From Bradyrhizobium sp. (GTDB lineage: Bacteria > Pseudomonadota > Alphaproteobacteria > Rhizobiales > Xanthobacteraceae): a DNA stretch of 64,000 nt. The stretch is taken from positions 39,004 to 103,003 of the forward strand of contig NZ_DAIDJE010000139.1 of NCBI RefSeq assembly GCF_027451485.1, read 5' to 3'. How positions within the stretch are numbered: position 1 is the first letter of the stretch; every line of letters starts with the position of its first letter. The notes below the pieces were generated by a model. The model was not told the DNA's origin. It did no database searches and saw only the letters and a program-made list of their open reading frames with translations. This document shows positions 1 through 64,000 of the stretch, piece after piece. The translations under genes were made by a program, and so were the position numbers.

Positions 1-1
1 T

Positions 2-715
2 CTCACCGGGGCCAGCCGCGGCATCGGCCATGCGACCGTGATCCGCTTTTCCTCGGCGGGCTGGCGGGTGATCACCTGTTCGCGGCATCCGTTTCCCGAA
101 GACTGTCCCTGGGATGCCGGGCCCGAGGACCATATCCAGGTCGACCTTGCCGACCACGACGACACCGCGCGCGCGATCGCTGAGATCCGCCAGCGGCTGG
201 AGGGCGGCATGCTGCACGCGCTCGTCAACAACGCGGCCATCTCGCCCAAGGCCGAAGGCGGCAAAAGGCTCGGCTCGATCGATACCGAACTGGAAACCTG
301 GAAGCATGTCTTCCGGGTCAATTTCTTCGCCCCCATCATGATGGCGCGCGGCCTGATCGAGGAGTTGAAGGTCGCCAAGGGTTCGGTCGTCAATGTCACC
401 TCGATCGCGGGCTCGCGCGTGCATCCGTTCGCGGGCGCGGCCTATGCAACCTCGAAGGCGGCGCTCGCTGCGCTGACGCGTGAAATGGCCTCCGATTTCG
501 GCAGGCTTGGCGTGCGGGTTAATTCGATCGCGCCGGGCGAGATCGACACCTCGATCCTGTCGCCGGGCACCGAAAAGATCGTCGAACAGCAAATCCCGAT
601 GCGCCGGCTGGGCACGCCGGACGAAGTCGCCAAGATCATCTACGTGCTGTGCACCGAGACCAGCTCTTATGTGAATGGCGCCGAAATCCACATCAACGGC
701 GGCCAGCACGTTTGA
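2..715 (+). CDS. SDR family oxidoreductase, 5' end outside window
   Basis: NAD(P)-dependent short-chain dehydrogenase/reductase. The frame is open from base 2, and the translation starts inside the cofactor loop (GASRGIG), so the true start lies upstream of the window; the track's GTG start at 38 is artificial. Further family hallmarks are NNAA around the fourth strand, a YATSK catalytic Tyr/Lys motif, and a C-terminal INGGQ, typical of the classical FabG-like group. The substrate cannot be inferred. The next gene is on the opposite strand and convergent. Confidence 0.9.
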   Translation, partial: LTGASRGIGHATVIRFSSAGWRVITCSRHPFPEDCPWDAGPEDHIQVDLADHDDTARAIAEIRQRLEGGMLHALVNNAAISPKAEGGKRLGSIDTELETWKHVFRVNFFAPIMMARGLIEELKVAKGSVVNVTSIAGSRVHPFAGAAYATSKAALAALTREMASDFGRLGVRVNSIAPGEIDTSILSPGTEKIVEQQIPMRRLGTPDEVAKIIYVLCTETSSYVNGAEIHINGGQHV

Positions 716-767
716 GAGCGGTTCGCGAGGCGCGAGGGCCGGCCGGGCGCGACGCGAGAGCCCGGCT

Positions 768-992
768 TCAGATCAACCCGCGCAAAATCTGAGCGGCCTG
801 CCAGCGTAGCGCTTCCTGCGTATTGACGACGCTGGAGCACTCGTCTTCGAATTCGCCGTCACCCAGCGCTGCCCCGCAATGCCTGCAGGTACGCGCCGAG
901 ATCGCCTGTGCTCTGGCCACAATGCTGCGTCCCTGCTGGTAGCTTGCGAAATCGATGACGTTCTGCATTGGCCTTATGACTTTCTCAACCAT
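768..992 (-). CDS. small conserved-looking hypothetical protein with CxxC pair
   Basis: Protein of about 66-74 residues. The track ORF begins at 1064, but the first 24 residues look unlike protein; better starts are the ATG at 992 (MVEKVIRP) or the ATG at 968 (MQNVIDFASY), the latter preceded by AAGG. A CRHC motif and a later Cys could bind a metal or form a small zinc knuckle, but a full four-ligand site is not obvious. No function is recognised. It lies between the SDR and corA, both separately transcribed. Confidence 0.55.
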   Translation of the reverse strand: MVEKVIRPMQNVIDFASYQQGRSIVARAQAISARTCRHCGAALGDGEFEDECSSVVNTQEALRWQAAQILRGLI

Positions 993-1137
993 GGGAGTTC
1001 TCGCGCGTCGTTCGCGAGTGTTATGGCAGAAAGCCGTCGCGCAAACGTTCAGTCCACCGCTCAAATTTTAGCGGAGCGACAGGGCGAGGAGTCCGGCAAT
1101 GGGAGCGCAGTTTTTTAACCTCGCGCGAGACGGCGGT

Positions 1138-2115
1138 TTACAGCCACTTCTTCCAGCGGAAATACATGTACGGGGCGACCGCCGCGAGCACCATCATGAG
1201 CACCGCCAAGGGGTAACCGTGCTGCCATTCCAGTTCCGGCATCACCTTGAAATTCATGCCGTAGATCGAGGCGATCAGGGTCGGCGGCATCAACACCACC
1301 GCCATCACCGAAAACAGCTTGATGATGTTGTTCTGCTCGAGATTGACGACGCCGAGCATCGCGTCGAGCACGAATGTGATCTTGTTGGACAGATAGGAGG
1401 CGTGGTCGGTCAGCGATGCGACGTCGCGCTGCATGGTCTTGAGTTGCTCGCGCATGTCCTTGGTCCATTTCACGCCCTCGATGACGGCGGAGAGGAACGT
1501 CACCAAGCGACCGATCGAAACAAGGCTTTCGCGAACCTTGGAGGTCAAATCGCCCTTGCGGCCGATGGCGATCAGGATCTGCGAATAGCGCTTGGCATGG
1601 CCATGGCGCTCGCTTTCCGGTTCGAAAATCTCGTGGGACACCTGATCGACGTCCGCACCGATCCGTTCAAGGATATCGGCGCAGCGATCGATCACCGCGT
1701 CGAGAAGCTCCATCAACACCATTTCGCCGGTAACGCTGGCGGAGCAACTGCGGCCGAGCTTGTTCTCGACCAGCACAAACGGTTTCGGATCGTCGTAGCG
1801 CACCGTTACCAGGCGATGGCCGGCGAGGATGAAAGTCACCGCCGTCGTCTTCGGCGCCTCGGTGTCGGACTGGCACATCAGCGTCGCCGTCATGTACCGC
1901 GCGCCGTTTTCGATATAGAGTCGGCTCGAGATCTCGATTTCCTGCATGTCTTCCCGGGTTGGTACCGCGATCCCGGCGATCCGCTCCACCGCCCTGTCCT
2001 CGGCCGCCGTCGGCTTCACGAGGTCGATCCAGACCGCGTTGTCCGGCAGCCTGTCCAGGTCGATAACGGCCACCCTTCTCAGGGAGGATTCACTGGGCAC
2101 GAACGCCGAGAACAT
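1138..2115 (-). CDS. corA: CorA family divalent cation (Mg2+/Co2+) transporter
   Basis: Inner-membrane pentameric Mg2+ channel of the CorA family. The signature YGMNF loop lies between two C-terminal transmembrane helices, and the protein ends in the basic tail RWKKWL. The long acidic N-terminal cytoplasmic domain and total length of 325 residues fit the family. The track uses a TTG at 2121; the ATG at 2115 is preferred because GGAG lies six bases upstream of it. Monocistronic. Confidence 0.93.
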   Translation of the reverse strand: MFSAFVPSESSLRRVAVIDLDRLPDNAVWIDLVKPTAAEDRAVERIAGIAVPTREDMQEIEISSRLYIENGARYMTATLMCQSDTEAPKTTAVTFILAGHRLVTVRYDDPKPFVLVENKLGRSCSASVTGEMVLMELLDAVIDRCADILERIGADVDQVSHEIFEPESERHGHAKRYSQILIAIGRKGDLTSKVRESLVSIGRLVTFLSAVIEGVKWTKDMREQLKTMQRDVASLTDHASYLSNKITFVLDAMLGVVNLEQNNIIKLFSVMAVVLMPPTLIASIYGMNFKVMPELEWQHGYPLAVLMMVLAAVAPYMYFRWKKWL

Positions 2116-2121
2116 GCACAA

Positions 2122-2462
2122 CTCCGGACTGGCAAAGTCAGGTTAACCAAAGGACTTGTAGCCAAGAGGACGCGGCTCGATTCGGCAAACTTTTCGTGAA
2201 TGCCGGTGCCTCCCGATGATTTGCGGGGGGCATAAGGGCCGGAAGAGCGGCGGAATCCGCAGCCCGTCCGGCGAATTCCTAACAGTTCTGGCCCGCTGAA
2301 GCACTTGCGGCAAAAAAGACACAGGCCGGGCGCCGCAGTGCCGAAGGGCCATCTGCGCGCTGGAATTGTCGGCAATTTCGGCGATAATGTGAGAGCTGAA
2401 GATGGAATCGTGGCGGACAAGCGCTTTCGCCTCGACCGCGTGGCCTTCGATTGGAATCCAAA
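2122..2462. other. intergenic region between divergent corA and L,D-transpeptidase
   Basis: About 340 bases between two divergent starts, expected to hold both promoters. ORFs here (for example 2143..2547 minus) have arginine- and proline-rich shadow composition and overlap the start of the plus-strand gene. I see no convincing gene, repeat or RNA. Confidence 0.5.
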
Positions 2463-3164
2463 ATGCCGTTGAAATTGACGTCGTTGAAATTGGCAATGGC
2501 TGTGACGGCCGCCGGGCTCCTGCTCTCCGGCTGCATGGAAACGGCAACCTATGAAGCGACCAACACCGCTGCTTTCAAACAGCACGACAAGGACCTGCTG
2601 GCGAAGATCCGCTACGAAAACGTGCAGCCGCCGGAACAGTTTCGCCGCGCCATCGTCAATTATCAGCGCAAGGAAGCCCCCGGATCGATCGTAGTGGATT
2701 CCGACAACCACTACCTTTACTACGTGTTGGATGGTGGCAAGGCGATCCGCTATGGCATCACTGTTGGCGAAGAGGCCATGGCGTGGTCGGGCGTCGCCAA
2801 AATCGGCGCGATGACTGAGTGGCCGGCTTGGCATCCGACCCCAGGCGAGATCGAACGCCTCGGCGTCCCCACTTTCGTGCCGCCTGGCCCGGATAATCCG
2901 ATGGGTTCACGCGCGATGTATCTGTATTCCGGCGGCAAGGATACGCTGTTCCGCATTCACGGCACCAACCAGCCGGAATATATCGGCCAGTCGATCTCGT
3001 CCGGCTGCATTCGCATGACGAACGAGGACGTGATCGACCTCTACAACCGCGCCAAGGTCGGCACCATCGTGGTCGTGCTCGCGCCTCATCACGGCGACTC
3101 GCCGTTCAGCGGCTCGTCGCAGGTGGCGCAAGGCGGCAACACGATGTTTGGCTCCTGGCAATAA
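2463..3164 (+). CDS. L,D-transpeptidase (YkuD/ErfK domain), lipoprotein
   Basis: Periplasmic peptidoglycan cross-linking enzyme or protein-to-peptidoglycan attachment enzyme of the YkuD fold. The 233-residue protein begins with a hydrophobic leader ending in LLLSGC, a lipobox predicting a lipidated Cys. The catalytic block is present: HGTNQPEYIG followed by SSGCIRM, with the nucleophile Cys and conserved His and Arg. The ATG at 2463 is chosen over the track's TTG at 2451 because GGA lies nine bases upstream. Rhizobiales typically carry many paralogues; another is at 50741 in this window. Confidence 0.92.
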   Translation: MPLKLTSLKLAMAVTAAGLLLSGCMETATYEATNTAAFKQHDKDLLAKIRYENVQPPEQFRRAIVNYQRKEAPGSIVVDSDNHYLYYVLDGGKAIRYGITVGEEAMAWSGVAKIGAMTEWPAWHPTPGEIERLGVPTFVPPGPDNPMGSRAMYLYSGGKDTLFRIHGTNQPEYIGQSISSGCIRMTNEDVIDLYNRAKVGTIVVVLAPHHGDSPFSGSSQVAQGGNTMFGSWQ

Positions 3165-3186
3165 GCCAGCCACCTCATCTCAATAG

Positions 3187-3213
3187 AAAAGCGCTGGTCT
3201 ACCGGCGCTTTTT
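3187..3213. terminator. bidirectional intrinsic terminator hairpin
   Basis: AAAAGCGCTGG, loop TCTA, CCGGCGCTTTT: an 11-bp stem with one G:T pair, followed by a T-rich run on the plus strand. It lies between the convergent L,D-transpeptidase and extensin genes and runs into the 3' end of the extensin ORF, so it probably ends both transcripts. Confidence 0.75.
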
Positions 3214-4098
3214 CTTTGGTCGTTTCTCGGCGGCAGGCTTTTCCGCCGCCTGCTGGGAGGCAGGCTTGGCCTCGCCGCCGGCTTTCGCAGCGGCCGGCTC
3301 ATCGGCCATCTCGCGCGGCGGCGCATCGAGGGGCCGCGGCATCGGCAGCATCGGCGCAATCGCCGGGAGTGGGTCCCAAACGTCCCACTCGCAAATCCGG
3401 TAATCATTGTGCCGTTCCATCAGATCAAGATGGATATGGTCCTCGTGGTAACCGTCGGAGCCCGGCCCCAGCACCGTCGAGAATCGCGCGCAAGCCGAAT
3501 GCAGCACCGTCTCGCGCACGTCACGCGGCACGTTGCGATCGGTCAGGGAGATGGTCCGGCCGTCGGCAAATCTGAAGGAGCGAACGTCGAGCGCGTTGGC
3601 GCGGCCGTGCTCGGACAACTGCGCGCCGGCAACGCGATTGCGGCCCCGGCATTCGTAGGAATCGAAATTGTCGAGCTCCGCGACCTCGCTGCCGAGCCCT
3701 TTGGCAACGGGCTCGATGTCGGAGCGAACCCAGTCGGCAACCGCCGTGGCCATCTTGCAGCGCAGGATCGCAGCCGGCTTGAGCGTGACCCGATGTTCGT
3801 CGGGGAGCATTACGGCCTCCAGCCGCACCAGATCCTCACCGCCACACCCGCCCGGGCCGTGAATGTCGGGAATGCTCGGCGCAATCGCAATCGCCTCTGT
3901 CAAAGCGAGCCGGCAGGCAGAAGGCGGAGGTGGGGTTGCGGCCTCCGGTTCAGCACTTTTCTGTGCCGGCCCGGTGGACGGCTCAGCCTTTGCGGACGGG
4001 GCATCGACGGGCCGGGGCCTGGGCAAAGGTATTCTGGCAGCGACGGCGGGATGTGAATCGTTGAAAAAGGCAAGCAGCAACGCCGCAGCGGTAACCAT
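3199..4098 (-). CDS. extensin-like family protein, exported
   Basis: Extensin-like C-terminal domain protein of 299 residues. The track ORF of 796 residues runs antisense through the acyl-CoA ligase; the real start is MVTAAALLLAFF at 4098, which gives a signal peptide followed by a Pro/Ala linker (PRPRPVDAPSAK). The conserved domain follows, with several Cys residues, SEHGRANALDVRSF and GYHEDHIHLDL, the His/Asp set of the family, which resembles D-Ala-D-Ala peptidase-like metal sites. The C-terminus is Ala/Lys-rich and ends in KRPKKKRR. Divergent from the ligase gene. Its exact enzymatic role is not established. Confidence 0.85.
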   Translation of the reverse strand: MVTAAALLLAFFNDSHPAVAARIPLPRPRPVDAPSAKAEPSTGPAQKSAEPEAATPPPPSACRLALTEAIAIAPSIPDIHGPGGCGGEDLVRLEAVMLPDEHRVTLKPAAILRCKMATAVADWVRSDIEPVAKGLGSEVAELDNFDSYECRGRNRVAGAQLSEHGRANALDVRSFRFADGRTISLTDRNVPRDVRETVLHSACARFSTVLGPGSDGYHEDHIHLDLMERHNDYRICEWDVWDPLPAIAPMLPMPRPLDAPPREMADEPAAAKAGGEAKPASQQAAEKPAAEKRPKKKRR

Positions 4099-4224
4099 GG
4101 CAACCCGGCCGCCACATCCCCTACCAGAAGCCCACTTGCGGCATCTCTTCCCCGCGCTAGACTTTGCGCCAACTCGCGCAAAAGAACCGCGAAAACCGAC
4201 AGCACTTTCAGGAGGGACTAACGC

Positions 4225-5847
4225 ATGCTTGGTTTGATGCAAGACTGGCCTTTGCTCTGTCATCGAATTCTCGAGCACGCAGCGACAATCCACGGCAAGC
4301 AGGAAATTGTCACGCGCTCGATCGAAGGCCCCATCCATCGCACCAACTATGCCGAAATCCACAAGCGCGCGCTGAAGATCTCGCAGCGCCTGGACCGTGA
4401 CGGCATCAGGCTCGGCGACCGTGTGGCCACCATCGCCTGGAATACCTGGCGTCATCTCGAAGCCTGGTACGGCATCATGGGTATCGGCGCGATCTGCCAT
4501 ACCGTCAATCCGCGGCTGTTTCCCGAGCAAATCGCCTGGATCATCAACCACGCCCAGGACCGCGTGGTGATGACCGACATCACCTTCGTGCCGATCCTTG
4601 AAAAGATCGCCGGCAAGCTTTCGAGCGTCGAGCGCTACATCGTGCTCACCGACAAGGCTCATATGCCCGAGACATCGCTGAAAAACGCGGTCGCCTACGA
4701 GGACTGGATCGCTGAAGTCGACGGCGATTTCAAATGGAAGACCTTCGACGAGAATACCGCGGCCGCGATGTGCTACACGTCCGGCACCACCGGCGATCCC
4801 AAGGGCGTGTTGTATTCGCACCGTTCCAACGTGCTCCATGCGCTGATGGCCAATACCGGCGACTCGCTCGGCGCCTGCGCGAGCGATACAATGCTGCCGG
4901 TAGTTCCGCTGTTCCATGCCAATAGCTGGGGCATTGCCTTCTCGGCGCCATCGATGGGGACCAAGCTGGTGCTGCCCGGCGCCAAGCTGGACGGCGCTTC
5001 CGTGTTCGAGCTCATGGACACCGAAAAAGTCACCCATACTGCCGGTGTGCCCACGGTGTGGCTGATGCTGCTCAACCACATGGCGACGAACAAGCTGAAG
5101 CTGCCACATCTCCGCTTTGTAGTGTGCGGCGGCTCGGCGATGCCACGCTCGATGATCAAGGCCTTCAACGATATGGGGATTATGGCACGGCATGCCTGGG
5201 GCATGACTGAGATGAGCCCAATCGGCACGCTCGCAGCACTCAAGCCGCCGTACGACCAGCTGACCGGCGAGGCGGCACTCGACATCCTCCAGACCCAGGG
5301 TTATCCGCCCTTCGGCGTGGAAATGAAAATCACCGACGATGCCGGCAAGGAACTGCCGTGGGACGGCAAGACCTTCGGCCGCCTCAAGGTTGCGGGGCCC
5401 GCGGTCGCCAAAGCCTATTACCGCGTCGACAGCAATATTCTCGATGAGAACGGATTTTTCGATACCGGTGACGTCGCCACGATCGATCAGGACGCCTACA
5501 TGCGGATCACCGATCGCTCCAAGGACGTGATCAAGTCGGGCGGCGAATGGATTTCCTCGATCGATCTGGAAAATCTCGCCGTCGCCCATCCGGCGGTGGC
5601 GGAAGCCGCCGTGATCGGTTTACATCACCCCAAATGGGACGAGCGGCCTCTGCTCATCGTCCAGCTCAAGCAGGGCGCAAGCGCAACACGCGAGGACATC
5701 CTGAAGTTCATGGACGGCAAGATCGCCAAATGGTGGATGCCCGATGACGTCGTGTTCGTCGATGGCATTCCCCATACGGCGACCGGCAAGATCCTGAAGA
5801 CCGCGCTACGCGACCAGTTCAAGGAGTATAGTTTCCCGGGCACCTAG
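4225..5847 (+). CDS. AMP-binding acyl-CoA ligase (fatty-acid or 3-methylthiopropionate type)
   Basis: ANL-superfamily adenylating enzyme forming acyl-CoA from a carboxylate, ATP and CoA. At 540 residues it has the expected length. It contains the P-loop-like [11 protein letters not shown], the A5 motif [17 protein letters not shown] (ATP ribose binding), [15 protein letters not shown] (hinge) and the catalytic Lys in [10 protein letters not shown] near the C-terminus. Close homologues are commonly annotated as long-chain fatty-acid or 3-(methylthio)propionyl-CoA ligase (DmdB); the sequence alone does not fix the substrate. The start ATG follows GGAGGGAC. Confidence 0.9.
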
Positions 5848-5962
5848 CGCTGGCCGGCTGGCAGCGGCGAAAGCAGAAAACGTGTCCTTGGGGACCACGG
5901 CCATTTTCACGTGCGCCTTGAATTCGAAGCCGCTTCGTGGTCTCAACGGGCTAATTTGGGGT

Positions 5963-5979
5963 CGGCCGGGTTCCGGCCG
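5963..5979. other. perfect GC-rich hairpin downstream of acyl-CoA ligase
   Basis: CGGCCGG, three-base loop, CCGGCCG in the 175-base gap before the DUF1499 gene. There is no T-tract, so it is at best a weak or factor-assisted terminator or a repeat remnant. Confidence 0.35.
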
Positions 5980-6022
5980 GCCGTCACCAACCCTGTAGAA
6001 ATCAAGGCCAAGAATCCCGCCC

Positions 6023-6877
6023 ATGGGCCGCAGGTTTTCCGCTCCCTATTTGTCGGAGCCCGTCTCGCGGCTGGCCTCGTGGTCGCGCAACCTGGCGGTA
6101 TTTGCCGTGGTGGCGGTGGTGATGTCGATCATCATCTTCCGCTTCGGCTTTCTTGAAATCAAACCGGCACTCGCAACCTTTTTCGGCGCGCTGGCCTGCG
6201 CCGGCCTCTCCATCCTGGTCGGACTGATCGGGGCTGCCGCGATCTGGCAGAGCGGCGCGCGCGGCATGAGCCGAATCCTGCTGGCATTCCTGATCGACGC
6301 GCTGTTGCTCGCCTATCCGGCCTATCTCGGCCTGCAATACCGTCAGCTGCCCGCGATCCACGACATAACCACCGATCCGATCGATCCGCCGCGCTTCGAG
6401 GCGCTGGCCCGCCTTCGCAGCGGTGACGGCGCCAACCCCGCCGTCTATGCCGGCCTCTATTCGGCTGAGCAGCAGCGTATTGCCTATCCGGACATCGAGC
6501 CAGTGGAACTCGAACTTCCGGTGGAGCGGGCCTATGAGATCACCTTGCGGCTCGTCACCCGGCGCAAATGGCTGATCATCGATGAGCGCCCTCCCCAGCC
6601 GCCGCGCCGGATCGGCCGGATCGAAGCCGTCGCCCGCACGCCGATCATGGGATTTCGCGAAGACGTGTCGATCCGCGTGAGCCCCGACGATGAGGATTCC
6701 CGCGTCGATATCCGCTCCGCCTCGCGCTATTTCGAGAGCGATCTTGGCAGCAACGCCGCGCGCGTGCGCAAGCTGATCGATGACCTCAACACGGCCGCCG
6801 ACGCCGAGAGCCTCAAGCCGGCCAAGAAGCCGGCGCAACCTGCCAAGAAGCCGCCGGCCAAAACAGTGAAGAAGTGA
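6023..6877 (+). CDS. DUF1499 domain-containing membrane protein
   Basis: Protein of 284 residues with an N-terminal hydrophobic region of about three helices (residues ~20-110, containing FAVVAVVMSIIIF and LLAFLIDALLLAYPAYLG), then a soluble region matching DUF1499: VTRRKWLIIDERPP and a central RTPIMGFREDVSIRV with VDIRSASR. The tail is Lys/Pro/Ala-rich. The function of DUF1499 is unknown. No obvious operon partner. Confidence 0.82.
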   Translation: MGRRFSAPYLSEPVSRLASWSRNLAVFAVVAVVMSIIIFRFGFLEIKPALATFFGALACAGLSILVGLIGAAAIWQSGARGMSRILLAFLIDALLLAYPAYLGLQYRQLPAIHDITTDPIDPPRFEALARLRSGDGANPAVYAGLYSAEQQRIAYPDIEPVELELPVERAYEITLRLVTRRKWLIIDERPPQPPRRIGRIEAVARTPIMGFREDVSIRVSPDDEDSRVDIRSASRYFESDLGSNAARVRKLIDDLNTAADAESLKPAKKPAQPAKKPPAKTVKK

Positions 6878-6885
6878 CGGCAGTC

Positions 6886-6982
6886 ATTCCACCGCGATGC
6901 GTAAGCATCGAGCTATAATGCGCGCGCAGCACACCAGAGAAACTCCCGGGTCTGGCGCGACGTCGCCATCCCGGAATGACCT
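6886..6982. repeat. interspersed intergenic repeat of Bradyrhizobium type
   Basis: The stretch running from CCGCGATGCGTAAGCATCGAG to CCCGGAATGACC resembles an abundant intergenic sequence I recognise from Bradyrhizobiaceae, with an internal GATGCgTAAGCATC inverted repeat and a CCCGGG...CCCGG pair. The family assignment comes from memory, since only one copy is visible here. It fills the gap between convergent genes. Confidence 0.45.
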
Positions 6983-7906
6983 TCAGGAAGCCGTCAGACG
7001 ATAACTCCCGCCGATCACGGGATCGCCATCGGTTGCGACGACGCCGCGTCCGACGAGATCCTCCAGATGCGCGAGCACGGAATAACCAGCCGCATTCATC
7101 AGGCGCGGGTCGATGCCGATATAGATCGCGCGGACGATGGTCGGAATGTCCGCCTCACCCTTGCCGAGGCGATGCAGGATCGACGCTTCGCGTGCCTGGC
7201 GATGGCGGAGCAGGAAACGCACATAGCGCACGGCTTCCGGAATTTCCGGGCCATGTCCGGAAAAATATAGCTCCTCGGACCGCTTCGTCAGCTTTTCCAG
7301 CGATGCCATATAGTCGACCATCGAGCCGTCCGGCGGCGCCACGATCGAGGTCGACCACCCCATCACATGATCGCCGACGAAGAGGAACTTCCGCTCCGGC
7401 CAGGCGAAAGCAAGATGGTTGGCGGTGTGGCCGGGCGTCGCGACCGCCTCGAGCCTCCACCCGTCGCCTTCGACGACGTCTCCCTCCCTGACCTGCACAT
7501 CAGGCCGGAAGTCGCGGTCGGCGCCCGATTCCGGATTGTGCTTTTCGCTTTCAAAGCGCGGCCGCGAAGCCCGATGCGGACCTTCGGCATAGACCGGCGC
7601 GCCCGTTGCCGACTTGATGCGCGGCGTATTCACGGAGTGGTCGCGATGGGTATGGGTGACCAGAATGTGCGTCACGGTTTCACCCCGCACCGCATCGAGG
7701 AGTGCTGCCGCGTGCGCCGCATCGTCCGGTCCCGGATCGATGATGGCGACTTTGCCGCGGCCGACGATGTAACTCACCGTGCCGGTGAAAGTGAAAGGGC
7801 TCGGATTGTTGCAGAGAATACGCCGCACCCCCGGCCGCACCTCCTCGACCACGCCGGGTGCAAGCGGAAAGTTGCGGTTGAACGGGACGTCGTCATTGTC
7901 GGGCAT
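6983..7906 (-). CDS. MBL-fold metallo-hydrolase
   Basis: Metallo-beta-lactamase-fold hydrolase of 307 residues. The metal site reads THTHRDHS near residue 85, and later ligands are in ATPGHTANH (His) and VGDHVMGWS (Asp). The C-terminal segment with a short winged-helix-like part resembles LACTB2/RNase-Z-like glyoxalase-II relatives. The substrate is unknown. The track start is a TTG; the adjacent ATG at 7906 is used instead. Confidence 0.85.
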   Translation of the reverse strand: MPDNDDVPFNRNFPLAPGVVEEVRPGVRRILCNNPSPFTFTGTVSYIVGRGKVAIIDPGPDDAAHAAALLDAVRGETVTHILVTHTHRDHSVNTPRIKSATGAPVYAEGPHRASRPRFESEKHNPESGADRDFRPDVQVREGDVVEGDGWRLEAVATPGHTANHLAFAWPERKFLFVGDHVMGWSTSIVAPPDGSMVDYMASLEKLTKRSEELYFSGHGPEIPEAVRYVRFLLRHRQAREASILHRLGKGEADIPTIVRAIYIGIDPRLMNAAGYSVLAHLEDLVGRGVVATDGDPVIGGSYRLTAS

Positions 7907-8023
7907 CAAGAGTGCTCACGGTTTGAGTTGCTGCTTCGTCATGGCCAGCCCCAACCGTTCGAAGAACGGCGTCGCTTGCGCTCGCCCGCGCGCCGGGCGT
8001 CGATGTCTTCCTTTTCGGCGAGC

Positions 8024-8061
8024 CAAGACGTGGACGGCCGGGACGAGCCCGGCCATGACAG
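8024..8061. repeat. short palindromic intergenic repeat
   Basis: The sequence ACGTGGACGGCCGGGACGAGCCCGGCCATGAC contains a perfect 7-bp stem (GGCCGGG/CCCGGCC) around ACGAG. This is a very common intergenic motif in Bradyrhizobium genomes as I know them; only one copy is visible here. It lies in the gap upstream of the MBL gene, before the 3' end of the acyl-CoA dehydrogenase gene. Confidence 0.5.
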
Positions 8062-8099
8062 CCTCTGAATGGCGGGCTCTGTCGGCGTGACGGGAAGCC

Positions 8100-9314
8100 C
8101 TACGAAAACGCCTGGATGCCGGTGATGGCGCGCCCCAGAATGAGGGCATGAACGTCGTGGGTGCCCTCGTAGGTGTTGACGGTCTCGAGGTTCGCGGTGT
8201 GCCGCATCACATGGTATTCGATCTGAATTCCGTTGCCGCCATGCATGTCACGCGCGGTGCGGGCGATATCGAGCGCCTTGCCGCAGTTGTTGCGCTTGAC
8301 GATCGATATCATCTCGGGCGCCATTTTTCCCTCGTCCATCAGTCGTCCGACCCGCAACGAGGCCTGCAGGCCCAGTGCAATCTCCGACTGCATGTCGGCG
8401 AGCTTCTTCTGGACCAGTTGCGTCGCTGCCAGCGGCTTGTTGAACTGCTTGCGGTCCAGCGTGTATTGCCGCGCGCGGTGCATGCAATCTTCGGCAGCGC
8501 CCATCGCGCCCCAGGAAATGCCGTAGCGCGCTCGATTGAGACAGCCGAATGGTCCCTTCAGACCGGAAACATTGGGCAGCAGCGCGCTTTCAGGCACTTC
8601 GACGCCGTCCATCACGACTTCGCCGGTGACGGAGGCGCGCAGCGAAAGCTTGCCGCCGATCTTCGGCGCCGAAAGACCCTTCATGCCCTTTTCGAGGATG
8701 AAACCGCGGATCTGGTTGTTGTGCTCGGCGGACTTCGCCCAGATCACGAACACGTCGGCGATCGGCGCGTTGGAGATCCACATCTTGGAGCCGGTGAGCC
8801 GGTAACCATCTGGCGTTTTCTCGGCGCGGGTCTTCATGCCGCCGGGGTCGGAACCGGCATCGGGCTCGGTCAGACCGAAGCAACCGACCCATTCGCCCGT
8901 CGCGAGCTTCGGCAGATATTTCTTGCGTTGGTTTTCGTCGCCATAGGCGTAAATCGGATGCATCACCAGCGAGGACTGCACCGAATTCATCGAGCGATAG
9001 CCGGAATCGACGCGTTCGATCTCTCGCGCTACCAGACCGTAGGCGACATAGCTGGCGTTGGCGCAGCCATATTCCTCCGGCAGCGTGATGCCGATCAGGC
9101 CGAGCTCACCCATCTCGTGAAAGATATCGCGATCGACCTTCTCTTCGAGATACGCCTTGGTGACGCGCGGCAGCAGCTTGTCCTGCGCGTAGGCACGCGC
9201 GGTATCGCGGATCATCCGCTCGTCTTCGGTCAACTGATCATCGAGTAAAAACGGATCGTCCCACTGAAAACTCACGGGAGACGGTTTGTCCTTGGCCTGA
9301 GGGCGAACGCTCAT
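8100..9314 (-). CDS. gcdH: glutaryl-CoA dehydrogenase
   Basis: FAD-dependent acyl-CoA dehydrogenase that oxidises and decarboxylates glutaryl-CoA to crotonyl-CoA in lysine and tryptophan catabolism. Acyl-CoA dehydrogenase signatures include [15 protein letters not shown] (FAD/substrate loop) and [13 protein letters not shown]. The C-terminal [19 protein letters not shown] carries the catalytic Glu and is characteristic of the GcdH subgroup. Length is 404 residues. The ATG at 9314 is preferred over the track's 9329 because AAAGGA sits just upstream. Monocistronic as far as can be seen. Confidence 0.9.
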
Positions 9315-9464
9315 GGAAAATCCTTTCACAAAGATGCCTTTATTTTAAAGCGATCGGCAGCGAAGCGCAATTGCGCCTGCTTTCTCGTTCCAAGACCGGG
9401 AATGGTGCGAGCCGCCCGATCAAACAGGCGGAGGCGTATCGCACATCGCAATCGCTTTTTCGTC

Positions 9465-10541
9465 TCAAGCCTCAAGCGGCTCGTTCGACACGATCTCGAT
9501 GCCGAAGCCGGAAAGGCCTTTGTAGTCGTGAAGCGACGAGCTCAGGTTCCGGATCGATGTGACGCCAAGATCGCGCAGGATCTGTGCGCCGACGCCGACT
9601 TCGCGCCATTGCCTGTTGCGGTCGGCCTCCGCCGTCTGCTCTTCCGGCAAGGGCGCCACCGGAACGCCGGCCGCGCCGTCGCGCAAATAGACCAGAACGC
9701 CGCTGCCGTTTTTCCTGAACTGTTCCAGCACCGAGGTCATGAGTTTCGGTCCGGTGAAGATGTCCCGCACGATGTTCGGCTTGTGAAAGCGCGTCAGTAC
9801 GTTCTTGCCGTCGCCGATACCGTTGTAGACGAAGGCGACATGGGCGATGGAATCGAACGGCGAACGGTAGGCAAAGCCCTGCATCGGCCCGATCGGGCTA
9901 TCGGCGGTAAATGTCGAGACCCGTTCGATCAGCTTCTCGCGTGCCTGCCGGTAGGCGATCAGTTCGGCAATGGTGAGACGTTTGAGCTTGTGGGCCTTGG
10001 CGAACCGCGCCACCTGCTCGCCCTTCATCACCGAGCCGTCGTCGTTCATCAATTCGCTGATGACACCGACGGGCGGCAGGCCGCTCAGCCTGCAGAGGTC
10101 GACCGCGGCTTCGGTATGGCCCGAGCGGAGCAGCACACCGCCATCCCGCGCGATCAGCGGAAACACATGGCCGGGTCGGGCAAAATCGTTGGCGCCCACA
10201 TTCGGATTGGCCAGCGCCCGGCAGCAGGAGGCGCGCTCTTCCGCCGAAATGCCGGTGCCGCCGTCCGGCTTATAGTCGATTGAGACCGTAAATGCGGTGG
10301 TGTGGCTGGAGTCGTTGTGCGCCACCATGGGATCGAGCCGCAGGCGGCGCGCGTCTTCCGGCGTAATCGGTGCACAGACGATGCCGGAGGTGTGGCGAAT
10401 GATGAACGCCATCTTCTCCGCTGTACAGAGCGAGGCGGCGACGATCAGGTCGCCCTCGCCTTCACGGTCGTCATCGTCGGTGACAACGACAAGCTCTCCT
10501 TGAGCAAAGGCAAACAGAACTTCCTGAATTGGGTCGGCCAT
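9465..10541 (-). CDS. ribB: 3,4-dihydroxy-2-butanone 4-phosphate synthase with degenerate RibA-like C-terminus
   Basis: Riboflavin biosynthesis enzyme making the four-carbon unit from ribulose 5-phosphate. The N-terminal domain (about residues 1-200) has the acidic DDDDREGEGDL active-site loop and RSGHTEAAVDL. The C-terminal ~150 residues align in outline with GTP cyclohydrolase II but lack its three zinc-binding Cys residues; the usual nucleotide loop is replaced, while YKGLSGFGIEIV remains. RibA activity is therefore probably lost. Start at ATG 10541, following AAGAGA, one base after the stop of the small upstream ORF. An FMN riboswitch lies upstream, so expression should fall when FMN is high. 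Confidence 0.9.
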   Translation of the reverse strand: MADPIQEVLFAFAQGELVVVTDDDDREGEGDLIVAASLCTAEKMAFIIRHTSGIVCAPITPEDARRLRLDPMVAHNDSSHTTAFTVSIDYKPDGGTGISAEERASCCRALANPNVGANDFARPGHVFPLIARDGGVLLRSGHTEAAVDLCRLSGLPPVGVISELMNDDGSVMKGEQVARFAKAHKLKRLTIAELIAYRQAREKLIERVSTFTADSPIGPMQGFAYRSPFDSIAHVAFVYNGIGDGKNVLTRFHKPNIVRDIFTGPKLMTSVLEQFRKNGSGVLVYLRDGAAGVPVAPLPEEQTAEADRNRQWREVGVGAQILRDLGVTSIRNLSSSLHDYKGLSGFGIEIVSNEPLEA

Positions 10542-10542
10542 G

Positions 10543-10752
10543 TCAGGTCTCTTGAGATTCTTGCTGGAGGGATCGAGCATTTAGCCCGGCGGCAAGGCAC
10601 CTGCCAGCGCCATGACGCAGGGCGGACCTGCCCCGTACCTCAAAGACGGCGATCCCCCGCCCGGTAGCCAAGGGCAGGACACCAGCGGCAGATGGGCTCG
10701 CGAATTCGCCCTCCCGATTGGCTTCGACATATAGATATCGGGTGTGTGTCAC
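10543..10752 (-). CDS. 69-codon leader ORF between FMN riboswitch and ribB
   Basis: A GTG-initiated ORF with a strong Shine-Dalgarno (GGAAAGGAG) seven to eight bases upstream, in frame within the longer track ORF 10543..10797. Its TGA stop is separated by one base from the ribB ATG, an arrangement that allows translational coupling. The protein has no recognised domain. It may be a leader through which the riboswitch acts, or a chance ORF; codon-use analysis or comparative data would decide. Confidence 0.45.
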   Translation of the reverse strand: MTHTRYLYVEANREGEFASPSAAGVLPLATGRGIAVFEVRGRSALRHGAGRCLAAGLNARSLQQESQET

Positions 10753-10836
10753 AGCGATCTCCTTTCCGGTAACAGACACGTCACCCAAGGCGATCACGGG
10801 CGTGCCAGCCCTGCTTTTCCGCAGAGGCAGGCTCGC

Positions 10837-10980
10837 GCGTTCTCTTTCATCCGGACTTTCACCGTCGGCCCAGGCATCTCACCTGATCTGCTCGACCCTT
10901 CCTTGCAGGAAGGCGCTCGCGGGCTCGCAGCACGGGGGCTGCATACCGCCGGTAGGGATTTTCACCCTGCCCTGAGAACG
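10837..10980 (-). ncRNA. FMN riboswitch (RFN element)
   Basis: On the minus strand the sequence begins CGTTCTCAGGGCAGGGTG and ends GATGAAAGAGAACG, closing a P1 helix (CGTTCTC/GAGAACG). Conserved core blocks are present: AAAATCCCTACCGGCGGT, AGCCCGCGAGCG, GATCAGGTGAGATGCC and GACGGTGAAAGTCCGGATG. The distance to ribB is about 300 bases and no T-tract terminator follows, so control of translation is more likely than transcription termination. Confidence 0.93.
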
Positions 10981-11094
10981 GCTGCATGCTGCATCCCGGG
11001 AGGAAATACGTCAATGCCCAACTGGATGCGGCAGCTTGAGCAAGAGCTCACATCCTCTATGATCGTTTAAAACAAAAAGAGAGAGACCGCGCCC

Positions 11095-12345
11095 ATGACG
11101 GCAACCACCTTTGATTTTGCCCCGTTGCTTCCCTCGGGCCTGCCACCCGCTGCGGCAAGGTGGACGGGGCTGGCAAAATACAGCTTTGTCGGCGGCAACA
11201 ACGATCCGGAGCAGCTCCCGCTCACCGGGCTGATCGATGCGGTCAACGCCGTGATGCGGCGCGAGGGGCGGACGCTTGCAACCTATGGCCTCCAAAGCGG
11301 CCCGCAGGGGTATCTGGCTCTGCGCAAGTTCCTCACTGCGAAACTGAAACGCGACGCCGACATCTCCTGCTCTGCCGAAGACATCCTGATCGTTTCCGGC
11401 TCGCTCCAGGCACTCGATCTGGTGAACGCCACGCTGCTGGCCCGCGGCGATACCGTCATCATCGAGCGAGACACTTACCAGGGCGCTTTGAACCGCCTGG
11501 CGCGGCTTGGGATCAACACGGTCGGCATTCCGCTCGACCGGGACGGCATGCGGATGGATGCCCTCGCCGACGCGCTTGCCGATCTCAAACGCCGAGGCAT
11601 CACGCCGAAATACATCTACACCATCCCGACCGTGCAGAACCCGACCGGCACCATCATGCCGGAGACGCGGCGGCTCGAACTGCTCAGGCTTGCCGAGCAA
11701 TATGGCGTGCCGGTCTTTGAGGACGATTGCTATGCTGACCTGGCCTGGGACGGCAAGCGCCCGCCAGCGATTTACGCCATGAGCAAGACTGCCAACGTCA
11801 TCCATATCGGCTCATTCTCGAAATCGATCGCACCGGCACTGCGCGTCGGATTCATTGTCGCGCCGTGGGCCGCGCTGTCGCGCATCCTGCCGATGAAGAC
11901 CGATGCGGGCAGCGGCGCGCTGGAGCAGATGGTGCTTGCCGAGTATTGCGTGTCACATTTCGAGACGCATGTGCCGGCGCTGCGGCGCGGCCTGCGCGCC
12001 AAGCTCGACACGCTGATGGAAGCGCTCAACGAGCACTTCGGCACGGCGGCGGAATTCGAAGAACCGAAGGGCGGCATTTTCCTCTGGGTCAAGCTACCCG
12101 ACCATGTCGATACGATGAAGCTCTACCAAGCCGCGCTCGCCGCTGGCGTCTCGATCAATCCCGGCCCGGAATGGTCGACCGACAAGGCCTATGCGGGCAG
12201 CCGTTTGCGGCTGTGTTTTGCAAGCCCGACGCAGCAGCAGATACGTGAAGGCATCGCGACGCTCGCCGAGGTCTGCCGAAATGAGTTCGGTGTGCCGGCG
12301 CGCAGTTCGAACAAGGAGCTGCGCGCAGAAGCAGCTCCGCGATGA
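11095..12345 (+). CDS. PLP-dependent aminotransferase (class I/II, 2-aminoadipate/MocR-like fold)
   Basis: Fold-type I aminotransferase of 416 residues lacking the N-terminal HTH of MocR regulators. Visible features are TYGLQSGPQGYLALR, the PLP-site Asn/Pro in TVQNPTGT, Asp/Tyr in EDDCYADL, and the Schiff-base Lys in GSFSKSIAPALRVGF. Homologues are often annotated as 2-aminoadipate or aromatic aminotransferases. It ends four bases before the convergent amidohydrolase gene. The substrate is not determined. Confidence 0.88.
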   Translation: MTATTFDFAPLLPSGLPPAAARWTGLAKYSFVGGNNDPEQLPLTGLIDAVNAVMRREGRTLATYGLQSGPQGYLALRKFLTAKLKRDADISCSAEDILIVSGSLQALDLVNATLLARGDTVIIERDTYQGALNRLARLGINTVGIPLDRDGMRMDALADALADLKRRGITPKYIYTIPTVQNPTGTIMPETRRLELLRLAEQYGVPVFEDDCYADLAWDGKRPPAIYAMSKTANVIHIGSFSKSIAPALRVGFIVAPWAALSRILPMKTDAGSGALEQMVLAEYCVSHFETHVPALRRGLRAKLDTLMEALNEHFGTAAEFEEPKGGIFLWVKLPDHVDTMKLYQAALAAGVSINPGPEWSTDKAYAGSRLRLCFASPTQQQIREGIATLAEVCRNEFGVPARSSNKELRAEAAPR

Positions 12346-12348
12346 GAC

Positions 12349-13620
12349 CTATCTCACCGCAAATGGCGCCTGATATGGCCGGCCGAACGGCACGCCGTTG
12401 ATGACGGTCTGCACCGGCTTCAACTGCACCTTGCCTTCGCGCTTGTTGTTGCGGGTATCGACGAAGGTGACGGGTCCCTCCACCACATCCATGATGGTGA
12501 CGTCGCCCGGTGCGCCGATCTGAAGGGTACCGATCTTGGGCGCGCGATTGATGATCCTGGCCGGAGCAATGGTCGCCATCGCCACCACCTGCTCGAGTGA
12601 GAAACCCATGGCCATGAACTTGCTCATGACGTTGGGCAGGTAAGGCAGACCCGGCGAATTGCCGGAAAAAACATGGATATCGGATGAGAGCGTATCCGGT
12701 GGGCAGCCGGCGGGAATTGCCACTTCCGCCACCGTGAAGTCGAAGCTGCCGCCGCCATGGCCGACGTCAAAGATCACGCCGCGCTGCTTGGCGGCGAGCG
12801 CGGCCGGCAACAGCTTGCCGTCCTGCACGATATTGGTGAAGGCACCGGCCATGTTCGGCGCGCCGGAATAGCAATGGGTCAGAACGTCGCCCGGCCGCAG
12901 CAGGTTGAGAATATCGGTCATCAGCTGCGCAGTCTCGACGCCACCGATATGCACCATCATCCGGGCCGGCCAGCCGCACATCTCGCAGGCCTGGATACCC
13001 CGCTTGAGCGGTTCGATGCCGTGCTTGAAGATCACGTTCTCGGACATCCGCACCTTGACGCCGATGAGGAAGTCCGGATTTTCGGCCAGCCCCATCGCGC
13101 AAGCCTCCACCTGGGCATTGTCGATATTGTACAATTCGGCCACCGGAAAAGCCGACAGACCATTATTGGCAATGTGCAGGAAGGCGTACATCCTCGCCCG
13201 CGTTTGCGCGACGATGAAGCGGCGCAGCGCGGCGAGATTGTTGACGCCGGCGTCGCCGGCCGACACCACGGTCGTGGTGCCCTGGAATTGCACGAGCTCG
13301 TCGGCGGGAATGCCGATCGCCGAGCCGTAAGGGTAGACGTGACAGTGCAGGTCGACGAGGCCGGGCGTCACGAGCTTGCCAGAAGCATCAATGGTCTTGA
13401 GCGCCCGCGCGGGTGGAATTTCCGGTTCGACCGCCTCGACCACGCCCCAGCGGATGCCGATGTCGCGTTTGCCGCGCAAGGACTGGCTGGGATCGAGCAC
13501 ATCGCCGCCCTTGATCACCAAGTCGAATTTGTCGGCCGGACCCATCGCGGCCATGGTCGGGCCCGACAGGGCGGCGGCGGCCGTGCCGGCGAGAAAATGA
13601 CGGCGTGACAGTGCGGACAT
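12349..13620 (-). CDS. amidohydrolase/deacetylase-family metallohydrolase with Tat signal
   Basis: Amidohydrolase-superfamily enzyme of 423 residues. The N-terminus SRRHFLAGTAAAALSG is a twin-arginine signal, implying periplasmic localisation. Metal-site features are LVDLHCHV, the likely carboxylated Lys in IGVKVRMS, MVHIGG, LTHCYSG and SSDIHVFSG. It is a clear paralogue of the gene at 20977, with matching blocks throughout. Family relatives hydrolyse N- or O-acetylated small molecules; the substrate here is unknown. GGGGAGAA precedes the ATG. It stands downstream of the peptide importer and AKR on the same strand, but with gaps. Confidence 0.87.
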   Translation of the reverse strand: MSALSRRHFLAGTAAAALSGPTMAAMGPADKFDLVIKGGDVLDPSQSLRGKRDIGIRWGVVEAVEPEIPPARALKTIDASGKLVTPGLVDLHCHVYPYGSAIGIPADELVQFQGTTTVVSAGDAGVNNLAALRRFIVAQTRARMYAFLHIANNGLSAFPVAELYNIDNAQVEACAMGLAENPDFLIGVKVRMSENVIFKHGIEPLKRGIQACEMCGWPARMMVHIGGVETAQLMTDILNLLRPGDVLTHCYSGAPNMAGAFTNIVQDGKLLPAALAAKQRGVIFDVGHGGGSFDFTVAEVAIPAGCPPDTLSSDIHVFSGNSPGLPYLPNVMSKFMAMGFSLEQVVAMATIAPARIINRAPKIGTLQIGAPGDVTIMDVVEGPVTFVDTRNNKREGKVQLKPVQTVINGVPFGRPYQAPFAVR

Positions 13621-13761
13621 GCTGGCGTTCTCCCCAAAAGATCGATCGTTTCTTATGGTTCGATGATGCGACGGGTTGTGTTTTGGCGCAAGCCGTAGGC
13701 CGCGCCCTCATCGACACGAAGTCGCAGGCCTACCGCGCCGGCCTGGTCAGGCAATCGCCGG

Positions 13762-14580
13762 CTAATCCCAGACCGGCGCGAAGCCCGGCGATACGCACCG
13801 CCGATCCTTGGGCAGGTTCGCGATCGCCTGACGGTCCTCATCGTCGAGCCCGATGTTCAGAGCCTCGAGATTGGCGCGCTGGCTCTCGGCGCGCGAGGCC
13901 TTCGGGATCGCGGCCACACCGTCTTGATCGAGCAGCCATTTCAGGGCGACCTGGGTGGCGCTTGCGCCATGCTTCCTGCCGATCGCAATGAGCGTTTCGT
14001 TGGAAGCCGCCCTTCCCTGCACCAGCGGGCAGTAGGCCACCAGCGGAATCGACTTGGCGGCAAGATAGTTGAGCAAACGGGTCTGATCGAGCATCACGTG
14101 ATACTCGACCTGATTGCAGGCGATCGGCGCCTTGATTTCTTCGACCACTTTCCGGAGCAGCGCGACGTTGAAATTGGCAACGCCGATCGCGCGCGTCCGG
14201 CCTTCCTGCTTGAGCTTCATCAGGGTTTCGAACATCGCCGGCAGGTTCATGTTCGGCGCCGGCCAATGCACGAGATAAAGATCGATCTGGTCCAGCCTGA
14301 GCTTCTTCAGGCTCGCATCGAAGGCGCGGCGGATCGCGTCCGGCGCCAGATTGTCATTCCAGACCTTTGTCGTGACATGCAACTCGTTGCGCGCGATCTT
14401 TGACGCGGCCAGCGCTGCGCCGATCGCCTCTTCATTACCGTACATTTCGGCCGTATCGATGTGGCGATAGCCGAGCGCGAGCGCACTTTCCACCGCAGCG
14501 CGGCAGGCGTCGCCTTGCATGCGGAAGGTACCGAGGCCCAAGCGCGGCAGGCTGATGCCCTGGGTTTGCAGTTTTTCCAT
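13762..14580 (-). CDS. aldo/keto reductase
   Basis: NADPH-dependent aldo/keto reductase of 272 residues, of the 2,5-diketo-D-gluconate reductase-like type. The catalytic tetrad is visible: Asp and Tyr in HIDTAEMYGNE, Lys in TTKVWNDN and His in LYLVHWPAP. The C-terminal region IPKASRAESQ fits the NADP phosphate-binding loop. GGAG precedes the ATG. Monocistronic; the physiological carbonyl substrate is unknown. Confidence 0.9.
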   Translation of the reverse strand: MEKLQTQGISLPRLGLGTFRMQGDACRAAVESALALGYRHIDTAEMYGNEEAIGAALAASKIARNELHVTTKVWNDNLAPDAIRRAFDASLKKLRLDQIDLYLVHWPAPNMNLPAMFETLMKLKQEGRTRAIGVANFNVALLRKVVEEIKAPIACNQVEYHVMLDQTRLLNYLAAKSIPLVAYCPLVQGRAASNETLIAIGRKHGASATQVALKWLLDQDGVAAIPKASRAESQRANLEALNIGLDDEDRQAIANLPKDRRCVSPGFAPVWD

Positions 14581-14737
14581 TGATGAACTCCAAAGACCGG
14601 CAGCCCTGGCCGCAGCAAGGGCGCCTTAGAAACACGAGAGCGGCAGGATTTAGGACGAAATGAGCGTCCCGCCGCTCATAATGTGCGGGGCCGGCGGCAT
14701 TCAAATCAAGATGGCGTCAGCGGGCGGCCGTCCGAGA

Positions 14738-15217
14738 CTATCGCTTCCAGTTGCAGATGCCACCCGACCTGCACGGCCAGACCTGGATACGGGTATCGCG
14801 GGCCTGAGCTTCCACCGGATTTCGTCCATGAAGCGCAACCAGCGCCCGTGGCTTGCGTGGTGCCGCCGCTCGTTCAGCACGCCCATGGGCGAGATGCATG
14901 CGGGGGGCGACCCTGTGCGCGGGCTCGACGTTGGCCGCCGACTTGCTTTCGGCATGGACCGTCTCCGCAGGCACCGCTTTGGGATCGACCACCAGTTCGG
15001 CGTCCGCTTGCGTGGCCTTGTTGCCGCGGTCGACCGTCACATCCAGCGGACCGGGGGTGAAGCTGGTGGCTGGGCCGAGCGGCGCTGGCGACAGCACCGC
15101 CTTCGAGAGGTCGAGATTGAGGAATTCTTCAGGACGGTATGACTGGGCAGCCGTAAGCCCGCTCCAGAGCAGGGCCGCGCCAATGGCCGCCAACAATATG
15201 CCGCGCTTTATGACCAC
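14738..15217 (-). CDS. secreted hypothetical protein
   Basis: Protein of 159 residues with an N-terminal signal peptide (KRGILLAAIGAALLWSGLTAAQ), a low-complexity middle rich in Ala, Val and Pro, and a short C-terminal motif DTRIQVWPCRSGGICNW whose two Cys could form a disulphide. The start is GTG, with AGGAG seven bases upstream. No family with known function is recognised. Confidence 0.6.
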   Translation of the reverse strand: MVIKRGILLAAIGAALLWSGLTAAQSYRPEEFLNLDLSKAVLSPAPLGPATSFTPGPLDVTVDRGNKATQADAELVVDPKAVPAETVHAESKSAANVEPAHRVAPRMHLAHGRAERAAAPRKPRALVALHGRNPVEAQARDTRIQVWPCRSGGICNWKR

Positions 15218-15360
15218 CAGGGACTCCTAAAAGGGTACCTTCCGCAGCAATCTATCTATGGCGCGTGGCGGCCAATTCCAGTGGATTCGGCAGGCAAGGT
15301 TACCGTATGGCCGCAGACCCGGCGGCCGGATTTCACCTGGAAAATCGACGGTCGGGCATT

Positions 15361-16338
15361 TTACGGCAAGCTTTCGAGATGGCATGCCGCCCACTGCCCT
15401 TCCGCGGTCTGACGAAGCTCCGGCTCCTCGGTACGGCAGCGGTCGAACACATAGGGACAGCGCGTGTGAAAGCGGCAGCCGCTCGGCGGATTGATCGGGC
15501 TCGGCACGTCGCCCTTCAGGATCATCGGCTTGCGGCGCACGGTCGGATCGGGCACCGGCACCGCCGAAAGCAGCGCCCTGGTATAGGGATGCTTCGGTTC
15601 CGCAAAAATCCGGTTGCGCGGCGCCATCTCGACGATCTTGCCAAGATACATCACCGCGACGCGATGCGTCATGTGCTCGACGATCGCCAAATCATGGCTG
15701 ATGAAGAGCAGGGCCAGACCGAATTCCCGCTGCAGGTCCTGCAAAAGGTTGACGATCTGCGCCTTGACCGAAACATCGAGCGCCGAGACGGCCTCGTCAC
15801 AGACGATCAGGTCCGGTTCGGCGGCAAGCGCCCGGGCGATGCAGATGCGCTGGCGCTGCCCGCCGGAAAATTCGTGAGGCCGGCGATCCAGCGCGTCGCG
15901 CGGCAGCCGCACCGTGTCCATCAATGCGGCGATTTTCTCTTCAAGTTCCGCGGAGGATTTGGCGAGGTCAAAATTGCGAATCGGCTCCGCCAGAATGTCG
16001 CGCACGCTCAATCGCGGATTGAGGCTGGAAAACGGGTCCTGGAACACCACCTGCACGCGGCGGCGGATCCGGCGCAAACGATCGGCCGAGAGATCGTCGA
16101 TGCGCTGACCGTCGAGCACGACCTGGCCAGCGGTGACATCGAACAGGCGGAGAATGGCGCGTCCGACCGTCGATTTGCCGCAGCCGGATTCACCGACCAG
16201 CGACAGCGTCTCGCCGCGCGCGATTTCGAAAGACACGCCATCGACGGCATAAACACGACTGGTGCTGCGGCGGAAAAGTTTGCCGCGGATGGGAAAGTGT
16301 TTCTTCAGGTCGTTGACCTGCAATAAAGGAGCGTTCAT
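15361..16338 (-). CDS. oligo/dipeptide ABC transporter ATP-binding protein (DppF/OppF type)
   Basis: Second ATPase of a peptide/nickel-family ABC importer, 325 residues. Walker A is GESGCGKST, the signature is SGGQRQR, Walker B is [13 protein letters not shown], and the switch His is in [11 protein letters not shown]. The C-terminal oligopeptide-transporter extension contains [14 protein letters not shown], whose Cys residues bind an iron-sulphur cluster or metal in relatives. It overlaps the preceding ATPase gene by four bases (ATGA), so it is the last gene of a five-gene operon. Confidence 0.93.
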
Positions 16339-17324
16339 GCCGCGGCCGCCTCCTTTTTGGCAAAATGGCAGGCGGCGTAGTGATGCGACGACTTTTCCTC
16401 CAATCCCGGCGCGACCTGGCGGCAGAGATCGGTGGCGAGCGCGCAGCGCCCGGCGAAAGCGCAGCCCATGATACGCTGTTTCAGGCTCGGCACCTGTCCG
16501 GGAATCTCGGCGAGCCGGCCGGCATCGCCGGAGAGCGACGAGCCGAGCCTGGGCACCGCGCCGAGCAAACCTTGGGTGTAAGGATGGCGTGGCGTGCGAA
16601 ACAGGTCCGCGACCGACGCCTCCTCCACCTTGCGGCCGGCATACATCACCATGACGCGCTCGGCGACCTCGGCGACTACCCCGAGATCATGCGTGATCAG
16701 GATCACAGCGGCACCGACCCGGCGTTTCAAATCCAGCATCAGTTGCAGGATCTGGGCTTGGATCGTGACATCGAGCGCCGTGGTGGGCTCGTCGGCGATC
16801 AGAAGCTTCGGATTGCAGGCGAGGGAAATCGCGATCATCACGCGCTGGCGCATTCCGCCCGATAGTTGGTGCGGATATTCCCTGACCCGCCGCGCCGGTT
16901 CGGGTATGCCCACCAGGGCCAGCAACTCGACGGCGCGCTTTTCGGCCGCCTCCTTGCCGAGCCCCTCGTGCAGGCGCAGCGTCTCGCCGATCTGGCGGCC
17001 GACCGTCAGCACCGGATTGAGGCTCGTCATCGGCTCCTGAAAGATCATCGAAATCTCGTTGCCCCGGATATCGCGCATCTCGCGATCGCTCAGCTTCAGA
17101 AGATCCTTTCCACGAAAGCGGATCGAACCCGCGATCTTGCCGGGCGGCTCGGGAATGAGCCGCATCAGCGACATCGATGTCACCGACTTGCCGCAGCCGG
17201 ACTCGCCGACGATCGCCAGCGTCTCGCCTTCGTTGACATGAAACGAGACGCCGTCGACGGCGCGGTTGATGCCGTCCGGGGTGCGGAAGTGAGTCTGGAG
17301 ATTTTCGACTTCAAGCAACGCCAT
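16335..17324 (-). CDS. oligo/dipeptide ABC transporter ATP-binding protein (DppD/OppD type)
   Basis: First ATPase of the importer, 329 residues: Walker [10 protein letters not shown]-loop [11 protein letters not shown], signature LSGGMRQR, Walker [14 protein letters not shown], switch [11 protein letters not shown]. The C-terminus has the family's Cys-containing [14 protein letters not shown]. It begins ten bases downstream of the permease stop and overlaps the next ATPase gene. Confidence 0.93.
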
Positions 17325-17334
17325 CGGATCGAAC

Positions 17335-18258
17335 CTACAGATTTTTGGCCATGCGAGGATCGAGCGCGTCGCGCAGGCCGTCGCCGACCAAATTCACCGC
17401 AAGCACTGTGATCGAGAGAAACGCGGCCGGGAAGAACACGAGGAAGGGCTTCACCTGCCAAAGCGCCCTGCCCTCCGCCATGATGTTGCCCCAGGAGGGA
17501 ATCGTCGGCGGCGTGCCGGCGCCGATGAAGGAAAGGATCGCTTCTACGATCATGGCGCTGGCGCAGACATACGTGGCCTGTACCAGGAGCGGCGCCAGCG
17601 TATTCGGCAGGATATGGCGGAGGATGATCATAGGCGTTCGCGTCCCGCAGGCGACCGCTGCATCCACATAGGGCTGCTCCCGGAGCGAGAGAACGACACC
17701 GCGAACCAGCCGCGAGACGCGCGGGATTTCTGCGATCGTGATCGCCATGATGACGTTGCCGACGCTGCCGCGCGTCAGGGCCATCAGCGCAATAGCGAGC
17801 AGGATCGGCGGGATCGACATCAGCCCGTCCATGATGCGCATGATGATGGCGTCGGCCCATCGCACGAAACCCGAGACGAGCCCGATGGCAAGACCGGCGA
17901 GCGTGGCGAGCAGTGCCACCGAAAGGCCGACGGTGAGCGAAACGCGCGCCCCGAACATCACGCGCGAATAAACGTCGCGGCCGAGCGCGTCCGTACCGAA
18001 CCAGGACAGTTCCGACGGTGGCCGCATGCGCTTCGCGGGCGCCAATGCCGTAGGATCCACGGTCCAGAGAACCGGCGCAAAAATCCCGATCAAAACCAGG
18101 ATCAGCAGTATTGCCCCGCCAATCGCGACGGTCGGGTTGTTCCTCAGGAAGCCAAACACGCCGCGCCTGACTTGCACCGGAACAAGCAAGTCGGGCGCTT
18201 GCGGGGCGACGACGAGCCCGGGCGGCAGCACCGCTGAACTGGTGGTCGAGACGGTCAA
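17335..18258 (-). CDS. peptide/nickel-type ABC transporter permease (DppC type)
   Basis: Inner-membrane permease of 307 residues with about six transmembrane helices. The N-terminal OppC-N-like helix precedes [22 protein letters not shown], typical of DppC. The EAA-loop region, which contacts the ATPases, includes [17 protein letters not shown]. It overlaps dppB by four bases. Confidence 0.93.
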
Positions 18259-19196
18259 TAGCGGATCCTCGGATCAAGCAGCGTATAAGTGACGTCGACC
18301 ATCAGATTGACGAGCGTGTAGAGGAAGGAGAACATCAGGACGATACCCTGGATTACCGGGTAGTCGCGGCGCAGGATCGCATCGACCGTCAGGCGTCCCA
18401 AACCCGGAATGGCGAACACACTCTCGGTCACCACCGCACCGCCGATCAGCAGTGCGATACCGATGCCGATTACGGTGACGATCGGCACGGCAGCGTTTTT
18501 CAACGCGTGAACGAACAGAACATCACGCTGCCCGAGACCTTTGGCGCGGGCCGTACGGACATAGTCCTGTTGTAACACTTCCAGCATCGAGGCCCGCGTG
18601 ATGCGCGCGATCAGCGCGATATAGACGCTGCCAAGTGCGACAGATGGAAGAATGAGACTCTGCAGCCACGGCCAGAACCCTTGGGAAAGCGGCGTATAGC
18701 CCTGGACCGGAAGCCAATCGAGCTCGAGCGCAAAGACATAGGCCAGAACGTATCCGAGCACGAACACCGGCAGCGAAAATGCGGAAACGGCAAACGCCAT
18801 GATCGAGCGATCGATCCAGCTGCCGGCTTTCCAGGCAGCGATCACGCCAAGCGGCACGGCGATCACGAGGGTGAGCGCCAGCGTCAGCATCATCAGCGAG
18901 AGCGTCGGCTCGATCCGCTGCGCGATCATGGAAGTGACCGGAAGATTGGTGAAGATCGAGGTGCCGAGATCGAGGTGCAGGATCCGCCAGCACCAACCGC
19001 CGAACTGGACCAGGAACGGCTGATCGAGACCAAGGCTCTGCCGAATTCGCTCGACGTCGGCCGGGCTTGCCTGATCGCCGGCAATAACCGCCGCCGGGTC
19101 GCCCGGCGCGATGTAAAGCAGGCTGAAGACAAACAAAGCGACGATCGCCATCACGGGGATGGTGACCAGAACGCGCCGAAGGATATAGGAGGCCAT
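18255..19196 (-). CDS. peptide/nickel-type ABC transporter permease (DppB type)
   Basis: Partner permease of 313 residues with about six helices. It has the DppB N-terminus ILRRVLVTIPVM, the conserved FLVQFGGWCWRILHLDLGTS, and the EAA loop YVRTARAKGLGQRDVLFVHALKNA. It lies 19 bases after the binding-protein stop, followed by overlapping dppC. Confidence 0.93.
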   Translation of the reverse strand: MASYILRRVLVTIPVMAIVALFVFSLLYIAPGDPAAVIAGDQASPADVERIRQSLGLDQPFLVQFGGWCWRILHLDLGTSIFTNLPVTSMIAQRIEPTLSLMMLTLALTLVIAVPLGVIAAWKAGSWIDRSIMAFAVSAFSLPVFVLGYVLAYVFALELDWLPVQGYTPLSQGFWPWLQSLILPSVALGSVYIALIARITRASMLEVLQQDYVRTARAKGLGQRDVLFVHALKNAAVPIVTVIGIGIALLIGGAVVTESVFAIPGLGRLTVDAILRRDYPVIQGIVLMFSFLYTLVNLMVDVTYTLLDPRIRY

Positions 19197-19215
19197 GGTC
19201 GCCTTACCGCCCGCG

Positions 19216-20817
19216 TCAGGCGGTTTTCGATACGCCCCAGAAGAACGGTACCGGCCCCTTGACGATCCCTGACACGTTCTTGCGCCAGGCCGTGTAATTC
19301 AGGAAGAAGCCGGTCGGCGCATAGACGACGTCCTCCAGCGCGGCCTTGTTGAGACGGCGGACCGCGGCCTTTTCCTCATCGAGTGTCTTGGCATCGAACC
19401 AGGCTGTGACTTCATTTTCCACGGCCGGACTATTCGGCCAGCCGTACCATGCCTTGTCGCCGCTGGCCCGAATGGCGATGTAGACGGCGGGATTGATACA
19501 ATCCGCGCCAGCGTGCCAGGTGTGGAACATTTCCCAGCCACCCTGGCTGTGAGGCGCCTTTTGAGCGCGCCGCGTACCGACCGTGCCCCAATCAGTGGCG
19601 ACGAAATCGACATTCATGCCCATGCGCTTCAAGAGATCGGCCGTAACATCGCCCTGGGCCTTGGTTATCACCTGGTCCTGCGCCACGATGCAGGAAACCG
19701 GCTCGTTGGCGTAGCCGCTCTCGGCGAGAAGCTTCTTGGCCGCATCCATATTGCGCATCTTGAGGATCTCGCCGCCCTCTTCCGTGTAAAGCGGCGTATT
19801 GGGCGTGAAGTAGCCCGGCAGCGGCTTCCAGAGCGAGGTGTCGTCCCCAACCAGCGCGCGCATGTAATCTTCCTGGTTCATCGCTGTCAGCACAGCGCGC
19901 CGCGCCTTCACCTTGTCGAAGGGCGGGTGAAGATGATTCATCCGGAATGAGCCAATGTTGCCGAGCGGATCGGCGATATCGACATTGATGTTGCGGTTTT
20001 TCCGCAAGACGGGGACGAGATCGGGAAGCGGATTTTCCCACCAGTCGACCTCACCGCTCTGCAGCGCGGCTGCCGCCGTCGCCGGATCAGGGATCACGAC
20101 CCATTCGATCCGATCGACCAGCATCTGCTTGCCGCCGGCAAACCATGAGTTCTTTTCCTGTCGCGGCACGTAATCGGCGAATTTTTCAAACGCCGATTTG
20201 GCGCCCGGCACCCATTCGCTCCGTACGAACTTCATCGGGCCGGAGCCGATATATTCGTTGATCTGCTTGAACGGATCGGTCTGGGCGATGCGCTCCGGCA
20301 TGATGAATGCGCAAGGCGTGCTGTTCTTGCCGAGCGCCAGCAGCATTTTCGGATAAGGCTTCTTCAGCACCCATTTGAAAGTCTTGTCATCGACAGCGGT
20401 CAGCTCGTTTTGAATCGCCTTGAGCATAAGTCCCATGGAATCGCGGTTCGACCAGCGGGTCAGGCTCGCCACCACGTCCTTGGCACGCACCGGCTCGCCG
20501 TCATGGAATTTCAGTCCGGGCCGCAGCTTGAAGGTCCAGGTCAATCCATCACTGGAAACCTCCTCGGACTCCACCATCTGGCGCTGTGGCTGCAACTTTT
20601 CGTCGACGCCGTAGAGCGTCTCCCACACCAGCACGGCCGCGTTGCGCACGACATATTGCGTGGTCCAGACCGGGTCGAAATTCGCAAGATCCGCTTGCGG
20701 CACGAGGCGTAGCGTGCGCGCCGCGGCGCCCTGGGAAATCGCCGGCATCGGCATTCCGCCCGTCGCTGCAAGCGTGCCCGCTCCCGCCAAGCCCTTCAAT
20801 ACCGTTCTGCGATCCAT
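19216..20817 (-). CDS. ABC transporter substrate-binding protein, peptide family 5
   Basis: Periplasmic solute-binding protein (SBP_bac_5) of 533 residues and first gene of the importer operon. The N-terminus MDRRTVLKGLAGAGTLAATGG is a Tat-type signal. Family features include TFKLRPGLKFHDGEPVRAKDVV and ARRAVLTAMNQEDYM. GGGAGG precedes the ATG. Ligands of this family include peptides, opines, sugars and nickel chelates. The flanking amidohydrolases suggest an acylated or amide-bearing ligand, which is inference. Confidence 0.93.
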   Translation of the reverse strand: MDRRTVLKGLAGAGTLAATGGMPMPAISQGAAARTLRLVPQADLANFDPVWTTQYVVRNAAVLVWETLYGVDEKLQPQRQMVESEEVSSDGLTWTFKLRPGLKFHDGEPVRAKDVVASLTRWSNRDSMGLMLKAIQNELTAVDDKTFKWVLKKPYPKMLLALGKNSTPCAFIMPERIAQTDPFKQINEYIGSGPMKFVRSEWVPGAKSAFEKFADYVPRQEKNSWFAGGKQMLVDRIEWVVIPDPATAAAALQSGEVDWWENPLPDLVPVLRKNRNINVDIADPLGNIGSFRMNHLHPPFDKVKARRAVLTAMNQEDYMRALVGDDTSLWKPLPGYFTPNTPLYTEEGGEILKMRNMDAAKKLLAESGYANEPVSCIVAQDQVITKAQGDVTADLLKRMGMNVDFVATDWGTVGTRRAQKAPHSQGGWEMFHTWHAGADCINPAVYIAIRASGDKAWYGWPNSPAVENEVTAWFDAKTLDEEKAAVRRLNKAALEDVVYAPTGFFLNYTAWRKNVSGIVKGPVPFFWGVSKTA

Positions 20818-20976
20818 TTTCCGACCTCCCAGTTCCGAATGGCCACCGCGATTAGGCTCTAAAGAAGCCCGACGCGCAATGCGGTTCGTTTGCTTGCAAA
20901 CGGTATGCCAACGCCCTGCCGGTTAGCCCGGTCTGGATGGGCGGCTTTAGAGAGATCAGAGCATTTTCGGCGGGAG

Positions 20977-22149
20977 TTAGCCAGCTAGCCTTTTGAATTT
21001 CGGTGACTCCTGCGGATGCCACCAGCGCCCGCCGATGACGACGCCTTCGGATACGATCTTGCGGTCGCCCATCAGATGCTCGCCGATGACGTCTTCGTAG
21101 TCGAACTTGCCTTCCCTTATCGTAAGCAGGGTCGCGTCGCCGACGCTTCCGACCTTGAGACTGCCGAGTTCGGGACGCCGCAGCGCCATCGCTGCATTGA
21201 CGGTCGATGCCGCGATCACGTCCGCAAAGGGCATGCCCATGCACAGGAATTTCGACATCGTCGTCACCTGGTCGTAGGCCGGACCATTGATGCAGAGCAG
21301 ATGAACGTCGGAGGAAATCGTATCAGGATAGAAGCCGTTGGCGAGCATCGCGCGCGCGACCTTGAAGGCGAAGGAACCTTTGCCGTGACCGATATCGAAC
21401 AGCACACCGCGCTCGCGCGCTTCCAGCACGACCTGTTTCACCGTGCCCTGCGCAGAGACCGCCGAATTGGGGAACGGCCGGAAGGCATGCGTCAGAACGT
21501 CGCCGGGGCGCAACAGGCTGACCACCTCTTCATAGCTGGGTGGTGGGTGGTCGATATGCGCCATCAGCGGCATGCCGACTTCATTGGCGACTTCCAGGGC
21601 CATCCGAAGCGGCACGATGCCGGACGTGCCGGAGGCGTGCAGTCCGACCCGGACCTTGATGCCGACGATAAGGTCGCGGTTGGCGTCCGCGACCTGAACG
21701 GCATCGATCGGATTCATCAGCCGCATCTCCTCGCTTTCGCCGACCATGACGCGGTTGGAGAAACCGAAAATGCCGGCATGAGAAATATGCAAATAGGCCA
21801 GGATGCGGACCTGGCTCGGTTCAATCACGTGCTTGCGGAAGCCCGCGAAATTGCCGGGACCAGCGCTGCCGGTGTCGATCGCGGTGGTGACGCCTGACGT
21901 CCGGCAGAACTCCTCGGCGTCGATACCGAGCGAAGTGCCTCCCCAATAGACATGGGTATGCAGGTCAATCAGGCCGGGCGTGACGATCGTACCCGACACG
22001 TCGCGCACCTCCGTGCCGGGATCGGTCTTGAGCGCGCTTCCAACCGCGGCAACCTTGCCTCCGGCAAAGGCGACGTCGATGACGGCATCGAGCTTTTGGG
22101 AGGGATCAACCACGCGGCCGCCGCGCAAGACCAGGTCGAAAGGCATCAT
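20977..22149 (-). CDS. amidohydrolase/deacetylase-family metallohydrolase, cytoplasmic paralogue
   Basis: Amidohydrolase of 390 residues, paralogous to the gene at 12349 but without a signal peptide. Landmarks are LIDLHTHVYWGG (HxH metal ligands), IVGIKVRVG (probable carboxylated Lys), LMAHIDH, LTHAFRPF, FDIGHGKGSF and ISSDVHLLC. The track start at 22212 is too early; ATG 22149 follows GGAGATC. It stands just upstream of the importer operon on the same strand, 160 bases away, and downstream of an MBL hydrolase gene. Confidence 0.88.
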   Translation of the reverse strand: MMPFDLVLRGGRVVDPSQKLDAVIDVAFAGGKVAAVGSALKTDPGTEVRDVSGTIVTPGLIDLHTHVYWGGTSLGIDAEEFCRTSGVTTAIDTGSAGPGNFAGFRKHVIEPSQVRILAYLHISHAGIFGFSNRVMVGESEEMRLMNPIDAVQVADANRDLIVGIKVRVGLHASGTSGIVPLRMALEVANEVGMPLMAHIDHPPPSYEEVVSLLRPGDVLTHAFRPFPNSAVSAQGTVKQVVLEARERGVLFDIGHGKGSFAFKVARAMLANGFYPDTISSDVHLLCINGPAYDQVTTMSKFLCMGMPFADVIAASTVNAAMALRRPELGSLKVGSVGDATLLTIREGKFDYEDVIGEHLMGDRKIVSEGVVIGGRWWHPQESPKFKRLAG

Positions 22150-22291
22150 GATCTCCAGGTGAAGGTCAAAGAACGCGACGGAGGATGTTTGTCGCGCGGA
22201 ATAATTGAGCAAATACGGGATCGAGTGTCACGCCTGACGAAGCGTCACACCGCCGCATTTTTCCACACCACGACCACAGGGATGGCGATTG

Positions 22292-23179
22292 TCAGGTCTG
22301 CTCGAAGCTGTGAACCCATGCCTCAGGATACAGCGCGTAAGCGTCGCCGCGCCGCGCCAACCGACCGAAGCCCGGGAAATGCGTATGCATCCCCGCAACA
22401 AGAATGCGGTCGGCACTGACCCGATCGAACATGCGCTTTCGCGACGCAGCAGCCATGGCAAGATCGGTATCGAAGCCCATGCCGGCTTCCGGAAACGCGG
22501 TCTGCACCTCCGGCACGTGAACCGTGTCGCCCCAGATCATCAGTTGATGATCGCCCGATGAAATGAGATAGGCCGTGTGACCCGGCGTATGCCCTTGGCT
22601 CGGAACCGCGGTCACGCCTGGAAACACTTCGCCCTGCCTGAACAGGCGTGTGCGGTTCTTGTAGGGCGCGACCTGCTCGCGGCCGGCAAGGAAAAACAGT
22701 TTTTTCGATCGCTCGTCGGCCTTCGCCATGGCGCCATCGTCGAACCAATGCGGCAGTTCGTTTTCGTGCATGACGAGTTCCGCATTCGGAAACAGCAATG
22801 CGCCGTTCGACATGTCGGTCAGGCCGGCGGAATGGTCCGGGTGCATATGGGTCAGCAGCACGGTGTCGATCGATTTCGGATCGATGCCGCCCGCCGCGAG
22901 ATGGGTTTGCACGAAGCCCGCGGTCGGCATCAGATAGTTGCCAGATCCGGTGTCGACGATCGCCGTGCGGCCTTTCGAATGGATCAGAAACGTGTTGACG
23001 CTCGTGCGCCGCGCGGGGCGGAATGCATCACGCAGGATCGCATGCGCCTTGTCGAGGTCGACATTGCGCATCACCTCGAGATTGCCGTCAAGATAACCGT
23101 CGCTGACGGCGGTGACGATGATATCCCCGATCTTGCGGTGATAGATGCCGGGGATCTGCTGGGCGGGCTGTGAAGTCAT
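22292..23179 (-). CDS. MBL-fold metallo-hydrolase (lactonase-like)
   Basis: Metallo-beta-lactamase-fold hydrolase of 295 residues. The dinuclear zinc motif is LTHMHPDHSAGL, with later ligands in PSQGHTPGHT and MIWGDTVH. Overall layout (an N-terminal strand region with GDIIVTAVSDGYLDGN, then PAGFVQTHLAAGGIDP-type helices) matches the group annotated as quorum-quenching or AttM-like lactonases, but the substrate is not shown. It follows the alpha/beta hydrolase gene by 36 bases in a likely operon. Confidence 0.87.
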   Translation of the reverse strand: MTSQPAQQIPGIYHRKIGDIIVTAVSDGYLDGNLEVMRNVDLDKAHAILRDAFRPARRTSVNTFLIHSKGRTAIVDTGSGNYLMPTAGFVQTHLAAGGIDPKSIDTVLLTHMHPDHSAGLTDMSNGALLFPNAELVMHENELPHWFDDGAMAKADERSKKLFFLAGREQVAPYKNRTRLFRQGEVFPGVTAVPSQGHTPGHTAYLISSGDHQLMIWGDTVHVPEVQTAFPEAGMGFDTDLAMAAASRKRMFDRVSADRILVAGMHTHFPGFGRLARRGDAYALYPEAWVHSFEQT

Positions 23180-23215
23180 GGGGCGACCTTGCGACAGTGA
23201 GGAAGCGAAGGCCCG

Positions 23216-24007
23216 TCAGGCATCGACGGACCGCAGGAATTCATTGATGCAGCTGGCGATCAGATCAGGGGTCTGCACCGCCATATAGTGCCCGGTGCGA
23301 ACTTCGACATAACGCGCGCCCGGTATCGTCTCGCTCACATCCTGCGCAATGGCCGGCTGACGGACGCGATCGAGGCTCCCGCCGATCACGAGCGCCGGGC
23401 ACCTGATCTTGCTCAACGTCTCCGGCATGTCGGCGTTCACCAGCATTCGCCAGATCGTCGCGTAGCTGAAGGGATCGTTGCCGAGCCAGCGCGCGCGGAA
23501 TTGCGCAAAGCGTTTGCCGTCCCCGCGCAGCTCCGGTGGGTAGCCGTTCAACATCGAATCCTCGACGGCCGACGCCATGCCGAGGGCCTCGATCCTGGCA
23601 ACGCGTTCAAGGGCGGCCGGACGGCGCGCCGCCTCGATGCCGGTAGCGGGGCTGCCGGCGATGACCGCGCTTGCGCGGCCCGGATATTGAGCCGCGAATT
23701 GAAGCGCGATCGCGCCGCCGACGGCTATGCCTGCAAGTGCCACCTTGCCGGTTATCTGGAGTGTGTCGAGCAGCGCGGCGATATCGGCGGCCATGGTGTC
23801 AAAGGTGAGTTCGCCGCGCACCTTCTGCGACATTCCGGCCCCGCGAGTATCGTAGCGCAGAACACGGCGCGATGTCGCAAGATGCGGCGCGACCTCGTCC
23901 CAGCTTTCGAGCGAGCCGCCCATTTCGTGCACGAGCACCAGTATGCGATCGCCCGCGCCGCTCAGCTCGTAGCGAAGCGCAACACCGTCCAGTTCGATAA
24001 AGGGCAT
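23216..24007 (-). CDS. alpha/beta-hydrolase fold protein with Ala at the nucleophile position
   Basis: Protein of 263 residues resembling 3-oxoadipate enol-lactonases: an HEMGG oxyanion region, YDTRGAGMS, a lid domain, the acid Asp in GGSLDRVRQP, and the catalytic His in TGHYMAVQTP. The nucleophile elbow, normally G-x-S-x-G, reads GIAVG here; the codon for residue 95 is GCC (Ala). It may be a non-hydrolytic family member or use another mechanism. The start ATG at 24007 has GGAG six bases upstream. Probably co-transcribed with the MBL hydrolase. Confidence 0.85.
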   Translation of the reverse strand: MPFIELDGVALRYELSGAGDRILVLVHEMGGSLESWDEVAPHLATSRRVLRYDTRGAGMSQKVRGELTFDTMAADIAALLDTLQITGKVALAGIAVGGAIALQFAAQYPGRASAVIAGSPATGIEAARRPAALERVARIEALGMASAVEDSMLNGYPPELRGDGKRFAQFRARWLGNDPFSYATIWRMLVNADMPETLSKIRCPALVIGGSLDRVRQPAIAQDVSETIPGARYVEVRTGHYMAVQTPDLIASCINEFLRSVDA

Positions 24008-24117
24008 TTGGCGCTCCGGGAGCTGCAAATCTCAGGCATGTTCGAATTGAGCAAATCGTCGGGCTGCTGTCATCGGCCGGTAAGGCGACGCCACCTCTGC
24101 GTTTTTTGCAGCAACCG

Positions 24118-24181
24118 GAAGCGGAGCTCTCGCAAACGCGAAGGCGCCTGGTGCCGACTTTCCGAAGTTCGCGCTCCGACT
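24118..24181. repeat. partial copy of palindromic repeat family 1
   Basis: ACTTTCCGAAGTTCGCGCTCCGACTC matches one arm of the repeat seen at 29302, 40823 and 52893. The opposite arm is only partly recognisable (GGAAGCGGAGCTCTCGC). It lies in the 258-base gap between the SDR and alpha/beta hydrolase genes, which otherwise shows nothing. Confidence 0.55.
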
Positions 24182-24264
24182 CAGCCAAGGACCGCTTTTC
24201 TATTTGACGTTGCTGGATCGAATTGCTGCGTCTGGGGCAGGAACGTCAAACAGGCGGCACCGGC

Positions 24265-25041
24265 CTATCCCAGCATTTGCGTGTCACCGCAGATCGAGAT
24301 CGCCTGTCCCGAAATGGTTCTCCCGCGCGGGCTGCACATGAAGAGGATCTGATCGGCAAGCTGGTCGGGCGTCACATATTCCTTGATCGAGGTATAGGAG
24401 AATGCGGTGCGCTCCATCTCGGCATAGGAGATGCCGCGCTGCTGCGCTTTTGCTTCCAGCACGCGGCGCTGCCGGTCGCCGGCGACGAGCCCGGGAAGGA
24501 TCGCATTGACGCGGATATTGTCCGGTCCAAGCTCGATCGACAGCGACTTGGTGAAGCCGATCACGCCCCATTTCGCCGCTGCATATGGCGTTCGCATCGC
24601 AAAGCCGAGGCGTCCGGCCGCCGACGAAATATTCACGATCGAGGCATTCTTGCTTTTGCGCAGTTCCGGCACGGCCAGCCGCGTGCAGTTGAATTGCCCG
24701 GTGAGGCAGATGTCGACGCAGCGGTCCCAGTCTTCCGGGTTCATCTCCTCGACCTTCGAGGTCGGGCCGGCAACGCCGGCATTGTTCACCAAAACGTCGA
24801 GCCCCCGCAGGTTGCCGATCGCCTCGTCGAACAAATGCTTCACGGCCTTGCGGTCGGAGACGTCGCACTTGGTCTGGGTGATCGCGGGATCGGACCTCCC
24901 AAGGGCCGCGAGCGCCGCGTCATCGACGTCGCAGGTGTGCACTTTCGCCCCCTCACGCACGAATGCGCGCGCGATCGCCAGCCCAATGCCGTTGGCGCCT
25001 GCCGTCACCAGCACACGCAAGCCGTTGATGTCGAGATTCAT
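24265..25041 (-). CDS. SDR family oxidoreductase
   Basis: Classical short-chain dehydrogenase of 258 residues: cofactor motif TAGANGIG, DVSDRKAV, NNAGVAG, catalytic Ser in NISSAAGR and YAAAK. The track start at 25203 would overlap the GntR gene; ATG 25041, preceded by GGAG, is the likely start, leaving 28 bases after the GntR stop. The context with a hydroxyacyl-type dehydrogenase and a BKACE enzyme suggests oxidation of a hydroxy-acid intermediate, but this is inference. Confidence 0.9.
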   Translation of the reverse strand: MNLDINGLRVLVTAGANGIGLAIARAFVREGAKVHTCDVDDAALAALGRSDPAITQTKCDVSDRKAVKHLFDEAIGNLRGLDVLVNNAGVAGPTSKVEEMNPEDWDRCVDICLTGQFNCTRLAVPELRKSKNASIVNISSAAGRLGFAMRTPYAAAKWGVIGFTKSLSIELGPDNIRVNAILPGLVAGDRQRRVLEAKAQQRGISYAEMERTAFSYTSIKEYVTPDQLADQILFMCSPRGRTISGQAISICGDTQMLG

Positions 25042-25069
25042 GGTCACTCCAGAAACGTTGTCGAGAAAG

Positions 25070-25861
25070 TCAGTCAGCGAGTCCGCCGCGCGACAAAATG
25101 ACCTTCGCCGCGCCGCTGATGTCGGCGTCAACGCAGGCGCGCGCCCGGGTCGGTTCTTGAGCGGCGATTGCGCGGCGCAACTCGGCATGGAAGCGGATCG
25201 CATCGCCCTTGGCGAGCCGCTCCGGGTTGGCCCTCAGATCGAGGTTGATCACGGGGCCGGCCTTGAGCCACAACGCACGAATGATTTCGACGAGAACCGG
25301 AGAATGCGACGCTTCGTAGACCGCGAAGTGAAAGGCCTTGTTGAGTTCGACGGCCCGCGGCAGATCGGGCTTCGCTTTCCTGCTCTCCGCCCGCATCGCC
25401 GCTTCGGCCGACGCGATCGCGGCTAGATCCACATCGTTGCGGTGCAATGCGGCTTCAGCCGCCGCGTGCCCCTCGATTGCAATCCGTACCTTGGTCAAGT
25501 CGCGAAACTGCGGCGCCGTCATCAGCGGCACGCGCACCGCGCGGTTCGGCGCCACTTCCAGCGCGCGGTCGGCGACGAGCCGCGACACCGCTTCACGCAC
25601 CGGCATGATGGAGACACCGAGCACATCGGCAGCCGCCCGCAGCGACAATTTTTCACCGGGCGCCAGCCGGCCGGACATCAGCAGGTCGGCCAACCGCGCG
25701 TAGGCGCGCTCGCCCAGGGTCTGACGATCGAGCGGCTCAACCAGGTTGAGTGCGGCCGGAAAATTCAACGCGTCATCTCCCACCGCCCCGGCTTCCGCCG
25801 ACGGCGTGTTTGCGAGGGGCTCGACAAGTCTGCCGTCTTCTGCAACTCTAACTGTGATCAC
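25070..25861 (-). CDS. GntR-family transcriptional regulator (FadR/FCD type)
   Basis: Regulator of up to 263 residues. A winged helix-turn-helix (ERAYARLADLLMSGRLAPGEKLSLRAAADVLGVS, then MPVREAVSRL; quoted in parts) is followed by an FCD ligand domain with FHFAVYEAS and FHAELRRAI, whose His residues typically bind metal or a carboxylate effector. The GTG at 25861 has no good ribosome site and overlaps a palindrome, so a somewhat later start is possible. It probably controls the divergent gene sets on both sides. Confidence 0.88.
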   Translation of the reverse strand: MITVRVAEDGRLVEPLANTPSAEAGAVGDDALNFPAALNLVEPLDRQTLGERAYARLADLLMSGRLAPGEKLSLRAAADVLGVSIMPVREAVSRLVADRALEVAPNRAVRVPLMTAPQFRDLTKVRIAIEGHAAAEAALHRNDVDLAAIASAEAAMRAESRKAKPDLPRAVELNKAFHFAVYEASHSPVLVEIIRALWLKAGPVINLDLRANPERLAKGDAIRFHAELRRAIAAQEPTRARACVDADISGAAKVILSRGGLAD

Positions 25862-25868
25862 AGATCAC
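25852..25868. promoter_or_regulatory. palindromic operator candidate for the GntR regulator
   Basis: Two overlapping perfect palindromes: CTGTGATCACAG at 25852-25863 and GTGATC-ACA-GATCAC at 25854-25868. They sit in the 43-base gap between the divergent GntR gene and the 3-hydroxyacyl-type dehydrogenase gene and overlap the annotated GTG start. This is a plausible autoregulatory operator controlling both directions. Confidence 0.55.
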
Positions 25869-25904
25869 GGCAAGCGCGCACATAAGGCATAAAGAAGGGC
25901 AGGC

Positions 25905-26852
25905 ATGGCCAACGCTGAACGCAACGTCGCCATCGTCGGCGCTGGATTGATTGGACGGGCCTGGGCCGCGATCTTCGCGCGCGCCGGATGGAACGTGCGG
26001 CTGACCGATCCGCATGTGGCGACGCTCAAGGCGGCTCCGCGCCTCATTCGCGACGAGTTGCATATGCTGGCGCGCCATGGGCTCGCGGATGATCCCGATG
26101 GCGCCGTCGCGCGCGTCTCGGTGGCGGGCAGTTTCGAGGAAGCAGTGCGCAACGTCGAGTTCGTCCAGGAGAACGGACCAGAAAAGCTCGATGACAAGCG
26201 GGTCATTTTCGCCCAGCTCGATCGGCTGACGCAAAAGGATGCGCTGCTCGTCTCCTCGACCTCGGCGATCACAGCCTCGCGCTTCACCGAGGATCTGCCG
26301 GGCCGCACGCGCTGTCTGGTCGGCCATCCCGTCAACCCGCCGCATCTGGTGCCGCTGGTCGAATTGTGCGGCGCGCCGTGGACCTCGCCCGAGGCGATCG
26401 ACCGGGCGCGTGCGATCTATCGCGAAATCGGCCAGGTGCCGGTCACGATCAATAAAGAGATCAACGGCTTCGTGCTCAACCGCCTGCAAGGGGCGCTCCT
26501 TGCCGAAGCGTTCCGCCTGGTGGGCGAAGGCTATATTTCGGCCGAAGACCTCGACCACACCGTGAAGGACGGGCTCGGCCTGCGCTGGTCGTTCCTCGGC
26601 CCGTTCGAGACCATCGAACTCAATGCGCCCGGCGGCATTCCAGATTATTGCGCCCGCTACACTGGTTTCTACAAGGAACTCGCCGCCACCGCGGCCGGTC
26701 CAGCGGTCTATGAGAGTCCGAATGTCGATCGGGTGATCGCAGGCTGGTCCTACCCGCCGGACGCCGAGCGCATCGGGACGCTGACCGCGCGGCGCAACGA
26801 ACGCCTGGCTGCGCTCGCCGCTCACAAGATCAAGCAAGCCGGCAAGTCCTGA
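25905..26852 (+). CDS. 3-hydroxyacyl-CoA dehydrogenase-like / L-carnitine dehydrogenase-like oxidoreductase
   Basis: NAD-dependent beta-hydroxy acid dehydrogenase of 315 residues. The Rossmann motif is VGAGLIGRAWAAIFARAG, followed by SSTSAITASRF, GHPVNPPHLVPLVEL (catalytic His) and INKEINGFVLNRLQGALL (catalytic Asn). The single-unit length matches lambda-crystallin, gulonate and carnitine dehydrogenases rather than fused fatty-acid oxidation proteins. The BKACE gene follows 32 bases later. The pair would oxidise a beta-hydroxy acid to a beta-keto acid and then cleave it. Confidence 0.88.
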   Translation: MANAERNVAIVGAGLIGRAWAAIFARAGWNVRLTDPHVATLKAAPRLIRDELHMLARHGLADDPDGAVARVSVAGSFEEAVRNVEFVQENGPEKLDDKRVIFAQLDRLTQKDALLVSSTSAITASRFTEDLPGRTRCLVGHPVNPPHLVPLVELCGAPWTSPEAIDRARAIYREIGQVPVTINKEINGFVLNRLQGALLAEAFRLVGEGYISAEDLDHTVKDGLGLRWSFLGPFETIELNAPGGIPDYCARYTGFYKELAATAAGPAVYESPNVDRVIAGWSYPPDAERIGTLTARRNERLAALAAHKIKQAGKS

Positions 26853-26884
26853 CCCTATCTCTCTCAACAAAAAGGCAAAAACCA

Positions 26885-27811
26885 ATGGCCCCTCGCAAAG
26901 TCATCATCACCTGCGCCGTGACCGGCGCGATCCACACGCCCTCGATGTCGAAGGCGCTTCCGGTGACGCCGCAGGAAATCGCCGATGCCGCGGTCGAGGC
27001 GGCGGAAGCGGGCGCAGCGATCGTGCATCTGCATGCCCGCAATCCCAGGACCGGCCAACCCGACCAGAGTCCGGAAGCCTTCGCGCCGTTTCTGAAGGTC
27101 ATCAAGCAGCGCTCCAACTGCGTGATCAACCTCACCACCGGCGGCGCACCGACCATGACGGTGGACGAGCGGGTGCGCCCGGCCGCGACCTACAAGCCGG
27201 AAGTCGCTTCCTTGAACATGGGGTCGATGAACTTCGGCTTCTTCGGCATGCTCAACCGCTTCAAGAAGTTCGAGCTCGAATGGGAGCGCAAGCACGTCGA
27301 GAACAAGGACATCGTGTTCCGCAACACGTTTCAGGATATCGAATATGTCCTTACGACGCTTGCGGAAAGCGGCTCGCGCTTCGAGTTCGAGTGTTATGAC
27401 ACCGCCCACCTCTACAACCTCAAATATTTCCTCGATCAGGGTCTGGTGAAGCCGCCCTTGTTCATCCAGACCGTATTCGGCCTGCAAGGCGGCATCGGCG
27501 CGCATCCCGACGACGTGCTGCACATGAAGCGCACCGCCGACCGGCTGTTCGGCGACAAGATGATCTGGTCGGTGCTGGGCGCCGGACGCAACCAATTGCC
27601 GATCGCGGCGATGGCAGCCGCCATGGGCGGCAACGTCCGCGTCGGGTTGGAGGACTCGCTGTGGGCTGCGCCCGGGCGGATGGCGGCCTCGAACGCCGAG
27701 CAGGTGCGGCTCGCACGCAAGATCATCGAGGGCCTTGGCCTGGAGATCGCGAGTTCCGACGAAGCGCGCGAGATCCTCCATCTGAAGGGCGGCGACAAGC
27801 TCGAGGTTTGA
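26885..27811 (+). CDS. beta-keto acid cleavage enzyme (BKACE, formerly DUF849)
   Basis: Zn-dependent enzyme of 308 residues that condenses a beta-keto acid with acetyl-CoA to give acetoacetate and a new acyl-CoA; the founder is 3-keto-5-aminohexanoate cleavage enzyme (Kce). The metal ligands appear in IVHLHARNP, with the substrate-carboxylate region NLTTGGAPTMT, ASLNMGSMNFG, and the Glu-containing VRVGLEDSLW. The upstream dehydrogenase resembles carnitine dehydrogenase, so dehydrocarnitine-like substrates are candidates. The next gene begins 20 bases later. Confidence 0.9.
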   Translation: MAPRKVIITCAVTGAIHTPSMSKALPVTPQEIADAAVEAAEAGAAIVHLHARNPRTGQPDQSPEAFAPFLKVIKQRSNCVINLTTGGAPTMTVDERVRPAATYKPEVASLNMGSMNFGFFGMLNRFKKFELEWERKHVENKDIVFRNTFQDIEYVLTTLAESGSRFEFECYDTAHLYNLKYFLDQGLVKPPLFIQTVFGLQGGIGAHPDDVLHMKRTADRLFGDKMIWSVLGAGRNQLPIAAMAAAMGGNVRVGLEDSLWAAPGRMAASNAEQVRLARKIIEGLGLEIASSDEAREILHLKGGDKLEV

Positions 27812-27831
27812 AGCGCAAGCTGGGGGCGATC

Positions 27832-28803
27832 GTGACGAGATACTGGGCGGCGATCTTTCTGATCGTGAGTGGACTGGGCGGCGCGCAGGCGTTGGCCGAG
27901 GATTATCCCACCAGAACGATCACCATGATCGTCCCCTTTGCGGTCGGAGGCCCCGCCGACATCACGGGGCGGATCGTTGCCGATATTTTCTCCCGCCGTC
28001 TCGGCCGCAGCGTCGTGGTGGAAAACGTCAACGGCGCCGGCGGCACCATCGGGGCACAGCGCGTCGCGCGCGCTACGCCTGACGGCTACACGATCCTGTT
28101 CGGCCACATGTCGACCAATGCGCTGGCGCCCGCGTTCTATCCGAAACTGGGGTACGACCCGCAAAAGGATTTTGAGCCGGTTGGACTGGCGGCCGAATAT
28201 CCCGAACTGCTCGTTGTCCGCAAAGATTTTCCTGCCAAGAATTTGCGCGAATTTGTCGCCTACGCCAAGGCCAATGCCGACAAGCTCAACGTCGGTCATG
28301 CCGGGGTCGGCTCGATCTCCTATATCGGATGCCTGCTCCTCAATTCGGCGATCGGGATCAAGCCGACCCTCGTCCCGTTCACCGGAACGGCGCCGGTATT
28401 GAACGCCATGCTCGCGGGCGAAATCGACTATGAATGCGATCCGGTGCTCGGGACGCTGTCGCAGGTCCAGACCGGCGCAGTCAGGGCCCTGGCGATTGCC
28501 GCCAGGCACCGCAGCCCGATGCTGCCGGAGGTGCCGACCTCCCACGAACAGGGGCTCGGGGAATTCGACATTGCCGTGAAGTACGCGGTATTCGCGCCGG
28601 CCGGCACGCCAAAACCTGTTATCGACAAGCTTGCCGCCGCCCTCGACGCAGGCCTCGAGGAAGACGCGATCAGGAAGCGGCTCGCCGAGCTCGGCGCCAA
28701 CAGCATCGAGCCCGCCCGCCGCGGCCCCAGGCCGCTTGCCGAGCTCGTGAAAAGCGAGGCCGCGCGGCTGATTCCGATCCTTCAAGCCGCCGCGAACAAA
28801 TAG
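27832..28803 (+). CDS. Bug/TctC-family tricarboxylate transporter substrate-binding protein
   Basis: Periplasmic binding protein of 323 residues with a signal peptide (RYWAAIFLIVSGLGGAQALAE) and the family start DYPTRTITMIVPFAVGGPADITGR. The TctA and TctB membrane subunits are not nearby, so it is an orphan of the kind common in beta- and alphaproteobacteria. GTG 27832 has a GGGGG upstream; a TTG at 27808 overlapping the BKACE stop is an alternative. It is the third gene of the plus-strand operon and may bind the pathway substrate. Confidence 0.86.
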   Translation: MTRYWAAIFLIVSGLGGAQALAEDYPTRTITMIVPFAVGGPADITGRIVADIFSRRLGRSVVVENVNGAGGTIGAQRVARATPDGYTILFGHMSTNALAPAFYPKLGYDPQKDFEPVGLAAEYPELLVVRKDFPAKNLREFVAYAKANADKLNVGHAGVGSISYIGCLLLNSAIGIKPTLVPFTGTAPVLNAMLAGEIDYECDPVLGTLSQVQTGAVRALAIAARHRSPMLPEVPTSHEQGLGEFDIAVKYAVFAPAGTPKPVIDKLAAALDAGLEEDAIRKRLAELGANSIEPARRGPRPLAELVKSEAARLIPILQAAANK

Positions 28804-28986
28804 AGAGGCGAAAACCAGCTTTGGCGGGCCACGGATTAATCATGGCAGCCAGGGCTGCGATTTTGAAATTCCTGTCAGTTTCGCGGCAAGTTCGTCATAG
28901 GAACTTCAAGTCCAAGCCGCACTGGAAACCATATTTTGCTGAAGCTGCCTTGAGTCCGAAGCTCGCATCGGAGATCGCCCCAATAG

Positions 28987-29033
28987 CTTGCGAACTTCGG
29001 AATCGGAGCTCCAGTCGTTGCGCTGGAAAACAG
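28987..29033. repeat. diverged partial copy of palindromic repeat family 1
   Basis: GCGAACTTCGGAATCGGAGCTCCAG resembles the reverse complement of the copy at 24118 (GGAGCGCGAACTTCGGAAAGTCGG). It sits in the ~255-base gap between the Bug-type gene and tRNA-Pro, where I see no gene. Confidence 0.4.
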
Positions 29034-29058
29034 CAATATCTAAAAGGAGTTGGAAGAA

Positions 29059-29135
29059 TGGTCGGAGCGGCAGGATTCGAACCTGCGACCCCTGCGTCCC
29101 GAACGCAGTGCTCTACCGGGCTGAGCCACGCTCCG
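29059..29135 (-). tRNA. tRNA-Pro, anticodon CGG
   Basis: Complete 77-base cloverleaf: acceptor CGGAGCG pairing with CGCTCCG, D-loop GCTCAGCCCGGTAGAGC, anticodon arm CTGCG-TTCGGGA-CGCAG giving CGG at positions 34-36, T-arm GCAGGTTCGAATCCTGC, discriminator A and encoded CCA. It reads the CCG codon, which is frequent in this GC-rich genome. Confidence 0.96.
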
Positions 29136-29206
29136 ACAAGATGGCGGCTTATAGCGTCCGCTTTCGCGCACTGCAAGGAGCCGGATTTGAGGATTTTGAC
29201 GCCCAG

Positions 29207-29288
29207 TAACCGCCGATCTGAGGTCCCTGCCCCGCAAGCGGCGAATTCGACCCGGGACTTCAGATCGACAAAGCGGTACTAGAATTAA
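29207..29288. repeat. palindromic repeat family 2, copy 1
   Basis: On the minus strand: TAATTCTAGTACCGCTTTGTCGATCTGAAGTCCC, then a GC-rich centre, then ACCTCAGATCGGCGG. The terminal arms GATCTGAAGTCCC and GGGACCTCAGATC are inverted. Closely matches 40911-40972, with a shorter relative at 46866-46914. It adjoins family 1 at 29302, and together they form a composite element. Confidence 0.8.
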
Positions 29289-29301
29289 TAAATCTGCAAG
29301 T

Positions 29302-29373
29302 GCCCATGGCTTTCCGAAGTTCGTGAAGGCGGGTGCTGCAATGGAGCACGAACTTCGGAAAGTGGGCACTAGT
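29302..29373. repeat. palindromic repeat family 1, copy 1 (composite element)
   Basis: GCCCATGGCTTTCCGAAGTTCGTGAAGGCGGG, a short centre, then GGAGCACGAACTTCGGAAAGTGGGCACTAG. The arms CTTTCCGAAGTTCGTG and CACGAACTTCGGAAAG are perfectly inverted. Its reverse complement matches 40823-40893 almost base for base. The right edge reaches the likely GTG start of the sua5 gene. Confidence 0.85.
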
Positions 29374-30361
29374 GAAGCTGGGCCTGAAAACACAGATCTT
29401 GCCGGCCGATGCCGCTGCCGTGGCGGAGGCCGCTCGCTGCCTTGCGTCAGGCGGCTTGGTCGCCTTCCCCACCGAGACGGTCTATGGGCTGGGCGCCGAT
29501 GCCGCCCAGGGCCCTGCCGTGGCCAGGGTCTATGAAGCCAAGGGCCGGCCCTCCTTCAATCCCCTGATCGCCCACGTCGCCGACCTCGCCTCGGCCCAGG
29601 CGATCGCCCGCTTCGATGCGACCGCCTTGAAGCTTACGGCGGCGTTCTGGCCGGGCCCGCTGACGTTGGTCCTGCCCAAAACCGCCCATTGCCCGGTCGC
29701 GGAACTCGCCACTGCCGGTCTCGATACGGTCGCGCTCCGCATTCCCGCCCATCCGGTCGCGACAGCGCTGCTGCGCGCCTTCGGCGGGGCGGTGGTCGCG
29801 CCGTCCGCCAACCTTTCGGGCCATGTCTCGCCAACCACGGCAGCGCACGTGGCAAGCGACCTTTCCGGACGCGTGGATCTGATTCTCGATGGCGGCGCGG
29901 TCCAGGTCGGCGTCGAATCCACCATTGTTGCGTGCCTTGAAGAGCCGATGCTGCTGAGACCGGGCGGGCTGCCGCGCGAAGACATCGAGCGCGTGCTTGG
30001 CCGTCCCCTCAAGCGGCTGCCGGAAGACGCGGCGAACGATGACGACAAGCCGCTCGCACCGGGCATGCTGGCCTCGCATTACGCGCCGCATACGCCGGTT
30101 CGGCTCAACGCCGTCGACGTCGCGCCCGATGAGGCGCTTCTCGCATTTGGTCCTGCCGCGGTGAATGGCGGCCATGCAGCAAAAGCGGTCATGAACCTGT
30201 CGGCAACGGGCGATCTTGCCGAGGCCGCCGCCAACCTGTTTGGCTATCTTCGGACGCTCGATGCGAGAGGTGCGCGCGCCATCGCCGTGATGCGGGTGCC
30301 GCAACATGGCCTGGGTGAAGCGATCAACGACCGGCTGCGCCGCGCTGCGATCGGCAGATAA
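29372..30361 (+). CDS. L-threonylcarbamoyladenylate synthase (Sua5/YrdC/YwlC)
   Basis: Makes threonylcarbamoyl-AMP from threonine, bicarbonate and ATP for t6A37 modification of ANN-decoding tRNAs. The YrdC domain (about residues 1-200) contains FPTETVYGLGADA and KGRPSFNPLIAHV, plus SANLSGHVSPT. The C-terminal Sua5 domain includes PGMLASHYAP and continues to the end, so this is the long Sua5 form (329 residues). The track ATG at 29333 lies inside a repeat; GTG 29372 gives the start VKLGLKTQILPAD and is preferred. Confidence 0.92.
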   Translation: MKLGLKTQILPADAAAVAEAARCLASGGLVAFPTETVYGLGADAAQGPAVARVYEAKGRPSFNPLIAHVADLASAQAIARFDATALKLTAAFWPGPLTLVLPKTAHCPVAELATAGLDTVALRIPAHPVATALLRAFGGAVVAPSANLSGHVSPTTAAHVASDLSGRVDLILDGGAVQVGVESTIVACLEEPMLLRPGGLPREDIERVLGRPLKRLPEDAANDDDKPLAPGMLASHYAPHTPVRLNAVDVAPDEALLAFGPAAVNGGHAAKAVMNLSATGDLAEAAANLFGYLRTLDARGARAIAVMRVPQHGLGEAINDRLRRAAIGR

Positions 30362-30398
30362 CGACAGACAACAAAAGCAGACAAGAAAAGGCCCGCCC

Positions 30399-31823
30399 AT
30401 GAACATCGCCCAGACGCCGATGCCGCCGCTTTCGCCCGAACTGATCGCGCGGTTTCGCGCCATCGTCGGCGACAAATATGCGATGACGGAGCCGGCCGAT
30501 GTCGCGCCCTACGTGACGGAAGAACGCGGGCTCTATCACGGACGGTCTCCACTGGTGTTGCGTCCGGGCTCGACCGCCGAGATCTCCGACATCTGCAAAC
30601 TCGCGACCAGCGAGAGAATCGCGCTTGTGCCGCAGGGCGGCAATACGGGTCTGGTCGGCGGCCAGACGCCTCAGGGCGAGGTGGTCGTGTCGACGCGGCG
30701 GCTCGACAAGATTCGCGATATCGATCCGTCCTCCAACACCATGACCTGCGAGTCCGGCGTGGTGCTGCAGGTCGCACAGCAAAAAGCGGCCGACGTCGAC
30801 CGCTATTTCCCGCTGTCGCTGGGTGCCGAAGGAAGCTGCACCATCGGCGGCAATCTCTCCACCAATGCCGGCGGCACCGGCGCGCTTGCCTTCGGCGTGG
30901 CGCGCGAGATGGCGCTCGGGCTCGAGGTCGTGCTGGCGGACGGGCGCATTCTCAACGCGCTGTCGAAATTGAAGAAGGACAATACAGGTTACGACCTGAA
31001 GAACCTTTTTATCGGCGCGGAAGGCACGCTCGGCATCATCACCGCGGCGACATTGAAGCTGTTTCCGAAACCGCGCAGCATCGAGACCGCCTTTGTCGGC
31101 CTGAAATCGCCGGCGGATGCGCTCAAGCTGCTGTCGATCTCGCAAGCCGAAGCGGCCGGCAGTCTCACCAGTTTCGAGCTGCTCGCCGACATCGCGGTCG
31201 ATTTCAGCGTCCGCCACGGCATCGACATCCGCGCGCCGCTCGCGAGCACGCATCCCTGGTTCGTGCTGATGGAGCTCTCCTCACCGCGCGAGGATGCCCG
31301 CGCCACGCTGGAATCGATCCTGGCGCAAGGTATGGAACAAGGCATCGTCGACGACGCGGTGATCGCGGCGAATTTGAGCCAGCGCGCGGCGTTCTGGAAA
31401 TTGCGCGACGAAATGTCGGCGGCGCAGAAGCCCGAAGGCGGCTCGATCAAGCACGACATCTCGGTACCGGTCGCGGCCGTCCCCGCCTTCATTGCAGAGG
31501 CGAACGCGGCTGTCGTGAAGCTCATTCCGGGATCGCGGCCGGTACCGTTCGGCCATCTTGGCGACGGCAATATCCATTACAACGTCAGCCAGCCGGTCGG
31601 CGCCGACCCAGCCGACTTCCTCGCGCGCTGGCACGACGTCAATGCGGTGGTATTCGAGATCGTGCTGCGAATGGGCGGATCGATCTCGGCCGAACACGGC
31701 ATCGGCGTCCTCAAACGGGACGAACTGCCCGAGGTAAAGGACAAGGTCGCGATCGAATTGATGCGCTCGATCAAGACCCTGCTCGACCCGCTCGGGATCA
31801 TGAACCCCGGCAAGGTTCTGTGA
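30399..31823 (+). CDS. FAD-binding oxidoreductase, GlcD/D-2-hydroxyacid dehydrogenase type
   Basis: VAO-family flavoprotein of 474 residues. The FAD domain carries LVPQGGNTGLVGGQTP and GAEGSCTIGGNLSTNAGGTG, and the C-terminal domain has FGHLGDGNIHYNV and GGSISAEHGIGVLKR with metal- and substrate-binding His residues. Candidates include D-lactate, glycolate and D-2-hydroxyglutarate dehydrogenases. ATG 30399 is used because the track start falls inside sua5. The GNAT gene overlaps its stop (GTGA). Confidence 0.92.
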   Translation: MNIAQTPMPPLSPELIARFRAIVGDKYAMTEPADVAPYVTEERGLYHGRSPLVLRPGSTAEISDICKLATSERIALVPQGGNTGLVGGQTPQGEVVVSTRRLDKIRDIDPSSNTMTCESGVVLQVAQQKAADVDRYFPLSLGAEGSCTIGGNLSTNAGGTGALAFGVAREMALGLEVVLADGRILNALSKLKKDNTGYDLKNLFIGAEGTLGIITAATLKLFPKPRSIETAFVGLKSPADALKLLSISQAEAAGSLTSFELLADIAVDFSVRHGIDIRAPLASTHPWFVLMELSSPREDARATLESILAQGMEQGIVDDAVIAANLSQRAAFWKLRDEMSAAQKPEGGSIKHDISVPVAAVPAFIAEANAAVVKLIPGSRPVPFGHLGDGNIHYNVSQPVGADPADFLARWHDVNAVVFEIVLRMGGSISAEHGIGVLKRDELPEVKDKVAIELMRSIKTLLDPLGIMNPGKVL

Positions 31824-32269
31824 CCGACGAGCTGCCGACACTTGCGATTGCGCCGATCGATGACGCTGACGTCGCCGATGTCGTGGCGCTGTGGCAGGCC
31901 TGCGGCCTGACGCGGCCGTGGAACGATCCCGCCGCCGACATCGCGCTCGCCCGCAAGGAATCCAACGCTACGGTGCTGATCGGGCGCGATGAGGACGCGA
32001 TCGCCGCCACCGTTCTGGTCGGGCATGACGGTCACCGCGGCTGGGTCTATTACCTCGCGGTCGATCCGGTTCGCCGCCACAGAGGATATGGTGGCGTCAT
32101 GATGGCTGCGGCTGAAGATTGGCTGCGCCGGCGCGGCATCGAGAAATTGCAGCTTCTGGTCCGCGCCGACAACAGCCAGGTAAGAGGCTTCTATCAAGCC
32201 CTGGGCTATTCCGAGCCCGAGCGCGTCATCTTCGCCAAATGGCTCGACGGCCGCGCGCCCACGCCTTGA
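31820..32269 (+). CDS. GNAT family N-acetyltransferase (YpeA-like)
   Basis: Acetyltransferase of 149 residues. The acetyl-CoA site is VDPVRRHRGYGGVMMAAAEDWLRRRG, followed by LQLLVRADNSQVRGFYQALGY. The sequence organisation (EERVIFAKW-like end, here PERVIFAKW) matches YpeA-type acetyltransferases. GTG start overlapping the FAD-dehydrogenase stop indicates translational coupling. The acceptor substrate is unknown. Confidence 0.88.
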   Translation: MTDELPTLAIAPIDDADVADVVALWQACGLTRPWNDPAADIALARKESNATVLIGRDEDAIAATVLVGHDGHRGWVYYLAVDPVRRHRGYGGVMMAAAEDWLRRRGIEKLQLLVRADNSQVRGFYQALGYSEPERVIFAKWLDGRAPTP

Positions 32270-32294
32270 TCGATCGAACTGCAGAAGGAATGAC

Positions 32295-32876
32295 ATGACC
32301 GTCGCCGACCGTATCCGCATCAAGGGCGAACGCGTGCTATCCGACCATTACGGCACGCTGAAAAGCACGACCTTCGAGTGGCGTCGCAACGACGGCGCTT
32401 GGCAGCGCATGACGCGCGACGTGTTCGATCGCGGCAATGCCGCGGCCATCCTTCCCTACAACCGCGCGCGGCGGACAGTGGTGCTGGCTCGCCAATTTCG
32501 TCTGCCGACCTATGTCAACGGTTATGACGATCTGCTGATCGAGGCCGCCGCGGGCCTGCTCGACGATGCGTCGCCTGAGGATCGGATCCGCGCCGAGGCG
32601 GAAGAAGAGATCGGTTATCGCCTCCGGCACGTCCAGAAGGTATTCGAAGCCTTCATGAGTCCGGGAGTGGTGACTGAGAAGATCCATTTCTTCGTCGCCG
32701 AATACGACCCCGGGATGTGCATCGGTCCCGGCGGCGGTCTCGCTGACGAGGGCGAGGAAATCGAGGTGCTGGAATTGCCGTTCGACCAAGCGCTCGCCAT
32801 GATCGATGACGGGGGCATCGTCGACGCCAAGACGATCATGCTGCTGCAATATGCGGCGCTGAACATCTTCACATGA
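32295..32876 (+). CDS. NUDIX hydrolase, GDP-mannose pyrophosphatase NudK-like
   Basis: Nucleoside-diphosphate-sugar hydrolase of 193 residues. The Nudix box reads AGLLDDASPEDRIRAEAEEEIGYRL, carried in a NudK/ADP-ribose pyrophosphatase layout with ARQFRLPTYVNG before it and SPGVVTEKIHFFVAEYD after it. The last four bases overlap the track ORF of the following gene. The exact nucleotide substrate is inferred from overall resemblance only. Confidence 0.88.
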   Translation: MTVADRIRIKGERVLSDHYGTLKSTTFEWRRNDGAWQRMTRDVFDRGNAAAILPYNRARRTVVLARQFRLPTYVNGYDDLLIEAAAGLLDDASPEDRIRAEAEEEIGYRLRHVQKVFEAFMSPGVVTEKIHFFVAEYDPGMCIGPGGGLADEGEEIEVLELPFDQALAMIDDGGIVDAKTIMLLQYAALNIFT

Positions 32877-32923
32877 ACACAGCCGATATTGACACCCCAC
32901 GGCTCCGCCGAAAGAATCGAAAG

Positions 32924-33577
32924 ATGCGCATCGCCCTCATTCACGCCTTGAAGCACTCGCTTGCTCCCATCGAAGCCTCATTCGCGCGGCTTTGGCCGGA
33001 GGCCACGCTGATGAACCTGCTCGACGACAGCCTTTCGGCGGATGTGGCGCGCGATGGCCGGCTGACGCCTGAGATGACCGACCGCTTCCTCGCGCTCGGA
33101 CAATATGCTGCCTCGACCGGCGCCCACGCGATCCTCTTTACCTGCTCGGCATTCGGTCCCTGTATCGACGCTGTGGCGCGCGACCTTTCGCCGATGCCCG
33201 TGCTGAAGCCAAACCAGGCGATGATCGAGCAGGCGGTCGAACGCGGCCACCGCATTGGCCTGCTCTCGACCTTTCCGCCGACCCTGCGGTCGATGCCGCC
33301 GGAATTCCCCGGCACCATCCAGCTGGTGCCGAAGCTGGCGGAAGGCGCGCTGGCCGCGCTTGATCGCGGCGACCGCGCCGAGCATGACCGCCTGGTCGTG
33401 CAGGCCTCGCGTGACCTGCGCGACTGCGACCTGATCGCACTCGCGCAGTACAGCATGGCGCCCGCCGCCGACATGGTGGCCGAGGCGACCAAGCTGCCCG
33501 TGCTGACGACGCCCGACAGCGCCGTGACCAAGCTGAAGCAACTGCTCAAGGCTGAGGTTCGTGACGAAAGACCGTAA
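32924..33577 (+). CDS. aspartate/glutamate racemase-family protein
   Basis: Asp/Glu/hydantoin racemase-fold protein of about 217 residues. The two halves each offer a Cys position: FTCSAFGPCID carries the first, while the expected second site (DCDLIALAQYSM) has no Cys at the usual place, so racemase activity is doubtful. ATG 32924 (MRIALIHALKH) is chosen; the track start at 32873 would add a 17-residue tail overlapping the Nudix gene. Fourth gene of the row beginning with the FAD dehydrogenase. Confidence 0.75.
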   Translation: MRIALIHALKHSLAPIEASFARLWPEATLMNLLDDSLSADVARDGRLTPEMTDRFLALGQYAASTGAHAILFTCSAFGPCIDAVARDLSPMPVLKPNQAMIEQAVERGHRIGLLSTFPPTLRSMPPEFPGTIQLVPKLAEGALAALDRGDRAEHDRLVVQASRDLRDCDLIALAQYSMAPAADMVAEATKLPVLTTPDSAVTKLKQLLKAEVRDERP

Positions 33578-33651
33578 ACTCGTGCCGACAATAGCGTTCG
33601 AAGAACGGCTACGTCCGGGCGTGACGGCGGCGGATTATATCTCGACCGTAT

Positions 33652-34410
33652 TCAAAACAGACTTCCCTGCCCCTCGTCGAAATCGGCGGATGCGGTTTTG
33701 CGGGCGCTAGCCTTCTTCGGTTTGGGCCGTTCGGCCTCACGCTGCTCATCGGTGATCGGCAGGATCAGTTGCGCATCATCATTGGCGACGTGATTGACGC
33801 GCGACGAAATCTCGTGCCAGACGAATTCGCCGACTTCCGGCCCACGCATCAAGGGCGTCACGCTGTCCGCCTCGTCGGAGCGGCAATCCAGCCAGAATTC
33901 GAAATCACGCGGGCTGATCGCAACCGGCACGCGCGGATGCAGAGCGGCGAGGTCGGCGCTCGCCGGCGCCGTGACGATGGCAACCGTATCCACTTCCTCG
34001 CCATTGGGGCCGATCCAGGTCTCGGCCACGCCGGCAAATCCGAGCGGCGCGCCGTCGCGCCGTTGGATAAAATACGGCCGCTTGCCGCTCTCGGTCGATT
34101 GCCACTCGTAATAGCCGTCCGCCGGGATGAGGCAGCGCCGCCGCCGGATTGCATTCTTGAACGCCGGCTTCTCCTTCACGGTCTCCGCGCGCGCGTTGAT
34201 CAGGAGCGTAAATTTACGGGGGTCCTTCACCCAGGCCGGCCAAAACCCCCAGCGCATCAGGCGAAAATGCCGTCCTTCGTGGCTGATAACGACAGGTATT
34301 GGTTGCGTCGGAGCAACATTAAACCGCGGCGGGAAGTTCGGCTGTTCAAAATAACCGAAAAATTGCCGAAGTGCCTCCGGTGGCGAGGTGATAACGAAGC
34401 GTCCGCACAT
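33652..34410 (-). CDS. SOS response-associated peptidase (SRAP/YedK/HMCES family)
   Basis: Protein of 252 residues that in characterised relatives forms a thiazolidine crosslink with abasic sites in single-stranded DNA. The hallmark N-terminus MCGRF exposes Cys2 after Met removal. NVAPTQ, NARAETVKEKPAF (Asn/Glu), RCLIPADGYYEW and the His in LHPRVPVAI complete the active site. The C-terminus is basic and low-complexity. Convergent with the racemase-like gene. Confidence 0.93.
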   Translation of the reverse strand: MCGRFVITSPPEALRQFFGYFEQPNFPPRFNVAPTQPIPVVISHEGRHFRLMRWGFWPAWVKDPRKFTLLINARAETVKEKPAFKNAIRRRRCLIPADGYYEWQSTESGKRPYFIQRRDGAPLGFAGVAETWIGPNGEEVDTVAIVTAPASADLAALHPRVPVAISPRDFEFWLDCRSDEADSVTPLMRGPEVGEFVWHEISSRVNHVANDDAQLILPITDEQREAERPKPKKASARKTASADFDEGQGSLF

Positions 34411-34472
34411 TTGTGGTACCCGGATAGATGAAATTCAGCACCTTTTAACTCCAAACCCCAACACTGCGGCAG

Positions 34473-34976
34473 ATGACCTCACCCGCTGCCAATCCGGTGC
34501 GACCAGTTGCTTCCGAGACCGTCGCCGACCTTGCGGCGCTGGCGGAAGAATTGCGCGCGGCCAACATCAATCCCCGCACTGGTCTTGCCACCGACTATCT
34601 GAATCACTTCAACGAAGCCGTGATGCTGCTCGAGATGGTTCCGGACATGCCGGAATGCGCCGATGATTTTCTTTCCTGGCGGCCGCTTTCCTACGCAGAG
34701 CATTTTACAGCCTCCAATTTCAAGGCCAGGGACCTTGCGATCGAGGCCTACAATGCCGCCGACAAGCGCATCCGTGCCGAATTCGACAACATCACGAATG
34801 CTATCACCGCGATCCTCATCGCCGTGAGCGATGCCATGCGAAACGCTCAGCAGGACACAACCCGCGCCAAACTCGCCGAGCAGGCCACCGGCTGGGTCAA
34901 GCCGCTGGTGATGCAGGCTGGCGGGGTCATCAACGGCGATGGCGCTGCCGACGTCGAATATATCATGACCCATTGA
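34473..34976 (+). CDS. conserved-looking hypothetical protein
   Basis: Mostly alpha-helical, soluble protein of 167 residues with no signal peptide or Cys cluster apart from PECADD. Composition and codon use look genic, and it lies divergent from the SRAP gene. I recognise similar uncharacterised proteins in Bradyrhizobium but no function. Confidence 0.7.
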   Translation: MTSPAANPVRPVASETVADLAALAEELRAANINPRTGLATDYLNHFNEAVMLLEMVPDMPECADDFLSWRPLSYAEHFTASNFKARDLAIEAYNAADKRIRAEFDNITNAITAILIAVSDAMRNAQQDTTRAKLAEQATGWVKPLVMQAGGVINGDGAADVEYIMTH

Positions 34977-35037
34977 TTGCGATGAGGCGCGATGCTGTTC
35001 TAGGCTTCGCGCGAACTTTCTCGTCCCGGAACCTGCC

Positions 35038-35460
35038 TTGACATCCTCTCCTCCCTCCCGTCCCCAGCTCGCGGTGAGCGCAGCGATCTTCCGCGACAAC
35101 AAGGTCCTGTTGGTACGGCGCGCACGCTCGCCCGGAAAAGGCTTCTATTCGCTGCCTGGTGGCCGAGTGGAATTCGGCGAAACGCTCCATGCTGCGCTGA
35201 ATCGCGAAGTGATGGAGGAAACCACGCTGAAAATCGAGATCGTGGGCCTGGCCGGCTGGCGCGAGGTGGTGCCGACCGCCGAAGGCGGCGGGCATTACGT
35301 CATCCTCTCCTTTGCGGCGCGCTGGAGCGGCGGGGAGCCTCGTCTGAACGAGGAACTCGACGACTACCGGTGGCTTGCGAGCGATGCGCTTGATGACCTC
35401 AAGGTCACCGATGGTCTGCCGGGCGTGATCCAGTCGGCGAAGGCCATACTGGGCCTGTAA
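35038..35460 (+). CDS. NUDIX hydrolase (MutT-like)
   Basis: Nudix hydrolase of 140 residues. The Nudix box is GGRVEFGETLHAALNREVMEET with the REVMEE core, preceded by KVLLVRRARSPGKGFYSLP. TTG start with GGA nearby; no in-frame ATG covers the conserved N-terminal strand. Likely a nucleotide-sanitising or ADP-ribose/NADH pyrophosphatase-type enzyme, substrate unknown. Confidence 0.88.
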   Translation: MTSSPPSRPQLAVSAAIFRDNKVLLVRRARSPGKGFYSLPGGRVEFGETLHAALNREVMEETTLKIEIVGLAGWREVVPTAEGGGHYVILSFAARWSGGEPRLNEELDDYRWLASDALDDLKVTDGLPGVIQSAKAILGL

Positions 35461-35542
35461 GCCACGGCGGCAACAGGAGAATCGGCAGCTTGCGTCGCGC
35501 CCTCCGAGAGCGCATATCAATGAGGTTTCCCCGGATCCGTTG

Positions 35543-35917
35543 ATGCCGAAACTGCTTTCCATCGCCCTCCTCGCTTTGTGCTGCCTCCTGGGCGCCGCGC
35601 GCGCCGAAGAGGCAGCCGCGCCATTCGACAATGATTTGCAGCGGTTCGCGGAGATTCTCGGAACCCTGCACTATCTGCGGGGCATCTGCGGCAGCAACGA
35701 AGGCGGCAAATGGCGCAACGAGATGCAAGCGCTGCTCGATGCCGAAACCCCGACCGGAGAGCGGCGCGCGCGCATGATCGCCGGCTTCAACCGAGGCTAT
35801 AACGGTTTCCAGCAGACCTACCGCACCTGCACGCCCGCAGCGACGCTCGCCATCCGCCGCTACATTGACGAAGGCTTGAAAATCTCCCGCGACCTGACCG
35901 CGCGCTACGCGAATTAA
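35543..35917 (+). CDS. TIGR02301 family protein, exported
   Basis: Alphaproteobacterial protein family of unknown function, 124 residues. Signal peptide LLSIALLALCCLLGAARAEEAA, then LQRFAEILGTLHYLRGICG, GFNRGYNGFQQTYRTC and TLAIRRYIDEG, which match the family. Two conserved Cys may form a disulphide in the periplasm. The ATG at 35543 directly follows the track's TTG. Confidence 0.85.
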   Translation: MPKLLSIALLALCCLLGAARAEEAAAPFDNDLQRFAEILGTLHYLRGICGSNEGGKWRNEMQALLDAETPTGERRARMIAGFNRGYNGFQQTYRTCTPAATLAIRRYIDEGLKISRDLTARYAN

Positions 35918-36111
35918 GTCATATCCATTTGGGTCAGGCGATAGATCGACATGGCATTGCTGACGCCCTTGAGCTGCACCTCGCTCTTTGTCAGCGGATA
36001 TGGCGCGACGATTTCCGCCACGTCAGGCGCGCCGTAAACTTCTTCGGTGATGCAGATCTCGTCGCCGTCGGCGAGGTTTTGCACCCGCGCCACGATATTC
36101 AAGCCCCTCAA
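35914..36111 (-). pseudogene. 3' remnant of an adenylate/guanylate cyclase gene
   Basis: The 65-residue frame (GLNIVARVQNLADGDEICITEEVY, read in parts, then QLKGVSNAMSIYRLTQ) matches the C-terminal part of a class III cyclase catalytic domain, where N-x-AAR-x-Q and ELKGV...YR are typical. The metal-binding N-terminal half is absent; upstream sequence to 36230 shows no continuation. It is most likely a decayed gene fragment, overlapping the TIGR02301 stop by four bases. Confidence 0.65.
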
Positions 36112-36229
36112 CTGAAGATGCCTCGCCGCAGCCAGTCGGCCCGAGCAGCGCGGGCGCGTCGTTCCACATGCGGAGAAGTTTCTTGACCTCCGTTAACCTT
36201 TCCTAAAGAACTGCACTAGCCCGTTCCGC

Positions 36230-36544
36230 ATGGCGTGCTACACCAAGCTCCCGCCTCGCCTCCAAGCTGCTTTCAAGTTCATGAGCCATCCTGCGCCTTT
36301 CATCGCCCGCGACCTCTTGCCCGATCAGGAACAGAAGCAGGCCGCGCTCAGCTATCTCAGTGAAGCCTGGGCTGAAGCGAGGCATGACGGCGTCGATGGC
36401 GATTGCCTCGCCCAGGCGAGCCTGTTTGCGGCCTTTGCCGAACTCGTCCGCACCTATGGCGAAGACGCGGTAGCCAAATTCGTCGAGGGCCTTGTCGTCC
36501 GCGTGCGGAATGGCGAGTTTTCCACGGCCACGGCGAGGCAATAA
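36230..36544 (+). CDS. small conserved-looking hypothetical protein
   Basis: Helical 104-residue protein without signal peptide. The segment LRTYGEDAVAKFVEGL-like (here VRTYGEDAVAKFVEGL) and a generally acidic composition look genic. I recognise no domain. It sits just upstream of ygfZ on the same strand. Confidence 0.65.
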   Translation: MACYTKLPPRLQAAFKFMSHPAPFIARDLLPDQEQKQAALSYLSEAWAEARHDGVDGDCLAQASLFAAFAELVRTYGEDAVAKFVEGLVVRVRNGEFSTATARQ

Positions 36545-36614
36545 GCGCCCTTGTTGTTTGCAGCTCTGCGGCTTACTTTTCTCACATGAGATATCACGTG
36601 AGACTCGCAAGGAA

Positions 36615-37496
36615 ATGAAAGCTGCGTTTCTGCCCGACCGCGGCGTGGTCAAGGTCTCGGGCGACAGCGCCCGCGACTTCCTCAACGGCCTCATCACGAC
36701 GGACACCGCGCGGCTTGAGCCCGGACAGGGCCGTTTCGGCGCGCTGCTGACACCGCAGGGCAAAATTACGGTGGATTTCCTGATCACCGAGGCACCCTCA
36801 GGGCATGGCGGCGGGTTCCTGATCGATTGTCCGAAGGCGCTCGCGCAGGCGCTGACCGACAAGCTCACCTTCTACCGGCTGCGCGCCAAGGTCGCGGTGG
36901 AAAATCTCTCCGACAGCCTTGGCGTGCTCGCCGCCTGGGACGGCGACGCGGCGTTGAAGCCAGATCTCGCCTTTGCGGATCCGCGCAACCCTGAGCTGGG
37001 CTTGCGGATTCTGGTTCCGGCCGAGCTCGCGCCAAAAGCGGCCGGTTTGATCGGGGCGGAGCTCGTCGATGCTTCCGCCTATGAGGCGCACAGGCTTGCG
37101 GTCGGCGCACCCCGCGGGGGCCTCGACTTCACGTATGGCGACGCCTTCCCGCATGAAACCAACATGGACCGCCTTCATGGCGTCGACTTCGACAAGGGCT
37201 GCTATGTCGGCCAGGAGGTGGTGTCGCGGATGCAGCATCGCGGCACCGCGCGCACACGCACGGTGCGGCTGTTGCTGGACGGGCCAGCGCCCGAGCCGGG
37301 CTCGACAATCCTGGCCGGCGACAAAGCGGTCGGTACCATGGGATCGGCGGCTGACGGCCGCGGGCTTGCTCTGATCCGGGTTGATCGGGCCGGTGAGGCG
37401 CTGCAAGCCGGCACGCCACTGACGGCGGGAGGCCTGGCAATCCGGATCGCGGAGCCTGACGAGCTGCGCCTGCCGCCCAAGCAGACCGTCGCATGA
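36615..37496 (+). CDS. ygfZ: folate-binding protein YgfZ (iron-sulphur cluster biogenesis)
   Basis: GcvT-like, tetrahydrofolate-binding protein of 293 residues that supports maturation of Fe-S enzymes. The signature KGCYVGQEVVSRMQHRGTARTR is present, including the conserved Cys. ATG 36615 is preferred; the track's extra 41 residues are not conserved-looking. Its stop overlaps the tag start by four bases (ATGA), so the two are coupled. Confidence 0.92.
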   Translation: MKAAFLPDRGVVKVSGDSARDFLNGLITTDTARLEPGQGRFGALLTPQGKITVDFLITEAPSGHGGGFLIDCPKALAQALTDKLTFYRLRAKVAVENLSDSLGVLAAWDGDAALKPDLAFADPRNPELGLRILVPAELAPKAAGLIGAELVDASAYEAHRLAVGAPRGGLDFTYGDAFPHETNMDRLHGVDFDKGCYVGQEVVSRMQHRGTARTRTVRLLLDGPAPEPGSTILAGDKAVGTMGSAADGRGLALIRVDRAGEALQAGTPLTAGGLAIRIAEPDELRLPPKQTVA

Positions 37497-38116
37497 CAAA
37501 AGCGCGCCTGCATGCCGATGGCCTGACGCGCTGCCCGTGGCCGGGCGAAGATCCGCTTTACGTCGCTTATCATGACACCGAATGGGGTGTGCCGGAATTC
37601 GACGACCGCGCGCTCTATGAAAAGCTGATCCTCGACGGCTTCCAGGCCGGGCTGTCCTGGATCACCATCCTGCGCAAGCGCGATCGTTTCCGCAAAGCCT
37701 TCGACGATTTTCAACCGGACAAGATCGCCCGCTACACCCCCAAGAAGATTCACGCGCTGATGAACGATGCCGGCATCGTCCGCAACCGCGCCAAGATCGA
37801 AGGAGCGATCTCGAGCGCCAAGTCGTACCTGAAGATCATGGAGGAAGGCCCGGGCTTTTCGAAGTTCTTGTGGGATTTCCTCGACGGCAAGCCCAAGGTC
37901 AACCAGTTCAAGACCACCGCGAGTGTTCCCGCATCGACGCCGCTGTCGATCAAGATGTCGAAAGAGCTTTCGTCGCGCGGCTTCAAATTCGTCGGCCCCA
38001 CCATCGTCTATGCCTTCATGCAGGCGACCGGCATGGTCAACGACCATCTCGTCACCTGCTTCTGCCACGAAGGGTGCGCCGGCAAACGCCGCAGCCCCCG
38101 CCTACCCGCCAGATGA
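37493..38116 (+). CDS. tag: DNA-3-methyladenine glycosylase I
   Basis: Base-excision repair glycosylase of 207 residues. Features are CPWPGEDPLYVAYHDTEWGVP (zinc Cys, His and the catalytic-region Glu) and LILDGFQAGLSWITIL, plus a C-terminal zinc pair in HLVTCFCHEGC. It overlaps ygfZ upstream and the HD-domain gene downstream, both by ATGA. Confidence 0.94.
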   Translation: MTKARLHADGLTRCPWPGEDPLYVAYHDTEWGVPEFDDRALYEKLILDGFQAGLSWITILRKRDRFRKAFDDFQPDKIARYTPKKIHALMNDAGIVRNRAKIEGAISSAKSYLKIMEEGPGFSKFLWDFLDGKPKVNQFKTTASVPASTPLSIKMSKELSSRGFKFVGPTIVYAFMQATGMVNDHLVTCFCHEGCAGKRRSPRLPAR

Positions 38117-38718
38117 CGCCGCCGAAAGAGGGCCTCAGGGTCTGGCAGCGGATGCTTTCGGGCCGGCGACTCAACCTGATCGACCCCTCGCCGCTCGACA
38201 TCGAAATCGCCGACATTGCCCACGGGCTCGCGCGCGTCGCGCGCTGGAACGGACAGACCAGCGGGCCGCATATTTTTTCGGTGGCGCAGCACACCTTGCT
38301 GGTTGAAGCTGTCATGCGCGAGCAGCTGCCGCGTATCGATGGCAGCTGGCGCCTCGCTGCGCTGCTGCACGATGCCCCCGAATATGTCATCGGCGACATG
38401 ATCTCGCCGTTCAAGGCCGTGCTCGGCGAAGGCTATAAGTCGGTCGAAAAGCGGCTGTTGTCCGCGATCCACATCCGCTTCGGCCTGCCGGCGATCCTGG
38501 CCGACAAGATTACCGAGGCGATCAAGACGGCCGACAAGGGAGCGGCCTATCTCGAAGCCACCGAACTGGCGGGTTTTGCGGCGGACGAAGCCAGGCGGCT
38601 GTTCGGCCGCGATCCCGGATTGTCACCGGCTGTGCGCGGGGATTATCTGACACCCTGGAGCGCGGCGAAGGCCGAGAAGCGCTTTCTCGCGCGTTTCAAG
38701 GCGCTGGTGCCGTCATGA
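38113..38718 (+). CDS. HD-domain phosphohydrolase (YfbR-like)
   Basis: Metal-dependent phosphohydrolase of 201 residues. The HD core is AALLHDAPEYVIGDMISPFK, with upstream His residues in FSVAQHTLLVE; the layout resembles 5'-deoxynucleotidase YfbR. The track start at 37870 is out of frame inside tag; ATG 38113 overlaps the tag stop. A nucleotide phosphatase role next to a DNA glycosylase is plausible but unproven. Confidence 0.88.
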   Translation: MTPPKEGLRVWQRMLSGRRLNLIDPSPLDIEIADIAHGLARVARWNGQTSGPHIFSVAQHTLLVEAVMREQLPRIDGSWRLAALLHDAPEYVIGDMISPFKAVLGEGYKSVEKRLLSAIHIRFGLPAILADKITEAIKTADKGAAYLEATELAGFAADEARRLFGRDPGLSPAVRGDYLTPWSAAKAEKRFLARFKALVPS

Positions 38719-38797
38719 TCGGCCGCGCCGCCGGGGCTTCCGAGCAAGGCGCATCCGCAGATCGCAGGGGATTTGCCGTCTGGTGCGGCTCGGATTG

Positions 38798-40813
38798 CTA
38801 TGTATGCGACGGCCAGTGCCGGTCGCGGAACCAGGCGCGATAGTTCGACATCCTGGCGCGCTGGGCCTGCGGCGCATGGCGCCTGCATGTCGACGCTTCT
38901 TCGCTGTTCTCGGGCGCGCCCCAGCGAAGCTCGACGCAATCGTTTGGATTATACGCCATCTCGAGGTCGGTTGCGCGGTCGACCACGTCCTTGACCGTCA
39001 GCGTCCAGGGCGAGCCGTCGCTGCGCGTATACGTCACCTTGCGCGAGGCGAGTTCCGAGGCCAGTGCCGCCTGCAATTCGTTCTTCACATCGGTGACGCT
39101 CTTGCCTGGCGGTATTGCGTAACGATCCGCGCGCCGCGCAAAGCGAGCCGGGAAATTCCGCACAACGTCGATCGCGATCAACAGGCGAAGATCGCGCGCC
39201 GGCGTCGAGAAGTCCTCCCAGGCGCCGCTCGCCTGGAAGATCGAGGCGCCATCCGGCATCGACGTCTCGCCAGGTTGCTTGATCTGGTATTTCCGTCCGT
39301 TTTCCACTGCCGTGACGCGCGTCCTGATCTGCTCGCTGAGGCTTGCGATGGCATCCTCCATCGCACGCATCGGGTCGAGCGGTTCGGGCGACATCACATC
39401 GTCCATCCGGTCATAGAAATCTTCCGCCGACATCTGCGATTGTTCGATCGAAAAATCGGCAAACTGCGGATTCCTGTTGATTTCGGCGTTGGTCAACCGA
39501 TGCAGCGATCCATTCTTTTCGCGCACGATCGGGCGGAAATGCTTGAATCCGGGCGTGCCGAGCGCAGGCTCGTGCACGAAAAGGAAATTGCCGCGCCAGA
39601 AGCGCTTGCGCGTGATCGAGCCGTCGGGTTCGGCGTCGACGGCGAGGAACACACCGGGCGTGCCGTTCACTTCCGGCACGCGGCGCACCAGCATCAGCAC
39701 ATGGCCATAGGGATCGGCATAGACCGTGCCGGGACGCAGCGCCTCCCTCGTCAGCGGTATGATATAGAAGTCGGCCCGGTCGTCGCCCGCGCGCACCGCC
39801 CCGGTGTGAACGACGTCGCCGACGTCCCGCAGGTATTCGGCGAAGCTGGTCGGGCGCTGCGGCTTTGGCGGGGCCGGCTTCGCGGGCGAAGTTGCGAGAG
39901 GCTGCTCCGCCGGCGCATCCGATTGGCCGAACAGCCGCAGGAAGCTCGGCGTTTGCGGCGGTGGCGGCGGTGGTGCTGCATCTGCCACCGTCGCAGCTTC
40001 CTGGCCCGGCGGCGGAGGCGGACGCGTCACTTCGGGATGCTCGACATCGAACCACTGGCCGCACCTGGGAGGCCTTCCGCCGGCACCGCGCGAGCAACTC
40101 GAATAGCCGAATGGCAGCCCCATCTTGAACGCGAAATAAGCGCGCAGGAAATAGACGAAGTCGGCACAGTCCGGGCGAAGCCCGGTTTGCGTGACGTCCT
40201 CGTTGCGGCCGAGATAGTTGTAGAGAAAATTGCGCGAGGGATCGCGCAGCACTTCGTACCAGACCTTCCAGTTCAGATCCTGATCGGCCGGCGCGTCGAA
40301 CAGTTTTTCGATCCAGGCCGAGAACAGCGCTTCCGTCGTGCTATTCCAGTTGTTACGCGCTGGCCAGATCATGCCAGCCGGAATATGGAACGGCTCAGGC
40401 TTGCGCGCCGCCACCGTGATATCGCGCGTCACGGGTGCGCAATCGGCCGACGCAGATTGCAGCGTGGCGCGCCAGGTCCCTGCAGCGGGGTGTGCGACTT
40501 CGGCGAACCAGGAATAAGGCGGCCCCTCATGCCGGTCAGCCGACTTCGCCGCGACACTGCCATCGGGCGCGATCAGCGACACGGTGCCCGTAAGCGGCTT
40601 CTCGGCGATCACCATGACCCGCAGCGGTGCGCCGCTCCAGGGCGAAAACGGCGCCGGCAGCACCGTCACTTCCGCGCAGGCGCCGGCTGCGGCCGCCGGC
40701 GAAATCTGGAAAAGTCCGACTGTGACCAGCGAGAACAACGCGGCAGCGGCAAAGCGGCGCCCTGGGAGCATTCGAAGAGAAACCCTGCTAGAGAAGTGAT
40801 TTGGAACCTGCAT
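38798..40813 (-). CDS. large exported hypothetical protein with possible Cys/His hydrolase site
   Basis: Protein of 671 residues. A signal peptide (FAAAALFSLVTVGLFQISPAAAAG) is followed by a beta-rich region (residues ~45-135, LRVMVIAEKPLTGTVSLIAPDG), a papain/NlpC-like segment LRPDCADFVYFLRAYFAFKMG with Cys, a Pro-rich linker, then YADPYGHVLMLVRRV with His. This Cys-helix plus His-strand order is that of NlpC/P60-type enzymes. The remaining ~250 residues are unassigned. Its 5' end abuts the repeat at 40823. The large plus-strand ORF opposite it is a shadow. Confidence 0.75.
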   Translation of the reverse strand: MQVPNHFSSRVSLRMLPGRRFAAAALFSLVTVGLFQISPAAAAGACAEVTVLPAPFSPWSGAPLRVMVIAEKPLTGTVSLIAPDGSVAAKSADRHEGPPYSWFAEVAHPAAGTWRATLQSASADCAPVTRDITVAARKPEPFHIPAGMIWPARNNWNSTTEALFSAWIEKLFDAPADQDLNWKVWYEVLRDPSRNFLYNYLGRNEDVTQTGLRPDCADFVYFLRAYFAFKMGLPFGYSSCSRGAGGRPPRCGQWFDVEHPEVTRPPPPPGQEAATVADAAPPPPPPQTPSFLRLFGQSDAPAEQPLATSPAKPAPPKPQRPTSFAEYLRDVGDVVHTGAVRAGDDRADFYIIPLTREALRPGTVYADPYGHVLMLVRRVPEVNGTPGVFLAVDAEPDGSITRKRFWRGNFLFVHEPALGTPGFKHFRPIVREKNGSLHRLTNAEINRNPQFADFSIEQSQMSAEDFYDRMDDVMSPEPLDPMRAMEDAIASLSEQIRTRVTAVENGRKYQIKQPGETSMPDGASIFQASGAWEDFSTPARDLRLLIAIDVVRNFPARFARRADRYAIPPGKSVTDVKNELQAALASELASRKVTYTRSDGSPWTLTVKDVVDRATDLEMAYNPNDCVELRWGAPENSEEASTCRRHAPQAQRARMSNYRAWFRDRHWPSHT

Positions 40814-40822
40814 GCGACCCTG

Positions 40823-40893
40823 CTAGTGCCACTTTCCGAACTTCGTGCTCCATCGCAGCACCCAGCTTCACGAACTTCGGAAAGTCATGGGCT
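40823..40893. repeat. palindromic repeat family 1, copy 2 (composite element)
   Basis: CTAGTGCCACTTTCCGAACTTCGTGCTCC, centre ATCGCAGCACCCAGC, then TTCACGAACTTCGGAAAGTCATGGGC. This is the reverse complement of 29302-29373 with few differences. It lies between the divergent 671-residue protein gene and ggt, within about 30 bases of the former's start. Confidence 0.85.
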
Positions 40894-40910
40894 ACTCGCA
40901 ATCTTGTTGT

Positions 40911-40972
40911 TTCTAGTACCGCTTTATCGATCTGAAGTCCCTGTGGTGCAGGCACTTCAGATCCGCGGCACT
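40911..40972. repeat. palindromic repeat family 2, copy 2 (composite element)
   Basis: TTCTAGTACCGCTTTATCGATCTGAAGTCCCTGTGG then GCACTTCAGATCCGCGG. It matches the minus-strand reading of 29207-29288 and lies at the same spacing from family 1 as in that copy. Confidence 0.8.
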
Positions 40973-41002
40973 CGTCGCAGGATTACAAGATAGGACAAGT
41001 CA

Positions 41003-42784
41003 TTGCGCGCTTCGAGGCTTAAGTTAAAGATCCGATCAGACCGATTTGACCTCGCCTTTGGCAGGTTGACGGCGGGTTGCCTGCTGCTGACGTGCCTTTG
41101 GCTGATGGCGCTGGTTCCCGCCATCAATGCCGCCTCGATGCGCCCGGTGGCGGCCGAAAGGGGCATGGTGGTCACGGCGCAGCACCTTGCAACCGAGGTC
41201 GGGGTCAACGTTCTCAAGCGCGGCGGCAACGCGGTCGATGCTGCGGTCGCGGTCGGATATGCGCTCGCGGTCGTCTATCCCGCCGCCGGAAATCTGGGCG
41301 GCGGCGGCTTCATGACCCTCCGCTTTGCCGACGGACGAAAGACGTTCCTCGATTTTCGCGAAAAGGCGCCGCGCGCCGCGACGCGCGACATGTATCTCGA
41401 CAGCGACGGAAAGACAGTCAAAGGCCTGAGCACGACCGGCTGGCTCGCCGTCGGCATTCCCGGCACCGTGTCGGGCCTGGAATTCGCGCGCAGGAAATAC
41501 GGAACGATGTCGCGGGCGGCGTTGATCGGACCTGCGATCGAACTGGCCGACGACGGCTTCACGCTCGACCAGGGTGACGTCGACATGCTGGCGACGGCGA
41601 CTGACGATTTCAGGAAATTTCCGTCGACTGCCAGGATCTTCCTCAGCAAGGATCGGCCTTTTGTGGCCGGCCAAAGACTGGTGCAGCCCGAACTCGCCAA
41701 CACGCTTCGCCTGATCAGAGCGCACGGCCCTGACGGCTTTTATCGCGGCAAGACTGCTGCGGCCATCGTGAGGGCGAGCCGCGCGGGCGGCGGGATCATC
41801 AGCGAAGAGGATCTCGCAACCTACCGGACGCGCGAGCTTGCTCCGATCGAGTGCGACTATCGCGGCTATCATGTGATCTCGGCGCCGCCGCCGAGCTCCG
41901 GCGGCACGGCACTATGCGAGATGCTGAACATCCTGGAGGGATACCCGCTGCGCCAGCTCGGCTGGGGTTCGGCGCAGGCGATCCATGACGAGATCGAGGC
42001 GATGCGTCACGCCTACGCCGACCGCAACACGCTGCTCGGCGACCCCGCCTTTGTCAAGAATCCGGTCGGGCGGCTGATCGACAAGAACTATGCGGCGAAG
42101 ATCCGCGATTCCATTGCGGCCGACAAGGCCGGGATCTCCAGCGAACTGGGCAAGGACCTCGGCTCTCACGAAGGCTCCAACACCACGCACTTCTCGATCA
42201 TCGATCGAGCCGGAAATGCTGTCTCGCTGACCTACACGCTGAACGACTGGTTTGGCGCAAAGGTGGTCGCCGCCGGCACCGGCGTGCTGATGAACGACGA
42301 AATGGACGATTTCACGCCGGATCCCGGCCGCCTCAACGCATACGGGGTCGTGCCGGGCGAGGCGAATGCCATCGCGCCGGGCAAGATTCCCTTGAGTTCG
42401 ATGAGCCCGACGATCATCACCAAAGATGGCAAGCCCGTGCTCGTTCTCGGCACACCTGGCGGAAGGCGCATCATCACGGCGGTGCTGCAAACCATCCTCA
42501 ATGTCGTCGATTTCGGCATGAACATTCAGGAAGCCGTCGACGCGCCCCGCATCCATCACCAATGGCTGCCCGACGTGACCAGCGTCGAACCCTACGCGCT
42601 GTCGCCCGACACCCGCCACATCCTGGAGGACATGGGATATCGCTTCAGCGACTCGCTGCCGGCCAATCACCTCGCCGCCATCATCATCGGCGCGCCAAGC
42701 CTTGAAGGAAAGCCGGTCGCACGAAACAGGTATTATGGCGCAAACGATCCGCGGCGCGGCACCGGGCTGGCGTCAGGCTATTAG
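41003..42784 (+). CDS. ggt: gamma-glutamyltransferase
   Basis: Periplasmic glutathione/gamma-glutamyl hydrolase-transpeptidase of 593 residues. The signal sequence includes LTAGCLLLTCLWLMALVPAINA. The large subunit has KRGGNAVDAAVAVGYALAVV, and the autoprocessing Thr opens the small subunit at NTTHFSIIDRAGNAVSLTYTLN. TTG start with AGGA upstream. Promoter and leader overlap the composite repeat. Confidence 0.94.
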   Translation: MRASRLKLKIRSDRFDLAFGRLTAGCLLLTCLWLMALVPAINAASMRPVAAERGMVVTAQHLATEVGVNVLKRGGNAVDAAVAVGYALAVVYPAAGNLGGGGFMTLRFADGRKTFLDFREKAPRAATRDMYLDSDGKTVKGLSTTGWLAVGIPGTVSGLEFARRKYGTMSRAALIGPAIELADDGFTLDQGDVDMLATATDDFRKFPSTARIFLSKDRPFVAGQRLVQPELANTLRLIRAHGPDGFYRGKTAAAIVRASRAGGGIISEEDLATYRTRELAPIECDYRGYHVISAPPPSSGGTALCEMLNILEGYPLRQLGWGSAQAIHDEIEAMRHAYADRNTLLGDPAFVKNPVGRLIDKNYAAKIRDSIAADKAGISSELGKDLGSHEGSNTTHFSIIDRAGNAVSLTYTLNDWFGAKVVAAGTGVLMNDEMDDFTPDPGRLNAYGVVPGEANAIAPGKIPLSSMSPTIITKDGKPVLVLGTPGGRRIITAVLQTILNVVDFGMNIQEAVDAPRIHHQWLPDVTSVEPYALSPDTRHILEDMGYRFSDSLPANHLAAIIIGAPSLEGKPVARNRYYGANDPRRGTGLASGY

Positions 42785-42902
42785 CGGCGCGTGCTCATAA
42801 ATCCGCCAGGCGTTCAGTGTAACGATGCCCGCTCCTCCCGCTGGAAGCGGCAAAATCGCTTTGAGAGCGAGGACAGCAAAGGGCCATTGAGCAACATTCC
42901 GC

Positions 42903-43367
42903 TCAAATCGATCGCAGCTCTTTGACCAGCCTTGGCAGCATCCTTCCGGCTATTGAGCCGGACGGAGCGAAGCCGCAATCCTCCGCACCCATTCGCCTAT
43001 AGAAGGACGCAGCATCCGGGTCAGCCTCGATCATAAAGCGATCGGCTCCTCTTCTAGCCGCTCGGTCGGCCGCCCAAACAAACAAGGTTTTTCCAATCCC
43101 ACGGCGCAGTGTCGTCGGTTCGACAAACAGCTTGAGCAAGTCCGCTTCGTTGCCGACCACCTTGATCTGCACCACGCCAACAACTCCGCCGTTGTTTTCT
43201 GCAACCGCAATCGAGGTTGATTGCAACTCAGATGGCTCAATGGTGAGTTCTCGGCGACACGCTTCCATGAAGTCGTCGTCATAGCCCCACACCGCTTTCG
43301 AACGGAAGCACAATGCAGAGAGCGCTGGAGGCTCCCCGACTTTTGGCGGCCTGAGAATACAAGACAT
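42903..43367 (-). CDS. GNAT family N-acetyltransferase
   Basis: Acetyltransferase of 154 residues with LLKLFVEPTTLRRGIGKTLFVWA (acetyl-CoA pyrophosphate loop) and DPDAASFYRRMGAEDCG. Monocistronic, convergent with ggt. Acceptor unknown. Confidence 0.85.
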   Translation of the reverse strand: MSCILRPPKVGEPPALSALCFRSKAVWGYDDDFMEACRRELTIEPSELQSTSIAVAENNGGVVGVVQIKVVGNEADLLKLFVEPTTLRRGIGKTLFVWAADRAARRGADRFMIEADPDAASFYRRMGAEDCGFAPSGSIAGRMLPRLVKELRSI

Positions 43368-43673
43368 GAGGCTGCCTCCGGTTGTCTTCGGCCGTCATAT
43401 AGACTTAGAGAAACCGGGTGTCTCTTCCGGGTCACGAGTGAGCATCCCGGTCATGACCAATCTTGGTCCGCCATGGACCGAGCGAACCGTGATGGATTTA
43501 TGATTGCACGCCCAGCTGCGGTGCACCTCATACGCCTTGCGCCGGCGATTGAAAGTGGTGTGCGGCGTGGACCGTATTGAGCCGGCGTCCGATATTAACG
43601 CTTCGATAACCTATATTACTAACGGCCGCTCCACGCTCGAACTGTATCCTTTTCCGACGGGGAGCGAAGAAAA
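43368..43673. other. intergenic region upstream of GGDEF/EAL gene
   Basis: About 306 bases between divergent genes. It contains a short inverted repeat GGTCC-GCCAT-GGACC near 43466-43480 and the ribosome site GGAGCG before the ATG at 43674. No gene or known repeat is seen; both promoters are expected here. Confidence 0.45.
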
Positions 43674-46600
43674 ATGCGGATTGGACGCAAACCTTCCGAT
43701 GAAGCGGACGCAGTCGGCGCCGGCGCTTTTGCCGACGGCGAGTCGTCCGGCCGCCGCGATCCAATCCTGTGGCTCGTCGCCTGCGGGATCCTGCTGATTG
43801 CAGCCATTGCCGTCGGGACCGCGATGACGGTCTTCAATTTTCGCGATCATGCGCTTGAGAGCAGCAAACGCGAACTGGAAAACACCGTCATTCTGCTCGC
43901 CCGTCATTTCGACCAGCAGTTGAGCGACGCCGAGATTCCCCTCGTCGACCTCATTGAACAGATTCATCAGGCCGGCATCAATTCCCCGGACGATTTCAGG
44001 CGCCGGATGTCCACGCCGGAAATGCAGCGGGAGCTGGCGGAAAAGGTCAGCCGCGTCTCCAAGGTCGCGGGCCTCAATATCTATGATGCGGACGGCCTGC
44101 TGATCAATTCGTCGGAAACCACGACTGTTCCGGGCGTCAGGATCGACGATCGCGACTATTTCAAGGCCCTCAAGTCCAGCGCGGACGCCGAGCATCCGCA
44201 GATCGAACTTGTGCTCAGCCGCTTTACGGGCGTGTGGAAGATTCTCGTTACCCGCAAGGTGGCTGCGCCAGACGGCACCTTCCTGGGTGTGGTTTCACGG
44301 GCCATTGCGCCCGCAAAATTCGAGGATTTCTTTTCAACCGTCGCGCTCGGAAAGCAAGCCACGATATCGATGCATCATCATGACGGGACCTTGCTGGCGC
44401 GCTACCCGCACGTCGACGCCATTATGGGCAAGGATTTCAAGGCTGGTTCGACGCCGCAGGCAGCCGCCCTGCTCGGCCTGAATCACGGGGCGACGCGGTT
44501 ATTCAGCCCGGTTGATGGCGCCGAGCGGCTGGTCGCCATTCAGAGCCTGTCGCGATTTCCGCTTTCGATCGTGGCTACAACCACAGTTGCATCATCTCTT
44601 GCCGACTGGCGGGCACAGACCAGGTTCCTCGTGGTCGCGGCGATGCTCTCGGCGATCATTGTTGCGATCACGATCATGCTGATCGTGCGCCGACTGACAT
44701 GGCAGCATCAATCCGCACAGCGGCTGGTGAGACTAGAGAAGCAGCGCCTCGACACTGCGGTCGAGAACATGTCGCAGGGCTTGACATTGTTCGATCAGGA
44801 CAAGCGGCTCGTCGTCTGCAACCGGCGATATATCGAGATGTACGGGCTGTCGGCCGACGTTGTGAAACCGGGCTGCGAGCTTCGGGACCTGATTACCCAT
44901 CGCAACGACATCGGATCGATACAGGTCGAGGTCGATGACTACTGCGCCCGAATCATCGAACACGTCGCGCGCGGAGAGCAGGTCACGCTGCAATCCGTCG
45001 AAGGACGTTCAATTCAGATCACCCACCGCCCGTTGCCCGACGGCGGCTGGGTCGCCACCCACGAAGACATCACCGAACGCATGCGCCAGGAGAGGGCAAT
45101 TCTGGAGCAGTCGAGCGAACTGTCGCGGATCAACAAGCAGTTCGATGCGGCGTTGAGCAACATGGCGCACGGGCTCTGCATGTTCGACGGCGAGAAGCGC
45201 CTCGTGGTCTGGAACGAACGCTATGCGAAGCTCTATCAGCTGCCGCCGGAGCTCCTGAAGGTCGGAACGCACCATGACGCGATCATTGCCGATCGAATCT
45301 CTCGCGGGGTTCTCAAGGCAGGGATGAGCGCCAGGCAGAAGATCGCCTCGCTCGATCAGTTGCCGAAGGATGCAGTATCGAGCCGCGTCGATGAACTTTC
45401 CGATGGACGCTTCATCCTTATCAGCCGGCAGCCGATGGATGACGGCGGGTGGCTGGCGACGCACGAAGACATTACCGAGCGGCGGCGTGCCGAGGCCGAG
45501 ATCGTCCACCTGGCTCGCCACGACGTGCTGACCGGGCTCGCGAACCGCGCTGAGTTCAATGCGAGGCTCGAACACGCGTGCAAGCGGCTGAAGCGCAGCG
45601 GAAGCACCGTCACGGTGATGATGGTCGATCTCGACAGGTTCAAGGTCGTCAACGACACGTTCGGGCATCCGGCCGGCGACCAGCTGCTGATCGAGGTGGG
45701 AAGACGGCTGAAATCCACCGTCCGCGAAACCGACGTGGTGGCGCGATTGGGCGGCGACGAATTTGCCGTAATCCAGGAAGGCGGCTCCGACCAGCATGAG
45801 GGCGCGATTGCGCTTGCGCTTCGAATCATCAGCGCCATTTCCAGACCGTTCGATCTGAACGGCAACCGGACGAGCCTCGGCACCAGCATCGGCATCGTGC
45901 TGGCTCCGGAACACGAGAGCGATCCAGAAGAGCTCCTCAAGCGTGCCGATCTTGCGCTGTACGACGCCAAATCCAACGGCCGGAACGACTACCGGTTCTT
46001 CCGCAGCGAGCTTCTCGAGGTCGCCCGCACACAGCGCAGCGCCGAGAGCGAACTGCGAGAGGCGATCGAGCGGCAGGATTTCCAACTGTTCTATCAGCCG
46101 GTGGTGGATGCGAAGACGCGCGCGTTGTGCGGCGTCGAGGCGCTGGTGCGGTGGCGGCATCCGACGAAGGGTCTGATTTCACCCGACAAGTTCGTTCCGC
46201 TCGCGGAAGCGACCGGTCTCATCGGCCCTCTCGGCGAATGGATCCTGCAGCGCGCCTGCGCGGATGCCGCGTCATGGCCGGCGCATGTCAGGCTCGCCGT
46301 GAATATCTCCGCCATTCAGTTCAAGAAGGGCAATCTCTTCGAGGTCATCCTGCGGACGCTGATGGAGACCGGCCTTCCGCCCGAGCGGCTGGAGCTTGAG
46401 ATCACCGAGACGTCGCTTCTCGAGAACCAGGAAGCCCATCTGACCACTATCCGTCAGGTCAAGAATCTCGGAATCTCGATGGCACTCGACGACTTCGGTA
46501 CCGGATATTCTTCGGTGAACTATCTGGCAAATTTTCCGTTCGACAAGATCAAGATCGACAAGTCTTTCACGCAAGGCGTGCTCAATCGCCGTGACTGCAA

Positions 46601-46802
46601 GGCGGTCGTCGCCTCGACGCTCGCGCTCGCGCAAGGCCTTGGAACGGTGACGACCGCCGAGGGGGTCGAGACCGAGGAACAGCTGGAGTACCTGCGCGTA
46701 GCCGGCGTTGACCTGGTGCAAGGCTATCTGTTCGGCCGGCCGGTGCCGCTTTCGCAGCTCGACCTGACCGCAGCCCCGTCCCCCGCGGACATGGTGGCGT
46801 AA
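43674..46802 (+). CDS. membrane-bound diguanylate cyclase/phosphodiesterase (dCache-PAS-PAS-GGDEF-EAL)
   Basis: Cyclic-di-GMP signalling protein of 1042 residues. Order: TM helix (~25-50), periplasmic dCache-like sensor (~50-300), second TM (~320-340, FLVVAAMLSAIIVAITIMLIV), two tandem PAS-like modules each starting ENMSQGLTLFD or SNMAHGLCMFDGEKR, then GGDEF (RLGGDEFAVI, with intact I-site RETD five residues before) and EAL (GVEALVRW, with DDFGTGYSS). Both catalytic motifs look intact, so the protein may be bifunctional. Confidence 0.93.
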   Translation: MRIGRKPSDEADAVGAGAFADGESSGRRDPILWLVACGILLIAAIAVGTAMTVFNFRDHALESSKRELENTVILLARHFDQQLSDAEIPLVDLIEQIHQAGINSPDDFRRRMSTPEMQRELAEKVSRVSKVAGLNIYDADGLLINSSETTTVPGVRIDDRDYFKALKSSADAEHPQIELVLSRFTGVWKILVTRKVAAPDGTFLGVVSRAIAPAKFEDFFSTVALGKQATISMHHHDGTLLARYPHVDAIMGKDFKAGSTPQAAALLGLNHGATRLFSPVDGAERLVAIQSLSRFPLSIVATTTVASSLADWRAQTRFLVVAAMLSAIIVAITIMLIVRRLTWQHQSAQRLVRLEKQRLDTAVENMSQGLTLFDQDKRLVVCNRRYIEMYGLSADVVKPGCELRDLITHRNDIGSIQVEVDDYCARIIEHVARGEQVTLQSVEGRSIQITHRPLPDGGWVATHEDITERMRQERAILEQSSELSRINKQFDAALSNMAHGLCMFDGEKRLVVWNERYAKLYQLPPELLKVGTHHDAIIADRISRGVLKAGMSARQKIASLDQLPKDAVSSRVDELSDGRFILISRQPMDDGGWLATHEDITERRRAEAEIVHLARHDVLTGLANRAEFNARLEHACKRLKRSGSTVTVMMVDLDRFKVVNDTFGHPAGDQLLIEVGRRLKSTVRETDVVARLGGDEFAVIQEGGSDQHEGAIALALRIISAISRPFDLNGNRTSLGTSIGIVLAPEHESDPEELLKRADLALYDAKSNGRNDYRFFRSELLEVARTQRSAESELREAIERQDFQLFYQPVVDAKTRALCGVEALVRWRHPTKGLISPDKFVPLAEATGLIGPLGEWILQRACADAASWPAHVRLAVNISAIQFKKGNLFEVILRTLMETGLPPERLELEITETSLLENQEAHLTTIRQVKNLGISMALDDFGTGYSSVNYLANFPFDKIKIDKSFTQGVLNRRDCKAVVASTLALAQGLGTVTTAEGVETEEQLEYLRVAGVDLVQGYLFGRPVPLSQLDLTAAPSPADMVA

Positions 46803-46865
46803 CCCGCTTGGCCTTTCGGGACGCGGTCGCCCACCATCCTTGAAAGTCATGTGCCCTGGCAAACT

Positions 46866-46914
46866 TGGGACCGCTTATCGATCTGAACCCTGAACGATTT
46901 CAGATCGGAAATAC
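46866..46914. repeat. short relative of palindromic repeat family 2
   Basis: GGGACCGCTTATCGATCTGAACCC, then ATTTCAGATCGG: the ACCGCTTtATCGATCTGAA block and the inverted TTCAGATC arm match the copies at 29207 and 40911, with a shortened centre. It fills part of the 240-base gap between the GGDEF/EAL and TRAP binding-protein genes. Confidence 0.6.
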
Positions 46915-47042
46915 CCGCCCTCGCCTTGCCCGGCCTCGCTTCCTGTTCTGTTGCCTCGCGTTTTTGGCGCGTTATCGGTTTATTTACCCTAACGCCGTCT
47001 ATTGCGCTGGGCGGCAATTTTCATTGCCCGCGGGGCAAAGAC

Positions 47043-48050
47043 ATGCGTGACAAGATCGGAAGACGGCGCTTCCTTGCGGGCGCTGCCGCGGCCGCCATCA
47101 CCTCGAGCCTTTCGAGCCGGCGCGCCTATTCGGCGATCCAGCCGCAGGTATTGCGGATGGGTTTCATCAATCCGAGGGACTCTCAATTCGGCGCCGGTGC
47201 GCTGGAGTTCGCCACTTACGTTGAGCACAATTGCGGCGGCCGGCTGAGGGTCGAACTCTATCCTGCCGGCGAAACCGGCGGTGAGCTGGAGATGTGCCAG
47301 GACGTCGCTGCCGGCACGCTCGACATGACCTTTACTTCCTCTGCAGTCTTTACGGCGATCGCGCCCGAACTCAGCATCTTCGATATCCCGTTCCTGTTTC
47401 GCGACCTCGGTCACGCCCGCGCCGTGATGGACGGCGAGATCGGCAAGGCGGCCCTGGCGCGTCTGGAACCGAAGGGCATCGTCGGCCTCGCCTGGGGCGA
47501 AAACGGCCTGCGCCATCTCACCACCTTTGACCGCGCCGTTCGCCGGCCGGAAGACCTCAAAAATCTCAAGCTGCGCGTACCGCAATCCGAGGTGATGGTG
47601 GCGAGCTTCAAGGCGATCGGCGCCGACGTACACTCCCTGCCATTCCCCGACCTTTACGCGGCGCTGTCTTCGGGATCATTCCAGGCGGAGGAAAACCCGA
47701 TCGCGACCATCGTAGCGACGAACTTCGACCGCGTTCAGCACTATCTGTGTCTGACCGGGCATGTCTACTCGCCGGCAGCTTTCCTGATCTCCAAGCAGGT
47801 TTTCGAACGCATTTCGCCTGAGGATCGATCAGCGCTGCGTGCCGCCGGTGTCGCCGGAAGCAAGGCCAGTCGTGCCTATCTCGACCGGGCCGAAAAAAGC
47901 GGCCTCGAGGAGCTGCGCCGCCGCGGCATGAAAGTGGTCGAAGATATCGACCGCCCGGCTTTCGTGGCCTCACTCGCCGGCCTTGAAAGCCAATTCCAGA
48001 AGCAGTTTGGCAAAGACAAGATCGACGCCATCCGTGCTTACGGCAAATGA
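47043..48050 (+). CDS. TRAP transporter substrate-binding protein (DctP family), orphan
   Basis: Periplasmic binding protein of 335 residues. The Tat signal [16 protein letters not shown] is followed by [31 protein letters not shown], with the conserved ligand Arg region in [20 protein letters not shown]. The track start adds 39 unlikely residues; ATG 47043 is used. No DctQ/DctM membrane subunits are nearby, while a chemoreceptor begins only 10 bases after the stop. Confidence 0.88.
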
Positions 48051-48060
48051 GGCAACATCG

Positions 48061-50064
48061 ATGTCATTGCTGTCTGTCGCCAACCGGATCAGTCTCAACG
48101 GTCGCCTGATCGGCGGTTTCGGGCTCCTGATGGTGTTGAGTGCCGGCACCTCGATCTTCTACAACGCTCGGATCCGCGATGTGCGGGACAATGTTGCTCA
48201 CATCGAGCAAGCATCGGTGGCGACCGACACGGTCAGCAACTTTGCCCGTCAGCTTCTGCTGCTGCGGCGCGTCAGCGTCGACTATTTCCGGTCCGGCTCG
48301 GCCACGGACCGCAGCAAAACGCTCGCCGCCTTCGAGCCGCTCGACAAATCGATTGATGCCCTGCGCGAAGCCGTCGGTCCGCGCGGCGATGGGCTGCGCA
48401 GCGGCCTTTCCGAATACCATGCCGTATTCAACAAGCTGGACGAGGAAATCAGGAAACGTCAGGCTGCGCTGCAGGCCATGAACGCCAGCAGCATACGGCT
48501 GACGAATACGTTGACGACCGTGACGCTCGAACTCGGGGCGGCGGGCGAAGCGGCGCTTCCAGCAGCCCAGCGACTCGAGCAGGCGGTCCAGGCGCTTCGC
48601 GCCATCGCCTACCGTTATGTCGGCACCTCGTCTGCCGGCGATCTGGACATCATGACCGCCGAACGGGAACGGGTCGGCAGGGAGCTGGCTCCGGTAAAGG
48701 CTTTGCCGCCGGCCGATCCCGCCTTGGCCAAGGTCGTCGCTCTATTGCCGGCGCAGGTCGAGAAGATGCTGACCTCCTCCGCTCAGCTGGTCGCCTCGGT
48801 GGCGTCGACCGAGCAGACCCATGCGGCACAGGTCAAGACCGGCATCAAACTCGGCCAGGACGCCGAAGCGCTCCGCAACGAATATCAAACCAATCGCAGC
48901 GAGGCCGTTTCGACCGCCGCCAGAATCGCCGAGGATGCCTCGACCGCCGGCTCAATTGCCGCGATAACCGGCGGCATGCTTGCCATTATCCTGGCCGGCC
49001 TCATTACGATCTCGATCTCGACGCTGATCAAGCGGATGACGCGGACGATGTCGCAGCTCGCCGGCGGCGATCTGACGGTCGAAATCGAGGGCGCCGGGCG
49101 AGGTGACCAGATCGGCAACATGGCGCGCGCCGTCAGCATCTTCAAAGACAACGCCGTTCGAATTGCCGAGGTCGAGTCGGAGAAGAGCCGCCTCGCGGCG
49201 CAGACCGAGCAGGACCGCAAAGCGGGCTTGAGAGAACTTGCCGCGCGGCTCGAGCATGCCGTCAAGGACATTGCCGACGCGGTGAAGGAATCGGCGCAGC
49301 GGATGCACGATGGCGCCATGACCATGAGCGGAGCTGCCGAACGCACCAAATCCCAGTCGGGCGCCGTCGCCACTGCGTCCGGGCAGGCCTCGGCCAATGT
49401 TCAGACGGTTGCCTCTGCGGCCGAGGAGCTGTCGGCCTCGATCCGCGAGATCGGCCAGCAGGCGCAAAGCTCGGCCAACGTCGCGCGCCGCGCCGCCGAG
49501 CAGGCGAGCCGGACCATGGTGACGATGGAGGGGTTGTCCCAGGCTGCCGACCGGATCGGCGAGGTGATCAACCTGATCAACAGCATCGCCTCGCAAACCA
49601 ATCTGCTGGCGCTCAACGCCACGATCGAGGCGGCACGCGCGGGCGAGGCCGGCAGAGGCTTTGCCGTCGTCGCCTCCGAGGTCAAAAACCTCGCAGCCCA
49701 GACCGCGCGGGCGACGGAAGACATCGCGGCGCAGATTTCGTCCATCCAGGGCGAGACCAAGGAAGCCGCGAGCGCCATCAAGGGCATCGAAACCGTCATC
49801 ATGGAGATCAACCAGATCGCGACGACGACGGCAAGCGCGGTCGAAGAACAGGGTGCAGCGACCGCCGAGATCGCCCGCAACGTCCAGCAGGCAGCGGCGG
49901 GTACCGATGAGGTTTCCAGCAATATCGCCGGCGTGCTCGAGGCCGCGGCGGAAACCGATCAGCATGCCCGCATTGCGCTGGACAACTCCAACGAATTGAC
50001 CGGCCAGGCCGACCGGCTCTGGCAGGCGGTCATCGGCTTCGTCGAAGACGTGAAGGCTGCCTGA
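48061..50064 (+). CDS. methyl-accepting chemotaxis protein
   Basis: Chemoreceptor of 667 residues. N-terminal TM ([18 protein letters not shown]), periplasmic helical sensor (~35-305), second TM ([18 protein letters not shown]), HAMP, and the cytoplasmic signalling tip [22 protein letters not shown] with long methylation helices. No C-terminal CheR-docking pentapeptide. ATG 48061 replaces the track's early start. Only 10 bases follow the TRAP binding-protein gene, indicating an operon. Confidence 0.93.
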
Positions 50065-50071
50065 TGGCGGC

Positions 50072-50093
50072 GCCGCGGCCACACGGCCGCGGC
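50072..50093. terminator. hairpin after chemoreceptor gene
   Basis: Perfect 9-bp stem GCCGCGGCC-ACAC-GGCCGCGGC starting eight bases after the stop codon. There is no T-tract, so termination strength is uncertain. Confidence 0.5.
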
Positions 50094-50113
50094 ATCAGGG
50101 CGGGACGGACGTT

Positions 50114-50353
50114 TCAGTCGTCCTCTGTATCTTCCATACGCCCCAGACAGTCCACCACCCTGCCGTTCTGCACGACCGGGACATAGACGCACGAGCGGCC
50201 CTCGGCGTCGATCAGCCTGATGGCTTGCGGCATCTGGTCGGGATATTCGCCGCCATGATCCAAGGTTTCAAAGCACAGACCGCTGCCGTCCATTTCTGGA
50301 TCCTGCGGCCGCCGTTCTGGTGCAAGCGGAGCGAACCTTTTTATCAGTCTCAT
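50114..50353 (-). CDS. small hypothetical protein
   Basis: 79-residue acidic protein with two Cys (GLCFETLDHGG, GRSCVYVPVV, then VDCLGRMEDTEDD). Its ATG overlaps the TAA stop of the upstream 73-residue ORF (TAATG), a coupled arrangement that supports both as real. No family recognised. Confidence 0.55.
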   Translation of the reverse strand: MRLIKRFAPLAPERRPQDPEMDGSGLCFETLDHGGEYPDQMPQAIRLIDAEGRSCVYVPVVQNGRVVDCLGRMEDTEDD

Positions 50354-50574
50354 TACTGGCGACGATAATGAAATTGGGGAGAGTGAAGAGAATGCGGCTT
50401 GGCGGAGAAAACAAGATCTTCACGGCTCGGATTCCGCAGTGAGGATGCCCGGGCCGCAGGAATGATGGATGTCCTTGCAGAGCGGCTTTCCATATACAAT
50501 TGCCCTGCGATCAGCATTCCTGCCGCAAAGATCAGCGTCAGCATCGCGCTGGCCAATTGGGACGTCTCGTTCAT
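50353..50574 (-). CDS. small single-pass membrane protein, hypothetical
   Basis: 73 residues with one N-terminal transmembrane helix (ASAMLTLIFAAGMLIAGQLYM) and a Ser/Arg-rich tail. Overlaps the next small gene by one base. No function recognised; the pairing may be the best clue to its validity. Confidence 0.5.
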   Translation of the reverse strand: MNETSQLASAMLTLIFAAGMLIAGQLYMESRSARTSIIPAARASSLRNPSREDLVFSAKPHSLHSPQFHYRRQ

Positions 50575-50740
50575 GACACCCAGCCTCTTGCCTCTGTTCG
50601 GCCACTAACTCACGAACGATCCGCGAAGTTCCTGGAATACGCCGATCGTCTAGTCGGAAGGCGCGAGCGGTCGCGCTGCGGCGTATCCAATCATCGGGCT
50701 CGCGGAACAGATCGCGGTAGCCCCCGTTTTCGTTGTCACG

Positions 50741-51763
50741 ATGAGGCAAGCAGAAGGGTTCGCGAAGGTGGTGGCTGGGAGCGCGAAGCACTTCTACCTG
50801 GCGCTGGTCGTCGCCGTCACGACTGGCGCAGCGTTCGGCGCAACCATGGATCCGGCCGCCATCAACAATGCCGGGCCTCCGGCAAAGAGGCTTTCGAGCG
50901 ACAAGCCGACGCCGTTCGGCGTCCGGCTGGAAGTTCTGCTCGATCGCGCGCGCTTCTCGCCCGGCGAGATCGACGGAAGGTTCGGAACAAACGCCAGAAA
51001 GGCGCTTCGCGCCTACGCGGAGGCTCAGCACCTGCCGGCTTCAGACGAGGTCACCGAGGACATCTGGAAGAAGCTTCGGAGCGATAACCAGCCGGTGCTC
51101 GCGAACTACACCGTGACGCAAAAGGACGTCGCGGGCCCGTTTCTGCGCAAGCTCCCGGCGAAGATGGAGGCGATGAAGCGCCTTCCCAGCCTCAGCTATA
51201 CCAGCGCGAGAGAAGAACTCGCCGAGAAATTCCACATGAGTGAGCAACTGCTCGCGATGCTCAACCCCGGGAAGGATTTCGATCGCGCCGGCGAAAGCAT
51301 CGTCGTCCTGAACACGATTGACGATCAGGCCGCCCCTCCCGAAGCGGACCACATCGAGGTCGACAAGAGCCGGCAGACGGTGAAGCTGTTCGACAAGTCG
51401 AACGCACTGATCGGATTTTTCCCGGCAACGGTTGGAAGCGAGGAAAAGCCCTCACCTTCGGGAACGTTGAGGGTCACCGAAGTCGACCAGAACCCGACCT
51501 ATCATTACAATCCGCGTTATCACTTCAAGGGCGTGCATTCCCGAAAGCCCTTCACCATCAAGCCCGGACCCAACAATCCGGTCGGCACAGTCTGGATCAA
51601 TCTTTCGGGCGACGGCTATGGCATACACGGCACGCCCTCGCCCGCCAAGATCTCGAGAGCGCAATCGCACGGCTGCGTCCGACTGACGAATTGGGACGCC
51701 GAACGCGTGGCAGCCAGCGTCGAGAAAGGCACGCCCGTGAACTTCGTCGATAACAGCCGTTGA
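50741..51763 (+). CDS. L,D-transpeptidase with peptidoglycan-binding domain
   Basis: 340-residue exported enzyme. A hydrophobic leader (FYLALVVAVTTGAAFGA) precedes a PG_binding_1-like domain (RFSPGEIDGRFGTNARKALRAYAEA), a LysM-like or linker segment (LAEKFHMSEQLLAMLNPG), then the YkuD domain with IHGTPSPAKISRAQSHGCVRLTNWD containing the catalytic Cys, His and Arg. The start codon lacks an obvious Shine-Dalgarno. It is distinct from the shorter lipoprotein paralogue at 2463. Confidence 0.91.
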   Translation: MRQAEGFAKVVAGSAKHFYLALVVAVTTGAAFGATMDPAAINNAGPPAKRLSSDKPTPFGVRLEVLLDRARFSPGEIDGRFGTNARKALRAYAEAQHLPASDEVTEDIWKKLRSDNQPVLANYTVTQKDVAGPFLRKLPAKMEAMKRLPSLSYTSAREELAEKFHMSEQLLAMLNPGKDFDRAGESIVVLNTIDDQAAPPEADHIEVDKSRQTVKLFDKSNALIGFFPATVGSEEKPSPSGTLRVTEVDQNPTYHYNPRYHFKGVHSRKPFTIKPGPNNPVGTVWINLSGDGYGIHGTPSPAKISRAQSHGCVRLTNWDAERVAASVEKGTPVNFVDNSR

Positions 51764-51877
51764 CCGCACGCGAGCTCAGCGGCCACATCCCCGTCCGTCG
51801 ATTTCGTTCCCTGCCGGCACGACAAAATGCGGCGTTCGCCGCCGGAACGCCAGGCGGCGGCACGCGGTTGACTGCGA

Positions 51878-52840
51878 ATGAACAAGCTTTATCCGTTGCT
51901 GCTCGAGCATCGACTGCCTGTTCCTCTGCGGTACTGCATCGCCGCCGCAATCATGATGGTCTGTGCGATCCTGCAGATGGCGCTGCAGACGCTGACCGGA
52001 TTTCCGAACTATTTCCTGCTGCTGCCGGGCATTTTTCTGTCAGGCCTGATTTTCAACCGGGGCACCGGTCTCGCCGCGGCGGCGTTCGGCGCCGGCGTCA
52101 GCATCTATATCAGTTATCGAAGCGAAATAGGCTCGCCTCTTGCCGAAAACAGTCTCTTTATCATGACAGCCGTCGGCACCGCGCTGGTCGCCGAATTCCT
52201 GCGCGCCGAGATGAAGCGAGTGATGCAGGCAGACAAGACCAAGTCCGTGCTGCTTCAGGAAATGGCGCATCGCACCAAGAACAACCTGGCAGTCCTCAGC
52301 GCGATGATCCGCCTGCAGGCCAGAAGCTCGGAGCCCGCTGTCGCCTCTGCTCTCGAGGCAACAGCGCGCCGGCTTCATGTCACTGCGCAGGTCTACGACC
52401 ACCTCTCGCACAAGCAGGATTCGCGGCTCGTCGGCATGCGTTACTTCCTGAGTGGCGTGGTGGAGAAAATCTTCCAGTCTCTGGCGCCTGAGGGACCGAT
52501 CGCGTTCGAGGTGGTTAGCGACGATGTCGATCTGCCTCATAATCAGGCTTTGGCGATCGGCATCATCACCAACGAACTCGTTACAAACGCGCTGAAGTAC
52601 GCTTTTCCGGACAGCAGGCCCGGCCAGGTTACGGTCGAGCTGTCTCTGAAAAAGGATATCGAGCTGACAGTCGCGGACAATGGCGTCGGCCACAACGGCG
52701 ACGAAGGCCCGTCGGGCCTCGGGTCGCGTATCGTGATGCTGCTCACCCAGCAGCTGGGCGGCCGGTTGTCCTACGCCAAATTGCAGCCCGGTCTTTCGGC
52801 ACAGCTTCGGGCACCGCTGCGATCGTCCCACGACAGGTGA
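51878..52840 (+). CDS. HWE/HisKA_2-type sensor histidine kinase with membrane N-terminus
   Basis: 320 residues. Residues ~15-110 form three to four TM helices resembling the DUF4118 sensor module (PLRYCIAAAIMMVCAILQMAL, NYFLLLPGIFLSGLIF). The dimerisation box is LLQEMAHRTKNNLAVLSAMIRLQ with the phospho-acceptor His, and the ATPase has ITNELVTNALKYAFP and VADNGVGHNG. Such kinases in rhizobia often feed the general stress response, but no partner regulator is nearby. Confidence 0.9.
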   Translation: MNKLYPLLLEHRLPVPLRYCIAAAIMMVCAILQMALQTLTGFPNYFLLLPGIFLSGLIFNRGTGLAAAAFGAGVSIYISYRSEIGSPLAENSLFIMTAVGTALVAEFLRAEMKRVMQADKTKSVLLQEMAHRTKNNLAVLSAMIRLQARSSEPAVASALEATARRLHVTAQVYDHLSHKQDSRLVGMRYFLSGVVEKIFQSLAPEGPIAFEVVSDDVDLPHNQALAIGIITNELVTNALKYAFPDSRPGQVTVELSLKKDIELTVADNGVGHNGDEGPSGLGSRIVMLLTQQLGGRLSYAKLQPGLSAQLRAPLRSSHDR

Positions 52841-52892
52841 TTGAAGTCGCCTTCATCGCTGGGTACGGCCAGCCGTCCCGTCAGAACTGGGC

Positions 52893-52965
52893 TGGAGCCC
52901 GCTTGCGGAAGTTCCTGCTCCTCCGCAGCACCCGCCTTCACGAGCTTCGGAAAGTCGTGGGCTGC
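52893..52965. repeat. palindromic repeat family 1, copy 3 (diverged)
   Basis: GCCCGCTTGCGGAAGTTCCTGCTCC, then GCAGCACCCGCCTTCACGAGCTTCGGAAAGTCGTGGGCTGCT. The right two thirds match 40823-40893 closely and the left arm is altered. It lies in the 226-base gap between the kinase and LLM genes; the family 2 partner is not recognisable here. Confidence 0.7.
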
Positions 52966-53066
52966 TCACATGCTCCTGCGTGCCGTCTTGGTGATCGCCA
53001 TTGGCTCTCCTAAGATGTCCTGATCCGATCGGCGATCAACAGCAACAAGACGGACGGGAGAGGAAA

Positions 53067-54230
53067 ATGAAGGCATCGATATTTTGTCTGCCGAGCGTCG
53101 GCTCGCGCGCCGAGATCGAAGCGGGAATGGCTGCGACGAAACCCGAGCTCTACCAGCGTATGCTGAAAGAGCTGACCGAGCTCGTCAAACTCGCCGACGA
53201 CCTCGGCTACGATTCGGTGAGCTTCACCGAGCATCACTTTCACATCGAGGGTTTCGAGGTTTCCAACAACCCCGTGCTGCTCGACCTCTACTTCGCGATG
53301 CAGACCAAGCGCATCCGCGTCGGCCAGCTTGGCATCGTGCTGCCCGCCGCCAACCCGATCCGTGTCGCCGAGGACATCGCGATGCTCGATCACATGACCG
53401 GCGGGCGCGCCTGCGCCGGCTTTGCCCGCGGCTACCAGCGTCGCTGGGTCGACATCATGGCGCAGCAGACGCATGGCGTCTCCGGCACCTTGCCGCATCA
53501 GCATGATGCGATCGATCAGGCCAACCGCGAGGCGTTCGAGGAGAACTGGCAGATCATCAAGAAATGCTGGACCGAAGAGATGCTGACCTTCCAGGGCAAG
53601 TACTGGAAGGTGCCGGCCGGCGCGACGCCGTGGGATCTCGAGACCACCGTGAGATACGGCAAGGGCGTCGACAACGGCATGCTGACCTCGGTCGGGGTGG
53701 TGCCGAAGCCGCTCCAAAAGCCCTATCCGCCCGTGTTTCTGCCATTCGCCTCCTCACCGGGTTCGATTCGCTGGGCAGCGCGCGAGGGCGTCACCGCGAT
53801 CCTGCCGCCGATGCATGACGCCTACGCAGGGCCGCTCTATGACCTCTATGCCGAGGTGTCGGGAAAACCGCGCGGACAAGGCACCGGCCTGCTCCGCGAT
53901 GTCATCATTGCGGATACCGACGAGGAAGCGATGGCGTTATGGGAGGACTCCGGCCGTTTCTCCGGCAAGGCGTGGTTCGAGCCGTTCGGCTTCCGCCGTG
54001 GCCTGATGGATCCGCAGACCAAGCAGTTTGCGACCGCGAAAGAATCGATCGACCTCGGCTACGCGCTGGTCGGCACCGTCGATACCGTGACGCGCGCGCT
54101 GGAGGCCAACATGAAACGACAGCCGGTCGATTGGCTGTTCTGTTACACCTACAACGCGCTGGTGCCGCACGCCAAGCTGATGAGGTCGACCGAGGCGTTG
54201 TGGACCAAGGTGCTGCCGAAGTTCCTGTGA
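53067..54230 (+). CDS. LLM class flavin-dependent oxidoreductase
   Basis: Luciferase-like monooxygenase of 387 residues using FMNH2. Features are ADDLGYDSVSFTEHHFHIEGF, VGQLGIVLPAANPIRVAEDIAMLDHMTGGRACAGFARG (in parts) and the C-terminal region WLFCYTYNALVPH. ATG 53067 is chosen, with GGGAGAGG upstream. Substrate unknown; no dedicated flavin reductase nearby. Confidence 0.9.
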   Translation: MKASIFCLPSVGSRAEIEAGMAATKPELYQRMLKELTELVKLADDLGYDSVSFTEHHFHIEGFEVSNNPVLLDLYFAMQTKRIRVGQLGIVLPAANPIRVAEDIAMLDHMTGGRACAGFARGYQRRWVDIMAQQTHGVSGTLPHQHDAIDQANREAFEENWQIIKKCWTEEMLTFQGKYWKVPAGATPWDLETTVRYGKGVDNGMLTSVGVVPKPLQKPYPPVFLPFASSPGSIRWAAREGVTAILPPMHDAYAGPLYDLYAEVSGKPRGQGTGLLRDVIIADTDEEAMALWEDSGRFSGKAWFEPFGFRRGLMDPQTKQFATAKESIDLGYALVGTVDTVTRALEANMKRQPVDWLFCYTYNALVPHAKLMRSTEALWTKVLPKFL

Positions 54231-54326
54231 TTCTGCGGTGCTATTGGGCCTACCGCCGGCCTTGTCGATCGGGCGGCGCGTGGAACGGGTTGAATTCGCG
54301 CTCGCAGGGGCTTACCTGTCAGCGCC

Positions 54327-56357
54327 ATGAACACGCTTGCCGTCGCCGAGAAACCCCTGATGTCCTGGTCTGACCACCGGAGACACGCGGATAAGCCGGC
54401 GCCGTTCCTGCCGATGAGCCGCGCCGAAATGACCGCGCTCGGCTGGGACGCCTGCGACATCGTGCTGGTGACGGGTGATGCCTATGTCGACCATCCGAGT
54501 TTCGGCATGGCGATCATCGGCAGGCTTCTCGAATCGCAAGGGTTCAGGGTCGGCATCATCTCGCAGCCCGACTGGCAGTCCGCCGAGCCGTTCAAGGCGT
54601 TGGGAAAACCACGGCTGTTCTTCGGCATCACCGGCGGCAACATGGATTCGATGGTCAACCGCTACACGGCCGATCGTCGTCTGCGCCACGATGACGCCTA
54701 CACGCCGGGTGGCGAAGGCGGCCGGCGGCCGGACCGTTGCACCATCGTCTACGCACAACGCTGCCGTGAAGCCTTCAGGGAAGTGCCGATCGTGCTCGGC
54801 GGCATTGAAGCGTCGCTGCGCCGCATCGCGCATTATGACTATTGGTCCGACAAGGTGCGCCGCTCCATATTGGCTGACGCCAAGGCGGACCTGCTGATCT
54901 ATGGCAACGCAGAGCGCGCCGTCGTCGAGGTCGCGCACCGGCTCGCCGCCGGCGAGGCTCCGCGCAATCTCGACTCCATCCGCGGCATCGCGCTGTTCCG
55001 CCGCGTGCCTGAGAATTACGCCGAGCTGCCGGCCTTCGACCTCGACTCGGCGGATGAAGGCGCGAGCCGCCGGCGCGGCGACACCGTGATCCGCCTGCCG
55101 TCCTGCGAGCAGGTCGAACAGGACCGCGAGGCCTATGCGCGGGCGTCGCGCGTGCTGCACCGGGAGAGCAATCCCGGCAATGCGCGGCCGCTCGTCCAGC
55201 GCCATGGCGATCGCGATCTCTGGCTGAATCCACCGCCGATCCCGCTCACGACCGCCGAGATGGATGCGGTCTACGATTTGCCCTATGCCCGCGCGCCGCA
55301 TCCCTCCTATGGTGACGCAAAAATTCCCGCCTGGGAAATGATCAAGTTCTCGGTGACCATCATGCGCGGCTGCTTCGGCGGCTGCACGTTCTGTTCGATC
55401 ACCGAGCACGAGGGCCGCATCATCCAGAACCGCTCGGAAGCCTCGGTCCTGCGCGAGATCGAGCGGATTCGGGACCGCACGCCCGGCTTCACCGGCGTCA
55501 TCTCCGACATTGGCGGCCCGACCGCCAACATGTACCGCATGGCGTGCAAGGATCCGAAGGTCGAGGCGCTGTGCCGGCGGCCGTCCTGCGTCTTTCCGGA
55601 CATTTGCGAGAACCTCAACACCTCGCACGACGATCTGATCCGCCTCTATCGCAAGGTGCGCGAGGTGAAGGGCGTCAAGAGGGTGATGGTCGCGTCCGGC
55701 GTCCGCTATGATCTTGCGGTGAAGAGCCCCGAATACGTCAAGGAGCTCGTTAGCCATCACGTCGGCGGTTACCTGAAGATTGCGCCCGAGCACACCGAGC
55801 GCGGGCCGCTCGACAAGATGATGAAGCCGGGAATCGGCGCCTATCATCGTTTCAAGCAGATGTTCGATGCCGCGGCGAAACAGGCCGGCAAGAAATATTA
55901 TCTGATCCCCTATTTCATCGCCGCGCATCCCGGCACGACCGACGAGGACATGATGAACCTCGCGCTCTGGCTCAAGAAGAACCGCTACCGCGCCGACCAG
56001 GTGCAGACGTTCCTGCCCTCGCCGATGGCGACGGCGACGGCGATGTACCACACCGGCGTCAATCCGTTGCGCGGCGTGCGGCGCGGCGGCAGCGACAGGG
56101 TCGAGGCGATCAAGGGACTGAAGCAGCGACGGCTGCACAAGGCGTTCCTGCGCTATCACGACCCTGACAACTGGCCGGTGCTGCGCGAGGCGCTGCGGCA
56201 GATGGGGCGCAGCGACCTGATCGGCTCGCGCCCCGACCAGCTCGTGCCGTCCTATCAGCCGCCCGGCACCGGCAAGGCCGCGGGCACCCGGCGGCCGGTG
56301 CGCGGCGGCGCGCGGATGCAACGCTTCACCACCAAGGGCGTGCCTTTGCGCAAGTAG
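54327..56357 (+). CDS. YgiQ family radical SAM protein
   Basis: 676-residue member of UPF0313/YgiQ. The [4Fe-4S]-SAM motif is [19 protein letters not shown] (CxxxCxxC). Flanking blocks include [51 protein letters not shown] and [17 protein letters not shown]. The reaction is unknown. The 669-residue ORF antisense to it is a shadow. Confidence 0.93.
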
Positions 56358-56360
56358 CGA

Positions 56361-57026
56361 TTAGGCCGCGCCAAGATTAAACCCCAGCGCGATCGTACCG
56401 ACCAGGATGAGGCTGATCGCCCAGACCGCATCCAGATTGAACCAGCCCCGCGAGACGAATCTCAGGCCCAAGTAGCGGTAGACGAGCCAGGCCAGGCATC
56501 CGCCGGCGCCGATCATTGCGATGACATGGACAATGGCGACGAGAACCGCGACGGCGAGATTGCCTTCGACAAGCGGGGCGGCGGCGGCGTGGCCGGACGC
56601 ATCGGAGCGGCAAAGTCCGAGATAGATCGGCACGAGCATGAGTCCCGCTCCGTGCGCGATCGCGATCGCAAATGACCAGAGTCCGAGTTGCGTTGGCGGT
56701 ATCCTTGCCAGCGACCTCGGATGGCGGCGATCAAGCAGGCGGAAGATGCCAAACCCGATAACGACAAGGGCCGCAGCAATCTGGATGTCGTGCCGCCATT
56801 CGGCAAGCGCGAGCAGCAGCCCGAACGGCAACAGTATCACGAGGACTGCCAGCAAATGCCCGACTGACAAAGGCAAAAGCGTCAGAAACAGCGCGCGCGG
56901 ACTTTTTTCCATCAGTCCCGCAGAGACTGCGAGCGGCCACCCCATTCCCGGGTTGGCGCCGTGAAAGAGGCCGCTCGCAATGACGGCCAGCCAAAGCCAG
57001 GCGCCTGTCCAATCGCCTTGGCTCAA
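56361..57026 (-). CDS. polytopic membrane protein, possibly metal-transporter-like
   Basis: 221 residues with about six TM helices. His-containing helix starts SGLFHGANPGMGW, LSVGHLLAVLVILLPFG and IAIAHGAGLMLVPIYLG vaguely resemble NicO/RcnA-like transporters, but I cannot assign a family. TTG start one base after the stop of the SBP56-like gene (TAA-A-TTG), so translation is probably coupled. It may help supply metal to that enzyme; this is inference. Confidence 0.72.
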   Translation of the reverse strand: MSQGDWTGAWLWLAVIASGLFHGANPGMGWPLAVSAGLMEKSPRALFLTLLPLSVGHLLAVLVILLPFGLLLALAEWRHDIQIAAALVVIGFGIFRLLDRRHPRSLARIPPTQLGLWSFAIAIAHGAGLMLVPIYLGLCRSDASGHAAAAPLVEGNLAVAVLVAIVHVIAMIGAGGCLAWLVYRYLGLRFVSRGWFNLDAVWAISLILVGTIALGFNLGAA

Positions 57027-57027
57027 T

Positions 57028-58428
57028 TTAAGCCGACGGATAACAGAAAGAGTCGGTCGAGCAGTCCCCGCCCTCGAGCCGGATCTGATGAGGCCGATAT
57101 CCGTCGGGACAATTCACCCAATAGTCGCTGGCGAGTTCGAGCCCACCGCTGGGGCCCGCGTTGGCCATCACGGCCGCCCCAGGCATTCCGTCGGGATAGA
57201 ACTGCTTGTCCCATGTCGAGTAGAGCGAGTTCGTCCAGTAGACGCGTTTGCCGTCACGGCTGATTTCGACCATTTGCGGACCGCCCGCGTAAGCCTTGCC
57301 GCTCGGGTGCGGCGTGCGGCGTGCGATGCCGCCGATGTGCACGGAGCCAGCAAGCTTCGGCTTTCTGGGATCGCGGACGTCGTATTGCCGCATCTCGCCG
57401 GTGCCCCAGCAGGAAACGTACAGAAAGCGGTCGTCCATCGACAGGTCGATGTCGGTCACGAGCGGAGGCACCGCGCCAAAACCCTGCAGCAGCGGCGGCA
57501 GCTTCTCCTTCGCGGCCGGCTCGGGCGGGATGGTCGCGGTCTTTTCTGCGTGGAATTTTCCGTCCTCGCGCCACCAGGTGAAGATCGAGGCCTCGAGGTT
57601 CGTGGTGTCGACGACGACGCCGACAAAGCCGTATTCACGAACCGGATCGTGGGCGGGCCGCACCTCCAGCGCCATCTGATGGTTGGCGCCGAGATCGATG
57701 GTTTGCGTGTGACGCCGCTCCCGCAAGTCCCAGAAGTGGAGCCGGTGACCATATTTGTTGGCAAGCAGATCTTCGGCAACGATGCCGTTCTCGAACTGCG
57801 GCGGCAGCGCCCATTCGCTTGTCACCATGTAGTCGCGTGGCAGGTTCCACCAGAAGTCATAATGCAGCTTTTGCGGGCCTCGATCGATCTCCCAACGCCC
57901 GAGCACCTCGAATGTCTCGCAATCCATGATGAACACACCGGGAGGTCCCTCGGTGCCATCCTTTCCGCCGCCGCCGAGCGTGCTGACATAGATGCCTTCA
58001 GGCCCGCAATGGATCGTATGCGGCCGCGAGTAGCCGGTCTTCTTGAACACCTCTTCGGGCTCGATGATCTTGTGAATCCGTGCCTTGGTGGGATCGGGCT
58101 TGGTGTCCACGATATAGATCCGCGAGGAGCGGATTCCGGGAATGACGAGATAGCGTCGCTCGACGAAGGCGTGGCCTGCGAGCGGCGACAGCGCCGACGA
58201 GCAGGCGTTCCAGCCGAAGTGATGAAACTCGTCGCCCTTGTTCGGCATCACGACCGTGTGGACGATCTGACTATAGGTCTGCGACGACGGGTTGACGTCA
58301 ACGACCGCGAGCGCGTCCGGCTTCGAAAAATCCGGACAGAGCAGCAGCATATAGGCGAAGTTTTCCGCGGGAGCTTCCATCGCCAGCCTCGGCGATGCAT
58401 GAAACGTGGGATCCGGCCTCATTGTCAT
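57028..58428 (-). CDS. selenium-binding protein 56 / methanethiol oxidase family
   Basis: Beta-propeller protein of 466 residues. Family blocks are DEFHHFGWNACSSALSPLAGH, SRPHTIHCGPEGIYVSTLGG, SEWALPPQFENG and LYVSCWGTGEMRQYDV. Homologues oxidise methanethiol to formaldehyde, H2S and H2O2 using copper. The Cys motif reads CSSA where animal proteins have CSSC. The track start at 58707 is too early; ATG 58428 has GGGAGG upstream. Couples to the membrane-protein gene. Confidence 0.9.
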   Translation of the reverse strand: MTMRPDPTFHASPRLAMEAPAENFAYMLLLCPDFSKPDALAVVDVNPSSQTYSQIVHTVVMPNKGDEFHHFGWNACSSALSPLAGHAFVERRYLVIPGIRSSRIYIVDTKPDPTKARIHKIIEPEEVFKKTGYSRPHTIHCGPEGIYVSTLGGGGKDGTEGPPGVFIMDCETFEVLGRWEIDRGPQKLHYDFWWNLPRDYMVTSEWALPPQFENGIVAEDLLANKYGHRLHFWDLRERRHTQTIDLGANHQMALEVRPAHDPVREYGFVGVVVDTTNLEASIFTWWREDGKFHAEKTATIPPEPAAKEKLPPLLQGFGAVPPLVTDIDLSMDDRFLYVSCWGTGEMRQYDVRDPRKPKLAGSVHIGGIARRTPHPSGKAYAGGPQMVEISRDGKRVYWTNSLYSTWDKQFYPDGMPGAAVMANAGPSGGLELASDYWVNCPDGYRPHQIRLEGGDCSTDSFCYPSA

Positions 58429-58825
58429 CAGATGCCTCCCTGTTTGCGCCGTGATGCCCTGTGAGGAAAACACCGGTTTGCGGCTGTTGGGTGGCAATAT
58501 GCGCGATTCTGGTGGGCTGGCGCGCTGGATCGGCGCCCGATCCCGTCGGCGCCGGTTGTCGGGGTCGGGTGCCATCACCTTCGCAGATAAGTTCGCCAGC
58601 GAAAGCTGCGGGCGGCAGAACTTCCTTCCGATGGCCCGCAATGAACCCGAACCTATTGCACCGCACCGGACTGCGTTTCTGCGCTTTCGGGGTCGAGCAG
58701 AGATCAATCGGCTGCCAGCTTCGGCCGGACCGGTTGAAGATGACCCTTCTGAGACATGCTCTTCCGACGGCGTTTCCGCTTTGCGTCCAAGAGACGAGCA
58801 GAGAAACCCGCAACAGGAAGACTAT
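58429..58825. other. gap between dioxygenase beta-subunit gene and SBP56-like gene
   Basis: About 400 bases on the minus-strand side of the operon. ORFs here (for example 58298..58813 minus and 58461..58859 plus) look like shadows. No ferredoxin or reductase is seen. The SBP56-like gene probably has its own promoter here. Confidence 0.5.
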
Positions 58826-59422
58826 TCACAAGATGATGCTGGGATTGCGGATACATTGATCACACTGAAGCAGATTCACCTGCTTGGCAGAAATCTTCCA
58901 TTTCCCGTCGTACCTTCGGAAGCGGTGCCCGGCCCAACCGGCGAGTACCCGGGTTTCGTCGTCCCAGAACTCATTGATCATGAAGTTCGATCGCACGAGC
59001 TTCTGGTCCGCATTCAAGCAATCGAATACCTCGACATTCGACACCACCCGAACAGTCCTCGATGAGGGTGCCTGCGACCAGGCAAAGCCCGTCGACAGGC
59101 GATAGACGCGGTCTCCAAGCCTGCGGCGGTCATCGAACATCACGGCGATTTCGCTGCGCGGATCGCCTCCATTTGGAGTGCTCGGCACCCAATAGAAGCA
59201 TTCATCCGCATAGCTCGCCATCCAGCCGGTGAAATCAAGCCTGTCGAGAAGGCGTGCCTCGCGTTCAACCAGTCGCCGGAAAAAATCACGCTCGGCAGGA
59301 TCCTCGACCGTAGGCTCTTCGGTTCTGATGCGGTGAAAGTCCGCAATCAATTCCCGATAGGCCGCATCATCGACATAGTAGGAATAGCGTGCCGGATCAC
59401 GGCTGAGGGAAGTCGTGCTCAT
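58826..59422 (-). CDS. aromatic ring-hydroxylating dioxygenase, small (beta) subunit
   Basis: Non-catalytic cystatin-like beta subunit of a Rieske dioxygenase, 198 residues. Typical features are REARLLDRLDFTGWMASYADECFYWVP, EIAVMFDDRRRLGDRVYRL and the ending HRFRRYDGKWKISAKQVNLLQCDQ (quoted in part). Its ATG directly follows the TAG of the alpha subunit gene with no spacer, so it is co-translated in an alpha-beta unit. Confidence 0.92.
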   Translation of the reverse strand: MSTTSLSRDPARYSYYVDDAAYRELIADFHRIRTEEPTVEDPAERDFFRRLVEREARLLDRLDFTGWMASYADECFYWVPSTPNGGDPRSEIAVMFDDRRRLGDRVYRLSTGFAWSQAPSSRTVRVVSNVEVFDCLNADQKLVRSNFMINEFWDDETRVLAGWAGHRFRRYDGKWKISAKQVNLLQCDQCIRNPSIIL

Positions 59423-60784
59423 CTAGGGCTCCCGACGAATGGTCAGCTTCGGCTGCGTTTTCATTAGACGTTTCCATTCTTTGATGTATTCGCGCATGAA
59501 GACTTCGTCCGTCGCCGGCCCCTTCAGCGTGCCATCTTCGAGCGTCTTGATGCGGCCGGGGATGTCGAGGCCCCGGTTCATGTAGATCCATTCGTCTTCC
59601 CGGCAGCGCAGACCACGCTGAATCTGTTCGAAGTTGGTGACGTCGTCGACTTCGCCGAAGTTCGGAAAACCTTCCTGCGTCCGCATCCGAAGGGTGTTGA
59701 TATCGTTCAGCACGTCAGGGCCCATCGTGCCGTCAACATCCTCGATCTTGGTGCCGTACCAGATGGTGTCGGTCTCGTCGTACGAGATCGGCTGAAACAC
59801 CTGGATGTGGTTGCCGAGCAGCGACAGGTTGGGAAAGATGTTTATGTTGACCGGCTCCGATCCCGCCAAGTCCAGAAACGACTCGGCCTTTGCGCCAAAC
59901 CGGCTTCGCAGCTTCTCGGCGACGTGCTCCATGCCGGGGTGCAGCGATTCGATCGCCCAAAGGCCGCCCGTCCGCGGCTGCAAGTTCGGCCGCTTGTCCT
60001 TGAAGTGATGTCCGTTGCCCATGTACTGGATATACATCGGCTGCTCGTCGGGCGAGTTCTTGTAGTAGGACATGCCCTTCTCGGTCGCCTCGTCCTGAAA
60101 GCGGTTTTCCGTTTCGAGCAGCGAGCGGTGCGAATACAGCACATGGTAACCGTCGCCGGAATTGTCGTAGGCGAGCTTCCAATTCCCCTTGTACTTGATG
60201 CGATTGGCTTCGCAGACGATGATCTTTCCACCCGGGTTGCGATCGATCCACTCGTCCAGCGGACGCTTGATTGGCCCGAGATGGTCGCTCAGCGACGGCA
60301 TCGCTTCGTTTAGCGTGGCGAAGATGAACCCGCGATAAGATTCCACCCGCGGCACCTGCGCCAGGTTGAATTTGGCATCATGTGCAGGATTTTCCGCGTA
60401 ACCGTCGGGCCACGGCACGCCGCGCAGCTTGCCGTCGTTCTGGAAATTCCAGCCGTGATAGGGACACTGGAACGCGCGCTTGTTGCCTTTCTCGAAACGG
60501 CAGAGCGTCGTCCCCCGGTGGGTGCATCGATTGAACAGGGCGCGGATCACGCCCTCGTTGTCACGCGTGACGATGAGCGGACGCAGACCGAGCCTCGCCG
60601 TGATGTAATCATTGCGTTCCGGAATCTGGCTCTCGTGAGCGAGATAGACCCAGGTGCCGCCGAACACGGACCGCATCTCGGCTTCGAAGATGGCGGGATC
60701 CGTATAAAGCGACTCATGGACGCGGTCCTCCTGGACCAGGTCATCCCAATCATAGGCTTGCGTGCGGCGTTCGATGTGGGTCAT
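59423..60784 (-). CDS. aromatic ring-hydroxylating dioxygenase, large (alpha) Rieske subunit
   Basis: 453-residue catalytic subunit. The Rieske cluster ligands are CTHRGTTLC and CPYHGWNF (C-x-H ... C-x2-H). The mononuclear iron site follows in NSGDGYHVLYSHRSLL (Asp bridging residue and two His), with the late carboxylate expected near NLSLLGNHIQVFQPISYDE. Overall shape fits the benzoate/anthranilate/aniline-type oxygenases. It lies 24 bases after the GS-like gene. No reductase or ferredoxin gene is present in the operon. Confidence 0.93.
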   Translation of the reverse strand: MTHIERRTQAYDWDDLVQEDRVHESLYTDPAIFEAEMRSVFGGTWVYLAHESQIPERNDYITARLGLRPLIVTRDNEGVIRALFNRCTHRGTTLCRFEKGNKRAFQCPYHGWNFQNDGKLRGVPWPDGYAENPAHDAKFNLAQVPRVESYRGFIFATLNEAMPSLSDHLGPIKRPLDEWIDRNPGGKIIVCEANRIKYKGNWKLAYDNSGDGYHVLYSHRSLLETENRFQDEATEKGMSYYKNSPDEQPMYIQYMGNGHHFKDKRPNLQPRTGGLWAIESLHPGMEHVAEKLRSRFGAKAESFLDLAGSEPVNINIFPNLSLLGNHIQVFQPISYDETDTIWYGTKIEDVDGTMGPDVLNDINTLRMRTQEGFPNFGEVDDVTNFEQIQRGLRCREDEWIYMNRGLDIPGRIKTLEDGTLKGPATDEVFMREYIKEWKRLMKTQPKLTIRREP

Positions 60785-60808
60785 GGGTCAGCACCCCGCA
60801 GAAGTGGG

Positions 60809-62299
60809 CTAGAAAAAATCAAAATACTCGTTCTGCTCCCAGTCCGTGATCTCATCGCTCGACGGATCCAGGCTGTTGGCGGCGACGAACTCAGCGAAGC
60901 GGTCCGCCTCCTTGCGCTTCAGCGCGAGATAGTAGTTTACGAACAGGTCGCCCATCTCCCGGCGAAACAGCGCAGATTGCGAGAGGCTGTCGAGCGCCAA
61001 TGGCAAACTCTTCGGCAACCTGGTGCGATCCGTGCTGTAGGGATCGGTGTCCGGCGCACCCGGATCAAGTGAGTTGTCGATACCATCGAGGCCAGTGATG
61101 ATCTGCGAGGCAACGTAGAGATAAGGATTGGCCGATGGCTCTCCCAAACGGTTCTCGATCCGGGAGGCAGGATCGCCAGGCTCTCCCAATATCCTCAGCA
61201 TCACGCCGCGATGGTCATTGCCCCAGGCCAGCCGGTCCGGCGCGAGCGAATTGGCGCGGAAACGACGGTAGGCATTGACGGTGGGATTGGCGAATACCGT
61301 GGCGGGAATGCCGTGAGCTAGCAAGCCGCCTAAATAAGACATGCCCAGGCTGGAAAGCGGAATGCCGCTTTCGCTCGGCGTGAACGCGTTGGCCCCGGCC
61401 GAATCGACGAGAGATTGGTGCAGGTGCCATCCGCTCGAATAGAGGCCCTTCACTTTCGGGCGGCACATGAAGCTTGCGAGATAGCCCATCCGTCGCATGA
61501 TCTGCCGCGTGGCGGTACGGAAGAGCAGCAAGTTGTCGGCTGCGCGGAGGGCATCTGCCGGCCCGAAGGTGCACTCCACCTGGCCGGGTCCCCATTCGTT
61601 CTCGAAGGATCGGACAGGTAGATCCAGAGCTTCGTAAGCGCTTGCCAATCTCGCGATCGGCTCGTGCATGAGATCGAAGCTGGTTTCCGAATGGAACGAG
61701 TAGCCGGGCTCGACAGGATAGGCGCGTAACGCACGCCCCTTGATTCCCGGTGCGCCGAGATTTTGCTCGGTCAGTCGATCGTCGGCAAGGCGAAGCAAGT
61801 ACCACTCCACCTCCAGACCGACGACGCTGCGAAGACCACGGCCGTTGAGACGCTCGACCTGCTTCCTCAACACGTGTCGCGGTGAGAAATGGAATGGCCG
61901 TCCCGATGTGAAGTAATCGTCGCACAGCACCCAGCCGACGGTCGGTTCCCACGGCAATACCCGAAAGGTGAAGGGGTCCGGGACGATGATCAGGTTGGGC
62001 GACCCGGTCATCTCCTCTAGTCCCAGGCCGCCGCCGCGGGTGAATGATGAGAAGACCCGGGCCCCGGACGCGTCGAGCGTCGCCGTCGCAACATTGATGT
62101 TGTAGCCGTTCGTCATGGCGCCGCGAAAGACCTCGGAGGTAACGGTTTTCGCGCGCGAGACCCCGTGCGGATCGCTCCAGGCCACGCGCACCAGCTTGAC
62201 GCCGTCCTTGGCGATCCGGTCGGTCACCTCCTTCGATCGTGCGCGCTGGTCCTCGGTCCAAAGGCCGTGCTTGTCGATGAAACCGGAACTGCTGGACAT
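60809..62299 (-). CDS. glutamine synthetase-family ligase (gamma-glutamyl-amide synthetase-like)
   Basis: 496-residue GS-fold enzyme. ATP/metal-site motifs are VVGLEVEWYLL, FENEWGPGQVECTFGP, SSGWHLHQSL, NPTVNAYRRFRANSLAPDRLAW (in parts) and the Arg/Glu RIENRLGEPSANPY; the C-terminus WEQNEYFDFF fits GS-like ligases. ATG 62299 (MSSSSGFID) follows AGAGG; the track start would overlap the promoter region. Position ahead of a Rieske dioxygenase suggests gamma-glutamylation of an amine before oxygenation, as with TdnQ/AtdA1 of aniline degradation; gamma-glutamylpolyamine synthetase is the main alternative. Confidence 0.88.
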   Translation of the reverse strand: MSSSSGFIDKHGLWTEDQRARSKEVTDRIAKDGVKLVRVAWSDPHGVSRAKTVTSEVFRGAMTNGYNINVATATLDASGARVFSSFTRGGGLGLEEMTGSPNLIIVPDPFTFRVLPWEPTVGWVLCDDYFTSGRPFHFSPRHVLRKQVERLNGRGLRSVVGLEVEWYLLRLADDRLTEQNLGAPGIKGRALRAYPVEPGYSFHSETSFDLMHEPIARLASAYEALDLPVRSFENEWGPGQVECTFGPADALRAADNLLLFRTATRQIMRRMGYLASFMCRPKVKGLYSSGWHLHQSLVDSAGANAFTPSESGIPLSSLGMSYLGGLLAHGIPATVFANPTVNAYRRFRANSLAPDRLAWGNDHRGVMLRILGEPGDPASRIENRLGEPSANPYLYVASQIITGLDGIDNSLDPGAPDTDPYSTDRTRLPKSLPLALDSLSQSALFRREMGDLFVNYYLALKRKEADRFAEFVAANSLDPSSDEITDWEQNEYFDFF

Positions 62300-62415
62300 G
62301 AGACCTCTGATCGATCGGGTGGGCAGCCTCGGACTCGCTGGCATGATCACCAGGATGGTATATTAAACAAATGCCGTGTTCGTCACATCTTATGATTTAA
62401 CTGGTATGTTTTGAG
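62300..62415. promoter_or_regulatory. divergent promoter region between GS-like gene and LysR gene
   Basis: 116 bases, distinctly AT-rich compared with its surroundings (ATGGTATATTAAAC and TCTTATGATTTAACTGGTAT). Such spacing is typical for a LysR regulator controlling the divergent operon. A T-N11-A site cannot be assigned with certainty. Confidence 0.5.
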
Positions 62416-63354
62416 ATGCCGTTCTCGACGGTGCAGCGGGAGCCGCTGATCAACCGCCTCCGCCTATCGCAGCTAGCGTTGCTGGCGGCAATGGATCGAA
62501 CCGGCACGCTCAGCGCGGCCGCTCGCGAGGTCAATCTGACCCAGCCCGCCGCGTCGCGCTTGCTGCGGGAGCTCGCATCCGATCTCCGCGTCGTGCTCTT
62601 CGAACGCGTCGGACGCACCTTGCGGCCGACCGCGGCGGGACGCGCCCTGATCCGCCGGGCGGTCGGCTTCCTGGCGGAGCTCGACCGTACGCAGGATGAA
62701 ATCGAGGCGATTCATGACGGCCTGGTCGGAACGGTTCGCCTCGGGGCCGGCGTCAGCTCCTGCTATGTCGTCGTCCCGACCGCGCTCAAGCTTCTGATGG
62801 AGCAGTCTTCGGAAATCGCTGTCAACATCCGGGAAGGCGCCATGGACGAGTTGCTGGGGCGCTTACGCACTGGTCAGATCGATCTTCTGGTCGGCCGGTT
62901 TGGCCACGAGCAGGACTTATCCGACGTCAAGACCGAGGATCTCTATCGGCCGAGTGTCGTGGCCGTTTGCGGGGTCAAACATCCTTTGGCCTCGCGTCGA
63001 TCGCTCGATTGGGATCAGCTCTACGAGCAGCCATGGATTTTTCCCGAGGCCGGCACCGCGATGCGCTCGGCCATCGAGTCTCACTTTCGTAAGACCAAGC
63101 GGCGTCCGGCCAAGGCGTCGGTTGAATCATCCTCGATCCAGGCCAATGTCGCGCTTCTCAATTCGTCGCGCTTGATATGGGTCCTGTCGTCCGACGTGGC
63201 GGCGTATTTCGCTAAGCTGGGGGCGCTGCACGTCCTGATGGTGGAGCAGTTGCCCGCGCCTGGAGCTTTCGTGCTGGCTTGGCTCGTCGGTCGCCGATTG
63301 TCCCCTGCGGCCGAGAAGCTTGCCGACTGTCTACGGGCAGTAGGAACGCTCTAG
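62416..63354 (+). CDS. LysR-family transcriptional regulator
   Basis: 312 residues. HTH at ~15-60: RTGTLSAAAREVNLTQPAASRLLRELA. The effector domain (~95-300) includes VRLGAGVSSCYVVVPTALKLLMEQ and LRTGQIDLLVGRFGH, similar to the GbpR/PcaQ subgroup. Divergent from the GS-like/dioxygenase operon, which it probably activates in response to the pathway substrate or product. Confidence 0.92.
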   Translation: MPFSTVQREPLINRLRLSQLALLAAMDRTGTLSAAAREVNLTQPAASRLLRELASDLRVVLFERVGRTLRPTAAGRALIRRAVGFLAELDRTQDEIEAIHDGLVGTVRLGAGVSSCYVVVPTALKLLMEQSSEIAVNIREGAMDELLGRLRTGQIDLLVGRFGHEQDLSDVKTEDLYRPSVVAVCGVKHPLASRRSLDWDQLYEQPWIFPEAGTAMRSAIESHFRKTKRRPAKASVESSSIQANVALLNSSRLIWVLSSDVAAYFAKLGALHVLMVEQLPAPGAFVLAWLVGRRLSPAAEKLADCLRAVGTL

Positions 63355-63937
63355 CTGAAGATGCTTGGCGATCATTGCTGCGCAATCTGAGACTGCACGG
63401 CGAGCGATTCCACCTTCTGCGTCCTGGTTTGCGCCCAACAGATGCACCTCCGTTTCGCCTCTTGTGCCCTTCGCGTCGTTTGTCTTCTCTGTACAAAGCC
63501 ATCACGAGCGAAGCGTACACCTGCGGCACCGAGACCTCCGGCACTTATGATTACGCCCTCCTCAAGGGAAAGAATCCCCTTGTGCCTTCGGGCAAATCAC
63601 TGGCACCTCTTTGCCCGTCTCGCGCCCTTTCACGAGGGGCGTATCACGGACGTTGGGCGCGGGATGCGGTTGTCTAGTCGCTGCTGGGGCGTCAAGCATA
63701 TAGTTTCAATGAACGCGCAATGAACCTCCGGACCGGTGACGGAAGCCTCGGCTCCTCCTGCGGGGGTTGTTCGGCGAGCAGACCCGCGCCTGCAACTCCC
63801 GCGAGACTAGCGAGCCGACCAGCCGCTCATTCGCAGCGGATTCCAGGCACCCTCGGCAGATGAAGCGTTTTCCCCTGCGGAACTTCCGCGGCCCCTGCAC
63901 GTTCGCTCATTCAATTTCGAACATTGGAGGAGACGAC
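63355..63937. other. 583-base region without convincing gene
   Basis: The ORFs here (for example 63279..63677 plus and 63706..63900 minus) are Arg/Pro/Ser-rich, without ribosome sites. The translated stretch GKNPLVPSGKSLAPLCPSRA resembles sequence I have seen in intergenic repeats of Bradyrhizobium, so this may be repeat-derived. The end holds GGAGGAGACGAC, the ribosome site of the next gene. Confidence 0.5.
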
Positions 63938-64000
63938 ATGCGTAGACATTTGATGCTATCCACCGCTGCCGTTGGGCTGATGCTGGCCTCGGGCCTGGCG
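63938..64000 (+). CDS. start of an exported protein, truncated by window end
   Basis: ATG after a strong GGAGGAG. The 21 visible codons form a signal peptide start (RRHLMLSTAAVGLMLASGLA). The product cannot be identified; periplasmic dehydrogenase, cytochrome or binding protein are all possible. Confidence 0.75.
   Translation, partial: MRRHLMLSTAAVGLMLASGLA

Follow-up and report, generated by a model that had tools for sequence, protein, structure and literature searches.

The window analysed here, a 64,000-nt stretch of a Bradyrhizobium sp. contig (NZ_DAIDJE010000139.1), carries in succession an FMN riboswitch, a small open reading frame (ORF) and ribB, all three on the minus strand, as are all features of the window given below except the aminotransferase. 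The riboswitch aptamer (RFN element, RF00050; 10835..10983) was recognized from its sequence and structure with 108.8 bits (E 8.7e-26), the gathering cutoff being 66.2 bits. On its 5′ side, a promoter-like site of the form TTGACG-17 nt-CAGCAT (10986..11014) was recognized by eye only and missed by the promoter consensus scan; its TGACG and GCAGCAT elements are retained in most of six RFN-ribH or relic loci. The ORF (10752..10543) comprises 69 codons from a GTG at 10752 to a TGA at 10545..10543, its translation being VTHTRYLYVEANREGEFASPSAAGVLPLATGRGIAVFEVRGRSALRHGAGRCLAAGLNARSLQQESQET, and its stop lies one base before the ribB ATG at 10541. An alternative upstream GTG formally lengthens it to 84 codons, but it is the GTG at 10752, the one linked to a Shine-Dalgarno (SD) sequence, that is common to intact ribH genes. 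This SD, GGAAAGGAG (10759..10767, 6-nt spacer), is inherited from ribH, and its predicted pairing with the anti-SD amounts to −13.4 kcal/mol, as against −2.9 kcal/mol for the own site of ribB. The first-pass annotation, which had described a 69-codon ORF with one of the best SDs of the area between riboswitch and ribB and a stop one base from the ribB ATG, was thereby confirmed.

The downstream gene ribB, also named ribBA (9465..10541), encodes a DHBP synthase with a GTP cyclohydrolase II-like domain (PF00926, 1.4e-78; PF00925, 5.5e-22) and is single copy in the window genome (G000), a 5.33-Mb assembly with one FMN riboswitch and two intact ribH genes. Gene callers could lengthen ribB by 13 codons from an in-frame ATG at 10580; the genus-conserved start is that at 10541. 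On the other side, the inserted segment is bounded by a divergent PLP aminotransferase gene (11095..12345, plus strand; PF00155). A terminator scan of the coding strand found no intrinsic terminator between the ORF start and ribB, the terminator-like calls on that strand corresponding to the 5′ arm of the sequestor hairpin described below and to 11102..11086, upstream of the riboswitch.

Although the ORF had initially been viewed as a dedicated leader, comparison of loci instead gives good support to its being the remnant of a decayed ribH (lumazine synthase) gene fused with what was formerly the ribB leader. Intact ribH of a second type stands behind the same kind of riboswitch in another genome of the genus (G258) and in one of another genus (G081), with nearly identical spacer and SD (GTGATCGCCTTGGGTGACGTGTC..GTTACCGGAAAGGAGATC); in G258 the near-identical SD reads AGAAAGGAG. 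The window ORF opens with the same codons as these intact genes, and its first 44 codons (10621..10752) align without gaps to ribH codons 1–44, tblastn against the G258 ribH giving an E value of 6e-4. For the relics of two other Bradyrhizobium genomes, G327 and G275, tblastn gave 9e-7 against intact ribH and 2.7e-13 against the G081 RibH (61% identity over 51 residues), respectively, the G275 relic forming the bridge between the window ORF and intact ribH. From about 10620 on, the ORF matches the ribB leader found in relatives without a riboswitch at this place, its last 25 codons and stop (10543..10620) aligning with the region upstream of their ribB; this succession of matches, ribH codons 1–44 and then leader, identifies the ORF as a fusion of a ribH stub with the ribB leader. 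The gap between aminotransferase and ribB measures about 160 bp in four relatives with no riboswitch between the two genes (G159, G288, G257 and G161), versus 553 bp in the window. The origin is visible solely through such comparison of loci: the Pfam lumazine synthase family (PF00885) matched neither the window ORF nor the G327 and G275 relics, the full-length DMRL synthase domain is absent from the relics, and homology is confined to the first ~41–51 codons.

FMN riboswitches occur in 266 of 272 Bradyrhizobium genomes, and canonical ribH2 lay plainly downstream in 27 of the 30 loci read. In a family sample of 20 genomes with a riboswitch match, ribH followed the RFN element in 18 of the 19 loci besides that of the window, the remaining one giving no clear call. 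According to two position lists, more than 30 genomes have ribB and a riboswitch on one contig, separated by hundreds of kilobases. The genes behind riboswitches in other parts of the order are ribH, ribD-ribE clusters or EamA-like transporters, the second and third of these labels being judged by the look of N-terminal sequences rather than by family searches, and no RFN-ORF-ribB layout appeared among the best-scoring loci of 298 genomes (two unread). The ribH2 genes of G000, G327, G159, G257 and G288 (L022, L103–L106) have no detectable FMN riboswitch, unlike most of the genus; degenerate riboswitch remains were sought at the G000 ribH2 and none were found, and FMN riboswitches are missing altogether from G159, G257 and G288.

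Among the 272 genus genomes, the tight riboswitch-ORF-ribB layout is found in one other species, G327, an independent assembly in which the arrangement is 86% identical to that of the window. In this genome (L090 6047-6142) only about the last 32 aminotransferase residues match, and the remaining gene appears deleted beside the riboswitch. A third genome, G275, carries riboswitch, relic and ribB in this order, the distance from the ORF stop to ribB being 1 nt in G000, 13 nt in G327 and ~220 nt in G275. This last genome has two further riboswitches, one followed by a 19-codon ribH relic that ends ~250–270 nt before a transporter gene and another preceding an intact ribH2. Since its first two cassettes have a common degenerate tail, one was probably copied from the other. 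The second cassette (L086 4014-5388, C154) precedes a transporter of the EamA family (PF00892), a 66% identical transporter being present in G284. Relatives closer to G000 than G275 is (G159, G257, G288 and G161) have no cassette at ribB. A literature search conducted mostly outside subscription papers found no account of FMN-riboswitch leader ORFs in Bradyrhizobium.

Folding predicts that the SD is covered by a sequestor hairpin of about −20 kcal/mol (10754..10797), the 5′ arm of which is invariant across the six loci. The motif CCTTCC of the aptamer, put forward in the first-pass annotation as the strand complementary to the SD, was ruled out in that role because it pairs with GGAAGG inside its own hairpin; the SD is better matched by the GATCGCCTT arm (10795..10787) directly 5′ of it. 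The candidate anti-sequestor is the P1 5′ strand, GUUCUCAGGGC (10969..10979), for which the best G000 fold with an open SD gives 10791..10780 as partner. When the SD was forced open, this strand paired, wholly or in part, with the hairpin 5′ arm GCCUUGGGUGAC in five of six homologous leaders. In these folds P1 and the sequestor are mutually compatible, and the anti-sequestor, which takes up the P1 5′ strand and the hairpin 5′ arm, competes with the two of them. These predicted folds, with SD-open and SD-closed states only 0.3–7 kcal/mol apart, suggest the logic of a classic FMN OFF switch; the helix pairs are mostly invariant, so that covariation lends them little support.

Comparison of G000 with G327 indicates which parts of the arrangement are retained. 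The aptamer has diverged by 5.6% and the sequestor plus SD by 2.2% (1 of 45 bases), whereas relic codons 11–44 have diverged by 26.5%, next to 25% at the 4-fold sites of ribB. Fisher tests set both the RFN element (p 5e-6) and the platform (p 2e-4) apart from the relic body, and did not separate the relic body from ribB 4-fold sites (p 0.89). Divergence reached 10% in ORF codons 1–10, 14.5% plus a 10-nt gap in the native leader, 22% in the linker and 40% in the 60 nt upstream of the aptamer. With aptamer and SD conserved and the relic body changing at the neutral rate, it is apparently the switch and the ribosome site, and not the peptide, that selection maintains, an argument that consists of a single pairwise comparison since the tight layout occurs in two species only.

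The native leader portion of the ORF contains a promoter-like block, GCTGGC-17-GCTAAA (10580..10608), which is conserved upstream of ribB throughout the genus, the consensus reading CTGGCGC...CCGGCTAAT and the genus-wide form of the block being GCTGGC-17-GGCTAAT. In both G000 and G327 the block has an extra A (GGCTAAATGC for GGCTAATGC). It was missed by the promoter consensus scan; it may be the own promoter of ribB and might then let the gene escape the riboswitch. Other members of the genus manage without this upstream ORF, their ribB working from its weak native site. Parts of the block seem tandemly duplicated in G363 (L098, upstream of 5118) and in L047.

Our preferred explanation, to which we assign a probability of roughly 0.62, is that a riboswitch and ribH start established between aminotransferase and ribB left a stub that keeps the expression platform, and that ribosomes on this stub raise ribB expression. 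An FMN riboswitch with a ribH start would have come to occupy this intergenic region in a Bradyrhizobium lineage, and loss of the ribH body would have brought its 44 initial codons into fusion with the native leader of ribB, leaving a stub that retains the platform of the riboswitch. When FMN is bound, P1 would form and the hairpin at 10797..10754 would hide the stub SD; without FMN, the P1 5′ strand would pair with the hairpin 5′ arm and free it. Ribosomes translating the stub would then terminate just short of the weak ribB start, at a distance of 1 nt in G000 and 13 nt in G327, and reinitiate there, and/or would shield the nascent RNA from Rho, yielding more ribB. Reinitiation is made plausible by the predicted SD strengths of stub and ribB (−13.4 versus −2.9 kcal/mol). 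The ribH origin, the conservation pattern and the anatomy can be read directly in the sequence; the switching, the translation of the stub and the effect on ribB are our inference. In our judgement, ribB is the present target of the riboswitch, with reinitiation and/or polarity as putative routes. An earlier proposal had the switch hide the ribosome site of the ORF and so couple it to ribB. This idea is plausible and fits the finding that the SD, the natural target of the switch, is conserved under apparent selection, unlike the peptide. Against the coupling stand the variable spacing (1, 13 and ~220 nt) and the genus-conserved block inside the ORF, which could feed ribB independently. Both also weigh against our explanation in general, as do the restriction of the tight layout to two species, the weak native site from which ribB works elsewhere in the genus, and the small energy difference and scant covariation of the predicted folds.

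A real leader peptide or small protein under sequence selection would account for the frame being open in both G000 and G327 and for the 174 nt compared being free of indels. Neutral simulation, however, keeps this frame open in 45–49% of runs, and ~22% of shuffles of this GC-rich DNA keep 61 codons open; the length of the ORF is therefore unremarkable and was discarded as a sign of coding. The dN/dS of the relic is 0.62, indistinguishable from 1 (p 0.22), as against 0.06 for ribB, and the differences between the two ORFs fall 8/12/15 over the three codon positions. These values bear no mark of peptide selection and led us to dismiss a sequence-dependent leader peptide, the peptide not being conserved and its body changing at the 4-fold rate. 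Between G000 and G327 the ribosome site is kept and the peptide is not; moreover, the frame is broken in G275, in which riboswitch and ribB persist, and intact in G327. All this makes a selected peptide very improbable. Rather less remote, though still unlikely, is that riboswitch and stub are a pure fossil irrelevant to ribB, the gene being driven by the native promoter inside the ORF: the GCTGGC-17-GCTAAA block is kept, the ribH body is decaying at the neutral rate, and two species only share the layout. Yet the RFN element and the sequestor with its SD diverge far less than the adjoining neutral body, which is unexpected if all were released together, and the block carries the extra A in these two genomes.

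A narrower form of the preferred explanation holds that riboswitch and stub do respond to FMN and act on ribB solely via transcription (polarity/Rho), the position of the ORF stop being due to chance. It agrees with the unconserved spacing and with the second G275 cassette, whose stub ends well short of the transporter gene, and for E. coli the ribB riboswitch reportedly acts through Rho as well (PMC5234074). The predicted weakness of the ribB ribosome site, together with the fact that the stub reaches ribB in both close species, argues against this narrower form, and we regard control by polarity only as a possible, less favoured alternative to the explanation that includes reinitiation.

The aptamer, platform, SD and SD-sequestor logic are those of the alphaproteobacterial translational FMN riboswitch that precedes ribH, inherited from the RFN-ribH unit; here, instead, what the switch regulates is a stub of 44 codons, followed by ribBA as the first intact gene. 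The placing of a riboswitch ahead of a small reading frame that stops where the presumed target begins, at a distance that varies here between 1, 13 and ~220 nt among the three genomes, recalls the B12 riboswitch and translated uORF of M. tuberculosis ppe2, for which termination-reinitiation has been shown (Kipkorir et al. 2024, PMC11260477). The window differs in having FMN in place of B12 and a decayed enzyme gene as its ORF, and is known from sequence alone. With the E. coli ribB riboswitch, for which control of translation plus Rho is cited in PMC5234074, it has in common the FMN ligand, the ribB target and a possible contribution of Rho. Unlike that gene, the window ribB has, in addition, its own promoter-like block. 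To our knowledge, no ribH stub has been described for the E. coli ribB riboswitch.

Overall, the switch appears to have moved from ribH to ribB within the vitamin B2 pathway, the kind of control being a known one and the intermediate state unusual. The locus would provide a concrete intermediate for a change of riboswitch target, in which switch and SD persist under apparent selection while the original coding sequence decays between them and the new target, another gene in the pathway. More tentatively, the start region of a riboswitch-controlled gene might outlast the decay of that gene as an exapted leader ORF, passing FMN control to the next gene, and RFN-stub cassettes copied before other genes, such as ribB and the EamA-family transporter in G275, might constitute portable FMN-control modules. 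The findings also suggest an origin for riboswitch-controlled upstream ORFs, which may be relics of a former target gene.

Follow-up and report, generated by a model that had tools for sequence, protein, structure and literature searches.

A candidate operon for aromatic-amine glutamylation and dioxygenation in Bradyrhizobium, in a branch sister to the aniline-degradation enzymes

The 64,000-nucleotide stretch of Bradyrhizobium DNA analysed here (hereafter, the window) carries a glutamine synthetase (GS)-like ligase gene together with genes for the alpha and beta subunits of a Rieske dioxygenase, opposite a LysR-type regulator gene. The cluster is a variant of described glutamylation-dioxygenation chemistry, in a branch sister to the aniline-degradation enzymes. 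We consider it, with a probability of roughly 0.55, to be an operon under LysR control that encodes the initial two steps of aromatic-amine breakdown, in an anionic-amine version that would work with an unlinked reductase. As its family and residues indicate, the GS-like enzyme would use ATP to form an amide bond between the amine and the gamma-carboxyl group of glutamate. The alpha-beta oxygenase, together with the unlinked reductase, would then place two hydroxyl groups on the glutamylated ring, one at the carbon bearing the nitrogen and one at the adjacent carbon, and the amide nitrogen would leave with formation of a catechol-type diol, as in the aniline and 1-naphthylamine systems. No GATase-like hydrolase would be required, and the clade manages without one. 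The amine would most likely be acidic, of the aminobenzoate or aminophthalate type, and would yield a dihydroxybenzoate-type acid to be decarboxylated or ring-cleaved by genes located elsewhere. The parts of this proposal differ in strength: glutamylation followed by dioxygenation is, by analogy with characterised relatives, highly probable as a reaction class, an aromatic rather than an aliphatic amine is probable, and an anionic amine is somewhat favoured by residue patterns.

Gene organisation and genomic setting

The three enzyme genes lie on the minus strand and the regulator gene on the plus strand. The beta subunit gene (58826..59422, 198 aa; PF00866, Ring_hydroxyl_B, E=3e-32) follows the alpha subunit gene (59423..60784, 453 aa; PF00355, Rieske, 4e-20, and PF00848, Ring_hydroxyl_A, 1e-13) with 0 bases between them, and 24 bases separate the alpha gene from that of the putative GS-like gamma-glutamyl-(aromatic) amine ligase (60809..62299; PF00120, Gln-synt_C, E=7e-74). 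The latter encodes 496 aa when read from its ATG, and an alternative in-frame GTG start is located at 62350. The divergent LysR-type gene spans 62416..63354 (LysR_substrate, 8e-36). These coordinates and Pfam matches confirm the gene placement, divergent regulator and spacing given in the initial annotation.

The region between the divergent GS-like and LysR genes (62300..62415) is presumed to hold the promoter and the regulator-binding site. Its alignment with the corresponding regions of two related loci (L016 and L017, see below) revealed no clear shared operator, no sigma-70 consensus was found within it, and promoter and terminator scans remained at or below chance level. We infer that the LysR-type protein controls the operon; its best NCBIfam match is PcaQ, at 149 bits, below the cut-off of 304.

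The host is a Bradyrhizobium with a genome of 5.3 Mb, a genus assignment based on named relatives and on a GS paralogue shared throughout the genus. The window ends at the last base of its contig, 646 bases beyond the LysR gene, where the visible sequence stops. Downstream genes for an SBP56 (methanethiol-oxidase-like) protein and a membrane protein were considered as operon members and rejected, as they are not conserved with the cluster. A gamma-glutamyltransferase gene (41003-42784; PF01019, E=1e-169) is separated from the cluster by about 16 kb, a distance occupied by unrelated genes.

Conservation and shared history of ligase and oxygenase

The block formed by the LysR gene and the GS-alpha-beta genes is found, in identical orientation, in two other Bradyrhizobium-type genomes, namely Bradyrhizobium sp. 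JYMT SZCCT0180 (L016) and a Hyphomicrobiales MAG (L017), with identities of 65% for LysR, 74% for GS, 83% for alpha and 78% for beta, and with different outer neighbours. Within the genus, 3 of 272 genomes carry the window-type cluster, an accessory trait, and one more genome (G081) has a Shinella-type relative. Outside the genus, an alpha subunit 59-64% identical is encoded in eight genomes from three other families, among 385 genomes sampled from the class, and one 70% identical in one further order-level genome. Moreover, GS, alpha and beta keep the same order and orientation in all 12 alphaproteobacterial loci of the clade, which span at least five families and have differing outer neighbours. 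The repeated four-gene block and the 12 GS-alpha-beta loci argue that the arrangement is not a product of chance. The regulator varies, being of LysR type in the three Bradyrhizobium-type loci, AraC-like by sequence reading in L097 and a PcaR-type IclR in L131, so that the conserved core is GS-alpha-beta.

Trees were built from 46 GS-like and 37 alpha sequences. The GS-like and alpha proteins of the same 12 loci each form a single clade, with support of 100/100, and certain deeper forks are weakly resolved. The 12-locus clade lies near, but outside, the GATase-bearing branch of the aniline, 1-naphthylamine and dichloroaniline systems (AtdA/Tdn/Dca/Npa), within which neither the ligase nor the oxygenase falls, and it is far from GlnA and PuuA. 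In addition, GS and alpha distances are correlated over 26 loci (r=0.90, a value reached in 0 of 5000 permutations), as expected if both genes travel and work together.

With respect to the ligase, its closest PDB entry is the 1-naphthylamine ligase NpaA1 (8wwu, E=3e-138). The protein retains the metal, ATP and glutamate residues, and at the ammonia site Asp50 is replaced by Ser and Glu327 by Leu. It also carries the 14-residue amine loop (motif 15) and the equivalents of NpaA1 E232 and E234; in NpaA1, this loop and the paired glutamates bind the amine (PMC11335346). Scores were 226 bits against the PuuA model NF045547 (cut-off 650) and 197 bits against the GlnA model TIGR00653 (cut-off 429), and the protein nests with neither family in the tree. 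E. coli PuuA and GlnA have in common with it the catalytic core and the metal, ATP and glutamate residues, but they act on other substrates, are distant in the tree and have no oxygenase partner. These sequence features support a putative ligase of the organic-amine (GoaS) type, neither PuuA nor GlnA, in agreement with the amine-ligase function originally assigned.

As for the oxygenase, the alpha subunit has Rieske ligands C87-H89-C107-H110, the bridging D211 and the facial triad H214, H219 and D381, all invariant in the 37 aligned sequences. The protein thus shows the Cys2His2 cluster, bridging Asp, His-His-Asp iron site and beta partner of a Rieske ring-hydroxylating oxygenase. It is approximately 42-47% identical to the NpaA, AtdA and Tdn oxygenases, and it groups with GS-linked oxygenases of the aniline type, with its own linkage to GS conserved. 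Neither this placement nor that of the GS-like protein outside PuuA and GlnA refutes the original proposal.

These observations bear on the possibility that the GS-like protein stands next to the oxygenase without any functional link, being itself an enzyme of nitrogen assimilation or polyamine metabolism. GS-like genes are indeed common, and the window genome has three further members of the family. Nevertheless, the adjacency kept across the clade, the co-divergence of GS and alpha, the loss of the ammonia-site residues and the separation from PuuA and GlnA render this explanation very improbable.

Diagnostic residues, neighbouring genes and the candidate substrate

We then focused our attention on the residues that distinguish the clade. 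Position 81 of the GS-like protein is Arg in 12 of 12 clade members and in 0 of 34 others, and position 262 of the alpha subunit is Lys in 12 of 12 members and in 0 of 25 others, a pattern that represents one ancestral change each and not 12 independent observations. Asn233, replacing Asp, is also invariant in the clade. In the window, the Arg81 codon lies at 62057..62059 and the Lys262 codon at 59999..60001, both on the minus strand. Arg81 aligns with M81 of NpaA1, an amine-tunnel position that controls substrate choice in that enzyme (PMC11335346). Two MAFFT modes paired alpha position 262 with Leu253 of naphthalene dioxygenase (NdoB), a pocket residue. Lys262 would accordingly occupy a pocket position, where it is placed by alignment to NdoB only; an AlphaFold model of alpha computed from three sequences reached a pLDDT of 32 and supports no structural claim. 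The pattern had been taken to predict an anionic substrate before L131 was read, and L131 carries all the diagnostic residues checked, Arg81 and Lys262 included, while they are absent from the aniline-type locus L133 found in the same search round. The earlier suggestion that the cluster may act on an amine other than aniline is strengthened by these residues and by their recurrence in L131.

The neighbouring genes in other genomes are of interest in this respect. L131 adjoins genes for UbiD, for a class II aldolase that matches 3,4-dihydroxyphthalate decarboxylase best, though below threshold, and for a relative of proteins annotated as 4,5-dihydroxyphthalate decarboxylase or as ABC substrate-binding protein; its regulator scores above the cut-off for PcaR/PcaU/PobR. 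L093 is accompanied by UbiD, by a PcaD-like hydrolase and by another protein, 37% identical, from the 4,5-dihydroxyphthalate-decarboxylase-like family, and L017 by a cupin resembling gentisate/5-aminosalicylate dioxygenase. These neighbours vary among clade members, several of the decarboxylase matches are sub-threshold, and no such decarboxylase gene accompanies the cluster in the window. Altogether, residues and neighbours suggest an acid-bearing aromatic amine, without naming the exact compound.

An aliphatic or arylalkyl amine, such as a polyamine or an arylethylamine, could instead be glutamylated and then oxidised on its ring or side chain. Aliphatic amines are the substrates of such GS-like enzymes as PuuA and GlnA4 (PMC11335346; PMC6529630). 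Moreover, L097 is near a spermidine/putrescine-type transporter, a setting also compatible with an aliphatic amine, and the more distant L102 adjoins polyamine-type ABC transporter genes as well. However, the alpha and beta subunits are of the ring-hydroxylating type, with aniline-type oxygenases as their nearest relatives, and aromatic-acid genes make up the majority of the functionally recognisable neighbours. We therefore regard such a substrate as distinctly unlikely.

Other candidates were considered for the context of an acidic aromatic amine. A gentisate-dioxygenase operon beside the L016/L017 cluster was examined as the lower pathway and downgraded to suggestive only, since it has its own divergent GntR gene and no close orthologue in the window genome, where the best match is 37% identical and belongs to a separate gentisate cluster. 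Riboflavin/lumichrome catabolism as a source of acidic arylamines was set aside; PMC12746152 mentions no glutamine synthetase. Our search, which covered the literature incompletely, returned no report of a GS-like enzyme in aminobenzoate breakdown. The intradiol dioxygenases of the window genome speak against an acidic substrate: each of the three has a catechol-type enzyme as its best match, and PcaGH genes were not found side by side. In its most specific form, the proposal would be a GATase-free route dedicated to acidic aromatic amines, in which Arg81 and Lys262 would select the acid group and the resulting diol acid would pass to decarboxylases or beta-ketoadipate-type pathways; we advance this form tentatively.

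Hydrolase, reductase and relation to known systems

The initial annotation had noted the absence of a GATase-like hydrolase and of a reductase, and this extends to the whole clade. An AtdA2-type HMM matched a GATase-like gene in 0 of 12 clade loci and in 8 of 8 aniline-type control loci, the latter being the loci on which it was trained. Whole-genome searches of 11 clade genomes yielded no close AtdA2 homologue, with partial matches of 28-35% or nothing; the best match in the window genome is 31% identical over approximately 170 residues. In the 1-naphthylamine system, ligase, oxygenase and reductase suffice for diol formation, and the GATase seems to undo the ligation instead (PMC11335346). 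As this relative can form its diol in the absence of the GATase, the lack of that gene in the clade implies no missing step. The absence is a genuine property of the 12-locus clade, and by this analogy the pathway would not be incomplete on that account. The original idea that a gamma-glutamyl product is left for another enzyme, for which the gamma-glutamyltransferase at 41 kb was proposed, is not supported in view of the GATase-free formation of the 1-naphthylamine diol (PMC11335346), and we rejected this gene as a required partner.

Reductase HMMs detected an adjacent reductase in 0 of 12 clade loci, with the window sequence past the LysR gene lying off the contig. One distant FNR-type match was located about 6 kb off in L097, where it adjoins a gene for a siderophore-type receptor, and the other clade loci gave general flavoprotein matches only; the ferredoxin of L016 adjoins a P450 gene. 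The window genome has several reductases of the right fold, the nearest of which sit in other systems, e.g., the paa operon. We infer that the reductase is supplied from an unlinked gene.

An ordinary aniline-type cluster has also to be weighed, in which neutral anilines would be glutamylated and converted to catechol, with GATase and reductase encoded elsewhere. The closest characterised relatives are indeed the aniline, 1-naphthylamine and dichloroaniline enzymes, and the three catechol-type intradiol dioxygenases and the right-fold reductases could serve such a route. However, both GS and alpha form a separate, fully supported clade, close AtdA2 relatives are missing from the genomes searched, the hydrophobic residues at the amine-tunnel and pocket positions are replaced by invariant Arg and Lys, and the nearest reductases belong to other systems. 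We thus consider this alternative unlikely.

The comparison with known systems places the window cluster among its relatives. Like the window, NpaA1-A5 of Pseudomonas sp. JS3066 and AtdA1-A5/TdnQTA1A2B encode together a GS-like ligase, with the same fold and loop, and a homologous two-subunit Rieske oxygenase. Unlike the window clade, they include a GATase-like gene and a linked reductase, and have a hydrophobic residue at ligase position 81 and at the oxygenase 262 position. The Shinella, Rhizobium and Bradyrhizobium G081 clusters (L053, L060 and L102) share with the window the GS-alpha-beta order within Rhizobiales, and L102 also lacks linked GATase and reductase genes; in contrast, both trees place them on the aniline side, their regulator is of the RpiR type, and they are without Arg81 and Lys262. 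A plasmid cluster of Nostoc sp. UHCC 0926 (L048) likewise combines beta, alpha (52% identical) and GS without GATase or reductase, but in the order beta-alpha-GS, with Met at 81 and Ile at 262, and outside the clade. Finally, the window genome has, as is found genus-wide, a GS-like gene (C40; product 45% identical) adjoining a LigXa-type Rieske gene, which differs in its oxygenase type without beta subunit, its other GS clade and its linked branched-chain-type ABC transporter. The suggestion of an undescribed amine-oxygenation route stands as regards the variant, which is new, and not as regards the chemistry, which was already described.

The combination of glutamylation with subsequent Rieske oxygenation has been described in a small number of strains that degrade pollutants, where it is mostly plasmid-borne. 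A GATase-free branch present in several alphaproteobacterial families, with a consistent pocket change in both enzymes, suggests that this chemistry is older and has natural substrates, and positions 81 and 262 offer a two-residue handle on the choice of amine by such enzymes.

Window genes beside the cluster and further off

The GS-like amine ligase and two-subunit Rieske dioxygenase genes (GS-alpha-beta) are adjoined in the window by a minus-strand gene for an SBP56/methanethiol-oxidase-like protein (57028-58707), followed on the same strand by one for a membrane protein (56361-57026) for which no Pfam match was found. Neither gene is conserved alongside the cluster. The plus-strand gamma-glutamyltransferase gene (PF01019; 41003-42784) showed no linkage to the cluster, and the consecutive plus-strand genes for a Cache-PAS-GGDEF-EAL protein, a TRAP-type DctP binding protein and a methyl-accepting chemotaxis protein (43674-50064) perhaps form a sensory group.

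Neighbours in related loci

In Bradyrhizobium sp. JYMT SZCCT0180 (L016:13657-17143) and a Hyphomicrobiales MAG (L017:13630-17194), the cluster adjoins a GntR-controlled operon encoding a gentisate/5-aminosalicylate dioxygenase-like cupin, an FAH hydrolase and a flavin-reductase-type protein. A second, distant Rieske alpha/beta pair, approximately 5 kb from GS-alpha-beta and adjoining a 4,5-dihydroxyphthalate-decarboxylase-like gene, was observed in the alphaproteobacterial locus L093 (15698-17525), and likewise in L095 and L096. Locus L097, from the same clade as L093, carries close to GS-alpha-beta a gene for a HalD/WelO5-type (halogenase-like) 2-oxoglutarate enzyme (6735-7550), adjoining a polyamine-type ABC transporter. 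Outside this clade, the cyanobacterial beta-alpha-GS cluster on plasmid pn1 of Nostoc sp. UHCC 0926 (L048:11131-14811) lacks GATase and reductase genes; Nostoc sp. HK-01 has a close GS gene without an annotated adjoining oxygenase.

A second GS-Rieske pair

The window's own genome also contains a GS-like gene, its product 45% identical to the window-cluster GS-like protein, adjoining an alpha-only LigXa-type Rieske oxygenase gene (G000:C40:42368-45322, equivalent to L061:7368-10323). This pair was present in all 14 other Bradyrhizobium loci examined, and also in other Proteobacteria, in Actinomycetota and on more than 10 plasmids (loci listed besides C40: L002-L015, L019, L020, L027, L032 and L033). 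No described pathway could be assigned to the pair, which looks like an independent GS-Rieske partnership.
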